Source of the DNA: Sulfurospirillaceae bacterium
GTDB lineage: Bacteria; Campylobacterota; Campylobacteria; Campylobacterales; Sulfurospirillaceae
Direction: 5' to 3'
DNA length: 64,000 nt
NCBI GenBank assembly: GCA_028684065.1
Contig: JAQUGO010000001.1
Span: 124,001 to 188,000 of the forward strand
Shown here in pieces: positions 1 to 64,000 of the stretch; the first letter of the stretch is position 1, and each line of letters begins with the position of its first letter. The notes beneath the pieces were generated by a model, which had not been told where the DNA came from, searched no databases, and worked only from the letters and a program-made list of their open reading frames with translations. The translations under genes were made by a program, and so were the position numbers.

Positions 1-1
1 C

Positions 2-244
2 CATATGCTAGATACAACACTCAGTAGAAATATCAAGAATGCTGTTCATAAATCGCAGATAGACAAAAGAGTGACATCACACATATTTAGGCACTCGTAC
101 GCTACCCATCTTTTACAAAATGGCACAGATATTCGCTCCATACAAGAACTTTTAGGGCATAAGTCTATTGAAACGACGATGATATATACTCACATTATCA
201 AAGAACTCAATAGAGATGACATAAAATCTCCCTTGGATTTTTAG
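2..244 (+). CDS. Tyrosine recombinase (integron-integrase-like), C-terminal part
   Basis: Only the C-terminal 80 or so residues lie in the window; the gene begins upstream of position 1. The visible part is the catalytic end of a tyrosine recombinase. It shows the HxxRH box ([12 protein letters not shown]), the LLGH box (IQELLGHKS) and the nucleophile tyrosine in TMIYTH. The tail ending in KSPLDF resembles integron integrases and some XerC/D-like phage or integron enzymes. Which of these it is cannot be decided from this fragment. I see no attC-like repeats downstream. If it is an integron integrase, its cassettes would normally lie upstream, outside the window. Confidence 0.85.
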
Positions 245-290
245 ACCATTAGGCTACATCCCATCATAACTTTTTTTCTTTTCAATTTTT

Positions 291-298
291 TACATGTA
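291..298. repeat. Intergenic copy of the recurrent palindrome TACATGTA
   Basis: This is the first of 21 copies of the 8-bp palindrome that I count in the window; the full list is in the findings. Here it lies between the recombinase stop codon and the aminotransferase gene, extended to TTTACATGTAAA. No stem beyond the core is obvious, so it does not look like a terminator at this site. Confidence 0.6.
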
Positions 299-380
299 AA
301 CGGAACTTCTGCCTACTTATTGCACATATGGCTAAGAAACCTTTTGATACAATGTCATATTATTTTTTTTGGAGTCAGTA

Positions 381-1235
381 ATGAGCAGTATTGTTTTTTT
401 AAACGGAGATTTTTGTAAAGAGGAAGATGCGAAAGTATCGATTTTTGATCGTGGGTATCTTTTTGGTGATGGCATCTACGAAGTGGTACCTGTTATTAAT
501 GGAAAAGTCATTGATAAAGAGCCTTTTTTTGAACGTTTTGATGGAAGCTTAAGTAAGATTGGCCTTAAAGCACCTTTTTGTAAAACGGAGATTATGACTA
601 TTTTAGATACGTTAATTGCTAAAAATGATTTGGTTGAAGGGGGTATTTACATGCAAGTCACACGTGGCGTTGCACCACGTGAATTTTATTTCCCTGAAAA
701 TACACCAACAACATTTATGGCCTTTATCTTTAAAAAAGAGATTATCAACAATCCTTTGGCCACCAAAGGGGTTAAAGTCGTTAGTTGCGCCGATATCAGA
801 TGGAAACGCCGTGATATCAAATCCATTTCTCTTTTAGGCCAAGTCTTAGCTAAAGAAGAAGTCCATCAAAAAGGTGCCTATGAAGGATGGATGATTGAAG
901 ATGGCTTTATCACTGAGGGCACGTCTTCATCAGCATATATTGTTAAAGATGGAGTGATTATCACTCGTCCCCTTTCAAACTCAATCCTTCCGGGTATTCG
1001 CCGTAAAGTGCTTATGAGTTTGACTAAAGAGCACAATATAAAAATTGAAGAACGTCTCTTTACCCTTGAAGAAGCATTGAACGCAGATGAGGCTTTTATG
1101 TCCAGTGCAACTGTTTTTGTTTTACCTATCATTGAAATTGATGGCCAAAAAATAGGAGATGGAAAAGCAGGAAAAATGGCTACTAAACTCCGTGCCATGT
1201 ACGTCGAAGCAGCGCTTAAAGAAGCAAATGCCTAA
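381..1235 (+). CDS. dat: D-amino-acid aminotransferase (class IV PLP enzyme)
   Basis: A cytoplasmic fold-type IV aminotransferase of about 284 residues, the usual length for this family. The N-terminal block FLNGDF, the FDRGYLFGDGIYEV motif and the PLP lysine in RRDIKSISLLGQ (about residue 147) match D-alanine aminotransferases more closely than branched-chain IlvE enzymes. The expected role is interconversion of D-alanine and D-glutamate for peptidoglycan. I chose the ATG at 381 because GGAG lies 6 nt upstream; an in-frame TTG at 369 would place the start before that site. A perfect palindromic terminator follows the stop. A branched-chain aminotransferase is the main alternative. Confidence 0.85.
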   Translation: MSSIVFLNGDFCKEEDAKVSIFDRGYLFGDGIYEVVPVINGKVIDKEPFFERFDGSLSKIGLKAPFCKTEIMTILDTLIAKNDLVEGGIYMQVTRGVAPREFYFPENTPTTFMAFIFKKEIINNPLATKGVKVVSCADIRWKRRDIKSISLLGQVLAKEEVHQKGAYEGWMIEDGFITEGTSSSAYIVKDGVIITRPLSNSILPGIRRKVLMSLTKEHNIKIEERLFTLEEALNADEAFMSSATVFVLPIIEIDGQKIGDGKAGKMATKLRAMYVEAALKEANA

Positions 1236-1241
1236 ATTTAT

Positions 1242-1269
1242 AATGAGGCTTTACATGTAAAGCCTCATT
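1242..1269. terminator. Perfect 28-bp palindrome, likely bidirectional terminator
   Basis: The stem AATGAGGCTTTACA is followed directly by its exact reverse complement. It sits between the convergent ends of the aminotransferase gene and the NimA-like gene. Its centre is the recurrent TACATGTA. Strict U-tracts are weak (ATTTCTG on one side), so termination in both directions is inferred from position and stem strength. Confidence 0.75.
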
Positions 1270-1282
1270 TCTGTACTTTTAT

Positions 1283-1882
1283 TTAACTCATTTTTCGAAT
1301 CAATTCAACACTCAACACGTCCAGTGCTTCTCCTCGTTCTAATAATTTTTCTATCAGTAACGTCTTTCTCTCTTCCGTAAGATTTTGCCCCACTTTGAGT
1401 TTTAGTGAATGTGCTGTAGGTAAAAGACGAAAAAGCCCTGTTTGTTCTATCATCTTTTTATACATAGGGTTTGAAGCCTCTATGGGATCATACTTACCTT
1501 CTGGCTGAAGCTTTTGCATTAAGGCCGATAACATGGCGCATTTTTGTTCAGCATTTTCAACGATTTCGATAACTCCATCAAAATAAGCAGAAATAAAAAA
1601 TTGCGTTGCAGGAGAAGCGGAGCGTGTATTGCTAAAATAAGAAGGAATCAAGGAGAGTGCTTGAACAACACTAAAACTTGCTTTTTTATTGTGAGCTATG
1701 ACTTCCATTTTTCGTCCTTCTTTGGATCCATGAAAGCAAAGGCTCTCTTCATGCCAGACAAAATTGAGCGGAACGCCGTAAGGCTCATCACCATCTATAA
1801 GTGAAAGTGTTCCATACTCACAACGTGCTAATAATGCTTCTAATAATTTTGGATCATTTGTTTCAAATTCTGCTCGCCGCAT
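1283..1882 (-). CDS. Pyridoxamine 5'-phosphate oxidase-family flavoprotein (NimA-like)
   Basis: A 199-residue soluble protein of the split-barrel FMN-binding fold. The N-terminal strand pattern (EYGTLSLIDGDEPYGVPLNFVWHEESLCFHGSKEGRK) is typical of the NimA/5-nitroimidazole-resistance-like group. Such proteins bind FMN, or sometimes haem, and may reduce small molecules; the substrate cannot be told from sequence. The start ATG is preceded by AAGGG at a good distance. The gene is divergent from a MocR-type regulator with about 100 bp between them. MocR proteins often control a neighbouring PLP- or flavin-related gene, so control by that regulator is plausible but inferred. Confidence 0.75.
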   Translation of the reverse strand: MRRAEFETNDPKLLEALLARCEYGTLSLIDGDEPYGVPLNFVWHEESLCFHGSKEGRKMEVIAHNKKASFSVVQALSLIPSYFSNTRSASPATQFFISAYFDGVIEIVENAEQKCAMLSALMQKLQPEGKYDPIEASNPMYKKMIEQTGLFRLLPTAHSLKLKVGQNLTEERKTLLIEKLLERGEALDVLSVELIRKMS

Positions 1883-1982
1883 GATTTTCCCTTGTTTTCT
1901 TTAATGTAAAAATTCTGGTATTATATCTTCAAACTGTACTCTATACAAGAGTCAGTTAATGAAATATTTATAAGGACAGTTT

Positions 1983-3371
1983 GTGTATATTTTAGATAAA
2001 AATATCAAAAAACCTTTGTATATACAGCTTTATGATGCGATGAAATACGAAATTCTTAAAACACTTCCTTTAGGGTCAAAACTTCCTTCTATTCGTAAAA
2101 TTGCTACGGAATACGCCATTAGTAAAAATACTGTTGAGTTAGCCTACAAACAACTCTACACCGAAGGATATATCGAGAGTAGACCTAAGAGTGGTTATTT
2201 TGTTGCCGAGGTACTCTTAGAACATGATGCCCCTACAAAAACACTCTGTGAGACTAAACCATATACACCTTTACCTATACGTTATGACTTTGTTCCTGCA
2301 AGACTTACGCATGAATCCTTTCCTTTAAAACTCTGGAAACGGCTTTTTATCAAAGCCATGGAAGGAGATCTCGATTTTGGTGCATACGGTGATAGACAAG
2401 GAGAGATAGGTCTTCGTAAAGAGATTGCAAAATACCTCATTAAATCACGTGGTGTAAACTGTGATGCCTCACAAATAATCATTTGTGGAGGATTTGCGGA
2501 TTCGATGAATCTTTTGGCCACGATTTTAAAAACAAAGTATACGCATATTGCTATTGAACATCCTGGCTTTCCTATTGTGCGCTCATTGTTTCATGATTAT
2601 GGTTTTATTACTGTGCCTATTAACATCGACCCCAATGGTTTAGTCATTGACGAATTAGAAAGCTCTTCGGCTAAACTAGTTTATATTACACCCTCTCATC
2701 AATTCCCCACAGGGGTGAGTATGCCTGTCAGCAATCGTATCAGACTGCTTAATTGGTCAAAACGCGTGGAAGGTATTATCATTGAAGATGATTACGACAG
2801 TGAACTTAGGTATCAAAACCGCCCTATTCCCTCCCTTCAAGGCTTGGATAATGATGATCGAGTTGTTTACGTCGGAACCTTTTCCAAATCACTCTCTCCA
2901 GCCCTTCGTGTCAGCTATCTTATACTACCACATCGTTATTTTGAAGCCTATAGGGGATTGTTTCACTCACGCCATCAACGCTGTTCTGTATCTCTTTCAA
3001 CACAAAAAACGTTAGAGCACTTTATGGCAGGTGGACACTGGGAGAGGCATTTGCGAAAAATTCGTACTCTTAATCGTAAAAAACATGACATGATGAAAGA
3101 ATCTTTGCAAAAAGCATTTGGCTCTATGATTGAAATCACCAGTGAAGGTGGAGGACTTGCTATTCTCATTCGACCTACGATAAACATTGATTTGGCAATA
3201 TTAAGGCAAAATGCTTTAACGCAAGGCGTCAAAATTTATCTTGCTAGTGATTATTATGGGAAAGATTGGGAGGCTATTCGTATGGGCTTTGGTGGGTTGG
3301 AAGAAAAAGAAATTCGAAAAGGCATTATCTTGCTTAAATCAATATGGATGGAAACAGTCACGCACCCATAA
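1983..3371 (+). CDS. MocR/PdxR-type transcription regulator (GntR HTH plus aminotransferase domain)
   Basis: 462 residues. Residues 1-75 form a GntR-type winged helix (PLYIQLYDAMKYEI, then LPSIRKIATEYAISKNTVELAYKQL). From about 105 onward there is a fold-type I aminotransferase-like domain with the aspartate block IIIEDDYDSELRY and the PLP lysine in VGTFSKSLSPALR. This is the MocR architecture, in which PLP or an amino compound acts as effector. The start is GTG at 1983, preceded by AAGGA; no ATG is better placed. It is divergent from the NimA-like gene. Candidate targets are that gene and the D-amino-acid aminotransferase nearby, but no operator could be proven by eye. Confidence 0.88.
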   Translation: MYILDKNIKKPLYIQLYDAMKYEILKTLPLGSKLPSIRKIATEYAISKNTVELAYKQLYTEGYIESRPKSGYFVAEVLLEHDAPTKTLCETKPYTPLPIRYDFVPARLTHESFPLKLWKRLFIKAMEGDLDFGAYGDRQGEIGLRKEIAKYLIKSRGVNCDASQIIICGGFADSMNLLATILKTKYTHIAIEHPGFPIVRSLFHDYGFITVPINIDPNGLVIDELESSSAKLVYITPSHQFPTGVSMPVSNRIRLLNWSKRVEGIIIEDDYDSELRYQNRPIPSLQGLDNDDRVVYVGTFSKSLSPALRVSYLILPHRYFEAYRGLFHSRHQRCSVSLSTQKTLEHFMAGGHWERHLRKIRTLNRKKHDMMKESLQKAFGSMIEITSEGGGLAILIRPTINIDLAILRQNALTQGVKIYLASDYYGKDWEAIRMGFGGLEEKEIRKGIILLKSIWMETVTHP

Positions 3372-3410
3372 TAGTAAACTTGTATTAAAAGGCAAATGCA
3401 AAAAAACTTT

Positions 3411-3432
3411 GAGGCTTTACATGTAAAGCCTC
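3411..3432. terminator. Perfect 22-bp palindrome, likely bidirectional terminator
   Basis: GAGGCTTTACA followed by its exact complement, then TTTG. It lies between the convergent ends of the MocR gene and the small secreted-protein gene. The sequence is identical over 22 bp to the core of the terminator at 1242-1269, again centred on TACATGTA. Confidence 0.75.
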
Positions 3433-3470
3433 TTTGATTAGAATGTTATTATCACGCTACATGCTAAGCT

Positions 3471-3992
3471 TTAATTTAACAAAGCGCTGCTTTTGATTCC
3501 CTTTTTTGTGTACCCATTGATATCAAAACCATAACGATTGTATCCATCAATAAAAATTTTCTGTGCGGGGTCAAAACTCTCAGAACATGCTTCTTTGTCA
3601 TACTTAACAACAAATTTTTTCTCATTTTCTTGAACACTTAAGAAGTATTCTACGCCTTTATCAACCATTGCAATGATTGAAAAATCTTTACACTGTTTTT
3701 TAAGCTCGTCTGGCAAAGTGTGGTATGTGTATAATTCGGCAAGAATTTGTTTGTACTGTTTGGTTGTCGATTCAAAGAACACTTGATTTTGCTTAGCATG
3801 TACAGTATTAACAATTAAAGAGAGTTCTTTATGTTTAAAGACGTGAGGAAGACTACCTACTAAATTTTGTGCCATAAACGAGGCATACATTTCAGGTGTA
3901 ATATTGAAAGGCAGTGAAACTTTTGGGGTTTGAGCATGGGCATATAAACCTATCAAGAGAATTAGAAAGAGTAATTTTTTAAACATTTTCAT
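3471..3992 (-). CDS. Small secreted protein of unknown function
   Basis: 173 residues. The N-terminus (MKMFKKLLFLILLIGLYAHA) is a clear Sec signal peptide with a probable cleavage after AHA. The mature part has two cysteines (in LKKQCKDF and DKEACSES) that could form a disulfide. I recognise no family. It is convergent with the MocR gene and separated from the DMT transporter gene upstream by about 50 bp. It may be periplasmic. Confidence 0.65.
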   Translation of the reverse strand: MKMFKKLLFLILLIGLYAHAQTPKVSLPFNITPEMYASFMAQNLVGSLPHVFKHKELSLIVNTVHAKQNQVFFESTTKQYKQILAELYTYHTLPDELKKQCKDFSIIAMVDKGVEYFLSVQENEKKFVVKYDKEACSESFDPAQKIFIDGYNRYGFDINGYTKKGIKSSALLN

Positions 3993-4041
3993 TTTTCAGA
4001 GTCCTACTAAAATTTGCAGCATTGTACAGCATAATCATGAA

Positions 4042-4992
4042 TTAATCGTGAACAACACTCTTCTTCTCTTGAAAATAGATAAAAAAACCAAGTCCCACGA
4101 ACACCAACCCCATCCCAATCCATGCTTGTGTATTGGGAACTTCTGCCCCTAGAAAGAGTATCTCCCCTAAAAGAGCGAAGATTACCTCACTGGCTTGTGT
4201 TGCATCTACAGCGGCAAGTTCACTGGATTTATGAGCTCTATGGCGTGCGAGTAGAAACAGAGTTGTCGCAATAAGTCCCGAGAGTAATGCAACTAAAGAT
4301 GTATTAAATACTTGCCCTATTGAAGGCATCGGCGGATTAATCAAAAGAATCAGTACAAACCAAAAAGGAATGGAACCTAAAGAAAGTAAGAAAACTTTAT
4401 TGAAGGCATTATCCACTAAAGTCGAGTCAATTTTTGGAAAATATTTATGACCATGCTTTGACTCCCAAACGAGTTGGTTACCAAACGGATAGCAAAAAGC
4501 AGCGATAAGTACAGGAAAGGCTCCTTTGATAAATTCATCAAAGTGAAAAACACTCACATGGGAGGTATTAATAAGTCCAACTCCTACAACAATGATAACA
4601 GAAAAGAGCCAAATACGCTTTGGAAAACTTCTTCCAAACAGCATCAATACAAAAAGTGAAGCAATGATAGTTAACTGCCATGTCGCCGCAATAACCCAAC
4701 CCGGTGCATAATCGGCACTAAAACACAAAAGAGCGTAAAAACACCCAAAACCGATACTTCCCGCCACCGTCCAAAAAAGCCAATGTTCCACATAAAGTTT
4801 CAAAAGCGCTACAACTATTTTGCGCCCCTGAAAAAGGCGAATGACGATGAGTAAAAACAGTATCATAAAAATATAACGCAGTGATGCTGACCAGACCCAA
4901 TGCCCTCCTTCTAAACTCATTAAACGGTTGAGCACAAATGTTGAGCTGAAAAAAAGACCAGAACATAAACCAAGTGCAATCAAAGCTACCAT
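4042..4992 (-). CDS. DMT-superfamily multidrug resistance efflux transporter (EmrE-like family)
   Basis: A 316-residue inner-membrane protein with about ten hydrophobic segments, starting MVALIALGLCSGLFFSSTFV. Segment spacing and blocks such as ATWQLTIIASLFVLMLFGR and VALLSGLIATTLFLLARHRA fit the multidrug-resistance efflux (PF13536-type) branch of drug/metabolite transporters. The substrate is unknown. The gene stands alone on the minus strand. Confidence 0.75.
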   Translation of the reverse strand: MVALIALGLCSGLFFSSTFVLNRLMSLEGGHWVWSASLRYIFMILFLLIVIRLFQGRKIVVALLKLYVEHWLFWTVAGSIGFGCFYALLCFSADYAPGWVIAATWQLTIIASLFVLMLFGRSFPKRIWLFSVIIVVGVGLINTSHVSVFHFDEFIKGAFPVLIAAFCYPFGNQLVWESKHGHKYFPKIDSTLVDNAFNKVFLLSLGSIPFWFVLILLINPPMPSIGQVFNTSLVALLSGLIATTLFLLARHRAHKSSELAAVDATQASEVIFALLGEILFLGAEVPNTQAWIGMGLVFVGLGFFIYFQEKKSVVHD

Positions 4993-5166
4993 TAAAAACC
5001 TACTTTGTTAATATAACAGTATTGTACCTTGTTAGCAATGATTAACATAGATTTTTATGCTTGATAAATAGACTTACAATAGATACTTGATTGAAAGAAA
5101 TATTTAATATTAAAAAATGCATTATTTATAATATAATACTTCCATTATTTGCTTAAGAGGCCTTGG

Positions 5167-6192
5167 ATGATTCGTGTTGTAAAGATATTTCTCTACCGTG
5201 GTTTTACACCAATTAATAACAAAATATTCAAATTAGATACAACATTAAATTTTGATTGCTATATTCAACGATTTAATGGATTTGCTATTTTAGTCAAAAG
5301 TGGCACATTACTCGATGCCAAAATTCTTTCTAAGCTGGCGCAAAAAGATTTACAAGTCTATGTTGCAACCAACGATTATCATGCTTATAAACACTATTAT
5401 CATACACACGAAGATAAAAAACCACAAGGTATAACTCATGCTTTGAATCTTGAAGAAGAGATTGCACATTCTTTGTCTATTTCCAAAGCACTGGCACAGC
5501 AGCAAGAAGTCTATGAAAAATTAAAACTTATTTATTCTACTGGTACCAATCTTCTTAATGCATGGCTTTTGAAAAAAAATGAAAAACTTTTACCTTTAGA
5601 AGCTTTAGAGACTTTAGCTGAGAACCTAGTCGAAATTATGGTTAAAAATAAAATTACGCTTTCAACCTTCAATGGCTTTTTGGACAACACCTATTCACTC
5701 CCCACCCATCTAGTTCATGTCGCCTTTTTTAGCTCTCTCATTGCTTCCAATTGTAACCTTGATTTAACAGACCAAAAACAATTAACACTAGCGGCTATGT
5801 TACATGATGTGGGTAAAACCATGTTAGATGATGAAGTGCTCGAAAAGCCAGATACATTAACACATGCTGAATATAAAATCATCCAATCTCATGTTGATAA
5901 GAGCATTACACTTATTAAAAAAGCCCATGTCAGCAATAGAGTGATTATCAATGCCATTAAACAACATCACGAAAAACTAGATGGAAGTGGCTATCCCAGT
6001 GGGATAAAAGAAGATAGAATTGGTATCTTTGGTCGTATCATTGGTATTTGTGATATATTTGATGCACTGATTACGATCAAGCCCTATCGTGGAGCTTATT
6101 CAACCTACAATGCTTTATACCTTATAAACCAAGACTATCAAACAAAACTCGATATGAAATACGTCAATATTCTTATTCAAAACATGCGGTAA
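5167..6192 (+). CDS. HD-GYP domain protein (probable c-di-GMP phosphodiesterase)
   Basis: About 341 residues. The N-terminal 110 residues resemble the poorly characterised region found before many HD-GYP domains. The catalytic part carries the HD pair (MLHDVGKTML), a conserved HHEKLDGSGYPSG block containing the GYP signature, and the following GRIIGICDIFDALI helix. The expected reaction is hydrolysis of c-di-GMP to GMP or pGpG in the cytoplasm. I start at ATG 5167, with AAGAGG 6 nt upstream; an in-frame TTG at 5149 precedes that site. The upstream region has a TATAATAT-rich promoter-like stretch near 5128-5137. Confidence 0.87.
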   Translation: MIRVVKIFLYRGFTPINNKIFKLDTTLNFDCYIQRFNGFAILVKSGTLLDAKILSKLAQKDLQVYVATNDYHAYKHYYHTHEDKKPQGITHALNLEEEIAHSLSISKALAQQQEVYEKLKLIYSTGTNLLNAWLLKKNEKLLPLEALETLAENLVEIMVKNKITLSTFNGFLDNTYSLPTHLVHVAFFSSLIASNCNLDLTDQKQLTLAAMLHDVGKTMLDDEVLEKPDTLTHAEYKIIQSHVDKSITLIKKAHVSNRVIINAIKQHHEKLDGSGYPSGIKEDRIGIFGRIIGICDIFDALITIKPYRGAYSTYNALYLINQDYQTKLDMKYVNILIQNMR

Positions 6193-6234
6193 GTGCCCTA
6201 TTTATCTATATGTAAACAGAATGAACGTTACCGC
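6186..6234 (+). terminator. Possible terminator after the HD-GYP gene
   Basis: GCGGTAA, overlapping the stop codon region, pairs with TTACCGC at 6228-6234, followed by AC and six Ts. The loop is long (about 35 nt), so this is a weak candidate. Confidence 0.3.
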
Positions 6235-6252
6235 ACTTTTTTAAGGCTTCGT

Positions 6253-6852
6253 TTATTTTAAAATAATTTCAACACGCCTATTTTTAGCATTAGCTTCTTT
6301 TGTATTTGCCTTATCTAAAGGATTGGCATCACCATAGTATTCTAATTTAATGAGTGATTTTTCAATAGAATCTTTTATCAAAGCATTGGCAACACTTTGT
6401 GCTCTTTGTAAAGAGAGCTTTTTATTGTACTCTTTATCCCCAGCACTGTCACTATGCCCAATGCAAACCACTTCGTCAATTTTCGTATCACGAATCACTT
6501 GAGTAATCGCTCTCAACTCAGCCATCTGTTTCGCATTCAATACCGCACTATCGAAACCAAAATAAAAGAGATAACTTTGACGCTTAGGAGGGAGTGCATT
6601 TAGCACTTCTGCATATTTTGTATCAACACTCTTTTGTGTCTCATTTTTTGGTTCAATCTCACCTTTTTGTGAGATATCTAATGCAGCATAAGGTTTATCA
6701 ATCGTATGTTGCGTCCCTTTATAATCCGCCATAGAAATCGTACCAACCTTTCCACCCTCTTCTGGTAAAAGTGTTATTTGCACACCAGATGATGCACAGC
6801 CAGAAAAAATAATGAGTAAACAAAACATACTTAATGTTACTAAATATTTCAT
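6253..6852 (-). CDS. OmpA-family lipoprotein
   Basis: 199 residues. The signal peptide ends in a lipobox (IIFSGC, cysteine at residue 19). The C-terminal 110 residues form an OmpA-like peptidoglycan-binding domain (YFGFDSAVLNAKQMAEL, then GHSDSAGDKEYNKKLSLQRAQSVANAL and ending KNRRVEIIL). It is expected to be lipid-anchored in the outer membrane and bound to the cell wall. Its ATG overlaps the stop codon of the upstream FecR-domain gene by 4 nt, so the two are translationally coupled. Confidence 0.88.
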   Translation of the reverse strand: MKYLVTLSMFCLLIIFSGCASSGVQITLLPEEGGKVGTISMADYKGTQHTIDKPYAALDISQKGEIEPKNETQKSVDTKYAEVLNALPPKRQSYLFYFGFDSAVLNAKQMAELRAITQVIRDTKIDEVVCIGHSDSAGDKEYNKKLSLQRAQSVANALIKDSIEKSLIKLEYYGDANPLDKANTKEANAKNRRVEIILK

Positions 6853-7289
6853 TCTTTTACCTCCACAACAAAAGAGGTTCCTCGAATACCAATCGTCACT
6901 GTTTGTGCTTTGATTTCCATAGCCTCAGGATTGATTTTAGAAATAAGTCCTGTTACACATGCCATCGTACCTTTAAAAAGATGCGTTTTAAAATTGACAT
7001 TTTTATTAGCAGGCTCAAAAAGATATTCATCAATGGAAAATTCAGAATTCGAACCAATGGAAATGAGTGTATTATCTTCAAAAACAACACCAACGGTACT
7101 GTTGGCAACTGTTTTAATAACATCTTTTTCAAAAATTCTATCACCTTGCTTTAAGCCTACGGTTACTTTATCGCTATGAGTAACCATCACATCACCCTTA
7201 ATAGACTTCACAATAGCAACGGAAGGTGATGCTATTAAAACCATAGGGACACACAGTAATCCTAGTAAAAAAAGAAAATAGTGTTGCAT
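6849..7289 (-). CDS. FecR-domain periplasmic protein
   Basis: 146 residues with an N-terminal signal sequence (MQHYFLFLLGLLCVPMVLIA). The rest is a stand-alone FecR domain: VKSIKGDVMVTHSDK, LKQGDRIFEKDVIKT, VVFEDNTLISIGSNSEFSIDEYLF and a final VTIGIRGTSFVVEV. It lacks the anti-sigma membrane region of true FecR. Such isolated FecR domains are common beside OmpA or adenylate-cyclase genes in Campylobacterota. GGAG lies 5 nt before the ATG. It is the first gene of a two-gene operon with the OmpA-like lipoprotein. Confidence 0.82.
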   Translation of the reverse strand: MQHYFLFLLGLLCVPMVLIASPSVAIVKSIKGDVMVTHSDKVTVGLKQGDRIFEKDVIKTVANSTVGVVFEDNTLISIGSNSEFSIDEYLFEPANKNVNFKTHLFKGTMACVTGLISKINPEAMEIKAQTVTIGIRGTSFVVEVKE

Positions 7290-7404
7290 GCTTTCTCCTT
7301 TATCTTATTGATATAATAGCCATATGGGCGATTATATCCCTTTTAAGATTATAGTTACAACACAAGTATTATGACAATAGAATTTCACTTGTCCCGATGT
7401 AAAC

Positions 7405-7908
7405 CTAATACAACTTCCCAAACAAATCTAAATGGGTCATATAAAGCCTAACATCAAACTCAAGCTGGTGATAGCTTGGCTCCATATTTTCGCATAAAGC
7501 GTAGAAAGCTTTGTTGTGTTCTTTTACTTTAAGATGAGAAAGTTCATGGACGACTATCATTTTTAAAAAAGCCTCTGGAGTGTTTTTAAAGAGTGTGGCA
7601 ACACGAATTTCACTTTTACTTCTCAAACGCCCACCGTGGTTTTTGATGGTGATACGATGTAACCCTAGCGCATCATTGATGTCACTTATTTTTCCATCAT
7701 AAATCACTTTAGTGATAGGTTCACTCTTACGTAAAAAACTATTTCTAAGCTCCATTGTATACGTATAAAGTGCTTTATCACTGTTGATTTCATGCGTTTT
7801 AGGGTATTTAGAAAGTAAGTAATTTCCTAATTTTTCATCTTCAATGAGACGATTGATTTGTACTTTAAGGTGTTCTGGATAATGGGCTATGAAGTGTAAA
7901 TTAGGCAT
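7405..7908 (-). CDS. YgjP-like (DUF45/WLM) zinc metallopeptidase
   Basis: 167 residues. The zinc-binding HExxH motif is visible in MIVVHELSHLKVKEHNKAFY, with a downstream histidine in the same helix-turn-helix arrangement as SprT/YgjP proteins. The N-terminal region supports the DUF45 assignment. The cellular substrate is unknown. It follows the CHAD-domain gene by 8 nt and is probably co-transcribed with it. Confidence 0.78.
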   Translation of the reverse strand: MPNLHFIAHYPEHLKVQINRLIEDEKLGNYLLSKYPKTHEINSDKALYTYTMELRNSFLRKSEPITKVIYDGKISDINDALGLHRITIKNHGGRLRSKSEIRVATLFKNTPEAFLKMIVVHELSHLKVKEHNKAFYALCENMEPSYHQLEFDVRLYMTHLDLFGKLY

Positions 7909-7916
7909 TAAAAGAC

Positions 7917-8813
7917 TTAAGCAAATATCGCTTTAAAGGTTTGTTTAATTTCTTGAATATGTTCGTGTGATGACTGCTCAATACACTGCAGTTTATTACA
8001 CTCTAATTCATTTTCAATCATCGTAATAACCTGCTGTACACATGCCTCATTTTTAAGATTATGCTGTCGCAAACGCTCTATTTGAGTATTTTTATCTTGA
8101 ACGTCTCCAAGAGCCGTTTGAATAAGTTTAAAAGATTGTGAAAATGCTTTCATGGCATGCTCTTTGTCACCAAAACAAGCGCTATCTGTGGTGTAACGTA
8201 TTTTTTTATAATGCAACCGCAAAGCATGAAACTGCGCATTAGGTGTAGTCAAACTAAGATTTAAAGAAAGCTTTTTAATCTTTTTAATCCGCTTAGCGAT
8301 AATTTTTTGTATCGGTTTATAAATATTTTTTTCGGCATTTTTACGGTATAACTTTTTATCACGAAGCAATGAAAAAAGTTCATCAAAAAGATGTGTACGC
8401 TTATCAAAATTTCGTTTTAACAACAGTTCAGAAACAGATTTTTTGCGCTCTTTAAAAAGCTTTTTTTCTATTATATGACACATATTTAAACACTCTGGTT
8501 TCACCTTTGCCTGATAGTCATCGATGCATTCGATGAACACATCAATATCACGTAATTCATTAGTATCTTTTTGAAGTATTTTGAGGTAATCTAACAAAAA
8601 AAGTCCATGTTTTGGTGTAAAATAGTTGATAAATTCTTTGCACACAGAACGCGCCATTCGTAAATTTACGCGATACTGATGAATACTTTCTGGCTCAAGG
8701 GTATAGGTAAAATCTTCAAAATGTGCTTGTGCGTTTTGTAGGGTTTTTTGAAGTAACTCTTCAAGCAATGTTTTAACGCTGTTTTGTTCAAGGCAATGAC
8801 CATTTGCACACAT
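7917..8813 (-). CDS. CHAD-domain protein
   Basis: 298 residues of helical, lysine- and histidine-rich sequence. The CHAD signature is the repeated basic helix pair: ESIHQYRVNLRMARSVCKEF near residue 45 and NAQFHALRLHYKKIRYTTDS near residue 195. CHAD domains bind inorganic polyphosphate and are often found near phosphate or polyphosphate genes. No such partner is next to it here. The start is ATG 8813 with AAAGGA upstream. Confidence 0.82.
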   Translation of the reverse strand: MCANGHCLEQNSVKTLLEELLQKTLQNAQAHFEDFTYTLEPESIHQYRVNLRMARSVCKEFINYFTPKHGLFLLDYLKILQKDTNELRDIDVFIECIDDYQAKVKPECLNMCHIIEKKLFKERKKSVSELLLKRNFDKRTHLFDELFSLLRDKKLYRKNAEKNIYKPIQKIIAKRIKKIKKLSLNLSLTTPNAQFHALRLHYKKIRYTTDSACFGDKEHAMKAFSQSFKLIQTALGDVQDKNTQIERLRQHNLKNEACVQQVITMIENELECNKLQCIEQSSHEHIQEIKQTFKAIFA

Positions 8814-8899
8814 ATGTTTCCTTTGGAAAGCAAGAACTATGTGTATTATAAATCAAAAATGCTTACAAAGTGGATACAAATCTACTAAACTCGTCCTAG

Positions 8900-9252
8900 C
8901 TACTCTTCTGTAGGATGTTGAGGTTCATTAAGAAGTAATTGATAAAAGACTAAATCAAGCCATTGACCAAATTTATACCCAACTTTTTGGATAATCCCAG
9001 CATGTATAAATCCTAATTTCTCATGTCAATAAATACTATTTGCATTTGAAGCATCAATGCCTGTGACTAAAGCAGCATAACCTTTTTCATACACCCAAAT
9101 AAGATGACCTTTTTCTTTTTTAGTATCAACTATTCTTTCCGTTCTTGGAGATTTTTTTCGTGATAAGAGTAAACCGTTGTAGTATGTAAAATCGCATCAT
9201 TATAGATAGCTAAATTTTCTTCTAAATCCTTTTCACATGCAAACCGTATCAT
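8900..9252 (-). pseudogene. Degraded PAT-type GNAT acetyltransferase (phosphinothricin acetyltransferase-like)
   Basis: From the ATG at 9252 the translation begins MIRFACEKDLEENLAIYNDAILHTT, the start of a PAT-family N-acetyltransferase. It stops at a TAG after about 40 residues. In another frame the middle and end of the same family continue: YAALVTGIDASNANSIY, an in-frame TGA, then HEKLGFIHAGIIQKVGYK and FGQWLDLVFYQ. The segment with the acetyl-CoA loop is missing. A full gene would be about 170 codons; this is about 118. The damage (deletion or frameshift plus a nonsense codon) means no active product is expected. Confidence 0.8.
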
Positions 9253-9253
9253 A

Positions 9254-9583
9254 TTAGCTCACCAATTGGCATGCAAAACAATTATTTTGGTCCTTACATG
9301 TAAAGCAAGCAGGAGCTACTTTACCAATAGAATCATAGATAAATTTTTTCCAGAGTTTATCGAGTGGTTTTATCTCAGCAAGCTTGGGAAAATGGCATTT
9401 CATATAGCGACCCATCTGTACACGATTTGTAAATCCAAGGTCGTGATACAGATGATTTTCTTTCAAAGACATTGCCGCAATATGCGGTGCAATTACATAT
9501 TTTGAGTAACGATTTTTGGCATAGCTTTGCAAAAACTCCATTACTTCTTTTTCCATTTTAATGCGTTCTAGTGCTTCATTCAT
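9254..9583 (-). CDS. nifQ: NifQ-like protein (molybdenum handling for FeMo-cofactor)
   Basis: 109 residues. The block HLYHDLGFTNRVQMGRYMKCHFPKLA and the following LWKKFIYD resemble the conserved core of NifQ, which donates molybdenum to FeMo-cofactor assembly. The C-terminus has a cysteine cluster C-x2-C-x5-C-x2-C (CFTCKDQNNCFAC). This retains the C-x2-C-x5-C part of the NifQ metal site but lacks the cysteine expected five residues earlier, and it has one extra at the end. The protein is shorter than classical NifQ. Its ATG overlaps the rpoN stop codon, so it is the last gene of the nifX operon. Confidence 0.62.
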   Translation of the reverse strand: MNEALERIKMEKEVMEFLQSYAKNRYSKYVIAPHIAAMSLKENHLYHDLGFTNRVQMGRYMKCHFPKLAEIKPLDKLWKKFIYDSIGKVAPACFTCKDQNNCFACQLVS

Positions 9584-10818
9584 GCTATAGCCCCTCCACT
9601 CACTTTATAAATTTTTTTGCGCTCCTTTGACGAAGGAACATTCATCAGTTTACGGTATTTTGTTATCGTTCGTCTAACCATTTTAATACTAAAACGTTTT
9701 TCAATGCGTAACAGTAAATCATCATCTGTCAATGGTTCTTCTTTGTCTTCATACTCTATTTGGGTATTGATAAAATTTTTAACTTCAGAAGATGAAAGCT
9801 CTTTAGATGAAACGGCGTTGGTAAAAAAAGATTTGAGTGGAAAAACACCGAGCTTTGACTCAATATATTTATTAGATATGGCTCGTGATATGGTTGATTC
9901 AGCAAAAGAGAGTTCATCTGCCAGCATTGCCATACTCATAGGCTTTAACTCACCTCCTACAAAGAAAGAGAGTTGTCGCTCAACGATTAAAAGAACAATT
10001 TTATACAAAGTCGTTTTGCGAAGTTCCAAAAGATTAACGATGTCGCGTGCTTCTTTGAGTTTATCTTTGATACTGTCATTTTTACTGCTGAAAGGCTCAT
10101 GGATGACAATATCAGGGTAATAATCATTGTTAATGCGTAAAATGATGTCATCTTCCACTTCAACAAAAAAATCAGGAATAACCTGCTTAGAAGTGGCTTT
10201 GTATTCTACTGCAGGTGGGTTTGAAAATTTTTTAATAATAGCTTTTGCCTCTTCAAAACGATGATGTTTGGCGTATTTATCCACTTTAGCAAGACCATCT
10301 ATCATTTTAATGACCAGATTGTAAAGCTCATCGTCTATATCCTCACTTAGTGCATCCAACTGAAATAAAAATGCCTCTTCAACATTATAAGCGCCTATAC
10401 CAAAAGGTTCTAGTTTGGAAAATCTTTGACGAATTTTTTCAACATATTCGGTATAAACATTACATGTAATAGCGATTTTTTCACAATCCCCATCAAAAAA
10501 GCCATCTTCATTAATATCACACAATATCTCGTGCGCCACTTTTTGCGAAATAGGTGTAGGAAAAAGTGGTGGAGTAATTTGCTCTAAGACTTTTTCATGC
10601 AAGGACTCTTGTCCCATCACTAACTCTTCAATGATGCCACTACTAGAACCCATAGATTGTTCAAATGGTCGCTTTACTTCCAAAAAAGGATTTTCGTACG
10701 AAAGCGTTTCCAAATGCCCACTCAATTCTTGAAGTGGAAGCTGTAACAATGGCAACCAAAGTTTTAGTGAAAGGTTCAAACTTTGTTTTTGTCTGAACTC
10801 TAAATTAATTGTTCTCAT
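9580..10818 (-). CDS. rpoN: RNA polymerase sigma-54 factor encoded in the nif operon
   Basis: 412 residues. The N-terminus is the Q/L-rich activator-interacting region (MRTINLEFRQKQSLNLSLKL, then LLQLPLQELSGHLETL and YENPFLEV). The C-terminus carries the RpoN box (residues about 383-396, VRRTITKYRKLMNVPSS), which contacts the -24 element. The factor directs transcription from -24/-12 promoters with an AAA+ activator. Campylobacterota usually carry an rpoN gene for flagella; a copy inside a nif operon suggests a second, nif-dedicated sigma factor, though the rest of the genome is not visible. It lies about 50 bp after the ferredoxin gene and overlaps the nifQ-like gene by 4 nt. Confidence 0.93.
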   Translation of the reverse strand: MRTINLEFRQKQSLNLSLKLWLPLLQLPLQELSGHLETLSYENPFLEVKRPFEQSMGSSSGIIEELVMGQESLHEKVLEQITPPLFPTPISQKVAHEILCDINEDGFFDGDCEKIAITCNVYTEYVEKIRQRFSKLEPFGIGAYNVEEAFLFQLDALSEDIDDELYNLVIKMIDGLAKVDKYAKHHRFEEAKAIIKKFSNPPAVEYKATSKQVIPDFFVEVEDDIILRINNDYYPDIVIHEPFSSKNDSIKDKLKEARDIVNLLELRKTTLYKIVLLIVERQLSFFVGGELKPMSMAMLADELSFAESTISRAISNKYIESKLGVFPLKSFFTNAVSSKELSSSEVKNFINTQIEYEDKEEPLTDDDLLLRIEKRFSIKMVRRTITKYRKLMNVPSSKERKKIYKVSGGAIA

Positions 10819-10872
10819 GCCTAAATTATGCCCAAATCTATGGACGATTTGAGCATGAGAAGTGATTAATTT

Positions 10873-11169
10873 TTAATACTTTATACGTACCACACCGTTT
10901 GCTTTATCGATTTTCATTTGACAAGAAAGACGTGTATTGGGTGTACATGTACCAAAACAAATTTCTTTAAGAACTTTAAACTCTTTATCTGTTTTGGGAG
11001 ATAAAAACTCCATACCTTGTACTATTTCAACAGCACATGTACCACATTGACCATCACGGCATCCAAAAGGAAGTGCACTACCACTTGCTTCTACAACGTC
11101 TTGAATGGTAGCACCTGGCTTAACATTGATTGCTAAAAAATCATTAATAATTTCTACTCTTGTTGTCAT
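10873..11169 (-). CDS. 2Fe-2S ferredoxin (nif-associated)
   Basis: 98 residues. A complete plant/bacterial-type 2Fe-2S motif is present: C-x4-C-x2-C (CRDGQCGTC, residues 37-45) with the fourth ligand in RLSCQMKI near residue 82. The context (between nifZ and rpoN) indicates an electron-transfer or cluster-donor role in nitrogenase maturation, like the FdxB/FeSII-type proteins of other nif clusters. That specific role is inferred. It lies 14 nt after a ferredoxin-like paralogue that has lost most of these cysteines. Confidence 0.85.
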   Translation of the reverse strand: MTTRVEIINDFLAINVKPGATIQDVVEASGSALPFGCRDGQCGTCAVEIVQGMEFLSPKTDKEFKVLKEICFGTCTPNTRLSCQMKIDKANGVVRIKY

Positions 11170-11183
11170 CTTCCTGTCTCCTT

Positions 11184-11522
11184 TTATTTTTTATAAGGCT
11201 TAATTAATACATCACCCTTGATCATCATCATCGAAGCGATACGAACTTTGGGACTTACGGTAAATTGTTGACAAATGTCAGCATCTTCTTTACTAATAAC
11301 ACCCATCTCAACCAATTTGTCCAACTCTTCATCTTCCATATAACTTGTTGGCTCTTCATCGCTGATATTTTCAACACTAACTAAACATTTACTGTAGTCA
11401 TTGTTATCAAAAACAATCGGAATCCCTTTCTCTTTTGCCAAACGAATTACAGGTTCCCCTATCTTCGCATCGTAAATTCCATCTGTGTTTTCATCGAAAT
11501 GCATAAAAATCACTTTTGCCAT
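11184..11522 (-). CDS. Ferredoxin-fold protein with cluster cysteines lost
   Basis: 112 residues from ATG 11522, chosen because GGAG is 5 nt upstream; a GTG two codons earlier lacks spacing. The pattern follows a 2Fe-2S ferredoxin: IGEPVIRLAKEKGIPI, then YSKCLVSVENI where the last cluster cysteine remains, then EELDKLVEMGV and PKVRIASMMMIKGDVLIK. The latter aligns with TRLSCQMKI of its neighbour but has no cysteine. Only two cysteines occur in the whole protein, so a normal 2Fe-2S cluster is unlikely. It may be a structural or regulatory partner in nif assembly. Family assignment rests on pattern alignment by eye. Confidence 0.6.
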   Translation of the reverse strand: MAKVIFMHFDENTDGIYDAKIGEPVIRLAKEKGIPIVFDNNDYSKCLVSVENISDEEPTSYMEDEELDKLVEMGVISKEDADICQQFTVSPKVRIASMMMIKGDVLIKPYKK

Positions 11523-11537
11523 ACTCACTCCTTCAAT

Positions 11538-11906
11538 CTAAGATTTATTTTTGTAGTAGTTTTCTATATATGCTGCTTCTTCTGCTTCTAAGTCTCGATA
11601 GGGCTCTAATGCTTCAAGTTCATGTTCACGACATCCTACAATTTCTATCGCAGCACGCTCATCCATAAAATGAACTTCATAGACCCGAATGACTTGTAAA
11701 AACTCTCCTACATGCCTGATATAACCAATAGCACCTTTGTCTATCATCACGGCACCAATAGGTAAATAAGGATAGGTTCCATCATTTTTAATGTCTTCTA
11801 AAAGCTTTACTTTTTGACCAAGAAAAAACTTAGCTTCCGGCTCATCTTTGCCTGAAAGTTTTGCCATAACATTGTCATGTAAAACCGTATTAGGATCAAC
11901 AATCAC
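11538..11906 (-). CDS. nifZ: NifZ, nitrogenase P-cluster maturation protein
   Basis: About 122 residues. The conserved NifZ core is clear: FFLGQKVKLLEDIKNDGTYP, IGYIRHVGEFLQVIRVYEVHF and VGCREHELEAL. NifZ acts as a chaperone in forming the second P-cluster of the MoFe protein. The best start is GTG at 11906: a strong AAAGGAGGT lies 5 nt upstream. The upstream in-frame ATG at 11924 includes that site within the coding region. The gene overlaps the end of nifW by about 11 nt, suggesting coupling. The C-terminal acidic tail is ordinary for the family. Confidence 0.88.
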   Translation of the reverse strand: MIVDPNTVLHDNVMAKLSGKDEPEAKFFLGQKVKLLEDIKNDGTYPYLPIGAVMIDKGAIGYIRHVGEFLQVIRVYEVHFMDERAAIEIVGCREHELEALEPYRDLEAEEAAYIENYYKNKS

Positions 11907-12225
11907 AATGACCTCCTTTGGCACTTACACATGCTAAACACCCTTTAGGTTGACCATCTTGAAACATTTCAAAAACCTCAGCTGCACTAGGAGCATGGCC
12001 ATTCTTGTAGTCGGCATACACACGAAGCAGAGAAAATTTTAAAAAATCAAGCAATTGTTTTTCGTTGTCACCAAAACCAGCAAGACCTTTTTTAATCAAA
12101 TTGCCATACTCACGCATAATATGAAAACGTTTCACATTGACCAGTTGTTTATCGTAAGTCATTTCAAAAAACTCAAAATAATCTTCTGCATCTCTCAGAT
12201 GATAAAAATCTTCTAACGTTTTCAT
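11896..12225 (-). CDS. nifW: NifW, nitrogenase-protective protein, with Cys-rich tail
   Basis: 109 residues. The block LEDFYHLRDAEDYFEFFEMTYDKQLVNVKRFHIM matches the NifW/NifO family, which associates with the MoFe protein and helps protect it from oxygen. The protein ends AAEVFEMF, the usual NifW terminus, followed by a short extra tail with C-x2-C-x7-C-x-C (CLACVSAKGGHCDC). Such a tail could bind a metal or cluster; that is inference. It lies 10 nt after nifF and overlaps nifZ. Confidence 0.85.
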   Translation of the reverse strand: MKTLEDFYHLRDAEDYFEFFEMTYDKQLVNVKRFHIMREYGNLIKKGLAGFGDNEKQLLDFLKFSLLRVYADYKNGHAPSAAEVFEMFQDGQPKGCLACVSAKGGHCDC

Positions 12226-12235
12226 GTAACATCCT

Positions 12236-12751
12236 TTATAGTTCAGTTTTTAACGCTGTTATCCATTTTTCAACCCGCTCTTCTGTTTTATCTTCTTCGT
12301 TAATATTATCAATGGCCAAACCACAAAACTTACCGTCCATCAGTGCTAACGAAGCTTCATAATCATAGTCACTCGCATCAACAAACCCAATAATCTCAGC
12401 ACCTGCTTTGGAAAATGTTTGGTAAAATTTTCCTAATGCACTGCAAAAATGCTCTCCATGCGTTTTACTGTCTCCTGCTCCAAAAAAAGCCACTTTTTTA
12501 CCACTAAAATCAATGCCATCAGAACTGATTTCAAAGAGTGGGTCAACCCAACTAAAATGGACATCACCCTGTCCCCATGTAGAGCTACCGACAAACAAGG
12601 TATCAAAGTCTTCAAATTGTTCCACACTGTCAAAATCATCTTCCATAAAAACACACGCATCATCATCAACTTCAAAAGCCTCTTTCAAAGCATCCGCTAC
12701 GATAGTTGTATTTCCACCTGCACTTGCATAAAAAATTCCTACTTTAGACAT
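12236..12751 (-). CDS. nifF: Flavodoxin (NifF)
   Basis: 171 residues, a long-chain flavodoxin. The FMN phosphate loop is ASAGGNTT near residues 9-16 (in place of the common GSxTGNT). WGQGDV and GAGDSKTHGEHFCSALG are the FMN-binding loops of nif flavodoxins. The role is electron donation to the nitrogenase Fe protein. It sits in the nifX operon, 13 nt after the DUF269 gene. It is strongly acidic (DDDACVFMEDDFDSVEQFEDFD), as usual for flavodoxins. Confidence 0.92.
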   Translation of the reverse strand: MSKVGIFYASAGGNTTIVADALKEAFEVDDDACVFMEDDFDSVEQFEDFDTLFVGSSTWGQGDVHFSWVDPLFEISSDGIDFSGKKVAFFGAGDSKTHGEHFCSALGKFYQTFSKAGAEIIGFVDASDYDYEASLALMDGKFCGLAIDNINEEDKTEERVEKWITALKTEL

Positions 12752-12764
12752 CTCAAGCCCCTAC

Positions 12765-13196
12765 TTATTTATTATATTTTTCATATACGTCGAGTGCATC
12801 TTTGAGCATTTTGCCACCTTCGCTCATCAGTGCATCATACGTTCTAAAACTGTAACGATGGGCATCTTTGAAAAATTTATTGGTAATGACAATTTTCTCG
12901 GCTAAGACAACAGCACGACCAAATCCTTCATGGCTCATTTCCATAACCACAGAGCACATAATGCTTGTTTTAAGTTCAAACGCTAAAGCAATGGATTGAA
13001 AAATAAGACGTATGTCTTGAATTTGCATCTCATCAATATCTGCAATAATAGGTATCTCTTTGAGCTGTTCTTTGCTCTTAACATACTTATCGCATAAAAT
13101 TTCTTCATTGCTTTTTTTTGCCCACGTACCAAACTGATCGAGTGCACGAATCTGTGACGTTAAAGTCTCTAAAAAGAGTTGCTCGAATTCACTCAT
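12765..13196 (-). CDS. NifX-associated protein (DUF269)
   Basis: About 143 residues from ATG 13196, a few nt after the nifX stop with GAGG upstream; a longer frame opens inside nifX. The sequence (FLETLTSQIRALDQFGTW at the start, EMSHEGFGRAVVLAEKIVITNKFFKDAHRYSF in the middle and GGKMLKDALDVYEKY at the end) matches the DUF269 family, which almost always follows nifX in nif operons. Its biochemical role is not established; FeMo-cofactor handling is presumed from context. Confidence 0.88.
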   Translation of the reverse strand: MSEFEQLFLETLTSQIRALDQFGTWAKKSNEEILCDKYVKSKEQLKEIPIIADIDEMQIQDIRLIFQSIALAFELKTSIMCSVVMEMSHEGFGRAVVLAEKIVITNKFFKDAHRYSFRTYDALMSEGGKMLKDALDVYEKYNK

Positions 13197-13200
13197 CACC

Positions 13201-13551
13201 CTATCCTCTAGCTTCAAGTATTTTTTTAAGAAAAGGTGGGGGATTGGTTGAGAGCATTTGAGAAAGTTTTACGAGTTCATCTTCAATACTCACAATATCT
13301 TTATATTTGATAGGAAAAATTCTATTATTGACAACGCGCGCAGCAGCGGCTGGTCCAATCTCTGTACAGTAAACAATGTCAACACCACTCAGAAGTTCAA
13401 TGCGACCATCCGTTCGCTCTCCTTCAGTGCTAACGACTTTTGAAAGACTATAGTTCTTTGCCTCAACATCATACACAGCAAATTGGTCAGCTGAGCCAAA
13501 ATGGGCATTGATGTTTTTTAAGTCATTGGTAAAAAATGCTACCTTGATCAT
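13201..13551 (-). CDS. nifX: NifX, FeMo-cofactor precursor carrier
   Basis: 116 residues forming a single NifX/NifB-C domain (VAFFTNDLKNINAHFGSADQFAVYDV, GVDIVYCTEIGPAAAARVVNNRIFPI). NifX binds NifB-co and the VK-cluster between NifB and NifEN. It is the first gene of the nine-gene minus-strand operon ending at the nifQ-like gene. A -24/-12 promoter lies at 13588-13601, about 36 nt before the start codon. Confidence 0.92.
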   Translation of the reverse strand: MIKVAFFTNDLKNINAHFGSADQFAVYDVEAKNYSLSKVVSTEGERTDGRIELLSGVDIVYCTEIGPAAAARVVNNRIFPIKYKDIVSIEDELVKLSQMLSTNPPPFLKKILEARG

Positions 13552-13587
13552 TGTTTCTGCCTTTGCGCTAAATTTAACATTCTACTT

Positions 13588-13601
13588 ACAAGAAGTGTTC
13601 C
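13588..13601 (-). promoter_or_regulatory. Sigma-54 (-24/-12) promoter of the nifX operon
   Basis: On the minus strand the sequence is GGAACACTTCTTGT: GG, ten bases, then GT where GC is the consensus. The GGAAC half is identical to the other nif promoters of this window. The predicted transcription start is about 25 nt before the nifX ATG, the same spacing as for the ferredoxin and nifB genes. Confidence 0.75.
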
Positions 13602-13696
13602 GTTGAAAAATATCCCATACTATTGAAGAGAAAGTGAAAGAACAATTTTTGCTATAATAAACCAATACTATGCCTTGAAAAAACCCAACGAAGGTT

Positions 13697-15250
13697 GTGC
13701 TATTGGAAAAATCGCTTCGCTATGAACGTATATTACGGCTTAACTTATTTTTTTACTTTCTTCTTGTTTTTATTGTCTCCTCTCTTTTTACTTTTTATTT
13801 AATAAATGACCATTACCAAAATATGCAGACAAGTCTTAAAACACTGGAAAACAATCTTGTTAATGAAGAAAAACGTAAAACCAAACAAAAAGTGGACCAG
13901 ATTATTCGTTATCTTTATATCTACCGTGCAAGCTCACTCAATGACTATACACCAGAGGCAAAAAAAGAACAACTACGACTTTTTTTAAAATCTTTTTCAC
14001 TGGATATTAATGATTACATCTTTGCCTTTGATTTTGAAGGGAACCAACTTGTCCATCACAATACCTTTTATGAAGGCAAGAATCGCATTGATTTGGTGGA
14101 TAAAAATGGTTTTCTTATTATCAAAAACCTCATCGAGGTTTCTAAAAATGATGAAGGTGGATTTGTTGAATATATCGCATCTCTTGGGCCTAGTGATGCC
14201 AGTCATATTAAAATGTCTTATGCTAAAAGTATTAATGATTTACATTGGGTTGTAGGCTCTGGTGTTTATTTAGACCGTATTGATGCAATTATTGCCAATG
14301 AAAAACTTACTTTAGAAAAAAAATTTCATAAGAAACTGCGTACAACCATTATCTATGCCATTAGTTTTGTTATCTTAGCACTGATTATTAGTTATCTGCT
14401 CTTTACTTACATTACCAAACATTTTAAATTTCAGCGCCGCATCATTCAATCTAAAAATGTCAAATTAGAAGAACTCAATCGTATCATCGCAGAAAAAGTC
14501 AATAAAGAAAAAGAAGAAAATCGCAAAAAAGATATTTTATTGCTTCAAAAATCCAAACTTGCCTTTATGGGCGAAGTCCTTAACAATATTGCACATCAAT
14601 GGCGCCAACCACTCAATCAAATTATCTCCTACGCTAGCGTCAGTAAATTCCATAAAAAGAATAATCAACTCAGTGATGAAGAGCTGATGGAAAATCTCAA
14701 TCACATTATTGACTCTACCCAATATCTTTCTCAAACTATCGAAGATTTTAGAAATTTCTTTTTACAATCCAAAACAAAAGAATACAAATCAGTTGAAACT
14801 ATTTTGGATCAATCTCTGAAACTTTATGATTCCCTATTGAGCAAACACCATATTCAAATTATCACTGAGCTTGAAGCTCACAATGTGCATATTTTAAGTG
14901 AGTTTTTACAAGTCATACTCAACTTTTACAATAATGCCAAAGACATCTTTATCGAACGAAATTGCGAGCAAAGAGTTATTTATATTCACTGCTTTAAAAA
15001 AGAAGATATACTAACAATACGTATCTGCGATAGTGGTGGTGGCATTGAAGAAGAGACTATGAAACGCATCTTTGAACCATACTATTCTACTAAAGAAAAC
15101 TCATTAGGTATTGGATTGTACATGAGTAGCCAAATTATCGACCGTCACATGCAAGGTAGTATTATTGCAACCAATGATAGCTTTATACTGAATGAACAAA
15201 GCTATTATGGGGCATGCTTCACCATTAGTCTCAAGGATTTTTATGAATAA
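13697..15250 (+). CDS. Membrane sensor histidine kinase with Cache domain
   Basis: 517 residues. A transmembrane segment at about 15-40 is followed by a periplasmic single Cache domain (about 65-205; YIFAFDFEGNQLVHH, then NDLHWVVGSGVYLD). A second membrane segment lies at 215-240, then a coiled-coil, and the kinase core: H-box AHQWRQPLNQ near 300, N-box NFYNNAKDIF, and the glycine motifs DSGGGIEEE and LGIGLYMSS. It signals to the response regulator whose gene overlaps it by 8 nt. The neighbouring TRAP transporter suggests it senses a carboxylate, which is inferred. The start is GTG 13697 or TTG 13703; AAGG at 13691 is better spaced for the latter. Confidence 0.88.
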   Translation: MLLEKSLRYERILRLNLFFYFLLVFIVSSLFTFYLINDHYQNMQTSLKTLENNLVNEEKRKTKQKVDQIIRYLYIYRASSLNDYTPEAKKEQLRLFLKSFSLDINDYIFAFDFEGNQLVHHNTFYEGKNRIDLVDKNGFLIIKNLIEVSKNDEGGFVEYIASLGPSDASHIKMSYAKSINDLHWVVGSGVYLDRIDAIIANEKLTLEKKFHKKLRTTIIYAISFVILALIISYLLFTYITKHFKFQRRIIQSKNVKLEELNRIIAEKVNKEKEENRKKDILLLQKSKLAFMGEVLNNIAHQWRQPLNQIISYASVSKFHKKNNQLSDEELMENLNHIIDSTQYLSQTIEDFRNFFLQSKTKEYKSVETILDQSLKLYDSLLSKHHIQIITELEAHNVHILSEFLQVILNFYNNAKDIFIERNCEQRVIYIHCFKKEDILTIRICDSGGGIEEETMKRIFEPYYSTKENSLGIGLYMSSQIIDRHMQGSIIATNDSFILNEQSYYGACFTISLKDFYE

Positions 15251-15938
15251 AATTATCCTAGAAAAGTTAGCTTCTATGAGTCTTTTATACGTTGAAGATG
15301 ATATGCTCACCCACACTATTGTTGCTAGTGCCCTTAGTAAATATTGTCATCAGCTTTATAGCGCTTATGATGGTGAAGAAGCATTAATGATACATCAAAC
15401 AAACCCCATCGATATGTATATCGTTGATATTTCCTTGCCAAAGATGAATGGACTCAACGTGATTCGGCACATACGCAAAGATCAGAAAAAAGTACCTATT
15501 ATTATTACCAGTGCACATACAGACCAAGAATACCTTCTTGAAGCTTTAACCTACTCTCTGGAGCATTATTTAGTCAAGCCTTTTGAGTTTGATAAATTGA
15601 TGAATGTTATTGCTGATTATATTGCCAAAGAATATTTACTCGATAATATGGTGCTAATTGATGAAAAAACGATGCTCAATCTTACCACTAAAACACTTTT
15701 TATAGACAACCACCCTATTGCTTTAGAACCAAAAGAGTTTGCTTGTTTGGAGCTTCTATGCCGCAATACCAATAAAGTCTTGCATTACGATTTGATAGAG
15801 CGCTACATCTACCGTGAAGAAGTGATGTCACGCTCTGCCATACGTACACTTATCTCTAACCTTAATAAGAAACTTGGACAAAAACGTATTCGTAATATTT
15901 CGGGTGAAGGATACATGTTTTTTATGGTACACCCTTAA
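15243..15938 (+). CDS. OmpR/PhoB-type response regulator
   Basis: 231 residues. The receiver domain (residues about 10-125) has the acidic pair in LLYVEDDML, the phospho-aspartate in YIVDISLPKMNG and the lysine in YLVKPFEFD. A winged-helix DNA-binding domain follows (LEPKEFACLELLCRN, then SAIRTLISNLNKKLG and GEGYMF). I start at ATG 15243, with AAGGA 5 nt upstream, overlapping the kinase stop; the frame extends further upstream without a better start. It pairs with the kinase and probably controls the convergent TRAP transporter genes. Its stop overlaps the end of the amidohydrolase gene. Confidence 0.88.
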   Translation: MNKIILEKLASMSLLYVEDDMLTHTIVASALSKYCHQLYSAYDGEEALMIHQTNPIDMYIVDISLPKMNGLNVIRHIRKDQKKVPIIITSAHTDQEYLLEALTYSLEHYLVKPFEFDKLMNVIADYIAKEYLLDNMVLIDEKTMLNLTTKTLFIDNHPIALEPKEFACLELLCRNTNKVLHYDLIERYIYREEVMSRSAIRTLISNLNKKLGQKRIRNISGEGYMFFMVHP

Positions 15939-16711
15939 AAACAAAAAAGTCTTTTAGCATTTATATCGAGTTGTACCAAAAAGGATAAATCATTGAATCG
16001 TTTGCCTAACGAGCTTAAAGAACGTTCAAAATTCCAGACTTCTTCATGCTGCGTAAAAGGGGTATCACTACCCCATAGTAGTTTTTCTTTGCCTACACGA
16101 GCTTCCCATACTTCTATCAAAGGATTGATAGCACGTGCACCAAAGCGATACGGTGCAGAAAGTTTTACATGTAAGTCCAAATCTGCAACCAATAAAGCTT
16201 GCAAGCCTTTGCATGTAGGCACACCATTCTCAGGTCTTCCAAAATGATCTATGACTATTTTCACGCTTGTATTGCCTAATTTTTGGATAATTTCCTGCCA
16301 TTGTATAGCCTTGGCATGTAACTCAACATGCCATCCTAAACTCTGAATATATGAAAAAAGCTCCTGAAATTCCGCATCACAAAATGAAGGGATTGGTTGG
16401 TTTATTAAATTGTATCGAATTCCTCGTACACCACTTTGGTGCATTGAAAAAAGGCTCTCTTTAGAAATCTTTTTATCAACCACAACGACACCTCTCAAAT
16501 GAGTTGGGTAGGTATTTAATGCCTTTAATAAGTAGGTATTATCTGTTCCTAAAAAACTCGGTTGCACTAAAACACCTTTGTGCATGCCGTATGTAGACAG
16601 TTTTTGCAAATAAGCCTCTGCTGTAAAAAAATAATCAGGTCTATAACGACTATTGGCCACGTATATACAGCTTTTATCCCAAGCATGGGCGTGTGTATCT
16701 ATCGTTAACAT
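15935..16711 (-). CDS. Amidohydrolase-family TIM-barrel hydrolase
   Basis: 258 residues. The N-terminal metal motif DTHAHAWD, the strand ending IVIDHFGRPENG, and the late aspartate block WGSDTPFTQHEEV are typical of the amidohydrolase_2 (ACMSD / pyrone-dicarboxylate lactonase-like) family. Such enzymes hydrolyse lactones or decarboxylate small carboxylates. Its position directly after the TRAP transporter large subunit (4 nt apart) suggests it acts on the imported compound. The exact substrate is not evident. Confidence 0.8.
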   Translation of the reverse strand: MLTIDTHAHAWDKSCIYVANSRYRPDYFFTAEAYLQKLSTYGMHKGVLVQPSFLGTDNTYLLKALNTYPTHLRGVVVVDKKISKESLFSMHQSGVRGIRYNLINQPIPSFCDAEFQELFSYIQSLGWHVELHAKAIQWQEIIQKLGNTSVKIVIDHFGRPENGVPTCKGLQALLVADLDLHVKLSAPYRFGARAINPLIEVWEARVGKEKLLWGSDTPFTQHEEVWNFERSLSSLGKRFNDLSFLVQLDINAKRLFCF

Positions 16712-16715
16712 TGTT

Positions 16716-17966
16716 TTACTTTAACCATAAAGAGAGTTCAGGAACGAACGTCACGATTAACAAGACAATAAACATCGTTAATAAGTACCATTGCATGTAC
16801 TTCATTACCCCTTGTATCTTAATATTTGAGACCGTACATACGGTTAGAAGTACTGAAGCAACAGGAGGTGTTTGCTGTCCAATGCCTAAATTCAAACAGA
16901 CAATAACACCAAAATGTATCGGGTCAATTCCTGCTTGCATCACAATAGGTAATAGAATAGGAACAACGATAATAATTGCCGCTGAAGCGTGAAGGACCAT
17001 CCCTAAAATCAGCAAAAAGATATTAATTGCTAAAAGTAATAGAACAGGAGTATCAATTAACACAGAAAGTTGCACCGCTATTTTTTGAGGTAATTGCTCA
17101 TTGGCAACAAACTGTCCAATCACAGCAGAACCTGCGATTATCATCATCACCACAGAGGTTTGCTTCACCGTACTTACGAGAGCGTGTTTGAGCTTTGGCC
17201 ATGACTCAATGGGTCTGCGTGATAAAAACAATATGCACAATAAGACGCCAAGACCAGCCGCTTCTGTGGGCGTAACAATACCTAAAATGAGTGAGCCAAC
17301 CACAACAATAGGAACGGTCATCGGGAGTATCGCATAATACAAAGCCCAACCTAAACGCTTTAACTCAAAGTGATTATCGGTGGGATATTGCTTTTTCCAT
17401 GCAAAGATATAATTGGTTACTATAAAAGCAACGCCCAATAATACACCTGGTAAAAGCCCCGCCAAAAACAAATCTTTGATAGAACTATTGGTACTCACAC
17501 CATACAATACCATAGGAATAGAAGGCGGAATGATAATCCCAAGCGTAGCACTGGCTGATGTGACTGTTGCACTAAATTCTGGAGGAAAACCACGTTTGGT
17601 CATCTGTGGAATGAAAATTTTACTGGTCACGGCAGCATCGGCTACGGCTGAACCACTCATCTCTGCTAGAAACATCTGTGTTACAACATTGACATGGGCC
17701 AAACCACCACGCATCCAGCCCACCATTGAAGACGCTAGGTCTACCATACTTTTAGCGATATTAGAAATTCCCATAATCTCGCCCATCAATATAAACATCG
17801 GGATGGCTAATAAAACAACACTTTTACTCCCAGAAAAAAGCTGGATTGGCACCATTATAAGGTCTATTCCTTGAATAAACATTGCTATTGTAGCCGTTAC
17901 CATCAATGAAAAACCAATAGGCATGCCTAAGCCAATTAAGATAATTAAGATAAGGAGGATGAACAT
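16716..17966 (-). CDS. dctM: TRAP transporter large membrane subunit
   Basis: 416 residues with about twelve hydrophobic segments. The DctM hallmarks are visible: GMPIGFSLMVTA at the start, IPMFILMGEIMG, FLAEMSGSAVADAA, SASATLGIIIPPSIPMVLYG and the late LNLGIGQQTPPVASVL. It forms the sodium-coupled channel of a tripartite uptake system with DctQ and DctP. It overlaps the dctQ gene by 22 nt. The substrate is probably a carboxylate or sugar acid, judged only from family and the linked hydrolase. Confidence 0.93.
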   Translation of the reverse strand: MFILLILIILIGLGMPIGFSLMVTATIAMFIQGIDLIMVPIQLFSGSKSVVLLAIPMFILMGEIMGISNIAKSMVDLASSMVGWMRGGLAHVNVVTQMFLAEMSGSAVADAAVTSKIFIPQMTKRGFPPEFSATVTSASATLGIIIPPSIPMVLYGVSTNSSIKDLFLAGLLPGVLLGVAFIVTNYIFAWKKQYPTDNHFELKRLGWALYYAILPMTVPIVVVGSLILGIVTPTEAAGLGVLLCILFLSRRPIESWPKLKHALVSTVKQTSVVMMIIAGSAVIGQFVANEQLPQKIAVQLSVLIDTPVLLLLAINIFLLILGMVLHASAAIIIVVPILLPIVMQAGIDPIHFGVIVCLNLGIGQQTPPVASVLLTVCTVSNIKIQGVMKYMQWYLLTMFIVLLIVTFVPELSLWLK

Positions 17967-18496
17967 GCAAATCCTTTGTAGATATTAATACTGATTGAAA
18001 GTATCATAAGCACTGAAGCCAAGGGTAAAATGGCCATAAACCAACCTTGCTCTATCGGTAATGTTTCGATTTCACTCATGCCATCAATCCATATCATTTT
18101 GGTGGAATAGTATAAAAGTAACACAAAAAAGCCAACCAAAAGTAGTTGCATAATGAAGGTTACTAAACGATTAAGCCTTTTTGGCATTGCTTCTACTAAC
18201 ATATCAAAACGAATATGATTGGCTTCTCTCTCTACTAAATAGGCTCCTAAAAAACTTATCCAAACTAAGATATAACCTGGGATTTCATCGGTAGTGGTAC
18301 TTATATCAGCCAGCGAATTGGCCAAAAAATGAAAGGTAGGGGCTAACCACAAATAGACCTCTGCTAATTCGCGTAAATGTGTCATGACAACATAGCGGTA
18401 AAAAATAGCAAAGAGCAAAGAACAGGCTGAAATAACCAATAAAAATACAGACAGAACGGTAACCGTTCTGTCAATACCTTGTAGTATCTTTTTCAT
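17945..18496 (-). CDS. dctQ: TRAP transporter small membrane subunit
   Basis: About 183 residues with four membrane segments, matching DctQ. The conserved block is EVYLWLAPTFHFLANS, then EREANHIRFDMLVEAMPKRLNRL and GWFMAILPLASVLMILS. I prefer ATG 18496; a GTG at 18508 immediately abutting the dctP stop codon would add four residues. It lies between dctP and dctM in one operon. Confidence 0.87.
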   Translation of the reverse strand: MKKILQGIDRTVTVLSVFLLVISACSLLFAIFYRYVVMTHLRELAEVYLWLAPTFHFLANSLADISTTTDEIPGYILVWISFLGAYLVEREANHIRFDMLVEAMPKRLNRLVTFIMQLLLVGFFVLLLYYSTKMIWIDGMSEIETLPIEQGWFMAILPLASVLMILSISINIYKGFACSSSLS

Positions 18497-18507
18497 GGAT
18501 GTATCCA

Positions 18508-19473
18508 CTATTGTGCTGTTGATTTAACGATGTTCAACCATTTGTTACCAAATTTCTTTTCATAGTCCGCTTGTTCACTCCCAAGTTTTTCTTGAAACAG
18601 CTTCACATTGGCTTCATTAATCTGTGTTTTACTTTTCATTTCATCAAGATATTTTTTTTCTAATGCCTCAGCCTCTTTGTATGAACTCTCTGTTAACGCA
18701 TGTCCGATGCGTTTCAATGTGGCTTGCTCTTCAGGCTTTAAGGAGTCAAAAAACTTTTTAGACGCGAGAAGGAAACTTGGGGTATAAACGTGATTAGTGA
18801 TACTAAAATAATTCATAATTTCATGATGTTTTTGCTCGTAAAAACCATAGGTTGCCGCTTCTGCGCCATCAACAACACCTGTTTGCAGTGCTGTAAATGT
18901 TTCTGTCCATGCAACTTTTTGAGGAGATGCACCCATCTCTCTAAAAGTATCTTGACGGACCTTTCCACCAGCTACACGAATTTTGAGACCTTGCATATCT
19001 GCGGGTGTGAAAATAGCATGCTTTGTATTCATAATATGTCTAAAACCATTTTCATAAATTCCAAGTACAATTAAACCTGTTTTCTCTTCAATTGTTTTTT
19101 TAACCTCATCTTCAAGACCTGCTTTCATAGCTCGTATCACATGCGCTCTATCATTAAAAAGCCATGGTAAATCAAAAAAATCAAGTTTTGGATCAAGCTT
19201 TAATCCACCAGAAGCCACGATAATCATCTCTAAAGAACCCGCTTTAACATTGGTAATCAATGCTTTTTCATCACCTAATTGACCATTAGGATAGTGTTTA
19301 AACTCAAACTTGCCAGGCAATGCCGCCTCTGCCGCTTTGGCAAAAGCCTCAGCTTGGTAATGCAATGGTGAAAGTGCCGAAACATGACTTGCTATACGCA
19401 CTTCTTGTGCGCCATACACTAGTGAACTACTAACTAAAATGGCTCCTAAGAGTAATTGTCTAAAACGTTTCAT
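18508..19473 (-). CDS. dctP: TRAP transporter periplasmic binding protein
   Basis: About 321 residues from ATG 19473, which has GGAGG upstream and starts a good signal peptide (MKRFRQLLLGAILVSSSLVYG). The frame is open further upstream without a better start. The DctP fold is shown by IASHVSALSPLHYQAEAFAKAAEAA, KHYPNGQLGDEKAL, FDLPWLFNDRAHV, GLKIRVAGGKVRQDTFREMGASPQKVAWTETFTALQTGVVDGAEA. The carboxylate-binding arginine sits in LKIRVAGG. It delivers substrate to DctQM. It is the first gene of the dctPQM-hydrolase operon. Confidence 0.93.
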   Translation of the reverse strand: MKRFRQLLLGAILVSSSLVYGAQEVRIASHVSALSPLHYQAEAFAKAAEAALPGKFEFKHYPNGQLGDEKALITNVKAGSLEMIIVASGGLKLDPKLDFFDLPWLFNDRAHVIRAMKAGLEDEVKKTIEEKTGLIVLGIYENGFRHIMNTKHAIFTPADMQGLKIRVAGGKVRQDTFREMGASPQKVAWTETFTALQTGVVDGAEAATYGFYEQKHHEIMNYFSITNHVYTPSFLLASKKFFDSLKPEEQATLKRIGHALTESSYKEAEALEKKYLDEMKSKTQINEANVKLFQEKLGSEQADYEKKFGNKWLNIVKSTAQ

Positions 19474-19632
19474 AATAAAACCCTCCTTGATTGATTTATA
19501 AAAACGTAACAAAAAATAATTGGGAAAAAATTGGGAATATAAATTAAATCCTTTAAAACAAATTTGATTCTAATTATGTGTACAATTGAAACAAAAATAG
19601 CATGCATACTGAGAATCTTCATGCATTTCATC

Positions 19633-19661
19633 TTGACATTGAGAAAGATAAACTCTATAAT
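19633..19661 (+). promoter_or_regulatory. Consensus sigma-70 promoter for the peroxiredoxin-TetR operon
   Basis: TTGACA at 19633-19638, a 17-nt spacer, and TATAAT at 19656-19661: a perfect match to the housekeeping consensus. The expected start near 19668 falls at the edge of the palindromic operator that follows. Confidence 0.85.
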
Positions 19662-19668
19662 TCCAATT

Positions 19669-19686
19669 AGACCAACCGGTCGGTTT
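19669..19686. promoter_or_regulatory. Probable TetR-family operator
   Basis: AGACCAACCGGTCGGTTT is a near-perfect inverted repeat centred on CCGG (half site ACCRACC). It covers the predicted transcription start of the peroxiredoxin gene. The TetR-family gene is next in the same operon, so autorepression is the simplest reading. The base composition of this 18-mer is much richer in GC than its surroundings. Confidence 0.75.
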
Positions 19687-19706
19687 AATTTATTAAAAGG
19701 ATTCAC

Positions 19707-20363
19707 ATGTCACGACTAGAAGAAAAGATAAAAGAGTACCAAGCATCTTTTAGGCAAAAAGTGCCCGAAGAGCTTCAAAAAACTATGATTCAAGCTACAA
19801 ACACACTAAAGGATACCCGTATCAGCGACCAAGCATTAAAGACAGGTGACGTGGTTCAAAACTTTACGCTTCAAAATGTTGATGGGCTAATGGTCTCACT
19901 TGATGATGTATTAAAACATAAAGCATTTGTTTTGATCAGTTTTTACCGAGGTGGTTGGTGTCCTTACTGTAATCTAGAATTACGTGCACTTCAAGGTATT
20001 CAAACATGTTTAGAAGCTTTACATGTAGAGCTAATGGCTATTTCACCACAAACTCCTGATAACTCATTGAGTACCAAAGAAAAAAATGAACTTACTTTTA
20101 AAGTATTAAGCGATGTAGACAATACTGTCGCCAAGAAATTTGGATTGATTTTTTCCTTGGACGAGACTTTAAAGCCCATCTATGCAAAATTTGGCATAGA
20201 TATTGTCAATGCCAATCATTCTGAAAGTTTTGAGCTACCCATGCCAGCTACCTATATCATTAATACTAAAAAAGAAATCATTTACCATTTTATTGACGAA
20301 GATTACACGAAAAGATCAGAACCTGAACACATACTAGAACATATCAAGCAGTATATGATTTAG
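19707..20363 (+). CDS. Peroxiredoxin-like (AhpC/TSA family) protein
   Basis: 218 residues. An N-terminal helical extension of about 50 residues precedes the thioredoxin fold. The active-site region reads SFYRGGWCPYCNLEL, with a C-x2-C pair as in the thioredoxin-like subgroup of AhpC/TSA proteins. The expected activity is reduction of hydroperoxides or quinones. AAAGGA lies 5 nt before the ATG. It is the first gene of a two-gene operon with a TetR regulator and sits behind a consensus promoter and an operator, so induction by an oxidative or electrophilic signal is likely. Confidence 0.85.
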   Translation: MSRLEEKIKEYQASFRQKVPEELQKTMIQATNTLKDTRISDQALKTGDVVQNFTLQNVDGLMVSLDDVLKHKAFVLISFYRGGWCPYCNLELRALQGIQTCLEALHVELMAISPQTPDNSLSTKEKNELTFKVLSDVDNTVAKKFGLIFSLDETLKPIYAKFGIDIVNANHSESFELPMPATYIINTKKEIIYHFIDEDYTKRSEPEHILEHIKQYMI

Positions 20364-20390
20364 CTATAATTTTAAAAAAATAGGATTTTT

Positions 20391-20957
20391 ATGCGTGATA
20401 CAAAAGAACGTTTAATCGAAGCTACCTTTAATGAAGTCTATCAGAAAGGTTATAATACAGCTTCTTTGTCAACTATTTTAGAGCGTGCTCAAACGAATAA
20501 AGGCACAATGTATCACTATTTTTCTTCAAAAAAAACCATGGTTTTAGCGATGATTGAAGAAAAGTACCAAAATCGCATGAAAGAAAACTGGCAAGATTTA
20601 GAAGCATCTGAAGATAATATCATTGATACACTGCTTGTCATCCTTAAAAATAAAGAAAAAAATTTCACCTATGGTTGCCCACTTGGAAATATTTTACAAG
20701 AATGCTCTGTTTTTGATGATGATTTCACAAAGCTTCTGCGTACTATTTTTAAAAATTGGGAAGAACTCTTTCAAAAAGCACTTCTAAAAGCTATCGCCAA
20801 CAAAGAAATTAAAGAGATTGATGTTGAACGCATTGCACTTTTTTTAATCGCTTTGTATGAAGGAGCCCTTCTTCTTTCAAAGAAAAGTGGCTCCTCCAAA
20901 GAATACGATAGCTGTATCGCTCAACTCGAATACTTTTTAAACACTTTAAAGATATAA
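20391..20957 (+). CDS. TetR-family transcription regulator
   Basis: 188 residues. The N-terminal helix-turn-helix is typical: RDTKERLIEATFNEVYQKGY, then LSTILERAQTNKGTMYHYFSSKKTMVLAMIEEKY. The C-terminal ligand domain resembles the TetR_C group with a conserved GCPLGNILQECS block containing two cysteines, which could be a redox switch (inference). It follows the peroxiredoxin gene by 27 nt and probably represses the operon through the site at 19669-19686. Confidence 0.88.
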   Translation: MRDTKERLIEATFNEVYQKGYNTASLSTILERAQTNKGTMYHYFSSKKTMVLAMIEEKYQNRMKENWQDLEASEDNIIDTLLVILKNKEKNFTYGCPLGNILQECSVFDDDFTKLLRTIFKNWEELFQKALLKAIANKEIKEIDVERIALFLIALYEGALLLSKKSGSSKEYDSCIAQLEYFLNTLKI

Positions 20958-21048
20958 TACGCCATAAAATCTACAACACTATCATCATATTTTACGATGC
21001 TTTCCACACTTTTTTGTTGTACATTTTATCCACCTTTGGAGTATATCA

Positions 21049-22866
21049 ATGTTTATAAGTCTTCTTAAACCTATTATTGGTTTTTTCTTTATTGTATGTC
21101 TTGCTCATGGGGATGACCAAAATACATCTTTAATCAACGCAGACAAAACAGTTTATGTCAATCTATTAAAAACCATTACTGCCTCAAAAATATCCAATGA
21201 TGAAATTGCTTTACAAAAAGTCTTACTTGAAAAACTCATCAATACCCTTCCCTCACCTGCTATTACGGAACCAAGCTTACCTGATAATAACGATGATTAT
21301 AGTAATATCTTTAATCGTTACATTGATGATGCCCTCAAAAAAAGCGCCCTTACTAAAAAAATTAAATCCATTACGCTTAAAATCAAAACCTTAGAAAAAG
21401 AGATTAAGAGTTTAGACAATAACACGTCTTCTGAACGTACACTTCAACTTCAAAGTGCCTTATATACTAAATCGTTGCAAGACTTTAAAGACCAAAATGA
21501 AGTTTTGAACAAAGAGATGCTTTCCATTGAAAAAATGTTAACAGATTCTTTGAAAACCATGACATTTAGCCCAGAAAGCTTGTCCAAGAAAACAGCAATC
21601 AATCGTGAAGAGGCATCAAAACTACGTGCTACTATCGATAACTTCTTAGTTAGAAAAGAGCGTTTTGAACTTTTAGGAGATAAACGCGATAGAGGCGTTT
21701 CAGCCACAGCCATTAGTGCCAAAGAAGATATCTACAATAAAGCCGTTAGAGCGACAATTTCTTCTTTATTTTTAGAATTTTCAAATGCCTTAAAATCAAA
21801 AAACGAGAAGGCTTTTGCACTGGAAAAAAGTATGTTAGATGAAATTGCAACATTAGACTATGCCAGTGCTGTCAATGAGCCTATTGCTACTCTTCTACAT
21901 TCGATGGAAAAAAGTTATTTTGGCACGATTAATACTATTACCGGTTCAACGACTCAAGAATTTAAAAATATATTAAAATCAACATGGACTATGCTTGGCG
22001 AGCCTATTTTTACCGTCAATGGTACTCCTATTACAACCTTGAAACTTATCCTAGCTCTCTTCATCTTTATCATTGGTATTTTTGGTGGCGGTTTCTATAA
22101 AAGTAGCATTAAAAAAATTGCCTCTAATAGTAAGTCAATTAATTTAGCAACGCGAACCATTTTAGCCAATATTGGGTATTACGTGATTATTTTAACGGCT
22201 TTTTTTATAGCCTTAAATGTTTTAGGCATTGACCTCTCTTCGATTGCCCTCGTAGCAGGGGCACTTTCTGTGGGTATTGGTTTTGGTCTGCAAAATATCG
22301 TCTCTAATCTTGTTTCAGGCATTATCTTAATGTTTGAACGAAGTATTAAAATTGGTGACTTTGTGGAACTCTCTGAAACATTGCGTGGTCATGTCTCCGA
22401 TATTCGTATGCGCTCTACGACACTCAATACTAATGGCAATATTGATGTTATCGTGCCCAACCGCAATTTCATCGAAAGCAATGTTATTAACTGGACAATG
22501 CACGATAAACTCAAACGCTTTGATATTCCTTTTGGTGTTGCATATGGTTCAAAACCAGAACATGTGATTGAAGTTATCTTAGAGGCAGTCGCACATAGTG
22601 GTTATAATGATATTATGACAACGCAAGACAAATACACTAATGTCATCATGACGGGTATGGGCAGTAGTAGTGTGGATTTTACACTTCAAGTATGGATTCA
22701 TGGTGAAGAAATTTTAGCCCCTAGAAAAACCGCTTCTCGTTTTCTCATTATCATTTACAATACCCTTTGCGCCCACGGTATTGAAATTCCTTTTCCACAA
22801 CAAGATTTGCATATCAAAAGTATTGATCCAAGTATTTCTTTGTCACATCACAAGGAAGCTCACTAA
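21049..22866 (+). CDS. MscS-family mechanosensitive channel
   Basis: 605 residues. A signal peptide is followed by a periplasmic region (about 25-310) rich in coiled-coil. Three membrane helices follow at about 330-440. The pore helix reads LVAGALSVGIGFGLQNIVSNLVSGIILMFERSIKIGDFVEL, and the MscS beta domain has the VPNRNFIESNVINWT motif. It protects against osmotic downshock. GGAG lies 8 nt before the ATG. A stem-loop overlaps its stop codon. Confidence 0.92.
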   Translation: MFISLLKPIIGFFFIVCLAHGDDQNTSLINADKTVYVNLLKTITASKISNDEIALQKVLLEKLINTLPSPAITEPSLPDNNDDYSNIFNRYIDDALKKSALTKKIKSITLKIKTLEKEIKSLDNNTSSERTLQLQSALYTKSLQDFKDQNEVLNKEMLSIEKMLTDSLKTMTFSPESLSKKTAINREEASKLRATIDNFLVRKERFELLGDKRDRGVSATAISAKEDIYNKAVRATISSLFLEFSNALKSKNEKAFALEKSMLDEIATLDYASAVNEPIATLLHSMEKSYFGTINTITGSTTQEFKNILKSTWTMLGEPIFTVNGTPITTLKLILALFIFIIGIFGGGFYKSSIKKIASNSKSINLATRTILANIGYYVIILTAFFIALNVLGIDLSSIALVAGALSVGIGFGLQNIVSNLVSGIILMFERSIKIGDFVELSETLRGHVSDIRMRSTTLNTNGNIDVIVPNRNFIESNVINWTMHDKLKRFDIPFGVAYGSKPEHVIEVILEAVAHSGYNDIMTTQDKYTNVIMTGMGSSSVDFTLQVWIHGEEILAPRKTASRFLIIIYNTLCAHGIEIPFPQQDLHIKSIDPSISLSHHKEAH

Positions 22867-22880
22867 GAAATTGCTTCCTT
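22852..22880. terminator. Stem-loop at the end of the MscS gene
   Basis: AAGGAAGC at 22852-22859 pairs with GCTTCCTT at 22873-22880 (8-bp stem, 13-nt loop), spanning the stop codon. It lies between convergent genes, so it may act in both directions. No long T-run follows directly. Confidence 0.45.
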
Positions 22881-22897
22881 ATACTAAGATTCATACC

Positions 22898-25408
22898 CTA
22901 GACTAAAAGATTATTTTTTTCTAAAAGTAAATATTTTTCTATTTTTAGAGGATCTAGTATAGAAAGCATCTCCGTTTTTTCTTGACCAATATCTGCTTTG
23001 ACAATGGCTTTGGTCAAGGTATGAGCTCCAAGCATCACTTGACTTGTCTCATCAATACAACGCACAGGAATTTCTGGGCTGTCTTGCACCATGTCAATCA
23101 CTAAACCAAACGGTTTATTATCACTTCCTTTAAGTACAATAATATGATTTAATTCTTTCGTATAAGAGATTGTATGCTGAAAATATTTAGCAAGAGATGC
23201 TACTGGAATGGTTTTATTATTCCACGTAATCATTCCCACATAAATCTCATCACATCCAATTACTTGTGTTACATCTTGCCCTTCCAATGCTGCACAGATT
23301 GATTGGCTTTCTATGGCAAACAGCGTGCCATTCATCCAAAAAGTTGAAAGTTCAACTGTTTTTTCTGCCGCACCAACTTTTGGATAGGCATAATGTTTTT
23401 TGCCATTTTGTGTAATAGTCTTTTGGCATGCCTCTTGATTTGCAATTTTTATACAAACGATGGCCATAACATCGTTACAATAGTAATCGCTGCATTTATA
23501 TTCTCTATAACCTTTTGATTTGGCTTTACCGATAATGTAGTAATCTCCTTGAATAAGAACGATACTTTCATTCGAATCCATAAAAGTACATTTCTCACCT
23601 ACACGAATAGTAGGATTACTCGAATCAATAACTGTGCTGGTTTTTGTCTCCACAAACAGCGCAAAAGAACGTTCATCCTCACCGATAACATCTCCGAGCA
23701 TTGCCTCGAACTGTACCGAAGCATCAAAAACGATGCCAATACCTCCTTGTGCTTCTTTGGTATCAGGGATAAAAATAGGAGCACTGTAAATATAGGTATG
23801 GCGTCCATCGTAAAAATCACTCACTTCAAAAGCACTCACCACATACTCTTTTGAGCTTTTAAGCGCTAAGGTTTGAGCAATATAATGCGCACCAATGCGT
23901 TTTCCAATCATGTGAGCATACTTTTCTTGACTCACAGCAATAACATGCCCTTGTAAATCATAGATAAAAAGGTTGCTATAAACTGTATAGAGTGCATTGA
24001 TAGCACTCAGCACTTCGCTTACTTCGTGCCCAAACTCTTTACGAATAGTTGTAAAATCTTTGTATTTGGCATTAAAGGCTTTGATAAAAACAGGGCTCAG
24101 TGCCCACCAACGGCAATCGTTGGCACGCTCATATAAGTTTCTATCCATAATATCAATCGCCAATTTTGCTTTAAATGCTGTGGCATTGATAAAAGAAGCA
24201 ACGACTGTCCAATTGAGATTGCGGATGGACTCTTCAAATGTTTTTTTAGTTTGTGCACCAGTACGTGATATTTCGTTTAAGAGTGACTTTGAAAAAGAGT
24301 TGTCACCACTTTTCTGATTTGCAATTTGAACATTACCATTCCAGATAGTCATATCAAGACGTTTTTGAATAGCCTCTGCTTTCATAGGAATACTTGTAAA
24401 CTCTTCTGAAAAGAGTGAAGAATTTTTAATAATCTTAATCTGCTCTTCTGTAAAAGGCATATGCGCTTGTTTTTGCTGAAAGGAAAATAGTAAAGGCATG
24501 AGAGCGTGTCCTTGCCACCCAAGACCAAAAAAACCTTGATACCCCTTTGTCTTTTGCGTTTTTGCAACATATTCTGCACTAGAATAGGGAATAATATCAA
24601 AAGTTTTAAGTGCCGTTTTTTGCGGCGAACCAAGCATATAATGAAAAGGGTTACTACTAAAAATCGTACGATTTGCTTCGTCTAAAAGCAGTATATCGGT
24701 CCATGAATCTGCTTCAATGAGATTGGAAATAATCACATGCATCTCATCTTGAAATTTAAAAGCAAGGCAAAGCACCGCAAGTGGTGAGCCATTATTATCG
24801 CACACACGGTAACTGTAAAGTAAACTCTCTTTTTCCCCTAGCAAAGGATAATAACCAAAACTCTCAACATACTCTTTTGAAGTATGTACCGCTTCATAAA
24901 TAAACGAACTATCAATAACTTTGTTTAATTTATGACTATCCGTTGAAGCAATCACACAACCTTCTAAATCAAAAAGTATAACATCACTATAAACACTATA
25001 TTTTTCAATGTATTCACAAAAGCGAATTTGTAAAGAAGGCAAAAACGCACTTTGTTCTTCCTTACTTTGTGCCGCAAATTGACAGATAATAGTATCCATC
25101 GCTAAAAATCCAATGTCAGCAGTGCGTTCAAAAAGATTTCGAATTAAAATATCAATGGCTACTTGCGCCTTTGCACCAAGTTCTGTTGAAAGTTTTTTAA
25201 CCGTCTCTTCAGAGAGCCGTTGTAAAAGTTGTTCGGAGAGATTGCTAAAAGCTTGTCTGGTTTCAGAAATATCCATGCCAATATTGCTCATTTGTCCTAA
25301 AAGAGAGAGGAGATTCCACCTCTCAGAAAGATGATCAAGTGCTTTTTGATAGGCAACAACTTCAGGAATATAGGCATTATAACGTGCCGTTTTCTCGTGT
25401 TCAAACAT
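22898..25408 (-). CDS. Tandem Cache-domain protein with C-terminal CheW domain, in the nifEN operon
   Basis: 836 residues with no convincing membrane segment or signal peptide. Two similar sensor halves are visible. The first (about 60-290) contains AIDILIRNLFERTADIGFLA, then SDVILFDLEGCVIASTD. The second (about 410-640) contains AIDIMDRNLYERANDCRWWA, then SNLFIYDLQGHVIAVSQ. The C-terminal 140 residues are CheW-like (FWMNGTLFAIESQSICAAL, VGMITWNNKTIPVASLAKYF, FGLVIDMV). It has no methyl-accepting or kinase domain. It starts 21 nt after nifN, so it is co-expressed with nitrogenase cofactor genes. It may couple a metabolite signal to chemotaxis; that is inference. Confidence 0.75.
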   Translation of the reverse strand: MFEHEKTARYNAYIPEVVAYQKALDHLSERWNLLSLLGQMSNIGMDISETRQAFSNLSEQLLQRLSEETVKKLSTELGAKAQVAIDILIRNLFERTADIGFLAMDTIICQFAAQSKEEQSAFLPSLQIRFCEYIEKYSVYSDVILFDLEGCVIASTDSHKLNKVIDSSFIYEAVHTSKEYVESFGYYPLLGEKESLLYSYRVCDNNGSPLAVLCLAFKFQDEMHVIISNLIEADSWTDILLLDEANRTIFSSNPFHYMLGSPQKTALKTFDIIPYSSAEYVAKTQKTKGYQGFFGLGWQGHALMPLLFSFQQKQAHMPFTEEQIKIIKNSSLFSEEFTSIPMKAEAIQKRLDMTIWNGNVQIANQKSGDNSFSKSLLNEISRTGAQTKKTFEESIRNLNWTVVASFINATAFKAKLAIDIMDRNLYERANDCRWWALSPVFIKAFNAKYKDFTTIRKEFGHEVSEVLSAINALYTVYSNLFIYDLQGHVIAVSQEKYAHMIGKRIGAHYIAQTLALKSSKEYVVSAFEVSDFYDGRHTYIYSAPIFIPDTKEAQGGIGIVFDASVQFEAMLGDVIGEDERSFALFVETKTSTVIDSSNPTIRVGEKCTFMDSNESIVLIQGDYYIIGKAKSKGYREYKCSDYYCNDVMAIVCIKIANQEACQKTITQNGKKHYAYPKVGAAEKTVELSTFWMNGTLFAIESQSICAALEGQDVTQVIGCDEIYVGMITWNNKTIPVASLAKYFQHTISYTKELNHIIVLKGSDNKPFGLVIDMVQDSPEIPVRCIDETSQVMLGAHTLTKAIVKADIGQEKTEMLSILDPLKIEKYLLLEKNNLLV

Positions 25409-25429
25409 AAAGTAAATTTCCCTTTTTAG

Positions 25430-26695
25430 TTAATGGTTTACTTCAAAATAGTGCGTTAAGAGATTTGTTATTTCACAGAGTAGATTGCAACTACCTTCAT
25501 ACAAAATATTATGACGCAAGCCAATTCCAACTTGTTCATAATTTGGAAAGCCTCGTATTAACAGTGCTTTATGGAACTTATGTGCCAATCGTTGTGCGTG
25601 ATAATTACTGATGATTGCATCATAATTGGGAAGAAGCGCTTCAATATCCTCAAAATCACCAATTTGAACTTGACATGTAAAAGCTTCTTGTATCTCACTT
25701 CGTTGAGCTATAATGGCATTAATTTTAGCACCAGCTTCCATCAGTACCGTGGTAAGGGCATAGACACTATCAGGTTCATCGGCAATCAGAATGTTCGATT
25801 TTCCTAAAATAAAATGTGTATCTAAAAGAACATCTTGCAAACGTTTTCGCCATCTTAGAATAGAAGCATGTGGAGTTTTAATACCAGTATACGTCAATAT
25901 TTTACTGTAAAAAGTATCTACGGCTTTTAAGCCAGAGAGGCTATCAAAATGCAAATGCGTGCTTTGATGATTTTTTGCTAAAAACAAGGTGCCACACTTT
26001 TCAACCGAACGACCAACGGTCATGATTAATCCAGCATCACCAAGTTTTTCTATCGTCTCTACACTAATGCCACCACTACTAAGGCTCCCTTGTTTAATCC
26101 CTAAATGACCATCCAATGAATCACTTAAATCAGGTACAGCATAAACATCAAAACCAAATAGTTCTAAATTTTCTTTAAGTTTTTCAACTTCAATCGGACT
26201 GAGATTGACGTTAGGAATCAGTAAAACTTTCATTTTAATACACTGAGATGAAGGCTTTATCAGTTGAGTGATAATGTTCTGTACACTTAAACTCCAACCA
26301 CTTTCCAAGCCACCTTCAAAATCAGGCGTGTGCACATAAACAATTTTTTGTTTGTCTTTTAAAAGAAGACTCGCTCCTTTAATATCATCACCTTTGGTCT
26401 CTGTAAGTCCTGTGGTAAAAAGCCCTACTAAATCGGGTGTTACCTTCTGTGTAATATTGGTAATTGCCTCAGATATTGAGTATTCACCTCCATCGATAAC
26501 TGCCGTTATATCATTGACCGCTGTGGTTTGAATCGCAATAGGGTCATTAAAATGACGTGTAAAAAGAACTTTGGTAAAAGAAGCACATCCTTGAGCACCA
26601 TGCATCAAAGGCATACAGTTTTTGATACCCAAGAAAGCCAATGTCGCACCCATCGGTTGAGAAAGTTTTAAAGGGTTTACATGTAAAGGTTTCAT
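25430..26695 (-). CDS. nifN: NifN, FeMo-cofactor scaffold subunit
   Basis: About 421 residues from ATG 26695, which overlaps the nifE stop codon (ATGA) and has GGAGG upstream. The N-terminus reads LHVNPLKLSQPMGATLAFLG, with the cluster region MPLMHGAQGCASFTKVLF. TTAVNDITAVIDGG and the later VGLFTTGLTETKGDD are standard NifN/NifK-type blocks. NifEN is the heterotetramer on which the FeMo-cofactor is completed. The copy looks intact. A TACATGTA palindrome lies within its first codons. Confidence 0.93.
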   Translation of the reverse strand: MKPLHVNPLKLSQPMGATLAFLGIKNCMPLMHGAQGCASFTKVLFTRHFNDPIAIQTTAVNDITAVIDGGEYSISEAITNITQKVTPDLVGLFTTGLTETKGDDIKGASLLLKDKQKIVYVHTPDFEGGLESGWSLSVQNIITQLIKPSSQCIKMKVLLIPNVNLSPIEVEKLKENLELFGFDVYAVPDLSDSLDGHLGIKQGSLSSGGISVETIEKLGDAGLIMTVGRSVEKCGTLFLAKNHQSTHLHFDSLSGLKAVDTFYSKILTYTGIKTPHASILRWRKRLQDVLLDTHFILGKSNILIADEPDSVYALTTVLMEAGAKINAIIAQRSEIQEAFTCQVQIGDFEDIEALLPNYDAIISNYHAQRLAHKFHKALLIRGFPNYEQVGIGLRHNILYEGSCNLLCEITNLLTHYFEVNH

Positions 26696-28050
26696 CCATT
26701 GGCCTCCATTATCTCCCACGGGGCTTGTGTTCCTGCAATCTTAAATACAGGATTACTTAATGCCGCACACACATCAATCGCAAGATTTTCTAAGCCACCA
26801 TAGGCACCATAACTCACCTTTTTTTCTTGATTAACATCTACAAAAGCGATACGTTTTTTCAAAGCAGTGTACAAACTTCGCCCCCCCGCTAAGAGAATAT
26901 CAACATGATGTTCATCAATCAGCTTGGCTTGCTCATTGGCAGGTACTTTCATCAAAATAGGTACATAGGTTTTAGCAATAGCAATATCTTCTTCCGTTGC
27001 TTTACGAATTGAAGTTGCGACCACTTCAATACCAATATCTTGCAAGGCTGAGGCAATGGACCATGATTTGTTACCACCTGTATTTAAAATGGCTTTTTTC
27101 CCTGCTAAAAGGTGGCGATAAGGCTCTAGCCGTTTTTCTAATAATGCTTCTTCTTCGGTGATAATACTTTCTGCTTTTTGAATTAATGTTTTATCACCAA
27201 ACGCATTAACGATTGAGCGAATGGCATTAGAGGTATCACGTTTTCCGTAAAAAGAAACACTAACGTACGGAATATTGTAACGTTCTTGCATCTTACGGCA
27301 TAAAGTAATCAAAGATTTTGCACATACGATGACATTAAGTTTTGCAGAATGAGCTTGTTGTATCTGATCAATTCTACCATCACCTGAGAGCGTTGCAACG
27401 ACTTTGATACCTATACGTTCAAGGATGGGTTTATATTGCCACATGTCACCGGTGACATTATAATCGCCAATCAGATTAATCCCATAGGGATGAATACTCT
27501 CAGGTTCACGAGTACCCACCAAAGCATCTAAAACAGCTTCACCAGCAAGGCGAGAGCCTAAGTTTTTTCCTCCAACAAAGCCAGGAGAATGAACAGCAAC
27601 AACCGGAATACTGAAACGCTCTTGGGCTTCTTTACATATATAGTCGATATTATCACCAATCATCGCTGTCACACATGTTTCATAGACAAAAATAGCTTTA
27701 GGGTTTTTATGCTCCCAAATATAATTGAGCGCATCATTGAGCTTTTTATCACCCCCAAAAATAATGTCCTGTGTCGTAACATTGGTGCAGTAGCCTAAGG
27801 GTGTGTTATTTTCCCCTTCCCAGCTTGTTAAAGTCGCACGTGTCTCCCATGATGCCCCTAAACATGTATCAGGACCATGAACCAAATGCACTGCATCAGC
27901 ATAAGGGAAAAGTGCTATTTGCGCCCCCTCGAACGCACACCCACCACTCGTTGCTCCAGGCTTTGGTTTGTCACAACTGCTCTTTTTTTCTTTGTTATGA
28001 GAACAAGCACTCTCGTTTAACAAATCTTTGATGAGTTTTTTATTTATCAT
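26692..28050 (-). CDS. nifE: NifE, FeMo-cofactor scaffold subunit
   Basis: 452 residues. The N-terminal block LLNESACSHNKEKKSSCDKP, PGATSGGCAFEGAQIALFP and the VHLVHGPDTCLGASWETR region carry the conserved cluster cysteines of NifE. IFVYETCVTAMIGDNID follows as expected. It forms the NifEN scaffold with the next gene. The ATG at 28050 agrees with the usual NifE N-terminus, but lies only about 12 nt after the end of the nearest -24/-12 element (28063-28076), which would leave almost no leader. Confidence 0.94.
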   Translation of the reverse strand: MINKKLIKDLLNESACSHNKEKKSSCDKPKPGATSGGCAFEGAQIALFPYADAVHLVHGPDTCLGASWETRATLTSWEGENNTPLGYCTNVTTQDIIFGGDKKLNDALNYIWEHKNPKAIFVYETCVTAMIGDNIDYICKEAQERFSIPVVAVHSPGFVGGKNLGSRLAGEAVLDALVGTREPESIHPYGINLIGDYNVTGDMWQYKPILERIGIKVVATLSGDGRIDQIQQAHSAKLNVIVCAKSLITLCRKMQERYNIPYVSVSFYGKRDTSNAIRSIVNAFGDKTLIQKAESIITEEEALLEKRLEPYRHLLAGKKAILNTGGNKSWSIASALQDIGIEVVATSIRKATEEDIAIAKTYVPILMKVPANEQAKLIDEHHVDILLAGGRSLYTALKKRIAFVDVNQEKKVSYGAYGGLENLAIDVCAALSNPVFKIAGTQAPWEIMEANG

Positions 28051-28062
28051 AGACTAAAAGTT

Positions 28063-28076
28063 GCAAGTTTCGTTCC
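28063..28076 (-). promoter_or_regulatory. Sigma-54 (-24/-12) element upstream of nifE
   Basis: On the minus strand: GGAACGAAACTTGC, with GG and GC exactly ten bases apart. The predicted transcription start would be around 28051, next to the nifE ATG. It is back-to-back with the element at 28124-28137 for the divergent ferredoxin gene. Confidence 0.75.
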
Positions 28077-28123
28077 GTTAGAAAAATTTTATATTCGCTT
28101 AGACAACATACGATTGTTTAAAC

Positions 28124-28137
28124 GGAACACATCTTGC
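28124..28137 (+). promoter_or_regulatory. Sigma-54 (-24/-12) promoter of the ferredoxin-nifX2-flavodiiron operon
   Basis: GGAACACATCTTGC, a full match to the GG-N10-GC rule. The predicted start near 28149 leaves a 25-nt leader containing AAAGGA before the ATG at 28174. Confidence 0.82.
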
Positions 28138-28173
28138 AAATCTGTATATAAATTCATTCGTAAAGGATATAAA

Positions 28174-28551
28174 ATGGCAGTGAAAATTACAGAATTATGT
28201 ATCAATTGTGATAGTTGTATTGACGAGTGTCCAGCCACAGCAATTGTTAGTGCAAGTGACTCACCCATCAATGGTGATACGACGTATGTCAAACCTGAAA
28301 AATGTATCGAATGTGCTGACAGTACGATGCCAAAATGTGCTGATGCATGTCCAACTGATGGCGCTATTGTGTGGGATATGCCTTATACGGCTGAGTTTCA
28401 AGAGTACTATGTTAAAGGAAATGAAAGTGGTCTTTATGCAATTCGTGAACACAAGAAAAACGGCATTATGTATCCTGAAGTTTCTCCTAAACCTTACCGC
28501 GAAGTTATTGCTATCAGTGACCGCCAAGCACATGTAGCCGTGAGCGCTTAA
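28174..28551 (+). CDS. 4Fe-4S ferredoxin (nif-associated, two clusters)
   Basis: 125 residues. The N-terminal half has a full cluster motif C-x2-C-x2-C-x3-C (CINCDSCIDECP). The second motif has the long insert seen in nif-linked FdxN-type ferredoxins (CIECADSTMPKCADACPTDGAI). The C-terminal 50 residues are an extension without cysteines. The role is low-potential electron transfer, to nitrogenase or to NifB-type maturation. ATG 28174 has AAAGGA upstream; the open frame further upstream overlaps the promoter and is not used. Confidence 0.9.
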   Translation: MAVKITELCINCDSCIDECPATAIVSASDSPINGDTTYVKPEKCIECADSTMPKCADACPTDGAIVWDMPYTAEFQEYYVKGNESGLYAIREHKKNGIMYPEVSPKPYREVIAISDRQAHVAVSA

Positions 28552-28552
28552 G

Positions 28553-28939
28553 ATGAAAATTGCATTTGCATCCACCGACAATCTCCTTGTTAATGAACAT
28601 TTTGGGTGGTGCAAATGCTTTTATATGTACGAACTAGAGAACGATAGTTTTACATTTCTACAAAGTATTGATGCCTCAGCTGAACTGAGCGATGAGAGTG
28701 AAAAGTTAAGTTATAAAATAAACTGTGTTAAAGACGCACACATACTTTATGTTGCACAAATTGGCCCAAAAGCTTCCATGCTAGTTAAAAATGCAGGCAT
28801 TTTTGCCATGCGTGCGACCAAAGAAGATGAAAGCATCAAAGAGGTGTTAGAATCTCTTTTAAAACTTACAAAAAACAATCCTCCATTATGGATGCAAAGG
28901 CTTCTTCATGTACCACGTACCACAAACGATAGCGAATGA
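28553..28939 (+). CDS. Second NifX-family protein
   Basis: 128 residues, one NifX/NifB-C domain (KIAFASTDNLLVNEHFGWCKCFYMYEL, then AHILYVAQIGPKASMLVKNAGIFAM), followed by a short tail. It starts one base after the ferredoxin stop. It is a paralogue of the nifX at 13201-13551. Its cysteine pair in GWCKC is not in the other copy. It is likely a carrier or storage protein for a cofactor precursor, as for NafY/NifY-type proteins; this role is inferred. Its end overlaps the flavodiiron gene by 32 nt. Confidence 0.85.
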   Translation: MKIAFASTDNLLVNEHFGWCKCFYMYELENDSFTFLQSIDASAELSDESEKLSYKINCVKDAHILYVAQIGPKASMLVKNAGIFAMRATKEDESIKEVLESLLKLTKNNPPLWMQRLLHVPRTTNDSE

Positions 28940-30134
28940 TATACACTATATAGGGGTTAATGACCCAGACATTCGAACCTTTGATATCGTTATGCGAACG
29001 GCCAATGGTTCCACATACAATGCTTACCTTATTAAAACCAGCGAAGGTATTATCATTGTTGATACCGTCAAAAAAGAATTTCAAGATATATTTTTTCAGC
29101 GAATAGAAGCACTTTGCTCCTATTCTGACATTAAATACGTTATTATCCATCACATTGAACCAGATCATTCAGGAGCCTTACCCGAACTGATTCGAAAAGC
29201 GCCTCATGCAAAAGTGCTAATTTCTCCCCAAGCGACCACAATGCTTAAAGCTATTACGGGTAGTGAGGAGATTGAATTTGAAACCATTTGGACCAATAAA
29301 CAATTAAAATTAGGTGAAAAAACTATCACTTTTTTAACAACCCCCTATCTGCATTGGCCAGAAACTATGAGCAGTTATGTCCATGAGGATAAACTTCTCT
29401 TTAGTGGTGATGTTTTTGGCTCACACTATTATGATAGAAGGTTATACGATGATTTAGTCGGTGATTTTTCGTATGCATTCGCGTATTATTATGAGCATAT
29501 TATGCGTCCTTTTAAAACCTATGTTAATAATGCCCTCAAACTTTATACACGTTTTGATATTGCGCTTATCGCTCCCCTTCACGGCCCTATTTTACGAGAC
29601 AATCCAAAACAATACATTGATTTGTATACTCAATGGAGCCAGAAAAACAAACATCATGACACTAAAGTTTTATCTATTTTTTATCTCACAAGTTATAAGA
29701 ATACACAAGAGATGGCACATGCTATTATGGAAGGCAGTGAAAGTATCGATGGTGTAACGACCAATATTTATGACTTAGCCTCGATTGAAGAACCCAATAT
29801 GATAAAAATCTTAGAAGAAAGTGATGGCTTTTTGATAGGCACACCTACCATTAATGCAGATGCTCCTAAACCTGTGTGGGATTTATTATCGTGTTTAATG
29901 TTTTTAGAAAAAACAGGCAAAACCGCCTCTGCTTTTGGCTCCTATGGTTGGAGTGGTGAAGCGGTCGACAACATCATTGCTCGCTTAAAATCACTCAAGC
30001 TTAAAGTTCCACCATTACCTCTTTTAAAAATAAAACTGATTCCCAGCAGAGAAGAGTTATCTCAATGCTATTCTTTTGGCGTAGAATTTGCGGAAATACT
30101 CAATGGGAAAATGATAGAAATTGAAATGAATTAA
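28908..30134 (+). CDS. Flavodiiron protein (FprA type)
   Basis: 408 residues. The N-terminal metallo-beta-lactamase domain has the diiron ligands HHIEPDHSG (near residue 83), the second histidine block TPYLHWPETM and LLFSGDVFGSHY. The C-terminal flavodoxin domain contains STSY-like KVLSIFYLTSYKNTQEMA and the late AFGSYGWSGEAVD. These proteins reduce oxygen to water or NO to N2O. Being transcribed from a nif sigma-54 promoter together with a ferredoxin, it is a good candidate for oxygen protection of nitrogenase. AAAGG lies about 8 nt before the ATG. Confidence 0.92.
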   Translation: MYHVPQTIANDIHYIGVNDPDIRTFDIVMRTANGSTYNAYLIKTSEGIIIVDTVKKEFQDIFFQRIEALCSYSDIKYVIIHHIEPDHSGALPELIRKAPHAKVLISPQATTMLKAITGSEEIEFETIWTNKQLKLGEKTITFLTTPYLHWPETMSSYVHEDKLLFSGDVFGSHYYDRRLYDDLVGDFSYAFAYYYEHIMRPFKTYVNNALKLYTRFDIALIAPLHGPILRDNPKQYIDLYTQWSQKNKHHDTKVLSIFYLTSYKNTQEMAHAIMEGSESIDGVTTNIYDLASIEEPNMIKILEESDGFLIGTPTINADAPKPVWDLLSCLMFLEKTGKTASAFGSYGWSGEAVDNIIARLKSLKLKVPPLPLLKIKLIPSREELSQCYSFGVEFAEILNGKMIEIEMN

Positions 30135-30276
30135 AGGTATTTTTTGACAAAGTCTTTAATGTGATACTTTCTATAAAAAAGTCTACTTTTTTATACTATA
30201 TCATGATTTACTCAAAGCAAAAATAATTTAATAGAAAAAGTGTTATACTTGTCTCACATCATCATAAAGAAGCAAG

Positions 30277-31368
30277 ATGAATACAGCTGAAAATCAATTA
30301 AAAATACTACTAGAATTTGGAAAAGTTGTTAATAAAACAAGAAGCCTTAATAGCGTCTTAAAATCAATGGCTGATTATGCTCGCGATATTATCAACGCTG
30401 ATCGCTGTTCCATCTTTGTTTACGACCCAAAAAGTGACGAGCTTGTTTCAAAAATTTCTCATAACGTTGAAACTATCCGAATTAGTGTCAAAAAAGGTGT
30501 TGCCGGTTATGCGGCACTCTCCAAAGAAACCCATATTATTGTTGATGCGTATAATGACTACCGCTTTAATCCTGAAATTGATAAAAAAACAGGTTATTTG
30601 ACCAAAAGCATATTAGCTGTTCCCCTTCTTGATAATCATGGCAACACAATTGGCGTTTTTCAAGCTTTGAATAAACAAGAGTCTGTATTTACCAATTTAG
30701 ATGCTGAAATTTTATTGCTTATTTCTAATTATGCCGCATCTGCAATTGAAAATGCTATGTTGTATGATAAACTCAAAGACACCCAAACAAAAATTATTAA
30801 TAAACTTTCTAGTGCAGCAGAATTTAAAGACCAAGATACTTCAAAGCACACCAAACGTGTTGGTCTCTATAGTGGATTGCTGGCTGATAAATATGGTCTT
30901 AGTAAGGATGAAATAACCATGATCGAACTAACTGCACCTATGCATGATGCAGGTAAAATTGGTATCGCTGATAATATCATTCTCAAACCTGGTAAATTAG
31001 AAAAAGATGAATTTGAATTGATGAAAACGCATGCTCAAATTGGCTACAATCTTCTGTATGATGACGAAAATGATTATCTCAAAGTTGCAGCACTTATTGC
31101 ACTTGAACATCACGAAAAATTTGATGGCAGTGGTTATCCCAGCGGTAAAAAAGGCGAAGAAATCTCAATTTATGGGCGTATTGTAGCCATTGCAGATGTT
31201 TTTGATGCGCTTATCTCTGAGAGAGCTTATAAACGTGCTTGGAGCTTTGATGAGGCTCTTACGTATCTCAAAAATGAAAGTGGGCATCATTTTGATCCTC
31301 ACCTTATCACTCTCTTTTTGACTAACCTTGACGCTATAAAGACCATTTATAATGACCTTAAAGATTAA
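30277..31368 (+). CDS. GAF and HD-GYP domain protein (c-di-GMP phosphodiesterase)
   Basis: 363 residues. A GAF domain covers about 15-165 (ADRCSIFVYDPKSDEL, KKGVAGYAALSKETHIIVDAY, ILAVPLLDNHGNTIGVFQALNK). The HD-GYP domain follows, with MHDAGKIGIADNIILKPGKL and HHEKFDGSGYPSGKKGEEIS intact. It is soluble and probably senses a small ligand through GAF. It lies between two nif operons but its own ends give no link to them; its 3' end overlaps that of the convergent GGDEF-EAL gene. Confidence 0.9.
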   Translation: MNTAENQLKILLEFGKVVNKTRSLNSVLKSMADYARDIINADRCSIFVYDPKSDELVSKISHNVETIRISVKKGVAGYAALSKETHIIVDAYNDYRFNPEIDKKTGYLTKSILAVPLLDNHGNTIGVFQALNKQESVFTNLDAEILLLISNYAASAIENAMLYDKLKDTQTKIINKLSSAAEFKDQDTSKHTKRVGLYSGLLADKYGLSKDEITMIELTAPMHDAGKIGIADNIILKPGKLEKDEFELMKTHAQIGYNLLYDDENDYLKVAALIALEHHEKFDGSGYPSGKKGEEISIYGRIVAIADVFDALISERAYKRAWSFDEALTYLKNESGHHFDPHLITLFLTNLDAIKTIYNDLKD

Positions 31369-33991
31369 GCGTAACCTCTTCAAATTTAGCGGAAGGAATC
31401 GAAAAATAATATCCTTGTAGCAGATAGACTCCACACGCTTGAAGCACTTTAACTTGTTGCTCATTTTCAACATATTCAGCAATCACTTCTGCATTGATTT
31501 CTTTTGCAAATGCTACAATCGCCTGCACGATATTATATGAGTTTTTATCTTCTATAATATTTTTAATCAACGAGCCATCAATCTTAAGGTAGGATGGAGC
31601 AATTTTGAGAACAAACGAAAAATTAGAATAGCCACTTCCAAAATCATCTAACGCAAAACGCACACCCAAAGCTTTCATTTTATCAACAAACGGTAAAAAT
31701 TGATGACTAACCATAATATCTTCAGACTCCAATAGTTCTAAAATCAGTCGTTCACCCATAGCGTAACGTACAATATATTCTTCCAAAAATGCTACTGTTT
31801 TGGTATTTTCAATATCAAGTAAAGAGATATTTAGTGAAAAAGACGCTTTGGTATGGCTAAAAAATTCAAAACATTTGACAATCATAATACGAGTCAATTG
31901 ATGATACAAGCGTGTCTCTTTAGCGACTTCTAAAAAAAGATACGGTGAAAACACCTTATCTCCATCAACTAAGCGCATAAGGCACTCATATTTTTCTGTC
32001 TGCACATCCTTGGTATTCATAATTTTTTGGAAATAAGGAACAATTGCATCTTGCGCAATAGCATCTAATATCTTTTGGCGCCAATGGATATTTTGTTGAT
32101 GTATATTCATCTCTAGGTTTTTTTCGTTGTAAATAGCAAAAGAGAGTTTTTTTGTTTTTGCAAAGTTGAGTGCAATATCGGCTTTTTCTAACAAAGCATT
32201 TTTCCCATTGGCAACACCACATGTCATATTAATTTGAAATTCAAGGCCATCATCGTAAACTTTAAAACGTTTGTCTACCAATGCTGAACCTATCTCTCGT
32301 AAAAGAAGTTGAGTATCATTTTGATTAAAACGACTATCGTATAAAAGTAAAAATTCATCCGAACTTAGTCTATACACTTTCATATCATGAAGGTGTGCAA
32401 ATTCTTTGATAAATTTTGCAAACTCAACTAAAATAATATCCCCTACTTCCGTACCATAAAAATCATTGATATGTTTAAATCCATCAATATCAATCAAAAA
32501 TACTTGCGGAAATGCTATAAAAACAACCTCTTTTGTAAACATATTGCGATTAGGCAATTTCGTTAAAGTATCGGTGAGGTAATTTTCTTCAAGTTCTTTG
32601 TTTTTTGTTTCCAATGCAAAGTTAAGTTGTTGCAGTTCTTTCGTTTTGACAAAAATACTAAATTCTAAATTTTCATTAATTTTTTCTAAATTTTCTTGAT
32701 GAAACTTTATCTCTTTAATCATGGTATTAGCATAAAAAGATAATTCTTTAAATTCTTCTATAGCAAACTGTTTTTCATCTATTTCCATTTTATCGCGAGA
32801 TGCTAACCTAAAAAGACGGCTTAATATGACCATATCTTTCTTAATTTTTTGAGATACTAAAAAAACAATGACTCCCAAACAGAGTAAAGCACTAAGAAAT
32901 AACCCTATAGCATAACGAATATTATGTGTCATTTGTGCTTTAATCGCTACTTTGTTTTCCTCAATAGTATCATCCAGCGCATCAAGACTTTTACCAGTTG
33001 CAATAACCCAATTCCAATTTTTGGTACGTTTAAAATAAGTGATTTTAGGGCCAATATCGTTGCTAAGAAGTTTTTTATCTTGATAAGTAACAAATCCTTC
33101 GCCATGTTCTCTTATAAGGGCTAGAGCCTCTTGTCGATAATGCACCCCATCACTATCGTGTACATCATCACTGATTTTTGTTCCATACATCGCAGTTGCT
33201 ATTTTCGGATCGGCAACCAGTGAGGCAAAATCTTTGCCACCTTCGAAGTTATGGACTTCAAAGACATTAAAATAATCTTCTCCATTATCAATACGGTATC
33301 CAGAAATTTCCTCAGCTAACTCTTTTTTAATATCTTCTTCAACATCATCAATATATTCCCCTGCCCCTATAATCCAATGGTATTTTTCAAACAATTTAAC
33401 AAAAACTATTTTGCGCTCTCTTGTTGTTCTATCTGGTGGTTTGGGTGCAATATATTCACTAAAACCTTCTTGTGTATTTTTCACAATCTCAATAAAATCT
33501 TTAACAACATATTTACCCTTAATATCTTGATAATGAGCAATATTTTTCCCTTCATCACTTGGACGTACAGGAAACAATACACAATCTCCTTCAAGCGTAT
33601 CTATAAAATAATATCCACGCCCATGATTGAAGCGTATTGGACGAATTGCCTCTATAATTAATTGCTTTATAGCAGCATCACTCATACTCTTTTTGTTCTT
33701 AGCATAAAGCGATTCGGCAATGGTTACGGCTTCTAAAACACGAGTTTGAATACTCTCTTTCAACCTCTTTTCAGTCGTTTCTTTTTTAGATTCAATCACA
33801 TCTTCAACCATTTCAATGCGATTTTTTAATTCAGATTTATAATTTTGTAAAATTTTTGTTTTGAGCTCTTGAGTTGTTTGGATAAACACATCATTTTGGG
33901 TTTTAATGTACACAGCGCACACTAAGAAAATAATGAAAAAAGTAAATAACATTGTAAAAAAAAGATAATAATTTACCAATGTTTTTTTCAT
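31358..33991 (-). CDS. Cache-GGDEF-EAL protein, probable c-di-GMP phosphodiesterase
   Basis: 877 residues. One membrane segment at the N-terminus precedes two periplasmic Cache repeats (about 50-360; GRGYYFIDTLEGDCVLFP, YHWIIGAGEYIDDVEED, then NWNWVIATGKSLDALDD). A second membrane segment lies near 370-390. In the GGDEF domain the active site reads SSDEF, so synthase activity is doubtful. In the EAL domain the first motif is ECL rather than EAL, but ELLES and DDFGSGYSNF are present. Phosphodiesterase activity is therefore the more likely function. It is monocistronic. Confidence 0.87.
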   Translation of the reverse strand: MKKTLVNYYLFFTMLFTFFIIFLVCAVYIKTQNDVFIQTTQELKTKILQNYKSELKNRIEMVEDVIESKKETTEKRLKESIQTRVLEAVTIAESLYAKNKKSMSDAAIKQLIIEAIRPIRFNHGRGYYFIDTLEGDCVLFPVRPSDEGKNIAHYQDIKGKYVVKDFIEIVKNTQEGFSEYIAPKPPDRTTRERKIVFVKLFEKYHWIIGAGEYIDDVEEDIKKELAEEISGYRIDNGEDYFNVFEVHNFEGGKDFASLVADPKIATAMYGTKISDDVHDSDGVHYRQEALALIREHGEGFVTYQDKKLLSNDIGPKITYFKRTKNWNWVIATGKSLDALDDTIEENKVAIKAQMTHNIRYAIGLFLSALLCLGVIVFLVSQKIKKDMVILSRLFRLASRDKMEIDEKQFAIEEFKELSFYANTMIKEIKFHQENLEKINENLEFSIFVKTKELQQLNFALETKNKELEENYLTDTLTKLPNRNMFTKEVVFIAFPQVFLIDIDGFKHINDFYGTEVGDIILVEFAKFIKEFAHLHDMKVYRLSSDEFLLLYDSRFNQNDTQLLLREIGSALVDKRFKVYDDGLEFQINMTCGVANGKNALLEKADIALNFAKTKKLSFAIYNEKNLEMNIHQQNIHWRQKILDAIAQDAIVPYFQKIMNTKDVQTEKYECLMRLVDGDKVFSPYLFLEVAKETRLYHQLTRIMIVKCFEFFSHTKASFSLNISLLDIENTKTVAFLEEYIVRYAMGERLILELLESEDIMVSHQFLPFVDKMKALGVRFALDDFGSGYSNFSFVLKIAPSYLKIDGSLIKNIIEDKNSYNIVQAIVAFAKEINAEVIAEYVENEQQVKVLQACGVYLLQGYYFSIPSAKFEEVTLNL

Positions 33992-34064
33992 TAATTTTCT
34001 ATCCTAAGGTTAAAGTGCAACTATTGTATAGATAAAATTCTTACAAATGACTTATTAGTTCTGA

Positions 34065-34078
34065 GGAACACTTTGTGC
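34065..34078 (+). promoter_or_regulatory. Sigma-54 (-24/-12) promoter of the nifB operon
   Basis: GGAACACTTTGTGC: GG and GC are ten bases apart, and the GGAACAC half is shared with the nifX and ferredoxin promoters. The predicted start near 34090 gives a 24-nt leader before the nifB ATG. Confidence 0.82.
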
Positions 34079-34113
34079 AAACATTATGACAAAGAACGCT
34101 GAAAGGAATCGTC

Positions 34114-35547
34114 ATGAGTTGCACCCATTCATCAACTACCACACCCAATGATTTACATGCTGATATTCTGGAAAAAATAAATAATCATCCATGTTATTCA
34201 CAAGATGCACACCAACACTACGCCCGTATCCACGTAGCAGTTGCTCCTGCTTGTAATATCCAGTGCAACTACTGTAACCGAAAATATGATTGTTCTAATG
34301 AAAGCCGACCAGGAGTGACGAGTTATAAAATGACACCTGAGGAAGCCGTTAAAAAAGTCTTACATGTAGGTGGCCTTGTACAACAACTTAGCGTCGTAGG
34401 TATTGCTGGGCCCGGTGATGGTCTTGCCAATCCAAAACAAACATTTGAAACATTTTCATTATTGCAACGCTATGCACCTGATGTCAAACTTTGCCTCTCA
34501 ACCAATGGTTTAATGATCAGTGAGCATATAGACCAAATAGCCAGTTTTAATATCGAACATGTCACAGTAACGCTTAATACAGTTGATGAAAGCGGTGAAA
34601 TAGGCTCAAAAATATACCCATGGGTTTATTACCATCATAAACGCTATCGTGGTGTGGAAGCGGCAAAACTCCTTTTAAAAAAACAAATTGAGGGTATTAA
34701 ACTCTTGGTTGAAAGAGGTATTCTGGTTAAAGTCAATGCCGTTTTAATCCCTGGTGTCAATGAAGATGAACTACCTAATGTTGCTAAAAAAATCAAAGAG
34801 CTCGGTGTTTTCTTATTTAATATTATGCCACTAATCTCAAAACCAGAATTTGGCACACGATTTGGGCTTGATGGTGTTAAAAGTGCTACGAGTAAAGCGG
34901 TTATGAAAGCCCAAGAGAAATGTGGCATTGATGTAAAATTAATGCGCCACTGTAGACAATGCCGCGCTGATGCGGTGGGTCTTTTAGGCGAAGATAGAAG
35001 TGATGAATTTGCGAAACAAAGCTTTAGTGACCAAAGTTTTGAAGAGCTTGAAAAGCATTACAACCTCAACCAACGCGTTAAAACACACGCCAATATTGAA
35101 ACATGGAGACGTGCACTTAAACGCGCCAATGGGAAAATAAATCAAGAAAAAGCCAGTAAAGAAGAGCTTAGTAGTACAGGCGTCACCAAACTTGTGGCGA
35201 TTACAACCAAAGGAGAAGGACTCATTAATTCACATTTTGGTAGTGCCAAAGAATTTTTGATTTATGAAGCAGGCGATTTAGGGATTAAATTTATCATGCA
35301 TCGTAAAGTTGAGAAAGCCTATTGTATGGGACAAGAGGGGTGTGATGGTAGTTACCCTATTTTAGAAATCAAAGAGACCCTTAAAGATTGTGATCTTCTC
35401 TTAACCCAAAAAATTGGTGAATGCCCAGAATCTGAGCTTAAAAGTATTCATCTTTTAAGTGATGAAAGTTTTGCCGATCAACCGATTGAAATCTCTGTTT
35501 TAAAAGGTGTTCGAAAACATTTCTTTAATGCGGTTATTTTAAAGTAA
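34114..35547 (+). CDS. nifB: NifB, radical SAM FeMo-cofactor core synthase
   Basis: 477 residues. The radical SAM motif C-x3-C-x2-C is at residues 47-54 (CNIQCNYC), followed by NRKYDCSNESRPGV and the SAM-binding GIAGPGD. Additional NifB cysteines lie in RHCRQCRADAVG near 290. A NifX-like domain occupies about 365-477 (VAITTKGEGLINSHFGSAKEFLIYE). NifB fuses two 4Fe-4S clusters with a carbide to make NifB-co. AAGGA lies before the ATG. It heads the operon nifB-nifV-85aa-LRR. Confidence 0.96.
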   Translation: MSCTHSSTTTPNDLHADILEKINNHPCYSQDAHQHYARIHVAVAPACNIQCNYCNRKYDCSNESRPGVTSYKMTPEEAVKKVLHVGGLVQQLSVVGIAGPGDGLANPKQTFETFSLLQRYAPDVKLCLSTNGLMISEHIDQIASFNIEHVTVTLNTVDESGEIGSKIYPWVYYHHKRYRGVEAAKLLLKKQIEGIKLLVERGILVKVNAVLIPGVNEDELPNVAKKIKELGVFLFNIMPLISKPEFGTRFGLDGVKSATSKAVMKAQEKCGIDVKLMRHCRQCRADAVGLLGEDRSDEFAKQSFSDQSFEELEKHYNLNQRVKTHANIETWRRALKRANGKINQEKASKEELSSTGVTKLVAITTKGEGLINSHFGSAKEFLIYEAGDLGIKFIMHRKVEKAYCMGQEGCDGSYPILEIKETLKDCDLLLTQKIGECPESELKSIHLLSDESFADQPIEISVLKGVRKHFFNAVILK

Positions 35548-35549
35548 AT

Positions 35550-36665
35550 ATGATGATTATCAACGATACCACCCTTCGTGATGGAGAGCAAGCACCCTTT
35601 GTTGCATTTAACACGTATGAAAAAGTGGCTATCGCACAAGCTTTGTACAAAGCAGGAGCCGATGAATTAGAAATCGGTATACCTGCTATGGGAATGAAAG
35701 AGCAAGAAGATATCAAAGAGATTTTAGCGCTCAAGTTACCTATACGAATAATGAGCTGGAATCGAGCGACTCTTAAAGATTTAGAAGCCTCTTTAAAATG
35801 TGGTCTTCAAGCTGTTGATCTTTCCATCCCTGTTTCAGATATTTTGATTCAAGCTAAATTTAAAGGCGAAAAAAAACGCCTCTTAAAGCAACTTGAAGAT
35901 GTTTTGCATGTAGCCAAACAAGAAGGACTCTTTGTCTGCATTGGTGGGGAAGACAGTTCACGTGCTGAGCTTTCATTTTTAAAAGAAGTCATGGAATTAG
36001 GCTCCTCATTGGGTGCTAATAGATTTAGATACTGCGATACTGTAGGCATTATGACACCTCAAAAAATCTATGAACACATTGGCTATCTTACAGGACTTGG
36101 TTTATTGGAAATTGAGATGCACACACATAATGACTTTGGTATGGCAACAGCCAATGCCATTAGTGGCTATGAAGCAGGAGCGGTAAGTGTCAATACAACA
36201 GTCATTGGCATAGGAGAACGTGCTGGGAATGCTAGTTTTGAACAAGTCTTGATGAGTCTTATTCATCTTTTCAAAGAAGAACGTAGTATCGATGCCAATG
36301 CTTTAAAAAATGTCGTTTCGTTGGTTGAAAAAGCATCTCATAAAAAAATCTCTTCAACCATGCCCATTGTTGGTAAACATATCTTTTTTCACGAATCAGG
36401 TATACATGTCAATGGCATGATCAAGCATGAAAAAGCGTATGAAGCATTCACGCCGCAAAGTGTGGGATTAGAGCGAAGTTTCCCAATTGGCAAGCATTCA
36501 GGAAGTTCAACGCTTCAATTTCACCTTAAATCTATGGGTATTGAGCCAGAGATGGAACTTCTTGAACAAATGCTCCCAACCATCCGTGAATTGGTAACAA
36601 GTCGTAAAAAAGTTTTAAACAAAAAGGAGCTTATGGCCCTCTATAATGTCACAAAAGCACACTAA
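35550..36665 (+). CDS. nifV: NifV, homocitrate synthase
   Basis: 371 residues of the DRE-TIM metallolyase family. The catalytic motif is NDTTLRDGEQAP at residues 4-15, with ETHTHND-type metal ligands in IEMHTHNDFGMATANAI and NTTVIGIGERAGNA. It condenses acetyl-CoA with 2-oxoglutarate to homocitrate, the organic ligand of the FeMo-cofactor. It follows nifB by 2 nt and precedes the small Cys-rich gene with no gap. The start could also be the second ATG at 35553. Confidence 0.93.
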   Translation: MMIINDTTLRDGEQAPFVAFNTYEKVAIAQALYKAGADELEIGIPAMGMKEQEDIKEILALKLPIRIMSWNRATLKDLEASLKCGLQAVDLSIPVSDILIQAKFKGEKKRLLKQLEDVLHVAKQEGLFVCIGGEDSSRAELSFLKEVMELGSSLGANRFRYCDTVGIMTPQKIYEHIGYLTGLGLLEIEMHTHNDFGMATANAISGYEAGAVSVNTTVIGIGERAGNASFEQVLMSLIHLFKEERSIDANALKNVVSLVEKASHKKISSTMPIVGKHIFFHESGIHVNGMIKHEKAYEAFTPQSVGLERSFPIGKHSGSSTLQFHLKSMGIEPEMELLEQMLPTIRELVTSRKKVLNKKELMALYNVTKAH

Positions 36666-36923
36666 ATGGAAGAGTTAAAATCTAAAATCATCTGTGAATG
36701 TGGTCAAAAAAGCATCGAAGATGCTATAACCATTTTTAAAGCAACTACACTTCCTTATAAAAAAGCAAAAAAACTTGTCACAGAATGCAATCAAACATGT
36801 TGCCGAAGACCTTTGATGGCACTTTTTAATATGATAGAATTTGGTGAAGTTGATTATGAAGAAATTGCTTTTTTGATTGATCAAAAAAATAGCCGATATG
36901 GGAGTGAGGATGAAAATGAGTGA
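36666..36923 (+). CDS. Small cysteine-containing protein, unknown (nif operon)
   Basis: 85 residues with five cysteines: a CEC pair near residue 10 (IICECGQKS) and a C-x3-CC group near 42-47 (TECNQTCCRR). The spacing loosely recalls BFD-like 2Fe-2S domains (CxC followed some 30 residues later by C-x2-C), but the match is weak and I do not assign it. It begins at the base after the nifV stop and overlaps the LRR gene, so it belongs to the nifB operon. A metal- or cluster-binding role in nitrogenase assembly is plausible only by context. Confidence 0.6.
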   Translation: MEELKSKIICECGQKSIEDAITIFKATTLPYKKAKKLVTECNQTCCRRPLMALFNMIEFGEVDYEEIAFLIDQKNSRYGSEDENE

Positions 36924-37911
36924 AACAATTGTTGATTTTGCAAAATGGATTAAATCTCAAGGATTAGAACATACGCTCCCTAAAGATCTAACTAAATTAG
37001 AACACTTAAGTTCACTGGATCTAAGTCGTAAAAAACTCAAGTCTTTACCGGAGAGTATTTCCGCTCTTCAGAATCTTACGATTTTAAAAATTTCGGGCAA
37101 TCGCCTTAAAGAACTCCCCTTAAATATCGTAAAACTTCAGAATTTGCGTAATTTACAATGTGAAAATAATCTGTTAGAAACACTACCTGAAGATTTTGGA
37201 AAACTTCAATCCCTCGTCATTTTAAACCTTAATGGCAATCAACTTAGCACCCTTCCCGAAAGTTTTTATGATCTCAAAAACCTCACTCGTCTGACCTTAG
37301 CCGTTAACCGTTTATCACGACTATCTACTTCGTTTAAAAAACTCAAAAAACTCTTGCATCTCAGCTTAGATACGAATTATTTTAGTGAACTACCCGAAGT
37401 CTTTAACTCTATGCAATCACTCTATTATTTGGACCTATCGTTTAATAAACTGACTTCGCTTCCTACCTCACTTAGTTGTATAAAAGAGTTAGAAACGCTC
37501 ATTTTAGAGGGCAATTTATTGACAAATCTTCCCTCATTAGAATCGCACGATATGCTTATCAAACTCAATCTCAACTCAAACCATATAAAAACGATTGATT
37601 TTGATATCTCCAAGCTAGAAGATTTACAAATTTTAACCCTTGAAAACAACCTTTTAACCAGCCTCCCAACTGAAATTTGTAAGCTTGAGAAACTCAATTA
37701 TCTTAATCTAAGTACCAATAAATTAACATTCTTACCTGCTTGTATAGGGAATCTAAAACAACTTTATGAGCTCGATATCGAAGACAATCTACTCGATAAT
37801 TTGCCAGATTCTCTCACTGAACTACAACAACTTAAAACGCTTTTTATTGCAAACAATCATAACCTGCGTAAGCCCAAAATACCTTCATTAGAGTATTGCG
37901 ATAGCGAATAA
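36916..37911 (+). CDS. Leucine-rich-repeat protein (nif operon)
   Basis: About 331 residues made of roughly twelve 23-residue leucine-rich repeats of the bacterial type, for example LSSLDLSRKKLKSLPESISA and LVILNLNGNQLSTLPESFYD, with LNLSTNKLTFLPACIGNL near the end. No signal peptide or membrane segment is seen, so a cytoplasmic protein-interaction role is likely. I start at ATG 36916, with GAGG 6 nt upstream; ATG 36910 is possible. It overlaps the small Cys-protein gene by 8 nt and is the last gene of the nifB operon. LRR proteins are unusual in such operons and the partner is unknown. Confidence 0.82.
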   Translation: MSETIVDFAKWIKSQGLEHTLPKDLTKLEHLSSLDLSRKKLKSLPESISALQNLTILKISGNRLKELPLNIVKLQNLRNLQCENNLLETLPEDFGKLQSLVILNLNGNQLSTLPESFYDLKNLTRLTLAVNRLSRLSTSFKKLKKLLHLSLDTNYFSELPEVFNSMQSLYYLDLSFNKLTSLPTSLSCIKELETLILEGNLLTNLPSLESHDMLIKLNLNSNHIKTIDFDISKLEDLQILTLENNLLTSLPTEICKLEKLNYLNLSTNKLTFLPACIGNLKQLYELDIEDNLLDNLPDSLTELQQLKTLFIANNHNLRKPKIPSLEYCDSE

Positions 37912-37955
37912 TCCTTTTATCTATTTTTAACCCCCTCTTGGCTATTATATCTGTT

Positions 37956-38618
37956 ATGACACACATCGAAAAAGCAAAACTTTTAAAGCTTCTCTACCAA
38001 CACCGTGCTATGGGGTTTGAGTATTTTAATGAGTACCGTCCATTGGCACAAGAGAGCCCTATTGCCTTACCGCAGAATTTAAGTGAATTGCAGAAAGCTG
38101 TTTCGGCATGTCATTTGTGTGCGTTAGCTAAAAGCAGAAAAAATGTTGTCTTTGGCGCAGGTAATTTAAATGCTACACTGATGTTTATCGGTGACAATCC
38201 TGGAGTGAGTGAAGATGAAAGTGGTGAAATCTTTATGGGGCGCGCTGGTGAGCTTTTGACCAAAATTATAGAAAATGTTTTGATGCTCAAGCGTGAAGAT
38301 GTGTACATTGCTAATATTATTAAATGTAAAACACCTGAAAATAGAGTCCCTACGCCTGAGGAAGTTGCTACATGCAAGCCTTATTTGATGCAACAAATTC
38401 AAACCATTAATCCACGTATTATCGTGGCACTGGGTTCAACAAGTTTTCATCATCTAACAGGTGAGTATGATACACCGATTGATAAAATTCGTGGAAGTGT
38501 TTTAAATTTTGGACAAGCGAAGCTTATTCCAACATTGCATCCTAGTTTTTTACTACGTAATCCGAGTGCGAAAAAAGAAGTTTATGCAGATATGTTAAAA
38601 GTGAGGAGTATGTTATGA
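37956..38618 (+). CDS. Family 4 uracil-DNA glycosylase
   Basis: About 220 residues. The first iron-sulfur cysteines are in ACHLCALAKSRKNVVFGAG. The UDG motif A is FIGDNPGVSEDESGEIFMGRAGELL. NIIKCKTPENRVPTPEEVATCKPYL supplies the other cluster cysteines, and TLHPSFLLRNPSAKKEV is motif B. It removes uracil from DNA in base excision repair. ATG 37956 is preferred over a TTG upstream. Its stop codon overlaps the start of the lipoprotein gene, so the two are co-transcribed. Confidence 0.9.
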   Translation: MTHIEKAKLLKLLYQHRAMGFEYFNEYRPLAQESPIALPQNLSELQKAVSACHLCALAKSRKNVVFGAGNLNATLMFIGDNPGVSEDESGEIFMGRAGELLTKIIENVLMLKREDVYIANIIKCKTPENRVPTPEEVATCKPYLMQQIQTINPRIIVALGSTSFHHLTGEYDTPIDKIRGSVLNFGQAKLIPTLHPSFLLRNPSAKKEVYADMLKVRSML

Positions 38619-39868
38619 AGATTTTTTTACTTGGATTAAGCGCTTTAATGCTTATATTTTCTGGCTGTACAACAACAGCACCTAATGCTCCTGAAATCAC
38701 AACTTATAATGCTTCGAAAAATAAGTATCCCATTGTAAAAAATCAAAAAAGTACCTTGACTTATCCAGGTTCTGCACCTATTCAGATAGCGCCTATTGAA
38801 AAGAAAGTTATTATAGCACCAACGGATAGCAGTACCACAATAGCTATGGCAACACCCGTACTACCGAGTAGTGTTGATGCTCCTGTCAATTTAGACGAAC
38901 CACTGAAAACGACTCTTAAGAAGCCATTGGAAAATGGTGGCTTGATGATTAAAATAGCTGTGCTTGTACCTCAGAAAACCATTCGCAAATATGCTATCAC
39001 CTCTGTCAATTCTGTGATGTCATTTTTACTCTATAAAAATTATAGCTTTGATTTAAATGTCTTTAATTGTAACGATGAAACACCATCGGCTATTCTTTCA
39101 ACATTGGCGGATATCCGCACAGGAGGCTATAACTACGTGATAGCACCAATGACCGTTGAAGGAGCACAAGTTGTTGCTGACAACGTCAAAGATTTAATCG
39201 TTTTTATTCCAACCGTAACACGACAGAGTGTTAAAAATGCTGATCTTAACATCGTTTTTGGTGGCATTAACTATGAAGAACAATTGGCCTTATTGGCTAA
39301 CTACAGTAATGAGCGTGTTGGAACATTCGAAGATGGCAGTAGCCTTAGTTATCAATTGAATGATTACATCAAAAAAACGGCACCTCGTGTTTTTTATGAA
39401 AAACAAATTGCCAACTCAAAAGTCAACTTTAAACAACTTTTCAAAGGCAACACCTCATTAAATAATGCTTCATTTTATCTCAATACGCCCCTAGTAACAA
39501 CCAGTCTCATAGCTTCACAATTACGAGCAAATGGTATCAATCCTTATGCGCTATTATCCACACAAATCAACTACAACCCACTTCTTTTAAGCCTCACACA
39601 GTACGAAGATCGTGATAACCTCTTTATCGCTAATTCAATCAAACCAGCCCCTGCTGAGCTTGAAGAGATTAATGCACTTTTTGGGCATGATATTGTGTAT
39701 GATTGGGTTAACTATGCCACATCTATCGGTGCTGATTATCTTTGTAATACATTTTATGAAGGTCAAAATGGCAGAGTATTTAGTGAACGTGTTGAAAACA
39801 ACCAAGTCTTCTTCAATACATCAATTTACAAACCTGAGCGCAATGGATTTGCTAAAATAGAGAAGTAA
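38615..39868 (+). CDS. Lipoprotein with periplasmic-binding-protein-like domain
   Basis: 417 residues. The signal peptide ends at a lipobox (LIFSGC, cysteine 18). A proline/threonine-rich linker of about 80 residues follows. The rest (about 110-410) has alternating strands and helices (IKIAVLVPQKTIRKYA, YNYVIAPMTVEGAQVVAD, LIVFIPTVTRQSVKN, LIASQLRANGINPYALLST), suggesting a type I periplasmic binding fold, as in LpoA-like proteins. The function is not known. Its end overlaps that of the convergent thioesterase gene by 17 nt. Confidence 0.72.
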   Translation: MKIFLLGLSALMLIFSGCTTTAPNAPEITTYNASKNKYPIVKNQKSTLTYPGSAPIQIAPIEKKVIIAPTDSSTTIAMATPVLPSSVDAPVNLDEPLKTTLKKPLENGGLMIKIAVLVPQKTIRKYAITSVNSVMSFLLYKNYSFDLNVFNCNDETPSAILSTLADIRTGGYNYVIAPMTVEGAQVVADNVKDLIVFIPTVTRQSVKNADLNIVFGGINYEEQLALLANYSNERVGTFEDGSSLSYQLNDYIKKTAPRVFYEKQIANSKVNFKQLFKGNTSLNNASFYLNTPLVTTSLIASQLRANGINPYALLSTQINYNPLLLSLTQYEDRDNLFIANSIKPAPAELEEINALFGHDIVYDWVNYATSIGADYLCNTFYEGQNGRVFSERVENNQVFFNTSIYKPERNGFAKIEK

Positions 39869-40223
39869 AAAAAGCTTTTGTTGCATCATCTATTCGTATT
39901 GGCCTTCCCTCTTTTACAAAGGCCAATACAGATGTCATTGTAAAAAGTTTTTCATTCTCTTTCCATACCGTTTGCTCAAGGACTAACGAAGCATTTTTCA
40001 ACTCAAGCATTTTCCCTTTTACGTCTAATAAATCCCCGAGTTTGGCAGACTTTAGAAAATCTGCCTCAATATGCCTTACCACAAAATGCCCACCATCTAT
40101 TGCCGGACTTCTTCCATGTTCAAAAAAAATTTCGCTTCGAGCACGCTCACAAAATTTTAAGTAATTGGCATGATAAACTACGCCACCCGCATCGGTATCA
40201 TCATAATAGACTCGTATTTTCAT
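39852..40223 (-). CDS. YbgC-type acyl-CoA thioesterase
   Basis: 123 residues of the hot-dog fold. The signature is VYYDDTDAGGVVYHANYLKFCERARSE, with the catalytic aspartate in DDTDAGG as in YbgC. It hydrolyses short-chain acyl-CoA or acyl-ACP thioesters and in many proteobacteria is linked to the Tol-Pal system; no tol genes are nearby here. It lies after the SapC-like gene on the same strand with a short gap. Confidence 0.88.
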   Translation of the reverse strand: MKIRVYYDDTDAGGVVYHANYLKFCERARSEIFFEHGRSPAIDGGHFVVRHIEADFLKSAKLGDLLDVKGKMLELKNASLVLEQTVWKENEKLFTMTSVLAFVKEGRPIRIDDATKAFFTSLF

Positions 40224-40270
40224 TGCACAACCTCTATACTCAATAGTTTTGACATTATTTTTATACGTAC

Positions 40271-40969
40271 TTACTTATTACCAAGTCTTTGGACATTGGA
40301 GAGTGAAATAAGATGTGCGGTAATAAGCGGTATCACATTTTTTGCATTGAGCTCTTCTTGTTTCTTCTTACTTAAATGCTTCAACTTATCTTCATTGATA
40401 ATATAAAATCCATCAACGCTAAAAGGCTCACCCGATGGCGTTGTGATATTGGCAACTTTAGCCTCCAACAATCCCCAGTCTTCAAGCTGTTTGATAAATT
40501 CTGATGTCGCTTTGGCGTCATTTTGAAATTGCGTTAAAAAGTTGACAACACCTTGTAAAAATGGGGTGATTTTACCCTCCTCATCAAAAAAACTTCGCTC
40601 AGCATTGGTACTTTTATCGCCTTTACATGTAACATCAAAAGCCAAAGCTAGTTCACTCGTACCAGGCTTTGTTGCAAAAACAAAAGGATATCTACGTATG
40701 AAAGCTGGGATATATCTATTTTTCTCCCATAACCCTTTAGCATCAATAAAAAGATTATTCCCCTCCTTGTACCCTAACATCGCTATAGCATTCCAAATAC
40801 CCCCTGCATCTTTCACAAAAAGAATAGGATAGTCCTTGCAACTTTCATAAAACTCTGCAATGGTCAGAGGGGCGTGAATAAGCTCTTTAGCATACGAAAA
40901 TGAATCTAGCGTTTTAACAGCCGATTGTTGGTGTGATACCATGGTAATGATTTCAATTTTTTTATACAC
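40271..40969 (-). CDS. SapC-like protein
   Basis: 232 residues. The pattern resembles the SapC family: LTIAEFYESCKDYPILFVKDAGGIWNAIAMLGY, NLFIDAKGLWEKNRYIPAFIRRYPFVFA, RSFFDEEGKITPFLQGVVNFL and SVDGFYIINEDKLKHL, ending LISLSNVQRL. SapC was first noted beside surface-layer genes, but no clear biochemical role is known. The start is GTG 40969 with AAGGA 5 nt upstream; the ATG nine codons later lacks a ribosome site. Confidence 0.75.
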   Translation of the reverse strand: MYKKIEIITMVSHQQSAVKTLDSFSYAKELIHAPLTIAEFYESCKDYPILFVKDAGGIWNAIAMLGYKEGNNLFIDAKGLWEKNRYIPAFIRRYPFVFATKPGTSELALAFDVTCKGDKSTNAERSFFDEEGKITPFLQGVVNFLTQFQNDAKATSEFIKQLEDWGLLEAKVANITTPSGEPFSVDGFYIINEDKLKHLSKKKQEELNAKNVIPLITAHLISLSNVQRLGNK

Positions 40970-44597
<3,628 letters not shown>

Positions 44598-44600
44598 CCC

Positions 44601-45353
44601 ATGAAAGCGCTTAGGTTCATACTCAGCGGAAAAACGGCATGTTTCAGAAAGCCTGATGTGAATGTATTTGCCTATTTTACGTACAACAACATTCACAAGC
44701 CTGCACTTTTGGGAATGCTTGGGGCTATCATCGGGTTGGGAGGACATAATCAACTGTTTGATAAAAATAGAGGATTGAAAAAAGGCTCTTTAAGTTATGA
44801 CGATGGTTTTCCTGAGTTTTATGAAAAGCTTAAAGAGCTAAAAGTAGCCATAACACCACTTGCATCACATGGCTATTTTAGCAAGAAAATTCAAACGTTC
44901 AATAATAGCGTTGGTTATGCTAGTTTTGAGCAAGGCGGTAATCTTGTCGTTCGTGAGCAGTGGCTTGAAAATCCTGTGTGGCAGATACAGATACTAGATG
45001 ATGGAAGTGACGTTTTTCAAAAAATCAGCGAGTATCTTTTGGGTGGCAAGTCGGTTTTTATCCCTTATCTTGGTAAAAACGACCATCCTGCAAAGATTGA
45101 CGAAGTGAAGATAGTTGAACTTGCGGCACCTTCAGGAAACTACATTGACTCATTATTTATCAAGAATTTTGACAGGCTTTATTTAGCAAAAGAAGATGAA
45201 AGACCTTATCTTTTTCAAGAAATCTCTCCGATGAGGCTTCAAAAAGATCATCACTTTTATGAGTATGAGACTTTGGTATTTACCAATCATGAAGTAACAA
45301 ACTTACCTCATGATGTTTATTTTACTGACGGTAAAAACTATGCTTTTATCTGA
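44601..45353 (+). CDS. cas5: Cas5 subunit (type I-B)
   Basis: 250 residues. The N-terminal KALRFILSGKTACFRKPDVN with the following YNNIHKPALLGMLGAIIGLGG is the classic Cas5 signature. It caps the 5' handle of the crRNA in Cascade. It ends 14 nt inside the beginning of cas3. Confidence 0.92.
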   Translation: MKALRFILSGKTACFRKPDVNVFAYFTYNNIHKPALLGMLGAIIGLGGHNQLFDKNRGLKKGSLSYDDGFPEFYEKLKELKVAITPLASHGYFSKKIQTFNNSVGYASFEQGGNLVVREQWLENPVWQIQILDDGSDVFQKISEYLLGGKSVFIPYLGKNDHPAKIDEVKIVELAAPSGNYIDSLFIKNFDRLYLAKEDERPYLFQEISPMRLQKDHHFYEYETLVFTNHEVTNLPHDVYFTDGKNYAFI

Positions 45354-47709
45354 GTTCAAAATAGATGAGCGCTATCTTGCGCATACGCCATGTGAAACGC
45401 TCATCTCTCATTCAAATCTGACGCTAGAGTATTTTCATAAAATAGTAGCACATAAAAATCTTCATCTTCTCATAGATAATTTACTGCAAAAAATAGACAG
45501 TGAAAATTTTGACTTACTTAAAGAAATGTTTATTAATACAATTTTTCTTCATGATATTGGAAAGACAAATATATATTTTCAAGCAAAAAAGATGAATAAT
45601 GAACATTTTAAAGACTATAAAAATAAAACAAATAGCAGTGAACATTCTAGTTTTTCATCAAAAATGTTTATTGATCATTACATGATAAAAATTAAAATGC
45701 TACCTGATCAAAAGACAAGAGAAAAGTTTAAATTTATACTTTATATATTTTCGTATCATCAAGCAAAGCATCATGGAAATTTGAGTGTTGTTGAAGAATA
45801 TCAAAAAGAAAAGATATATTGGACTTATTTAGATATGTTTGAAATTCCTCATTTTGAATTTTACATCCTCAACAAACTTCTTTTTTCGCTTCTTGTTTCT
45901 AGCGATTATTATGCTACAACCGATTACATGTCAGGTTTAAAAACCGATGACTTTGGAGCATTCTCGAGTTCTAAGAAACAGAAGCTCAATGAGCTTTTTT
46001 CTACCTTTACATGTAAACTTAAAAACGATGATGGAATTAACACATTACGAAGTGAAATGTTTCAAGAAGCAGAGGACAATCTACTTAAAAACTTAGATAA
46101 AAATATCTTTTACCTTGAAGCTCCAACGGGTAGCGGCAAGACTATTACTTCTATCAATTTAGCGCTAAAACTTTTAGAAAACAATGACCATGTCAATAAA
46201 CTTTTTTATATTTTTCCGTTCAATACATTAGTGGAGCAAACTAAAAACGTTTTTGATGGTATATTTAAAAAGGAATTGACGATTGAAATTATCAACTCTA
46301 TAACTCCGATAACTATTGATGAAAAAGACCAAGAAGATGTAGAAAGTAATTACGAAAAATCATATGTCAATCGACTCTTTTTTCATGCTCCTGCCATCAT
46401 CACAACGCATGTAGCATTTTTTGATATTTTATTTGGCACTTCAAAAGAGGACAATTTTCCACTTTGGCAGTTGGCAAACAGCGTCATCATCCTCGATGAA
46501 ATACAAAGTTACAATAACCATCTTTGGTGGTATATGGTGGAGTTTTTTGACAAATATGCGGCGTTACTCAATATGAAAATTATCATTATGTCGGCGACGC
46601 TGCCTAAGTTAGATTATTTTTTGGAAGAAAAAAACAATTTTGTTGCGCTCATCGGCGATAAAAAAAAGAGAGATTTGTTTCAACATAAGCTTTTTAAAGA
46701 CAGGGTCAAAATCAATTTTTTGCTTGATAAAACTGAAAAAATGACGATACCAAGATTGGTCGAAATATTAAAAAAACAACCCAAAGATAAAAAAATACTT
46801 TTTGAGTTTATCAAAAAACAAAGTGCGAGAGAATTTTACAACGCTATCAAAGATGAGTTTAAAAATGTGTACGAACTAAGCGGTGACGATAATAAAGCAT
46901 ACCGCCAATATGTGATCAACAAAAGTAAAACGGAATCTTTAATCATTGTAGCGACACAAGTCATTGAAGCGGGTGTGGATATAGATATGGACATCGGTTT
47001 TAAGGATATTTCAACCATTGACAGTGAAGAGCAGTTTATGGGGCGCATCAATCGTAGTTGTTTAAGAGAAGGCGTGGTTTACTTTTTCGATATGGACGAT
47101 GTTGAAAAAATCTATCGAGGCGATAATCGTTTGGGGATGGACTTAAAAGAGCCAAAATACCAAGATATTTTAAAAAACAAAGAGTTCGATCTGTACTATG
47201 GTGAAGTTTTAGAAAGAATTAAAACCGATAAATCAAAGTTTAAATGTGGTTTGATGACGAGTCATGATTATTTTGACGAAGCCATTAAAAAACTCAATTA
47301 TAAAAAAATCAAAGAAGAGATGACGTTGATCAAAAGCGATACATTTACGCTTTATTTTCCGTTTCAAATTGATCTATCACTTTATAAAAATGTCAAAGAG
47401 TTTAATGGATTAGCTGAAACATTGCTCACGGATGGAAAGTTAGATGGTCAAAAAGTATGGGATGCTTTTATTGCACTCAATGACATTGAGGGTTTTGCAA
47501 AAAAAGAGGTGGCAAAGTCGAGTATTCAAGCACTGATGCAATTTTTTACGTTTAATATTTTGAGATTTAATGATAAATATGTCTTACCTCATTATGATGA
47601 AGAAAAAGGCGGTATTTATCTTGTAAGCAATTATGCAGAATATATTACTGAAGATGGAAAGTTTAATAGAAAAAAATATCTAGGTTTGAAAGACGATATT
47701 TTTCTATGA
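45340..47709 (+). CDS. cas3: Cas3 nuclease-helicase (HD domain fused)
   Basis: About 789 residues from ATG 45340. The HD nuclease is at the N-terminus (IFLHDIGKTN near 65, SEHSSFSS and FSYHQAKHHGN after it). The helicase has Walker A EAPTGSGKT, DEAD-box LDEIQSYN, MSATLP and the C-terminal VIEAGVDIDMD and GRINRS motifs. All catalytic residues I can check are present. It degrades DNA bound by Cascade. The frame is open upstream inside cas5, but the start used gives the usual HD N-terminus. Confidence 0.95.
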   Translation: MLLSEFKIDERYLAHTPCETLISHSNLTLEYFHKIVAHKNLHLLIDNLLQKIDSENFDLLKEMFINTIFLHDIGKTNIYFQAKKMNNEHFKDYKNKTNSSEHSSFSSKMFIDHYMIKIKMLPDQKTREKFKFILYIFSYHQAKHHGNLSVVEEYQKEKIYWTYLDMFEIPHFEFYILNKLLFSLLVSSDYYATTDYMSGLKTDDFGAFSSSKKQKLNELFSTFTCKLKNDDGINTLRSEMFQEAEDNLLKNLDKNIFYLEAPTGSGKTITSINLALKLLENNDHVNKLFYIFPFNTLVEQTKNVFDGIFKKELTIEIINSITPITIDEKDQEDVESNYEKSYVNRLFFHAPAIITTHVAFFDILFGTSKEDNFPLWQLANSVIILDEIQSYNNHLWWYMVEFFDKYAALLNMKIIIMSATLPKLDYFLEEKNNFVALIGDKKKRDLFQHKLFKDRVKINFLLDKTEKMTIPRLVEILKKQPKDKKILFEFIKKQSAREFYNAIKDEFKNVYELSGDDNKAYRQYVINKSKTESLIIVATQVIEAGVDIDMDIGFKDISTIDSEEQFMGRINRSCLREGVVYFFDMDDVEKIYRGDNRLGMDLKEPKYQDILKNKEFDLYYGEVLERIKTDKSKFKCGLMTSHDYFDEAIKKLNYKKIKEEMTLIKSDTFTLYFPFQIDLSLYKNVKEFNGLAETLLTDGKLDGQKVWDAFIALNDIEGFAKKEVAKSSIQALMQFFTFNILRFNDKYVLPHYDEEKGGIYLVSNYAEYITEDGKFNRKKYLGLKDDIFL

Positions 47710-48200
47710 ATAACATTACAGGAACCCTCATAAACTACTATTTCCACTGTAAAACCCAGTGTTGGCTCCACGCCAATCGTCTCAACCTTGAAGACAACAG
47801 CGAAGACGTGCGCATCGGCAAAGTGTTGCATGAAATCAATGAAGAAAAAGCCAAGCAAACTGAGATCAAAATCGACAATGTCAAGATTGATAAAATCACC
47901 AAAGAATACCTTGTGGAACTCAAAAAATCTGACTCAGACCCAGAAGCTGTGAAGTGGCAGGTGTTGCTTTATCTTTATAAGCTCAAACAAAAAGGGATTG
48001 AGCGCAAAGGGAAAATCGAGTACCACGAAAAAAGCACTACGACCAAAAGTGAGATACTAGAGCTTAATGAAGAAAATGAGAGAGAGCTTTTGAGCGTTTT
48101 GGAAGCGATTTCCCAACTCGTAGATACCAACATTCCACCGCCTCCTAAGTTTGAAAACAAATGTAAAAAATGCGCTTATTATGAGTACTGTTTTATATAG
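47706..48200 (+). CDS. cas4: Cas4 spacer-acquisition nuclease
   Basis: 164 residues of the RecB-like Cas4 family. The first cysteine is in HCKTQCWLHANRL, the nuclease aspartate/glutamate region follows in the middle (KGKIEYHE), and the iron-sulfur cysteines close the protein (CKKCAYYEYC). It trims prespacers and helps select the PAM. It overlaps the cas3 stop (ATGA) and lies 8 nt before cas1. Confidence 0.93.
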   Translation: MNNITGTLINYYFHCKTQCWLHANRLNLEDNSEDVRIGKVLHEINEEKAKQTEIKIDNVKIDKITKEYLVELKKSDSDPEAVKWQVLLYLYKLKQKGIERKGKIEYHEKSTTTKSEILELNEENERELLSVLEAISQLVDTNIPPPPKFENKCKKCAYYEYCFI

Positions 48201-48208
48201 AGGTTAAA

Positions 48209-49521
<1,313 letters not shown>

Positions 49522-49685
49522 TTTTCCAACCACGTTTTACATTTGTTTAGGTCTAAAGTTGCTAAAATAGGACGTAAAATCGCCTTTTCGATCTTTAACA
49601 TATCGTTGTTAATTTTAATTGGAAAAAACATTTAAAATGGCTATTTTAAGGGATTTTGCTTTTTAGAAAGCCCCTTAATCTAGCC
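49522..49685 (+). promoter_or_regulatory. CRISPR leader
   Basis: 164 bp of AT-rich sequence between cas2 and the first repeat. A discontinuous inverted repeat at 49646-49678 (TTAAGGG pairing with CCCTTAA, and inside it GCTTT with AAAGC) ends 7 nt before the first repeat. The orientation is supported by the repeat end ATTGAAAC, the usual crRNA handle, and by degenerate repeats at the other end of the array. Confidence 0.7.
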
Positions 49686-52600
49686 CTCGAACCGACACAA
49701 AGGTTGTATTGAAACAAAAGTAGGTTATTTGATACGGTTGAGGTGCTGTCCTCGAACCGACACAAAGGTTGTATTGAAACTATACCAAGCGTTAAGCTCA
49801 TCTATATCAGTTTGCTCGAACCGACACAAAGGTTGTATTGAAACATTATAAAAAAACTAAGATGCTTATCGATGTTGACTCGAACCGACACAAAGGTTGT
49901 ATTGAAACTCACGTAAAATGCGTAAAGCTTCTAAAGTTGGTTATCTCGAACCGACACAAAGGTTGTATTGAAACCGAACTATTGATGCATTAGTTGGTCT
50001 AATACACTCTCGAACCGACACAAAGGTTGTATTGAAACATTAGTATCTTTACCATCTGCTAAATGTGAGATTACGCTCGAACCGACACAAAGGTTGTATT
50101 GAAACTTAATACCCTTTTACAAAGTAATTAAAGCTTTTTATCTCGAACCGACACAAAGGTTGTATTGAAACGGGTAATTTAGTTGCAAATGATGACGGAA
50201 CGCTATACTCGAACCGACACAAAGGTTGTATTGAAACTACTAGATGATATTTGATCGGCTGTAATAGCTTTACTCGAACCGACACAAAGGTTGTATTGAA
50301 ACAGAGGTGGAGCGCATGATGGTTGGTATGGTCGTTTCTCGAACCGACACAAAGGTTGTATTGAAACCTACCTAAATATGAAGTGGAAAATGAACCTTTT
50401 TTACTCGAACCGACACAAAGGTTGTATTGAAACTCAATTAAGCCTAGTGAACGCTCACGGATTTTAAACTCGAACCGACACAAAGGTTGTATTGAAACTT
50501 AGTATTTGCAACTATGTCAAAATGGATAGTATTCTCGAACCGACACAAAGGTTGTATTGAAACTGCTTCTAAAAGCCGCTATAAGTTGCTTGTTTTTTTC
50601 CTCGAACCGACACAAAGGTTGTATTGAAACTTGACAGCGGCAAAAGTTGCAACAATTGAGTTACTCTCGAACCGACACAAAGGTTGTATTGAAACGTTAC
50701 TGACTTAACATCATCTAAAACTTTCATATTACTAGAACCGACACAAAGGTTGTATTGAAACTTTAGTGTACTTGAACATGACATTGTTAATGCACCACTA
50801 GAACCGACACAAAGGTTGTATTGAAACGATAAGCCGCAACATTTAAGTAAATTGGCAATTTTCTAGAACCGACACAAAGGTTGTATTGAAACAGACAAAC
50901 TTGATGCGATGAAGGAAAAAACACAGTACTAGAACCGACACAAAGGTTGTATTGAAACTTTGTCAAGTCATATGACTTGCTATTGCTTGCTTTCCTAGAA
51001 CCGACACAAAGGTTGTATTGAAACTGTTTTATTTGGCAGCTTTGGAGCTGATAAAGATGCTAGAACCGACACAAAGGTTGTATTGAAACCTTAATGACCA
51101 TAACGGCAAGTTCAGGCTGTAAAACTAGAACCGACACAAAGGTTGTATTGAAACCTTAATGACTTATCGCCTAATAATGCTTGATAAGTCTAGAACCGAC
51201 ACAAAGGTTGTATTGAAACGGCAATACCATAGCCATAGTTTCAGTTTGAACGTGCTAGAACCGACACAAAGGTTGTATTGAAACTGCCCAGCATTATCCA
51301 AGAAAATTAGTTGTCCAAAACTAGAACCGACACAAAGGTTGTATTGAAACGATTGTGCTTATAAAAATAACGTAGTTCGAGCTTACTCGAACCGACACAA
51401 AGGTTGTATTGAAACTGAAACGGGCGTTCCTCATGCTCACGTTTTAATGTACTCGAACCGACACAAAGGTTGTATTGAAACCGGTGGGTTCAATCAAGGC
51501 GGATGTGCCACGGAGAAACTCGAACCGACACAAAGGTTGTATTGAAACTATGCGCTTACATTTACAAGTCTATTAGCTCCCATTTCTCGAACCGACACAA
51601 AGGTTGTATTGAAACTTGTATGAATTTGCCTACTTCTAAACAGAATGATGCTCGAACCGACACAAAGGTTGTATTGAAACTGTAAAATCAAAAATTTGAA
51701 CACATTAAGAAAACTACTCGAACCGACACAAAGGTTGTATTGAAACATAATAAGCAAATTATTAACAAATTTTTGAATTAGACTCGAACCGACACAAAGG
51801 TTGTATTGAAACATGCTTAAAGATGCAAAAGTAGGCTATTTATTCACTCTCGAACCGACACAAAGGTTGTATTGAAACAAAGGTGATCGATGCGTTAAAC
51901 GATACAAAGCGTTACTCGAACCGACACAAAGGTTGTATTGAAACCGTTTGGAGCATTAATTAATGCTACTATTGGACCCTCGAACCGACACAAAGGTTGT
52001 ATTGAAACTCAAAACAGTCTTAATGCAAAACAGGCAAAACAAACTCGAACCGACACAAAGGTTGTATTGAAACAACGATAACCCTGCAATATTCAAAATT
52101 TCATCAAACTCGAACCGACACAAAGGTTGTATTGAAACAGAATTGAGATGAAAACTTTTCCGTTTTAGCTTCAACTCGAACCGACACAAAGGTTGTATTG
52201 AAACTTCCTGGTTGCAGCAGAACAGTACGGATTAATGCCTCGAACCGACACAAAGGTTGTATTGAAACAGCCAAACACAACAAAGAGAACTCGAAACGGC
52301 ACTCTCGAACCGACACAAAGGTTGTATTGAAACCATACTGCCAACTATTTACAACCTTTTATTAATAAACTCGAACCGACACAAAGGTTGTATTGAAACA
52401 GTTACATCAAACGATGCTTTTAACTATTTCTTTTCCTCGAACCGACACAAAGGTTGTATTGAAACTATAAATTTGGTTCTGTATTGCCTTTAAAATTATT
52501 CCTCGAACCGACACAAAGGTTGTATTGAAACTCGTATTGCCTTTGCGATTATTTTCCATGATGTATCTCGAACCGACACAAAGGTTGTATTGAAACGTTA

Positions 52601-53520
52601 AAAGAGCCTCATACACAGGTTGACAAAACTTTCTCGAACCGACACAAAGGTTGTATTGAAACGCATCCTTTACATAGATACTCCTGAAAAATATGGTGGC
52701 TCGAACCGACACAAAGGTTGTATTGAAACCGGGTAACAACATCCGCAAATTGGCGGTATTGTTGCATCTCGAACCGACACAAAGGTTGTATTGAAACTTG
52801 CTTAGAGTTTTGAGTAGTTTAACCTCAAAAGGCCCGAACCGACACAAAGGTTGTATTGAAACATCTCTGGCTGAACCAATGGCTTACCACCTGGCATCAT
52901 ACTCGAACCGACACAAAGGTTGTATTGAAACTAGGGCTATAAACGTCAAGAGAAGAAATTTCTTTTCTCGAACCGACACAAAGGTTGTATTGAAACAAGC
53001 TTCAGCGATTGAAGTATCAATATTTTGTTTAATCTCGAACCGACACAAAGGTTGTATTGAAACAGTACTCCTTTAAGAGTTCATCTGTTTCAAATAAAAC
53101 TCGAACCGACACAAAGGTTGTATTGAAACCATCAACAACCTTGGACGCTTTGCCAACTTTTTGGCTTGAACCGACACAAAGGTTGTATTGAAACGAGGAT
53201 ATTAAAAATATACCTACTGATTTATCTACCTTGAACCGACACAAAGGTTGTATTGAAACAGATGTATTAGTTAAAGCTATAGCTCCCCCGCCTGTCTTGA
53301 ACCGACACAAAGGTTGTATTGAAACATAAAACAACCTTTAAACCTGGCAATTCTCCGCACACTTGAACCGACACAAAGGTTGTATTGAAACTGTAGATAC
53401 TGCATTTTCTTTATCAAAGAAGTATCTTGAACCGACACAAAGGTTGTATTGAAATCAACTTGGCGAGTATAACGACTTAATCGTAGCCGGCTCGAACCGA
53501 CACAAAGGTTGTATTACAAT
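49686..53520 (+). CRISPR. Type I-B CRISPR array, 59 repeats and 58 spacers
   Basis: By hand count the repeat is 30 bp, beginning CTCGAACCGACACAAAGG and ending TTGTATTGAAAC. Spacers are 34-39 bp, mostly 35-36. The first repeat is at 49686-49715. Repeats vary at position 3: 16 copies with CTC, then 10 with CTA (50732-51350), 22 with CTC, one CCC (52833), four CTC, five CTT (53165-53455) and a final CTC. The last two repeats are degenerate at their 3' ends (GAAAT, then TTACAAT), marking the leader-distal end. All open frames across this region are artefacts of the repeats. Confidence 0.98.
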
Positions 53521-53618
53521 TTATATAAATCACAACTAAAATACTCAATAAATTAGAAAACTATTTTCATTAATTTTCTAAATTTTCTCTTACAAAAGAA
53601 ATCTATTCACAATTCTTA

Positions 53619-53635
53619 TTGACATATGTTCATAA
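53619..53635. promoter_or_regulatory. CATATG-centred operator overlapping the TDT-transporter promoter
   Basis: TTGACATATGTTCATAA contains the near-palindrome TGACATATGTTCA, also found at 55563 before the His-rich NifX-like gene. It overlaps a -35 hexamer TTGACA at 53619-53624, followed after 17 nt by TATTAT at 53642-53647. The likely binder is the DUF134 regulator encoded at 54924-55511; this is inferred. Confidence 0.65.
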
Positions 53636-53686
53636 AAATCTTATTATTCTTATCTATTTTAATTATTTTTATTATAAGAGGTTACA

Positions 53687-54655
53687 ATGCAAGAAACACC
53701 AATGTGTGAGAAGAATAGAATTAAATTTTTTCCTATTATGATGTATGCCATCGTCATGGGAATGAGTGGAATAACGATTATGTATCAAAAAGCTGCCCTA
53801 TGGCTTGGTTTTCCTTCTGTCATAGGGATGATTTTAATGGTTGTAACGACTACTATTTTTATTGCTGTCAGTATCCTTTATTGTATTAAGTTTTTAAAAT
53901 ATAGGCCTGTCGTTAAAAAAGAATTTTCACATCCCATAAGAATTAATTTTTTTGCGGCTGTTTCTATTTCTATGTTGATGCTCGCCATTATTTATAAAGA
54001 GCATTATCCAATTATTTCAGCGCTCTTTTGGTATCCTGGTACGGTTCTACATTTTTATTTAACAATGTATACCATCTCTTTTTGGATTAATCACAACCAA
54101 GAGCTTGACCATTCCAATCCTGCATGGTTTATCCCTATTGTCGGAAATGTTATTGTTCCTGTTGCTGGTGTTGGTTTTGCAAGCCAAGGTATTTTAATGT
54201 ACTTTTTTACCTCAGGTATCTTTTTTTGGATTATATTATTTGCTATCTTACTTAATCGTATTATTTTTCACCATCAACTTGTTAGTAAATTTATGCCTAC
54301 AATGTTTATTCTCATTGCACCGCCAGCGGTTGGCTTATTAGCCTATTTTAAAATGTTTGGAGTCATTGACACTTTTGCAATGATGCTTTTTAATCTGGCA
54401 CTCTTCTTTACATTGCTCATTGCTTTTATGTACAAAAATTTTCTCAAAATTAAGTTCTTTATCTCATGGTGGGCATTTGTATTCCCTCTTGCCGCTATGG
54501 CCATTAGTTCCATGCTTATGTATCATCAATCAAAAGATATAACGCTTTATGTGCTCTCTTGTACTATGATTTGTGTTGCGACGATTGTCATTATTATTGT
54601 CATTTATCAGACCTTATGGCATATGCAAAAAGGTGAAATTTGTATACAAGACTAA
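53687..54655 (+). CDS. TDT-family transporter (SLAC1/TehA-like)
   Basis: 322 residues with about ten membrane segments. The beginning FFPIMMYAIVMGMSGITIMYQKAA and the spacing of the helices fit the tellurite-resistance/dicarboxylate transporter family, which are anion channels or exporters. The ion carried here is unknown. AGAGG lies 6 nt before the ATG. Its promoter contains the same CATATG palindrome as the DUF134/NifX-like pair downstream, so the three genes probably form one regulon. The 166 bp between the array and this gene hold only this promoter. Confidence 0.8.
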   Translation: MQETPMCEKNRIKFFPIMMYAIVMGMSGITIMYQKAALWLGFPSVIGMILMVVTTTIFIAVSILYCIKFLKYRPVVKKEFSHPIRINFFAAVSISMLMLAIIYKEHYPIISALFWYPGTVLHFYLTMYTISFWINHNQELDHSNPAWFIPIVGNVIVPVAGVGFASQGILMYFFTSGIFFWIILFAILLNRIIFHHQLVSKFMPTMFILIAPPAVGLLAYFKMFGVIDTFAMMLFNLALFFTLLIAFMYKNFLKIKFFISWWAFVFPLAAMAISSMLMYHQSKDITLYVLSCTMICVATIVIIIVIYQTLWHMQKGEICIQD

Positions 54656-54739
54656 AATCTTAATCATTAAGTAAAAATGCCGTATTTACACTTACTTAAC
54701 CTAAAAAAAGACATATCGTATTCCACTATTTAAGAGATA

Positions 54740-54907
54740 GTGGCGTACTTTAAAGCTCATATTGAAGCACATGCTGTTGCAGAATTTATCGCCGTAGTTA
54801 TTAGACAAAGAAAGGTAGTAATTTGTGAATTGGAAGACTCTTTTATGATCGAATTTCTTGAAGCCATTAAAGAAGAAATGCACACGCTTACGGAAGCTTT
54901 GGTTTAA
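54740..54907 (+). CDS. Possible small protein or gene remnant, 55 residues
   Basis: From GTG 54740 a 55-residue frame reads VAYFKAHIEAHAVAEFIAVV and later CELEDSFMIEFLEAIKEEMH, a plausible amphipathic helical protein. An in-frame stop precedes it at 54731. The start codon lies within an inverted repeat CCACTAT/ATAGTGG (54723-54743), which could hide the ribosome site. I recognise no family; it may be a remnant. The frame on the opposite strand looks less protein-like. Confidence 0.35.
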   Translation: MAYFKAHIEAHAVAEFIAVVIRQRKVVICELEDSFMIEFLEAIKEEMHTLTEALV

Positions 54908-54923
54908 GGGACGGTTGATTAAA

Positions 54924-55511
54924 TTACCATAATACTCGTATATCTTCTTCGCTCATGCTCTCTTTGATCAAGAGTTGGATTCCTTTTGAAGAAAGCATAC
55001 TTTTAAATCCTTCTCCAAGACTATTAGCAATAAAAAGATTGATTCGCTCTTGTGTAAAAAGTGTTGTAAGTACGATAGCTGGCTTTGCATTTTCTAAGAA
55101 AAGTGGATTATTGAGTATCTTGTGGGACTCTATAATGTGATGGTTGAGTGTAAAAATATGTATATATTTACTTTTGGGTAGTGTTAAATAAAAAGGAGCA
55201 TTAGCACTATCACTGCACAAAGCAATTTTATATGGTGCAGAGGATGGCTCTAAGTTTAGTTGCTTTCCACCTAATAATGCTAAGGCTACTTTATGATGGG
55301 CAGATTTGACAATTCTTGCAAGTGTTGGACGAGAAATTTCCATTTTTTGAGCCGCTTCTTCTTGATACATTCCCAATAAATCCATCAGATAAAGTGCTTC
55401 TGTTTCTTCCGATAAAAGGCTAATGATTTCCATATCCCCATTATTTTCAGGAATAAATTTATGACATCTTGGTCTAAAAGAGATATGTCGCTTATTTTTT
55501 TGTCGTGACAT
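54924..55511 (-). CDS. DUF134-family regulator fused to a NifX-like domain
   Basis: About 195 residues from ATG 55511 (AAGG upstream; a TTG further up is less likely). The N-terminal half is a DUF134 helix-turn-helix protein: SFRPRCHKFIP, then TEALYLMDLLGMYQEEAAQKMEISRPTLARIVKSAHHKVALALLGG. The C-terminal half (about 100-195) resembles a NifX/NifB-C domain (KIALCSDSANAPFYLTL, PAIVLTTLFTQERINLFIANSLGEGFKS). It is divergent from the His-rich NifX-like gene, with two operator-like palindromes between them. A ligand-sensing repressor or activator is inferred; the ligand could be a metal or cluster. Confidence 0.8.
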   Translation of the reverse strand: MSRQKNKRHISFRPRCHKFIPENNGDMEIISLLSEETEALYLMDLLGMYQEEAAQKMEISRPTLARIVKSAHHKVALALLGGKQLNLEPSSAPYKIALCSDSANAPFYLTLPKSKYIHIFTLNHHIIESHKILNNPLFLENAKPAIVLTTLFTQERINLFIANSLGEGFKSMLSSKGIQLLIKESMSEEDIRVLW

Positions 55512-55562
55512 GCAAAGCCTTTGCAAATAAAATAACTATAACACAGATAGATTTAAATTTTC

Positions 55563-55577
55563 TTGACATATGTTCAA
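55563..55577. promoter_or_regulatory. CATATG-centred operator, first site before the His-rich NifX-like gene
   Basis: TTGACATATGTTCAA, matching the site at 53619 over 14 bases. Its first six bases are the -35 TTGACA of a promoter with an extended -10 (TGC-TATAGT at 55584-55592, spacer 18 nt). Confidence 0.68.
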
Positions 55578-55591
55578 TAAAAGTGCTATAG

Positions 55592-55611
55592 TTATGGACA
55601 TATGACCATAA
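55592..55611. promoter_or_regulatory. CATATG-centred operator, second site
   Basis: TTATGGACATATGACCATAA is a 20-bp inverted repeat with a single imperfect pair of positions. It lies over the expected transcription start of the downstream gene and directly before its ribosome site AAGGA. Confidence 0.68.
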
Positions 55612-55621
55612 AGGATAAAAA

Positions 55622-56023
55622 ATGATTGCTATGCCAGTTAAAACCGATAAAGAGGAAGCTATCCTTGCTCCATTATTTGGACACGCTAAATATTTTGCAT
55701 TTAGTGATGAAAAAGAAAATGTCACCATTCACCAAAACAGTGCTGATGGCGGTGTTAAAGTTGTACGTTTTCTAGCAGATTTAGGGGTCAAAACAGTTTT
55801 TTTAAATCATATTGGTGAAAAACCTTTTCATTTACTTTTGGAACAAAATATCGATGTTTACTTTGCAGGTAAAGAGCGCATCTCCTTTCATGAGGCTTTA
55901 GAAAAATTTTATCAAGGTGCTTTAGAAAAGGTCACCATTAAAAACTATATGTCACTCTTGGGTGATGATGAACAACACGACCATGAGGATCATCATCACG
56001 GTGGATGTGGTTGCAGTCATTAA
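55622..56023 (+). CDS. NifX-family protein with His-rich C-terminus
   Basis: 133 residues. A single NifX/NifB-C domain (IAMPVKTDKEEAILAPLFGHAKYFAFSD, VRFLADLGVKTVFLNHIGEKPFHLLL) is followed by a metal-binding tail rich in His, Asp and Cys (DDEQHDHEDHHHGGCGCSH). Such stand-alone proteins are widespread in anaerobes and are not necessarily part of nitrogen fixation. It is divergent from the DUF134-NifX regulator and lies behind two operator-like sites. A role in binding or sensing a metal is inferred from the tail. Confidence 0.85.
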   Translation: MIAMPVKTDKEEAILAPLFGHAKYFAFSDEKENVTIHQNSADGGVKVVRFLADLGVKTVFLNHIGEKPFHLLLEQNIDVYFAGKERISFHEALEKFYQGALEKVTIKNYMSLLGDDEQHDHEDHHHGGCGCSH

Positions 56024-56037
56024 CTAAAATGTAGCAA

Positions 56038-56078
56038 GTCAAACGAAGCTCTTACCACACTAGAGTACTTCGTTTGAC
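56038..56078. terminator. Strong stem-loop between convergent genes
   Basis: GTCAAACGAAG at 56038-56048 pairs exactly with CTTCGTTTGAC at 56068-56078 (11 bp). It lies between the ends of the NifX-like gene and the SPFH gene. It lacks a T-run, so factor-independent activity is uncertain. Confidence 0.6.
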
Positions 56079-56091
56079 GTCTATAGCCTAT

Positions 56092-57009
56092 CTATTTGAC
56101 ATCCGAAAATATAGTACCAAGACCTCCAGCAATTCCTTCGATACTATGTTTTAAATCGGCAGGGATAAAGACCACTTTGCTATTTGGAGAATGACTCAGT
56201 GCCCCGACACTATCAATGTAACGTTGGGCTAAAAGATAACTTGAGGCATCACCGTGTTTTAGTTCCGATGCAATAGCTTGCATAGATTCCTTATCACCAT
56301 TAGCAAGTGTGACTTTAGCTTCTGCTTCTTTACGAGACGCGAGTAATTTTCCCTCAGCCTCAAGAACCATTGACTCTTTTAAGCCCTCTGCTTTGGTAAT
56401 TGCAGCCTGCTTTTCACCTTCTGCTTTCATAATCAATGCTTTTTTTTCACGTTCTGCTGCGGCTTGTTTTTCCATCGCATCTTGAAGTTTATCACTTGGT
56501 TTTATATCTTGTACCTCAACTGCCGTCAACGAAAGACCCCATTGCGCTAAATGGTCACCAATTTTTTCTGAAATGGCAGCTTTAATGCGTTCTCGTCCGG
56601 AAAGAGACTCATCCAACGTCGTATTACCAATGACTGAGCGAAGTGTTGTAGAAGCCATATTGGCAACAGCAAGTTCAAAATTATCAATCGAATAAAGAGC
56701 TTTTTGAGGGTCACTTATTTTGTAAAAAACGACGGCGCTAATGATAACAACGGCATTGTCTTTGGTGATGACTTCTTGCGCTTTCATCTGCTGAATAAGC
56801 TCTTTTGTATTGAGCCTGCTTTGCACTTTATCAAGCACGGGAATTAAAAAATTAAGACCTGGTTTTAAAACGGTGTGAAATTTTCCCAATCGCTCAACGA
56901 CCCACTCTTCCCCTTGTGGTACAATACGCACCATTTGGTAAAGCAGATAAGCTCCTGCTAACAGTAAAATGACAAAAAATGACAAACTCAAATCAATTGA
57001 ACTATGCAT
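56092..57009 (-). CDS. SPFH/stomatin-like membrane protein (QmcA type)
   Basis: 305 residues. One N-terminal membrane segment (LSFFVILLLAGAYLLYQMVRI) precedes a Band-7 domain: VPQGEEWVVERLGKFHTVLKPGLNFLIPVLDKV, then VITKDNAVVIISAVVFYKI and VIGNTTLDESLSGRERI. An alanine/glutamate-rich coiled coil follows (about 185-250). It is a membrane-microdomain organiser. It follows an NfeD gene by 14 nt, the usual partner arrangement. GGAG lies 6 nt before the ATG. Confidence 0.92.
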   Translation of the reverse strand: MHSSIDLSLSFFVILLLAGAYLLYQMVRIVPQGEEWVVERLGKFHTVLKPGLNFLIPVLDKVQSRLNTKELIQQMKAQEVITKDNAVVIISAVVFYKISDPQKALYSIDNFELAVANMASTTLRSVIGNTTLDESLSGRERIKAAISEKIGDHLAQWGLSLTAVEVQDIKPSDKLQDAMEKQAAAEREKKALIMKAEGEKQAAITKAEGLKESMVLEAEGKLLASRKEAEAKVTLANGDKESMQAIASELKHGDASSYLLAQRYIDSVGALSHSPNSKVVFIPADLKHSIEGIAGGLGTIFSDVK

Positions 57010-57023
57010 TAATAACTCCTTTT

Positions 57024-57461
57024 TTATATTTTTTTAACAATAAGATGTGAGCCAGCAATAGCAACAACTTCAATGGGTGTACCAACATCTATATTGTCTT
57101 CGCTATTTGAAACAGCAGGCCATTTACTACTTCCAAGAACAGGGACATGTAACTTTACACTTCCCATTTCATCTTCCGATAAAAGCTCTGTCACTTTACC
57201 TTTAACACCTATAAATTCATCTGATTGACCAATTTTACTGGCAGGTGTTTCACCCATTTTTTGGCGTTTAAAGACAAATGCACCCACAAACATACCCACC
57301 AAAGCGATAATAATCTGTACAGTAAAAGAATCTTCTAAAAGATACGAAGCCAATGCTGAGCCTAAAAAGCCTATTCCGAGAAAACCTGCAAAAAAAGTAG
57401 GACTTGAGACTTCAAAGACAATGGCTAAAATGCCTAAAATCGCCCAAAAATACCATACCAT
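57024..57461 (-). CDS. NfeD-family membrane protein
   Basis: 145 residues. Three or so membrane segments (about 1-65; WAILGILAIVFEVSSPTFFAGFLGIGFLGSALASYLL) are followed by the OB-fold C-terminal domain (GVKGKVTELLSEDEMGSVKLHVP, IDVGTPIEVVAIAGSHLIVK). Short NfeD proteins accompany SPFH proteins. AGGAGG lies upstream of the ATG. It is the first gene of the pair. Confidence 0.9.
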   Translation of the reverse strand: MVWYFWAILGILAIVFEVSSPTFFAGFLGIGFLGSALASYLLEDSFTVQIIIALVGMFVGAFVFKRQKMGETPASKIGQSDEFIGVKGKVTELLSEDEMGSVKLHVPVLGSSKWPAVSNSEDNIDVGTPIEVVAIAGSHLIVKKI

Positions 57462-57595
57462 ATTGTCCTCCTAGGGCATATCATTGTATATATCATAGCT
57501 TTTTTTTGTTTGCACCTACGTAAAATCATCTCTTTGACTTCGTTTAGTGCAATACTGCGTTATAATGGTTTCATTACTTCACTAAAGGGCTCGTT

Positions 57596-58381
57596 ATGAA
57601 AGATATTAGTATCGAAAAACGTATCGTTGTACTTATTGATGCAGACAATGCCCAACAAAGCAAGATTGAGCTCATATTAGCGGAACTCTCAACCCATGGA
57701 CGGATGATTGTCAAACGTGCTTATGGTGATTGGTCAAGTAGTTATCTCAAAAACTGGAAAGAAACACTCAATGAATTGGCGGTACAACCTATTCAACAAT
57801 TCGCTTATACCGTTGGAAAAAATTCTACCGATGCTTCGATGATTATTGATGCAATGGATTTACTCTATACTCAAAAGTTTGATGCCTTCGCTTTAGTATC
57901 GAGCGATAGTGACTTTACTAAACTTGCCTCTCGCTTAAAAGAATCAGAGATTTTTGTTTTTGGTTTTGGCGAACATAAAACACCTATTTCATTTCGTAAT
58001 GCATGTGATGACTTTATTTTTACCGAAAATCTTAAATTTAACACTGAAATATCGGAAGAAGAACCTGAAATTAAAGCAGACAAAGAATCTCATGAAAATG
58101 TCTTTAAAGACTTAGCCATTACCTTACATGTAGGCTGGGAAAAAACACAGGATGATGAAGGTTGGGCCAGTGTTTCTGCTGCTGGTGCGTTCATCAAACG
58201 CCAATATCCTGACTTTGATCCACGAACCTATGGCTCCAGTAAACTGACAACACTTTTAGCAAAACTGAACCATCTTTTTGAGATGAAACGCTATCCAGGC
58301 AAAGGTACAACAACCTTGGTAGATTATCGCCCTATTGAGAAAAAAAGTGCACCTCAAAAAATGACTAAGAAAAAAGTCTAA
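57596..58381 (+). CDS. NYN-domain ribonuclease-like protein with OST-HTH/LOTUS domain
   Basis: 261 residues. The NYN domain (about 8-145) has the conserved aspartates in VVLIDADNAQ, STDASMIIDAMDLLY and ALVSSDSDFTKLASRL. The C-terminal part (about 165-250) fits an OST-HTH/LOTUS RNA-binding domain (WASVSAAGAFIKRQYPDFDPRTYG, LTTLLAKLNHLFEMKR). This arrangement (LabA-like) suggests an RNA nuclease with its own RNA-binding module. The target is unknown. The M23 peptidase gene follows by 12 nt. Confidence 0.88.
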   Translation: MKDISIEKRIVVLIDADNAQQSKIELILAELSTHGRMIVKRAYGDWSSSYLKNWKETLNELAVQPIQQFAYTVGKNSTDASMIIDAMDLLYTQKFDAFALVSSDSDFTKLASRLKESEIFVFGFGEHKTPISFRNACDDFIFTENLKFNTEISEEEPEIKADKESHENVFKDLAITLHVGWEKTQDDEGWASVSAAGAFIKRQYPDFDPRTYGSSKLTTLLAKLNHLFEMKRYPGKGTTTLVDYRPIEKKSAPQKMTKKKV

Positions 58382-58393
58382 GTACCACAATCT

Positions 58394-59203
58394 ATGCGAA
58401 CTTTAGTCATTCTATTTTTCACTACATTATCACTATTCGCTTATGATGCGACCAATGGTACAGTGCTCTTGCTTGAGTTCAATGCATCTCAGAGTATCTC
58501 ACTGTCTAAAAATGGTATCACTATTCCACTCTTGAAACACCCTAATGATGTACAAAAAAAGATTGCTTTTATTGCTATACCTTATCGTCAAGACCAACCC
58601 ATAGAACTTCTTTATACAACAACGCAAGGTAGCCAAAAATTATCGTTGCATGTCAAACAAGGTGATTACAAAAAAGAAATCCTTAGTGTAGAACCCTCAA
58701 AAGTCTCACCCCCAAAAGAGGCTTTAGCGCAAATTAAAAAAGAAGCCCAAGAGGCCGCTAAAATCTACCAAACCTTTACGCCTAAACGCTACTGGACAAC
58801 ACCTTTTGCTATTCCTTTACAAAGTACGATCACCAGTGATTATGGTAATGCCCGTATTTTCAACGATACCCTTCAAAGCTATCACTCTGGAACTGATTTT
58901 AGGGCAAGTAGTGGAACACCTATTGTGGCCGCCAATGATGGTATTGTTGTTTTAGCAAAGACACGTTACTATGCTGGAGGCTCTATTGTCATAGACCATG
59001 GAGAAGGCCTTTACAGTGTCTATTATCATTTAAGTTCACTTTCATTACATGTAGGTGATAATGTTAAGCAAGGCGATATAGTGGGATTAAGTGGCTCTAC
59101 AGGACGTGTTACAGGACCTCATTTACATTTTGGGTTTATGGTACAAGGAATTCCTATTGACCCCCTTGATTTTATAGACAAAATAAATACTCTTTTTGAA
59201 TAA
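58394..59203 (+). CDS. M23-family (LytM-type) metallopeptidase
   Basis: 269 residues with a signal peptide (MRTLVILFFTTLSLFA). The catalytic domain (about 145-265) shows the zinc ligands HSGTDF and HLHFG and the loop STGRVTGPH, all intact. It is expected to cut peptidoglycan cross-links in the periplasm. The N-terminal 120 residues form a beta-rich region of the type seen in Csd/Pgp cell-shape proteins of Campylobacterota, so a cell-shape role is possible. Confidence 0.9.
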   Translation: MRTLVILFFTTLSLFAYDATNGTVLLLEFNASQSISLSKNGITIPLLKHPNDVQKKIAFIAIPYRQDQPIELLYTTTQGSQKLSLHVKQGDYKKEILSVEPSKVSPPKEALAQIKKEAQEAAKIYQTFTPKRYWTTPFAIPLQSTITSDYGNARIFNDTLQSYHSGTDFRASSGTPIVAANDGIVVLAKTRYYAGGSIVIDHGEGLYSVYYHLSSLSLHVGDNVKQGDIVGLSGSTGRVTGPHLHFGFMVQGIPIDPLDFIDKINTLFE

Positions 59204-59214
59204 GGAACTAGGCT

Positions 59215-59622
59215 ATGAACTCTAAAACATGGTACGCCAATTTTACGAAAAAATTTGCAAAATTAACAGGTAAATCCCTGACCTTTGTTTTATCTATCCT
59301 TTTGATTGTTGTATGGCTTATCAGTGGACCATTTTTTAATTTTAGCGATACATGGCAATTAGTTATTAACACATCTACGACTATCATTACCTTTATCATG
59401 GTTTTTTTAATACAAAATACTCAAAACAGAGACACCGAAGCCATACAAGTCAAATTAGATGAATTGATTCGTGCGACCAAAGGGGCACACAACGCTTTAT
59501 TAGATCTTGAAGAATTAGAAGAAGATCAAATTGATTTGTTTAGAGAAAAATATGAAACCCTTGCTACCAAAGCAAGGGAGCAACTCACACGAGGTGAGGA
59601 AGACACAGATATACCAAGTTAA
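59215..59622 (+). CDS. Low-affinity iron permease family protein
   Basis: 135 residues with two membrane segments (about 18-35 and 55-72). WYANFTKKFAKLTGKS, WLISGPFFNFSDTWQLVINTSTTIITFIMVFLIQNTQNRDTEAIQVKLDEL matches PF04120, a family named after yeast Fet4 although the bacterial function is not established. The C-terminal part is acidic and cytoplasmic. It ends 3 nt from the stop of the convergent META gene. Confidence 0.85.
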   Translation: MNSKTWYANFTKKFAKLTGKSLTFVLSILLIVVWLISGPFFNFSDTWQLVINTSTTIITFIMVFLIQNTQNRDTEAIQVKLDELIRATKGAHNALLDLEELEEDQIDLFREKYETLATKAREQLTRGEEDTDIPS

Positions 59623-59625
59623 TAT

Positions 59626-60138
59626 TTAGTCCAATTTCTCAAAAGTCGCAATTGTCTTATTGCCCTTATCATAAAAAAGTAAAACACCTTCCTGAATGGT
59701 ATAACTTTTGACCTCTGAGAGCATCTTCAAAAACTCCGCTTCAAGCGCAAGATTTGGACATGCTCTCTTTGTTGAAGCAACCATTGGAAACTCTACTGAA
59801 TTTTGAATTCCCAATATATAATTGCCAAATAAAATATTGCATCCACCAAAACCTTGCAAACGGCTATTATCCAATTTGAGTTTAATATAAGGCTTGCTTT
59901 CTTGTACCATAATGGCTTTGCCATTGATACCAATCACTTGCCACTGCACTTCTTGAAAATTCATTTCCAAAGGTTCTGAACTATTCGTTTCATTGAGGAC
60001 CTGACCTTCGACTTCTTCTGTGATTTGAAGTGACACATTATTTTCAGCAGTTTCGTGTGGTATTTGAGTTGAGGAACACCCTGCCATTACCCCTAAAATT
60101 ATCATTGCAATGACGTAATTATATATTTTCATTAACAT
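59626..60138 (-). CDS. META-domain lipoprotein
   Basis: 170 residues. The signal peptide ends in a lipobox (VMAGCSS, cysteine near residue 21). A META/HslJ-like domain follows (VQWQVIGINGKAIMVQESKPYIKLKLDNSRLQGFGGCNILFGNY, then MVASTKRACPNLALEAEFLKML). Such proteins are linked to envelope stress tolerance; the precise role is unknown. GAGGA precedes the first ATG. A TACATGTA copy lies just upstream, before the antiporter stop. Confidence 0.85.
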   Translation of the reverse strand: MLMKIYNYVIAMIILGVMAGCSSTQIPHETAENNVSLQITEEVEGQVLNETNSSEPLEMNFQEVQWQVIGINGKAIMVQESKPYIKLKLDNSRLQGFGGCNILFGNYILGIQNSVEFPMVASTKRACPNLALEAEFLKMLSEVKSYTIQEGVLLFYDKGNKTIATFEKLD

Positions 60139-60163
60139 TTATCCTCTACATGTAAAGTCATGA

Positions 60164-61855
60164 CTATGTGGTTATCTCACGCACTAAGTCATAATTATTT
60201 TTTCGCAAAGAGTCCAATAAAGCTGTAATATCATCATTCATCACACCCAAAAGACTTAAGGCTTCAGCTCCTGATTGGAGGCTACTTTCCAAAGTTTCAG
60301 CAATAACCCAACTTGAGCCTGCTAAAAGCAACTTATCCATCGTTTTAATATCCAAAGCACGTGCCAATATTTTAATCTGGGGGTAATACTCTTTAATATG
60401 CTTAACAACCTTAATCGCATTAGCACTATGATCGATGGAGACAATAATCATAGAGGCTTGCTCAAGATGAATAGAATTTAAAAGCTTAAGTTCTGTGATA
60501 TCACCAAAATAGACAGGTAGCCCTGCTCTACGTCCAGCTGTTACTTCATTGGGATTAATATCAAAAACAATAAAAGGAATTGCGTTATTCTTTAGCATAT
60601 GAGCAATTACTTTACCCGTATTCCCATATCCAGCTATCACTACTTTTTGAAGATCATTGACTTCATTAGATGTACCAAGCATAAACGCCGATGTATTTGA
60701 AAATTTTTGTGATAAGTTGCATCCAATGGTATACAGAATGGGTGTCAATAGCATACTAATAGAGATAACACCAATCCCAACAACAAACAGCTGATCATCT
60801 ATAATATGCAGAGCTTTTGCGCCGCCAAACAGAACAAAGCCAAACTCACCACTTTGATTGAGTAAAAAAGAAAGTTTTAAAGCATTGTCTTTTTGTGCGC
60901 CAAATAGGAGCATTAACCCAAATACAATAACAGTTTTTAACACAATAATGACAACAATATGTTCAGCAAAAAGCCATGGAGAAGTCATAATGGCTTTAAA
61001 ATCAATTGACATACCAACTGCAATGAAAAAAAGGCTCATTAAGATGCCTTTAAAGGGCTCTATACTTGCTTCGATTTGAAAACTATAACGCGATGTAGAA
61101 AGAAACATTCCCATGAGAAATGCCCCTAAAGCCATCGACAATCCTGCATTTTCCATCAGAAAGGCTGCTAAAACAACACTTAAAAGTGTAATCGTTAAAA
61201 AAGCATCTTTATTACGCTGTTTAGCAACCTTATCAAGTGCTTTAGGAATGATATAACGACCAAAAGTAATCAATAAAACGAACATCAAAATAACCGTTAG
61301 TATCTGCTCGAGCCATGAAGAATTACCAGTTCCTGTTGTTTCGGCAAGTAACGGTACAATAGCTAAAAGAGGAACAACCGCTAAATCTTGAAGCAATAAA
61401 ATAGCAAAAGCATTTTTACCGTGCTCACTTGAAAGTTCACCTTTTTCTTGTAATAATTGCATCACAAAGGCAGTTGATGAAAGCGCAAGTGTAAAGCCTA
61501 AAAGCATTGCAACACTGAGTTTATCAATATAAAAACTCATGTAAAAGCCTAAAATAACACCTGAGACAATGACTTGCAATGAGCCCAGCCCAAACACTTC
61601 TTTTCTCATGGACCAAAGTTTCGAAGGCTGTATTTCTAATCCAATAACGAACATTAAAAAAACAACACCAAATTCCGTAAAATGCCGTAATATTTCCACT
61701 TCACTTGTTACAATGGGGCCAGGTGTATAAGGTCCAAGAATAATACCTGTAATCAGAAGCCCCAAAATGGAGCCTAATCCTATTCTTTTTGAAATCGTCA
61801 CCATAACAGCAGTAACTGATAAAATTAAAAGCGATGATAAAAGAATAAAATCCAT
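60164..61855 (-). CDS. CPA2-family cation/proton antiporter with TrkA-N domain (KefB/YbaL-like)
   Basis: 563 residues. Twelve to thirteen membrane segments (about 1-385) include the ion-site block ALSSTAFVMQLLQEKGELSSEHGKNAFAILLLQDLAVVPLLAIVPL. The RCK/TrkA-N domain (about 400-520) has the nucleotide-binding loop VVIAGYGNTGKVIAHML. It probably moves potassium or sodium against protons under control of a bound nucleotide. It is followed by the META lipoprotein gene on the same strand. Confidence 0.9.
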   Translation of the reverse strand: MDFILLSSLLILSVTAVMVTISKRIGLGSILGLLITGIILGPYTPGPIVTSEVEILRHFTEFGVVFLMFVIGLEIQPSKLWSMRKEVFGLGSLQVIVSGVILGFYMSFYIDKLSVAMLLGFTLALSSTAFVMQLLQEKGELSSEHGKNAFAILLLQDLAVVPLLAIVPLLAETTGTGNSSWLEQILTVILMFVLLITFGRYIIPKALDKVAKQRNKDAFLTITLLSVVLAAFLMENAGLSMALGAFLMGMFLSTSRYSFQIEASIEPFKGILMSLFFIAVGMSIDFKAIMTSPWLFAEHIVVIIVLKTVIVFGLMLLFGAQKDNALKLSFLLNQSGEFGFVLFGGAKALHIIDDQLFVVGIGVISISMLLTPILYTIGCNLSQKFSNTSAFMLGTSNEVNDLQKVVIAGYGNTGKVIAHMLKNNAIPFIVFDINPNEVTAGRRAGLPVYFGDITELKLLNSIHLEQASMIIVSIDHSANAIKVVKHIKEYYPQIKILARALDIKTMDKLLLAGSSWVIAETLESSLQSGAEALSLLGVMNDDITALLDSLRKNNYDLVREITT

Positions 61856-61879
61856 CTATGCACCTTTACATATTCAAAA

Positions 61880-62902
61880 TTAAACAATAATCTCTTGATG
61901 AATATTAAGCCCAAAACCTGCCAAACCAACATACTCTTTACCTTGATTTGTAGATAGAAGATTGATATTTTCTATCCCTAGTTTTTTAAGTATTTGTGCT
62001 CCAACACCAAATTCACGAATCTCTTGATTTGAAGAATATTCACTATCAATAAAAACCAAAACACCATTATTCATTTTTAAATACTCAATGGCATGCAATA
62101 AACTTTGAAATTTTTGATCATTCGCTAAAAGCACATTATCAGGGCTAATATGATGAAATTTAACGGCACTGGTTTTTTCAATCGTCCCAAAAGCATAAAC
62201 AATATGATGATTACCTTCGTGGTCAACCATATCTATTTTCCGAGCGTCTGCTCCAAAAAATGAAACGTTAGACGACATGACTTCACGAACCAATGATTCA
62301 TTTTGCATACGGTATGCCACAATATCAGAAATATAAACAATATTAATTCCATGTTTTTTACAAAATAAGTCCAAGTCGTCACGGCGTGCCATGTGACCAT
62401 CTTCTTTCATGACTTCACAAATAATGGCAACTTCATATAAACCAGCCATACGACAAAGGTCTACAGAACCTTCTGTATGTCCCGTACGAACAAGCGTTCC
62501 ACCTTTACGTGCAATTAATGGAAAAATATGACCAGGTTTAACAAGCTCTTCAGGTCGGCTCATGGTATCAGCTAATATTTTGATGGTAATATCTCTTTCA
62601 TACGCTGAAATACCTGTAGAGCAAACACGCGCGTCCACCGAAACAGTGAAAGCTGTTTCATGTTGTGAATCGTTATTGCTCACCATGGGATTTAAATTTA
62701 AACGCTTTGCTATCTCTTCTGTTAAAGGAGCACAAATCAATCCCTTAGCTTCTGAAGCCATAAAATTAACTTTTTCAGGTGTAGTAAAGGTTGCCGCATA
62801 AACTAAATCGCCTTCATTTTCTCTATCTTCATCATCCACCATCATAACCATTTTGCCATACTTGATATCTTCAATTGCTTGTTTCACTCTTTGGATCGGC
62901 AT
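61880..62902 (-). CDS. ribBA: RibBA: DHBP synthase with GTP cyclohydrolase II-like C-terminus
   Basis: 340 residues from ATG 62902 (the frame extends upstream without a better start). The RibB half has MVMMVDDEDRENEGDLVYAA and GHIFPLIARKGGTLVRTGHTEGSVDL, all catalytic residues visible. The C-terminal half (about 205-340) resembles RibA but lacks its zinc cysteines (no C-x10-C-x-C), as in the homologues of other Campylobacterota, so cyclohydrolase activity is doubtful. It makes the four-carbon precursor of riboflavin. Confidence 0.9.
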   Translation of the reverse strand: MPIQRVKQAIEDIKYGKMVMMVDDEDRENEGDLVYAATFTTPEKVNFMASEAKGLICAPLTEEIAKRLNLNPMVSNNDSQHETAFTVSVDARVCSTGISAYERDITIKILADTMSRPEELVKPGHIFPLIARKGGTLVRTGHTEGSVDLCRMAGLYEVAIICEVMKEDGHMARRDDLDLFCKKHGINIVYISDIVAYRMQNESLVREVMSSNVSFFGADARKIDMVDHEGNHHIVYAFGTIEKTSAVKFHHISPDNVLLANDQKFQSLLHAIEYLKMNNGVLVFIDSEYSSNQEIREFGVGAQILKKLGIENINLLSTNQGKEYVGLAGFGLNIHQEIIV

Positions 62903-62942
62903 CGTGTCCCCCAATGTTTTTTTGAAGTATACAAAATTACCC

Positions 62943-62971
62943 TTGACAAACAAATTAAAAATCACTATAAT
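62943..62971 (+). promoter_or_regulatory. Consensus sigma-70 promoter of the tRNA operon
   Basis: TTGACA at 62943-62948 and TATAAT at 62966-62971 with a 17-nt spacer. It precedes the initiator tRNA gene by about 55 nt and overlaps the upstream region of the divergent ribBA gene. Confidence 0.88.
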
Positions 62972-63026
62972 TTCACCTCACTTAAGGGCTTGTTCCAGTC
63001 ATTAAGAACTAGATTTTCTTTAATAT

Positions 63027-63102
<76 letters not shown>

Positions 63103-63121
63103 ATTTATTTCTAAATCTTCT

Positions 63122-63196
63122 TGGGGATTCGCCAAGCGGTAAGGCATCACGTTTTGGTCGTGACATCCACAGGTTCGAATCCTGTATCCCCATCCA
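63122..63196 (+). tRNA. tRNA-Gln (TTG anticodon)
   Basis: Cloverleaf with acceptor TGGGGAT/ATCCCCA, anticodon loop GTTTTGGTC, T-arm GGTTCGAATCC and encoded CCA. It follows the initiator tRNA by 19 nt in the same transcript. Confidence 0.95.
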
Positions 63197-63384
63197 CCCT
63201 CTTTTAAAATCATATTTTTAAGCTATTTTGTCGGACAAATTACCACTGGAAATAATTTTATCTATTTCTTTTTGATTTTATAGTAATGGTGAAACTTTTT
63301 GCACTTATAGATTGAATTGGCACTTTAAAATAAATCATTAATCGTATATTTACTACTATTTTTATGTATTATACTATTTGGCCC

Positions 63385-63413
63385 TTGACATTATTACTAA
63401 TTAGTAGTATTAT
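63385..63413 (+). promoter_or_regulatory. Promoter and operator of the MarR gene
   Basis: TTGACA at 63385 and TATTAT at 63408 with a 17-nt spacer. Within the spacer lies the perfect 12-bp palindrome TACTAATTAGTA (63395-63406), repeated at 63903-63914 before the next gene. It is a likely MarR binding site. Confidence 0.8.
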
Positions 63414-63430
63414 TCTGCCAGGAGAAGGAA

Positions 63431-63883
63431 ATGAAGATAAAAGCAGATAAAACTTATGGTGATTTTGCTGATAGCGCCATGCGAACGTGGATACAACTTT
63501 TTCGTTCTTTTAATAAAATTAGAGCAAAAGAGACAACATACATTCAAACGTTTGGACTTACTATTAATCAATTTCAAGTTTTAGAAGTACTTTATCATCG
63601 TGGTGATCTCAATGTTGGTGCCATCACAAAATTAACGATGAGCACACCTGGCAATATTACTGTAGTTGTTAGGAATTTAAAAAGAGATGGATACATTCAC
63701 TCTATTTCTGATGAAAACGATAAAAGAGCTTCAATCCTTTCTATTAGCCAAAAAGGGAAAGAAATTATTGAAAAGTTGTTTCCAGGTCATGCCAAAAATT
63801 TTGAAGATTATTTTAAAATGTTTGGAGAAGAAGAATTGGAAACCTTATATGCTTTACTAAGAAAGTTACACAAGTCACAATAG
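63431..63883 (+). CDS. MarR-family transcription regulator
   Basis: 150 residues. The winged helix is in LTINQFQVLEVLYHRGDLNVGAITKLTMSTPGNITVVVRNLKRDGYIHSISDENDKRASILSISQKGKEIIEK, with the DxR wing motif as DENDKRAS. AGGAGAAGG lies before the ATG. A palindrome between its -35 and -10, repeated before the following gene, suggests it represses itself and that gene. Confidence 0.92.
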   Translation: MKIKADKTYGDFADSAMRTWIQLFRSFNKIRAKETTYIQTFGLTINQFQVLEVLYHRGDLNVGAITKLTMSTPGNITVVVRNLKRDGYIHSISDENDKRASILSISQKGKEIIEKLFPGHAKNFEDYFKMFGEEELETLYALLRKLHKSQ

Positions 63884-63902
63884 CTTTTTTTTAGTAAAAT
63901 AC

Positions 63903-63914
63903 TACTAATTAGTA
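63903..63914. promoter_or_regulatory. Second TACTAATTAGTA operator
   Basis: The same perfect 12-bp palindrome as at 63395-63406, here overlapping a TATAAT at 63913-63918 before the last, partial gene. Confidence 0.78.
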
Positions 63915-63932
63915 TAATAACAAGGAATAAAA

Positions 63933-64000
63933 ATGAAATTTTCAACAATAAGTTTAGCCGCACTTTTGGCTACTGGAGCGTTACATGCAGGTGTTTATAA
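63933..64000 (+). CDS. Start of a secreted protein, truncated by the window
   Basis: Only 22 residues are visible: a Sec signal peptide (KFSTISLAALLATGALHAG) followed by VY. AAGGA lies before the ATG. A MarR regulator followed by a YceI-like secreted protein is a common pair, but the visible sequence cannot confirm that family. Confidence 0.7.
   Translation, partial: MKFSTISLAALLATGALHAGVY

Follow-up and report, generated by a model that had tools for sequence, protein, structure and literature searches.

A CATATG-centred palindrome is the likely operator of DUF134 regulators and suggests a redox-responsive NifX-SLAC1 regulon in a Sulfurospirillaceae bacterium

A 64,000-nucleotide stretch of a Sulfurospirillaceae genome (contig JAQUGO010000001.1, positions 124,001 to 188,000, here called the window) contains a gene for a DUF134 protein between two neighbors on the opposite strand, one encoding a SLAC1/TDT-family protein and the other a His-rich NifX-family protein. 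A near-palindrome centred on CATATG recurs in front of these genes. The locus raises the question of which protein recognizes the palindrome, what effect this has on transcription and which signal is sensed. The original prediction saw a metal-responsive regulon in which the DUF134 protein was the sensor.

Results

The genes and sites of the locus are listed in Table 1. Among SLAC1/TehA/Ssu1 (TDT) proteins, P0001 is a member of PF03595 (165.4 bits, gathering cut-off 27.9) but falls under the NCBIfam cut-offs of both TehA (NF008032; 143 bits, cut-off 342) and tdt (TIGR00816; 165.9 bits, cut-off 237). The frame downstream of it gave a translated match (E ~2e-21) to the intact DUF6858 of relatives (PF21651) and is, judging by this match, what is left of the SLAC1-DUF6858 pair known from relatives. 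P0003, which has a His-rich tail ending in CGCSH, scored 47.7 bits against PF02579 (gathering cut-off 26.3) and 22.8 bits against MrpORP (NF041136), the latter over the NifX part only and below the equivalog cut-off; a protein of that family would reach 450 bits and also possess a P-loop NTPase domain. The P0003 gene and the regulator gene are divergent, with operator B between them, and homologues of P0003 adjoin the regulator in many loci of relatives. For the regulator, the ATG at 55511 (MSRQKN...) is a better start than the upstream TTG.

Table 1. Features of the locus (positions in the window)
Feature	Position	Strand	Remark
Operator A, TTGACATATGTTCA	53619..53632	+	contains -35 of SLAC1 promoter
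-10 TATTAT of SLAC1 promoter	53642-53647	+	17-bp spacer
SLAC1/TDT-family anion channel or exporter, P0001, 322 aa, predicted target	53687..54655	+	PF03595
Decayed DUF6858 gene	54674..54908	+	in-frame stop, ~38 codons missing
DUF134-NifX regulator, 195 aa, predicted autoregulated repressor	54924..55511	-	PF02001
Operator B, TTGACATATGTTCA	55563..55576	+	contains -35 of NifX-His promoter
-10 TATAGT of NifX-His gene	55587..55592	+	between operators B and C
Operator C, TTATGGACATATGACCATAA	55592..55611	+	over predicted +1; centre 32 bp from that of operator B
NifX-family (Nitro_FeMo-Co) protein, P0003, 133 aa, predicted target	55622..56023	+	PF02579

The sites were found exactly where they had been described, with the near-palindrome starting at 53619 and 55563 and the related palindrome TTATGGACATATGACCATAA at 55592, 32 bp beyond operator B. 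The 14-mer TTGACATATGTTCA consists of the 13-mer TGACATATGTTCA (53620-53632 and 55564-55576) and a preceding T. In the whole 2.67-Mb genome, the 13-mer has two exact copies, both at this locus, against 0.19 expected by base composition (0.06 for the 14-mer). Read on the minus strand, operator B is TGAACATATGTCAA and lies upstream of the regulator gene. When three mismatches were allowed across the window, the motif count stood at chance level (31 found, 33 expected), and the case is consequently built on the existence of the exact copies, on where they lie and on their conservation. One-mismatch copies elsewhere in the genome were rejected as regulon members, five of them being located in open reading frames (ORFs) and one between converging genes.

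The regulator had been described as a DUF134 helix-turn-helix joined to a NifX-like domain, and profile matches, hhalign and the predicted fold all bear this out. Its N-terminal half (residues 2-87) clearly belongs to the DUF134/UPF0251 proteins, scoring 60.7 bits against PF02001 (cut-off 27), but it stays at 53.6 bits against PRK04217, the NCBIfam equivalog of the short DUF134 proteins (cut-off 115); here, this half is fused to a NifX-fold domain. The C-terminal half gave no Pfam match to PF02579 at E 0.1 and a weak match to MrpORP; however, a profile search matched it to TM1816, MTH1175 and PH0822 (1o13 at E 5.8e-6), and an hhalign profile-profile comparison with the NifX family of the target protein yielded 92%. 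An AlphaFold2 model of the regulator (pLDDT of 87) retrieved PH0822, NifX (in the NifEN-NifX complex), NafY and ORP in Foldseek with a probability of 1.0. On the model and the profiles, the C-terminus is thus predicted to adopt the NifX/ORP fold, which MrpORP, ORP, NifX and NafY share with both the regulator and the target protein.

The regulator differs from these proteins in being a putative DNA-binding fusion without conserved cysteines. The first alignment comprised 24 full-length relatives, after which public genomes were scanned; named relatives belong mostly to Sulfurospirillum and to other Campylobacterota. In the 41-member alignment (A2), no Cys or His was invariant, the best being Cys99 in 25 of the 41 sequences. 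In MrpORP, the NifX-like domain carries a [3Fe-4S] cluster, the binding of which was credited to three conserved cysteines (PMC6345978). These three ligands are not conserved in the regulator, so that any cluster held there would be bound differently, and a Cys-ligated Fe-S sensor of the IscR, NsrR or FNR type is unsupported.

Conservation of the palindrome in relatives, set beforehand as a check, was borne out. Wherever 60 bp or more of sequence was available upstream of a homologous regulator gene (46 genes), a CATATG-centred site (the box) was present within 250 bp upstream. The strict 14-mer with at most one mismatch was present in 41 of these 46 promoters, whereas its frequency in the remainder of these loci predicts 0.11. 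Among 397 Campylobacterota genomes, 73 encode DUF134 and 48 contain TTGACATATGTTCA; DUF134 is encoded in 46 of these 48 genomes (p = 1.7e-38, a value in which kinship of the genomes overstates their independence), and 49 of the 61 TTGACATATGTTCA sites lie less than 0.7 kb from a DUF134 gene. In other phyla, the fuller palindrome TTATGARCATATGYTCATAA (at least 17 of 20 positions matching) was located upstream of 24 of 32 DUF134 genes, with 0.13 expected. This palindrome is rare genome-wide in 30 genomes, and the reversed control was nearly empty. The variant TTAACATATGTTCA was discarded as background (p = 0.59). Short DUF134 proteins elsewhere have the same type of operator upstream. It is therefore very probable, on sequence grounds, that the CATATG-centred palindrome is the family-wide operator of DUF134 proteins, a likely DNA switch site conserved across phyla. 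That some other transcription factor binds the box, with DUF134 as a mere neighbor or target, is very improbable, given that box and DUF134 co-occur in the 397-genome survey and across phyla despite differing neighbors, that sites are nearly absent from genomes without DUF134, and that the helix-turn-helix is conserved between the short and fused forms, as is the core of the box.

A full-text literature search, which covered few subscription journals, returned neither a published function of DUF134/UPF0251 nor a match to the exact motif string; regulon reconstructions may exist. Some Sulfurospirillum genomes encode a second, shorter DUF134 paralogue (162 to 170 aa) with the same box upstream (L162, 5257-5348). 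A full-length regulator together with a perfect TGAACATATGTTCA was also found on contigs binned as Turneriella and Caldithrix metagenome-assembled genomes (MAGs) (L082 and L086), which may reflect misbinning or horizontal transfer.

The position of the sites within the promoters bears on the mode of action. As had been anticipated, the sites overlap the promoters of the TDT and the His-rich NifX-like genes: both exact copies of TTGACATATGTTCA provide the -35 hexamer TTGACA, the -10 hexamer follows 17 to 18 bp further on, and operator C begins at the end of the TATAGT hexamer and spans the predicted start point. This geometry recurs among relatives, the distance from the centre of the box to the -10 of the divergent gene being 16 to 17 nt in 40 of 46 regulator loci and paired boxes lying 30 to 32 bp apart in 30 of them. 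At further targets, namely L158, aceE and the DUF134 promoter of Hydrogenedens (L112), the box directly abuts the -10 and covers +1. Because the box holds the -35 of the target at a fixed spacing or covers its start point, repression is the best reading, and the regulator probably acts as a repressor. The operator is found in the regulator's own promoter as well as over the -35 or +1 of the targets, the geometry of an autoregulated one-component repressor. Activation would fit some loci in which the centre of the box falls at about -41 relative to the start of the regulator itself and 29 nt from its -10, a common activator position. It is nevertheless improbable: the -35 hexamers of the target promoters match the consensus and form part of the box, second boxes cover +1, and the distance from the box to the regulator's own -10 varies widely among loci.

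Genes predicted to be controlled by the box in relatives were assigned by neighbor clustering and Pfam. NifX-family genes were among them, both near and away from DUF134, and SLAC1 (with DUF6858) had a box within 260 bp in 8 of 14 SLAC1 loci, some relatives' SLAC1 genes being boxless; the view of SLAC1/TDT and His-rich NifX-family genes as targets under a common operator is thereby supported. The cydAB genes, with a preceding DUF4492 gene, were boxed in 9 of 14 cydA loci and additionally in L228. Sites away from DUF134 genes in DUF134-bearing genomes were located at porCDA (two genomes), at a NifJ-type PFOR gene (one genome) and at cydA, as well as at the aceE and cation-efflux genes described next. 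The aceE gene, divergent from lplA/lipA, was boxed in five genomes, all of one genus; it was rejected as a general Arcobacteraceae target since other genera of the family have no box there. In a Hydrogenedens MAG (L112, 6230-6432), aceE, encoding pyruvate dehydrogenase E1, diverges from DUF134 with a perfect TTATGAACATATGTTCATAA between the two genes. Cation-efflux (CDF) genes were boxed in two genomes, both from a single family of Campylobacterota (L160, 4746; L161, 5016). In other phyla, DUF134 often lies beside NifX-family genes, genes for small Gly-rich proteins and ORP-cluster-like ParA/ferredoxin ATPases, and a Chlorobium OsmC gene has a weaker copy of the palindrome.

Two families without Pfam matches, of about 185 aa (L075, 6322-6879) and about 68 aa (L073, 6288-6494), are under the box and divergent from the regulator. 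Sites in L155, L225 and L226 were set aside because they lie inside ORFs.

In the genome studied here, no CATATG was present in the cydAB stretch examined. Since the one-mismatch sites elsewhere are outside promoters and the genome's own cydAB is boxless, the regulon in this lineage seems to consist of two transcription units and the regulator alone.

Discussion

Taken together, we favor with moderate confidence an explanation in which an autoregulated DUF134-NifX repressor senses a redox-labile cofactor and releases its promoters in response. As a dimer, the DUF134 helix-turn-helix would bind the CATATG-centred palindrome, which reads TTATGARCATATGYTCATAA in full and TTGACATATGTTCA at sites sharing bases with a -35 box. 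By sitting on the -35 and, via a second site 30 to 32 bp further on, on the start point, the bound repressor would block near-consensus promoters. The NifX-fold domain would sense that a redox-labile metal-sulfur cofactor has changed in state or in supply, most likely through oxygen or another oxidant, and the repressor would then leave the DNA. Derepression would here turn on the SLAC1 channel and the NifX-family protein with the His-rich tail; in relatives, it would turn on cytochrome bd oxidase, POR/PFOR, pyruvate dehydrogenase or further proteins of the NifX family. Our guess is that the SLAC1 protein moves an anion that is made or needed under the stress.

The nature of the signal is the less secure part of this explanation, and we lean only slightly toward oxygen, redox or Fe-S stress. 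Such a signal is preferred to a metal because the boxed genes of relatives are mostly of the NifX/ORP type or encode cytochrome bd, POR/PFOR and pyruvate dehydrogenase E1. The POR of Campylobacterota is oxygen sensitive (PMC6682613). The lack of an invariant Cys or His in the regulator, the boxless cydAB of this genome, the boxless SLAC1 genes of some relatives and the restriction of the aceE target to one genus speak against our explanation. Moreover, with the oxygen-sensitive POR and the oxygen-tolerant pyruvate dehydrogenase under one repressor, the system is not a simple oxygen switch.

The alternative that survives best, although we consider it unlikely, is the metal-responsive regulon of the original prediction, in which the NifX domain would bind a metal ion or cluster and derepression would supply a His-rich binder and an exporter. 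The His/Cys tail of the target protein, the boxed CDF genes and the metal clusters carried by NifX-family proteins (PMC6345978) are in line with it. However, cydAB and the pyruvate-oxidizing enzymes are the commonest targets outside the NifX family, boxed CDF genes are confined to two genomes of one family, and metal-ligand residues are not conserved in the regulator. In addition, members of the SLAC1 family carry anions rather than metal cations. The label of metal responsiveness is therefore unsupported in its original form.

Nitrosative stress is a distinctly unlikely signal. Here, NO would alter the cofactor of the NifX domain, and the proteins induced would be a TehA-like channel and a cytochrome bd that resists NO. 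Cytochrome bd is indeed NO tolerant. Furthermore, NsrR of Escherichia coli has been proposed to target tehA, although the data conflict (PMC5320621), and hemerythrin and DUF2249 genes adjoin the regulator in three loci. Those genes point away from the box, however, and were rejected as targets, and none of the sites examined preceded a gene for NO detoxification, for instance hcp. In Sulfurospirillum multivorans, Hcp is strongly induced by nitrate (PMC4585668).

A metabolite sensor, whose NifX domain would bind pyruvate or a related acid and control pyruvate oxidation and the terminal oxidase, is quite improbable. The set of aceE, lplA/lipA, POR and cydAB does resemble that of E. coli PdhR, whose regulon includes pyruvate dehydrogenase and a terminal oxidase, and the regulator lacks conserved cluster ligands. 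Nevertheless, this likeness in target logic holds for one Arcobacteraceae genus, PdhR belongs to another protein family with another operator, and the NifX/ORP-type genes, which are core targets of the DUF134 box, would be left unexplained along with SLAC1 and CDF; known NifX folds bind clusters, not acids.

The redox-responsive repressor that we prefer would work much like NsrR and IscR, small autoregulated Fe-S repressors of redox and Fe-S stress genes (with tehA disputed for NsrR), but its domains and operator are unrelated to theirs and their Cys ligands are not conserved in it. The orp operons of Desulfovibrio vulgaris were reported to be controlled by sigma54 and IHF (PMC3897727), which differs from the DUF134-box regulon. 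If correct, our analysis assigns a concrete job to a widespread domain of hitherto unknown function, together with a predicted binding site that can be used in many phyla. It would also connect NifX/ORP-type proteins, the physiological role of which is poorly understood, with the way in which oxygen respiration and the oxidation of pyruvate are controlled. For microaerophiles, where knowledge of this control is incomplete, it would provide a candidate redox regulator. More speculatively, DUF134 proteins may be phylum-spanning repressors that share a single conserved palindrome, with a NifX-fold protein, either fused or co-encoded, as the sensor. This sensor would hold a labile metal-sulfide cluster that lacks Cys ligands, and in Campylobacterota the system would be an oxygen, redox or Fe-S switch of respiration and pyruvate oxidation.

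Two further features of the window were recorded. A long CRISPR array with CTCGAACCGACACAAAGGTTGTATTGAAAC repeats (approximately 50000-53520) stops about 100 bp before operator A and is adjoined by Cas3-, Cas4- and Cas1-like genes at 45310-49521. Three additional Nitro_FeMo-Co matches, at approximately 13264, 28586 and 35218, one of them in a 485-aa frame, hint that the window includes a region of nif genes.
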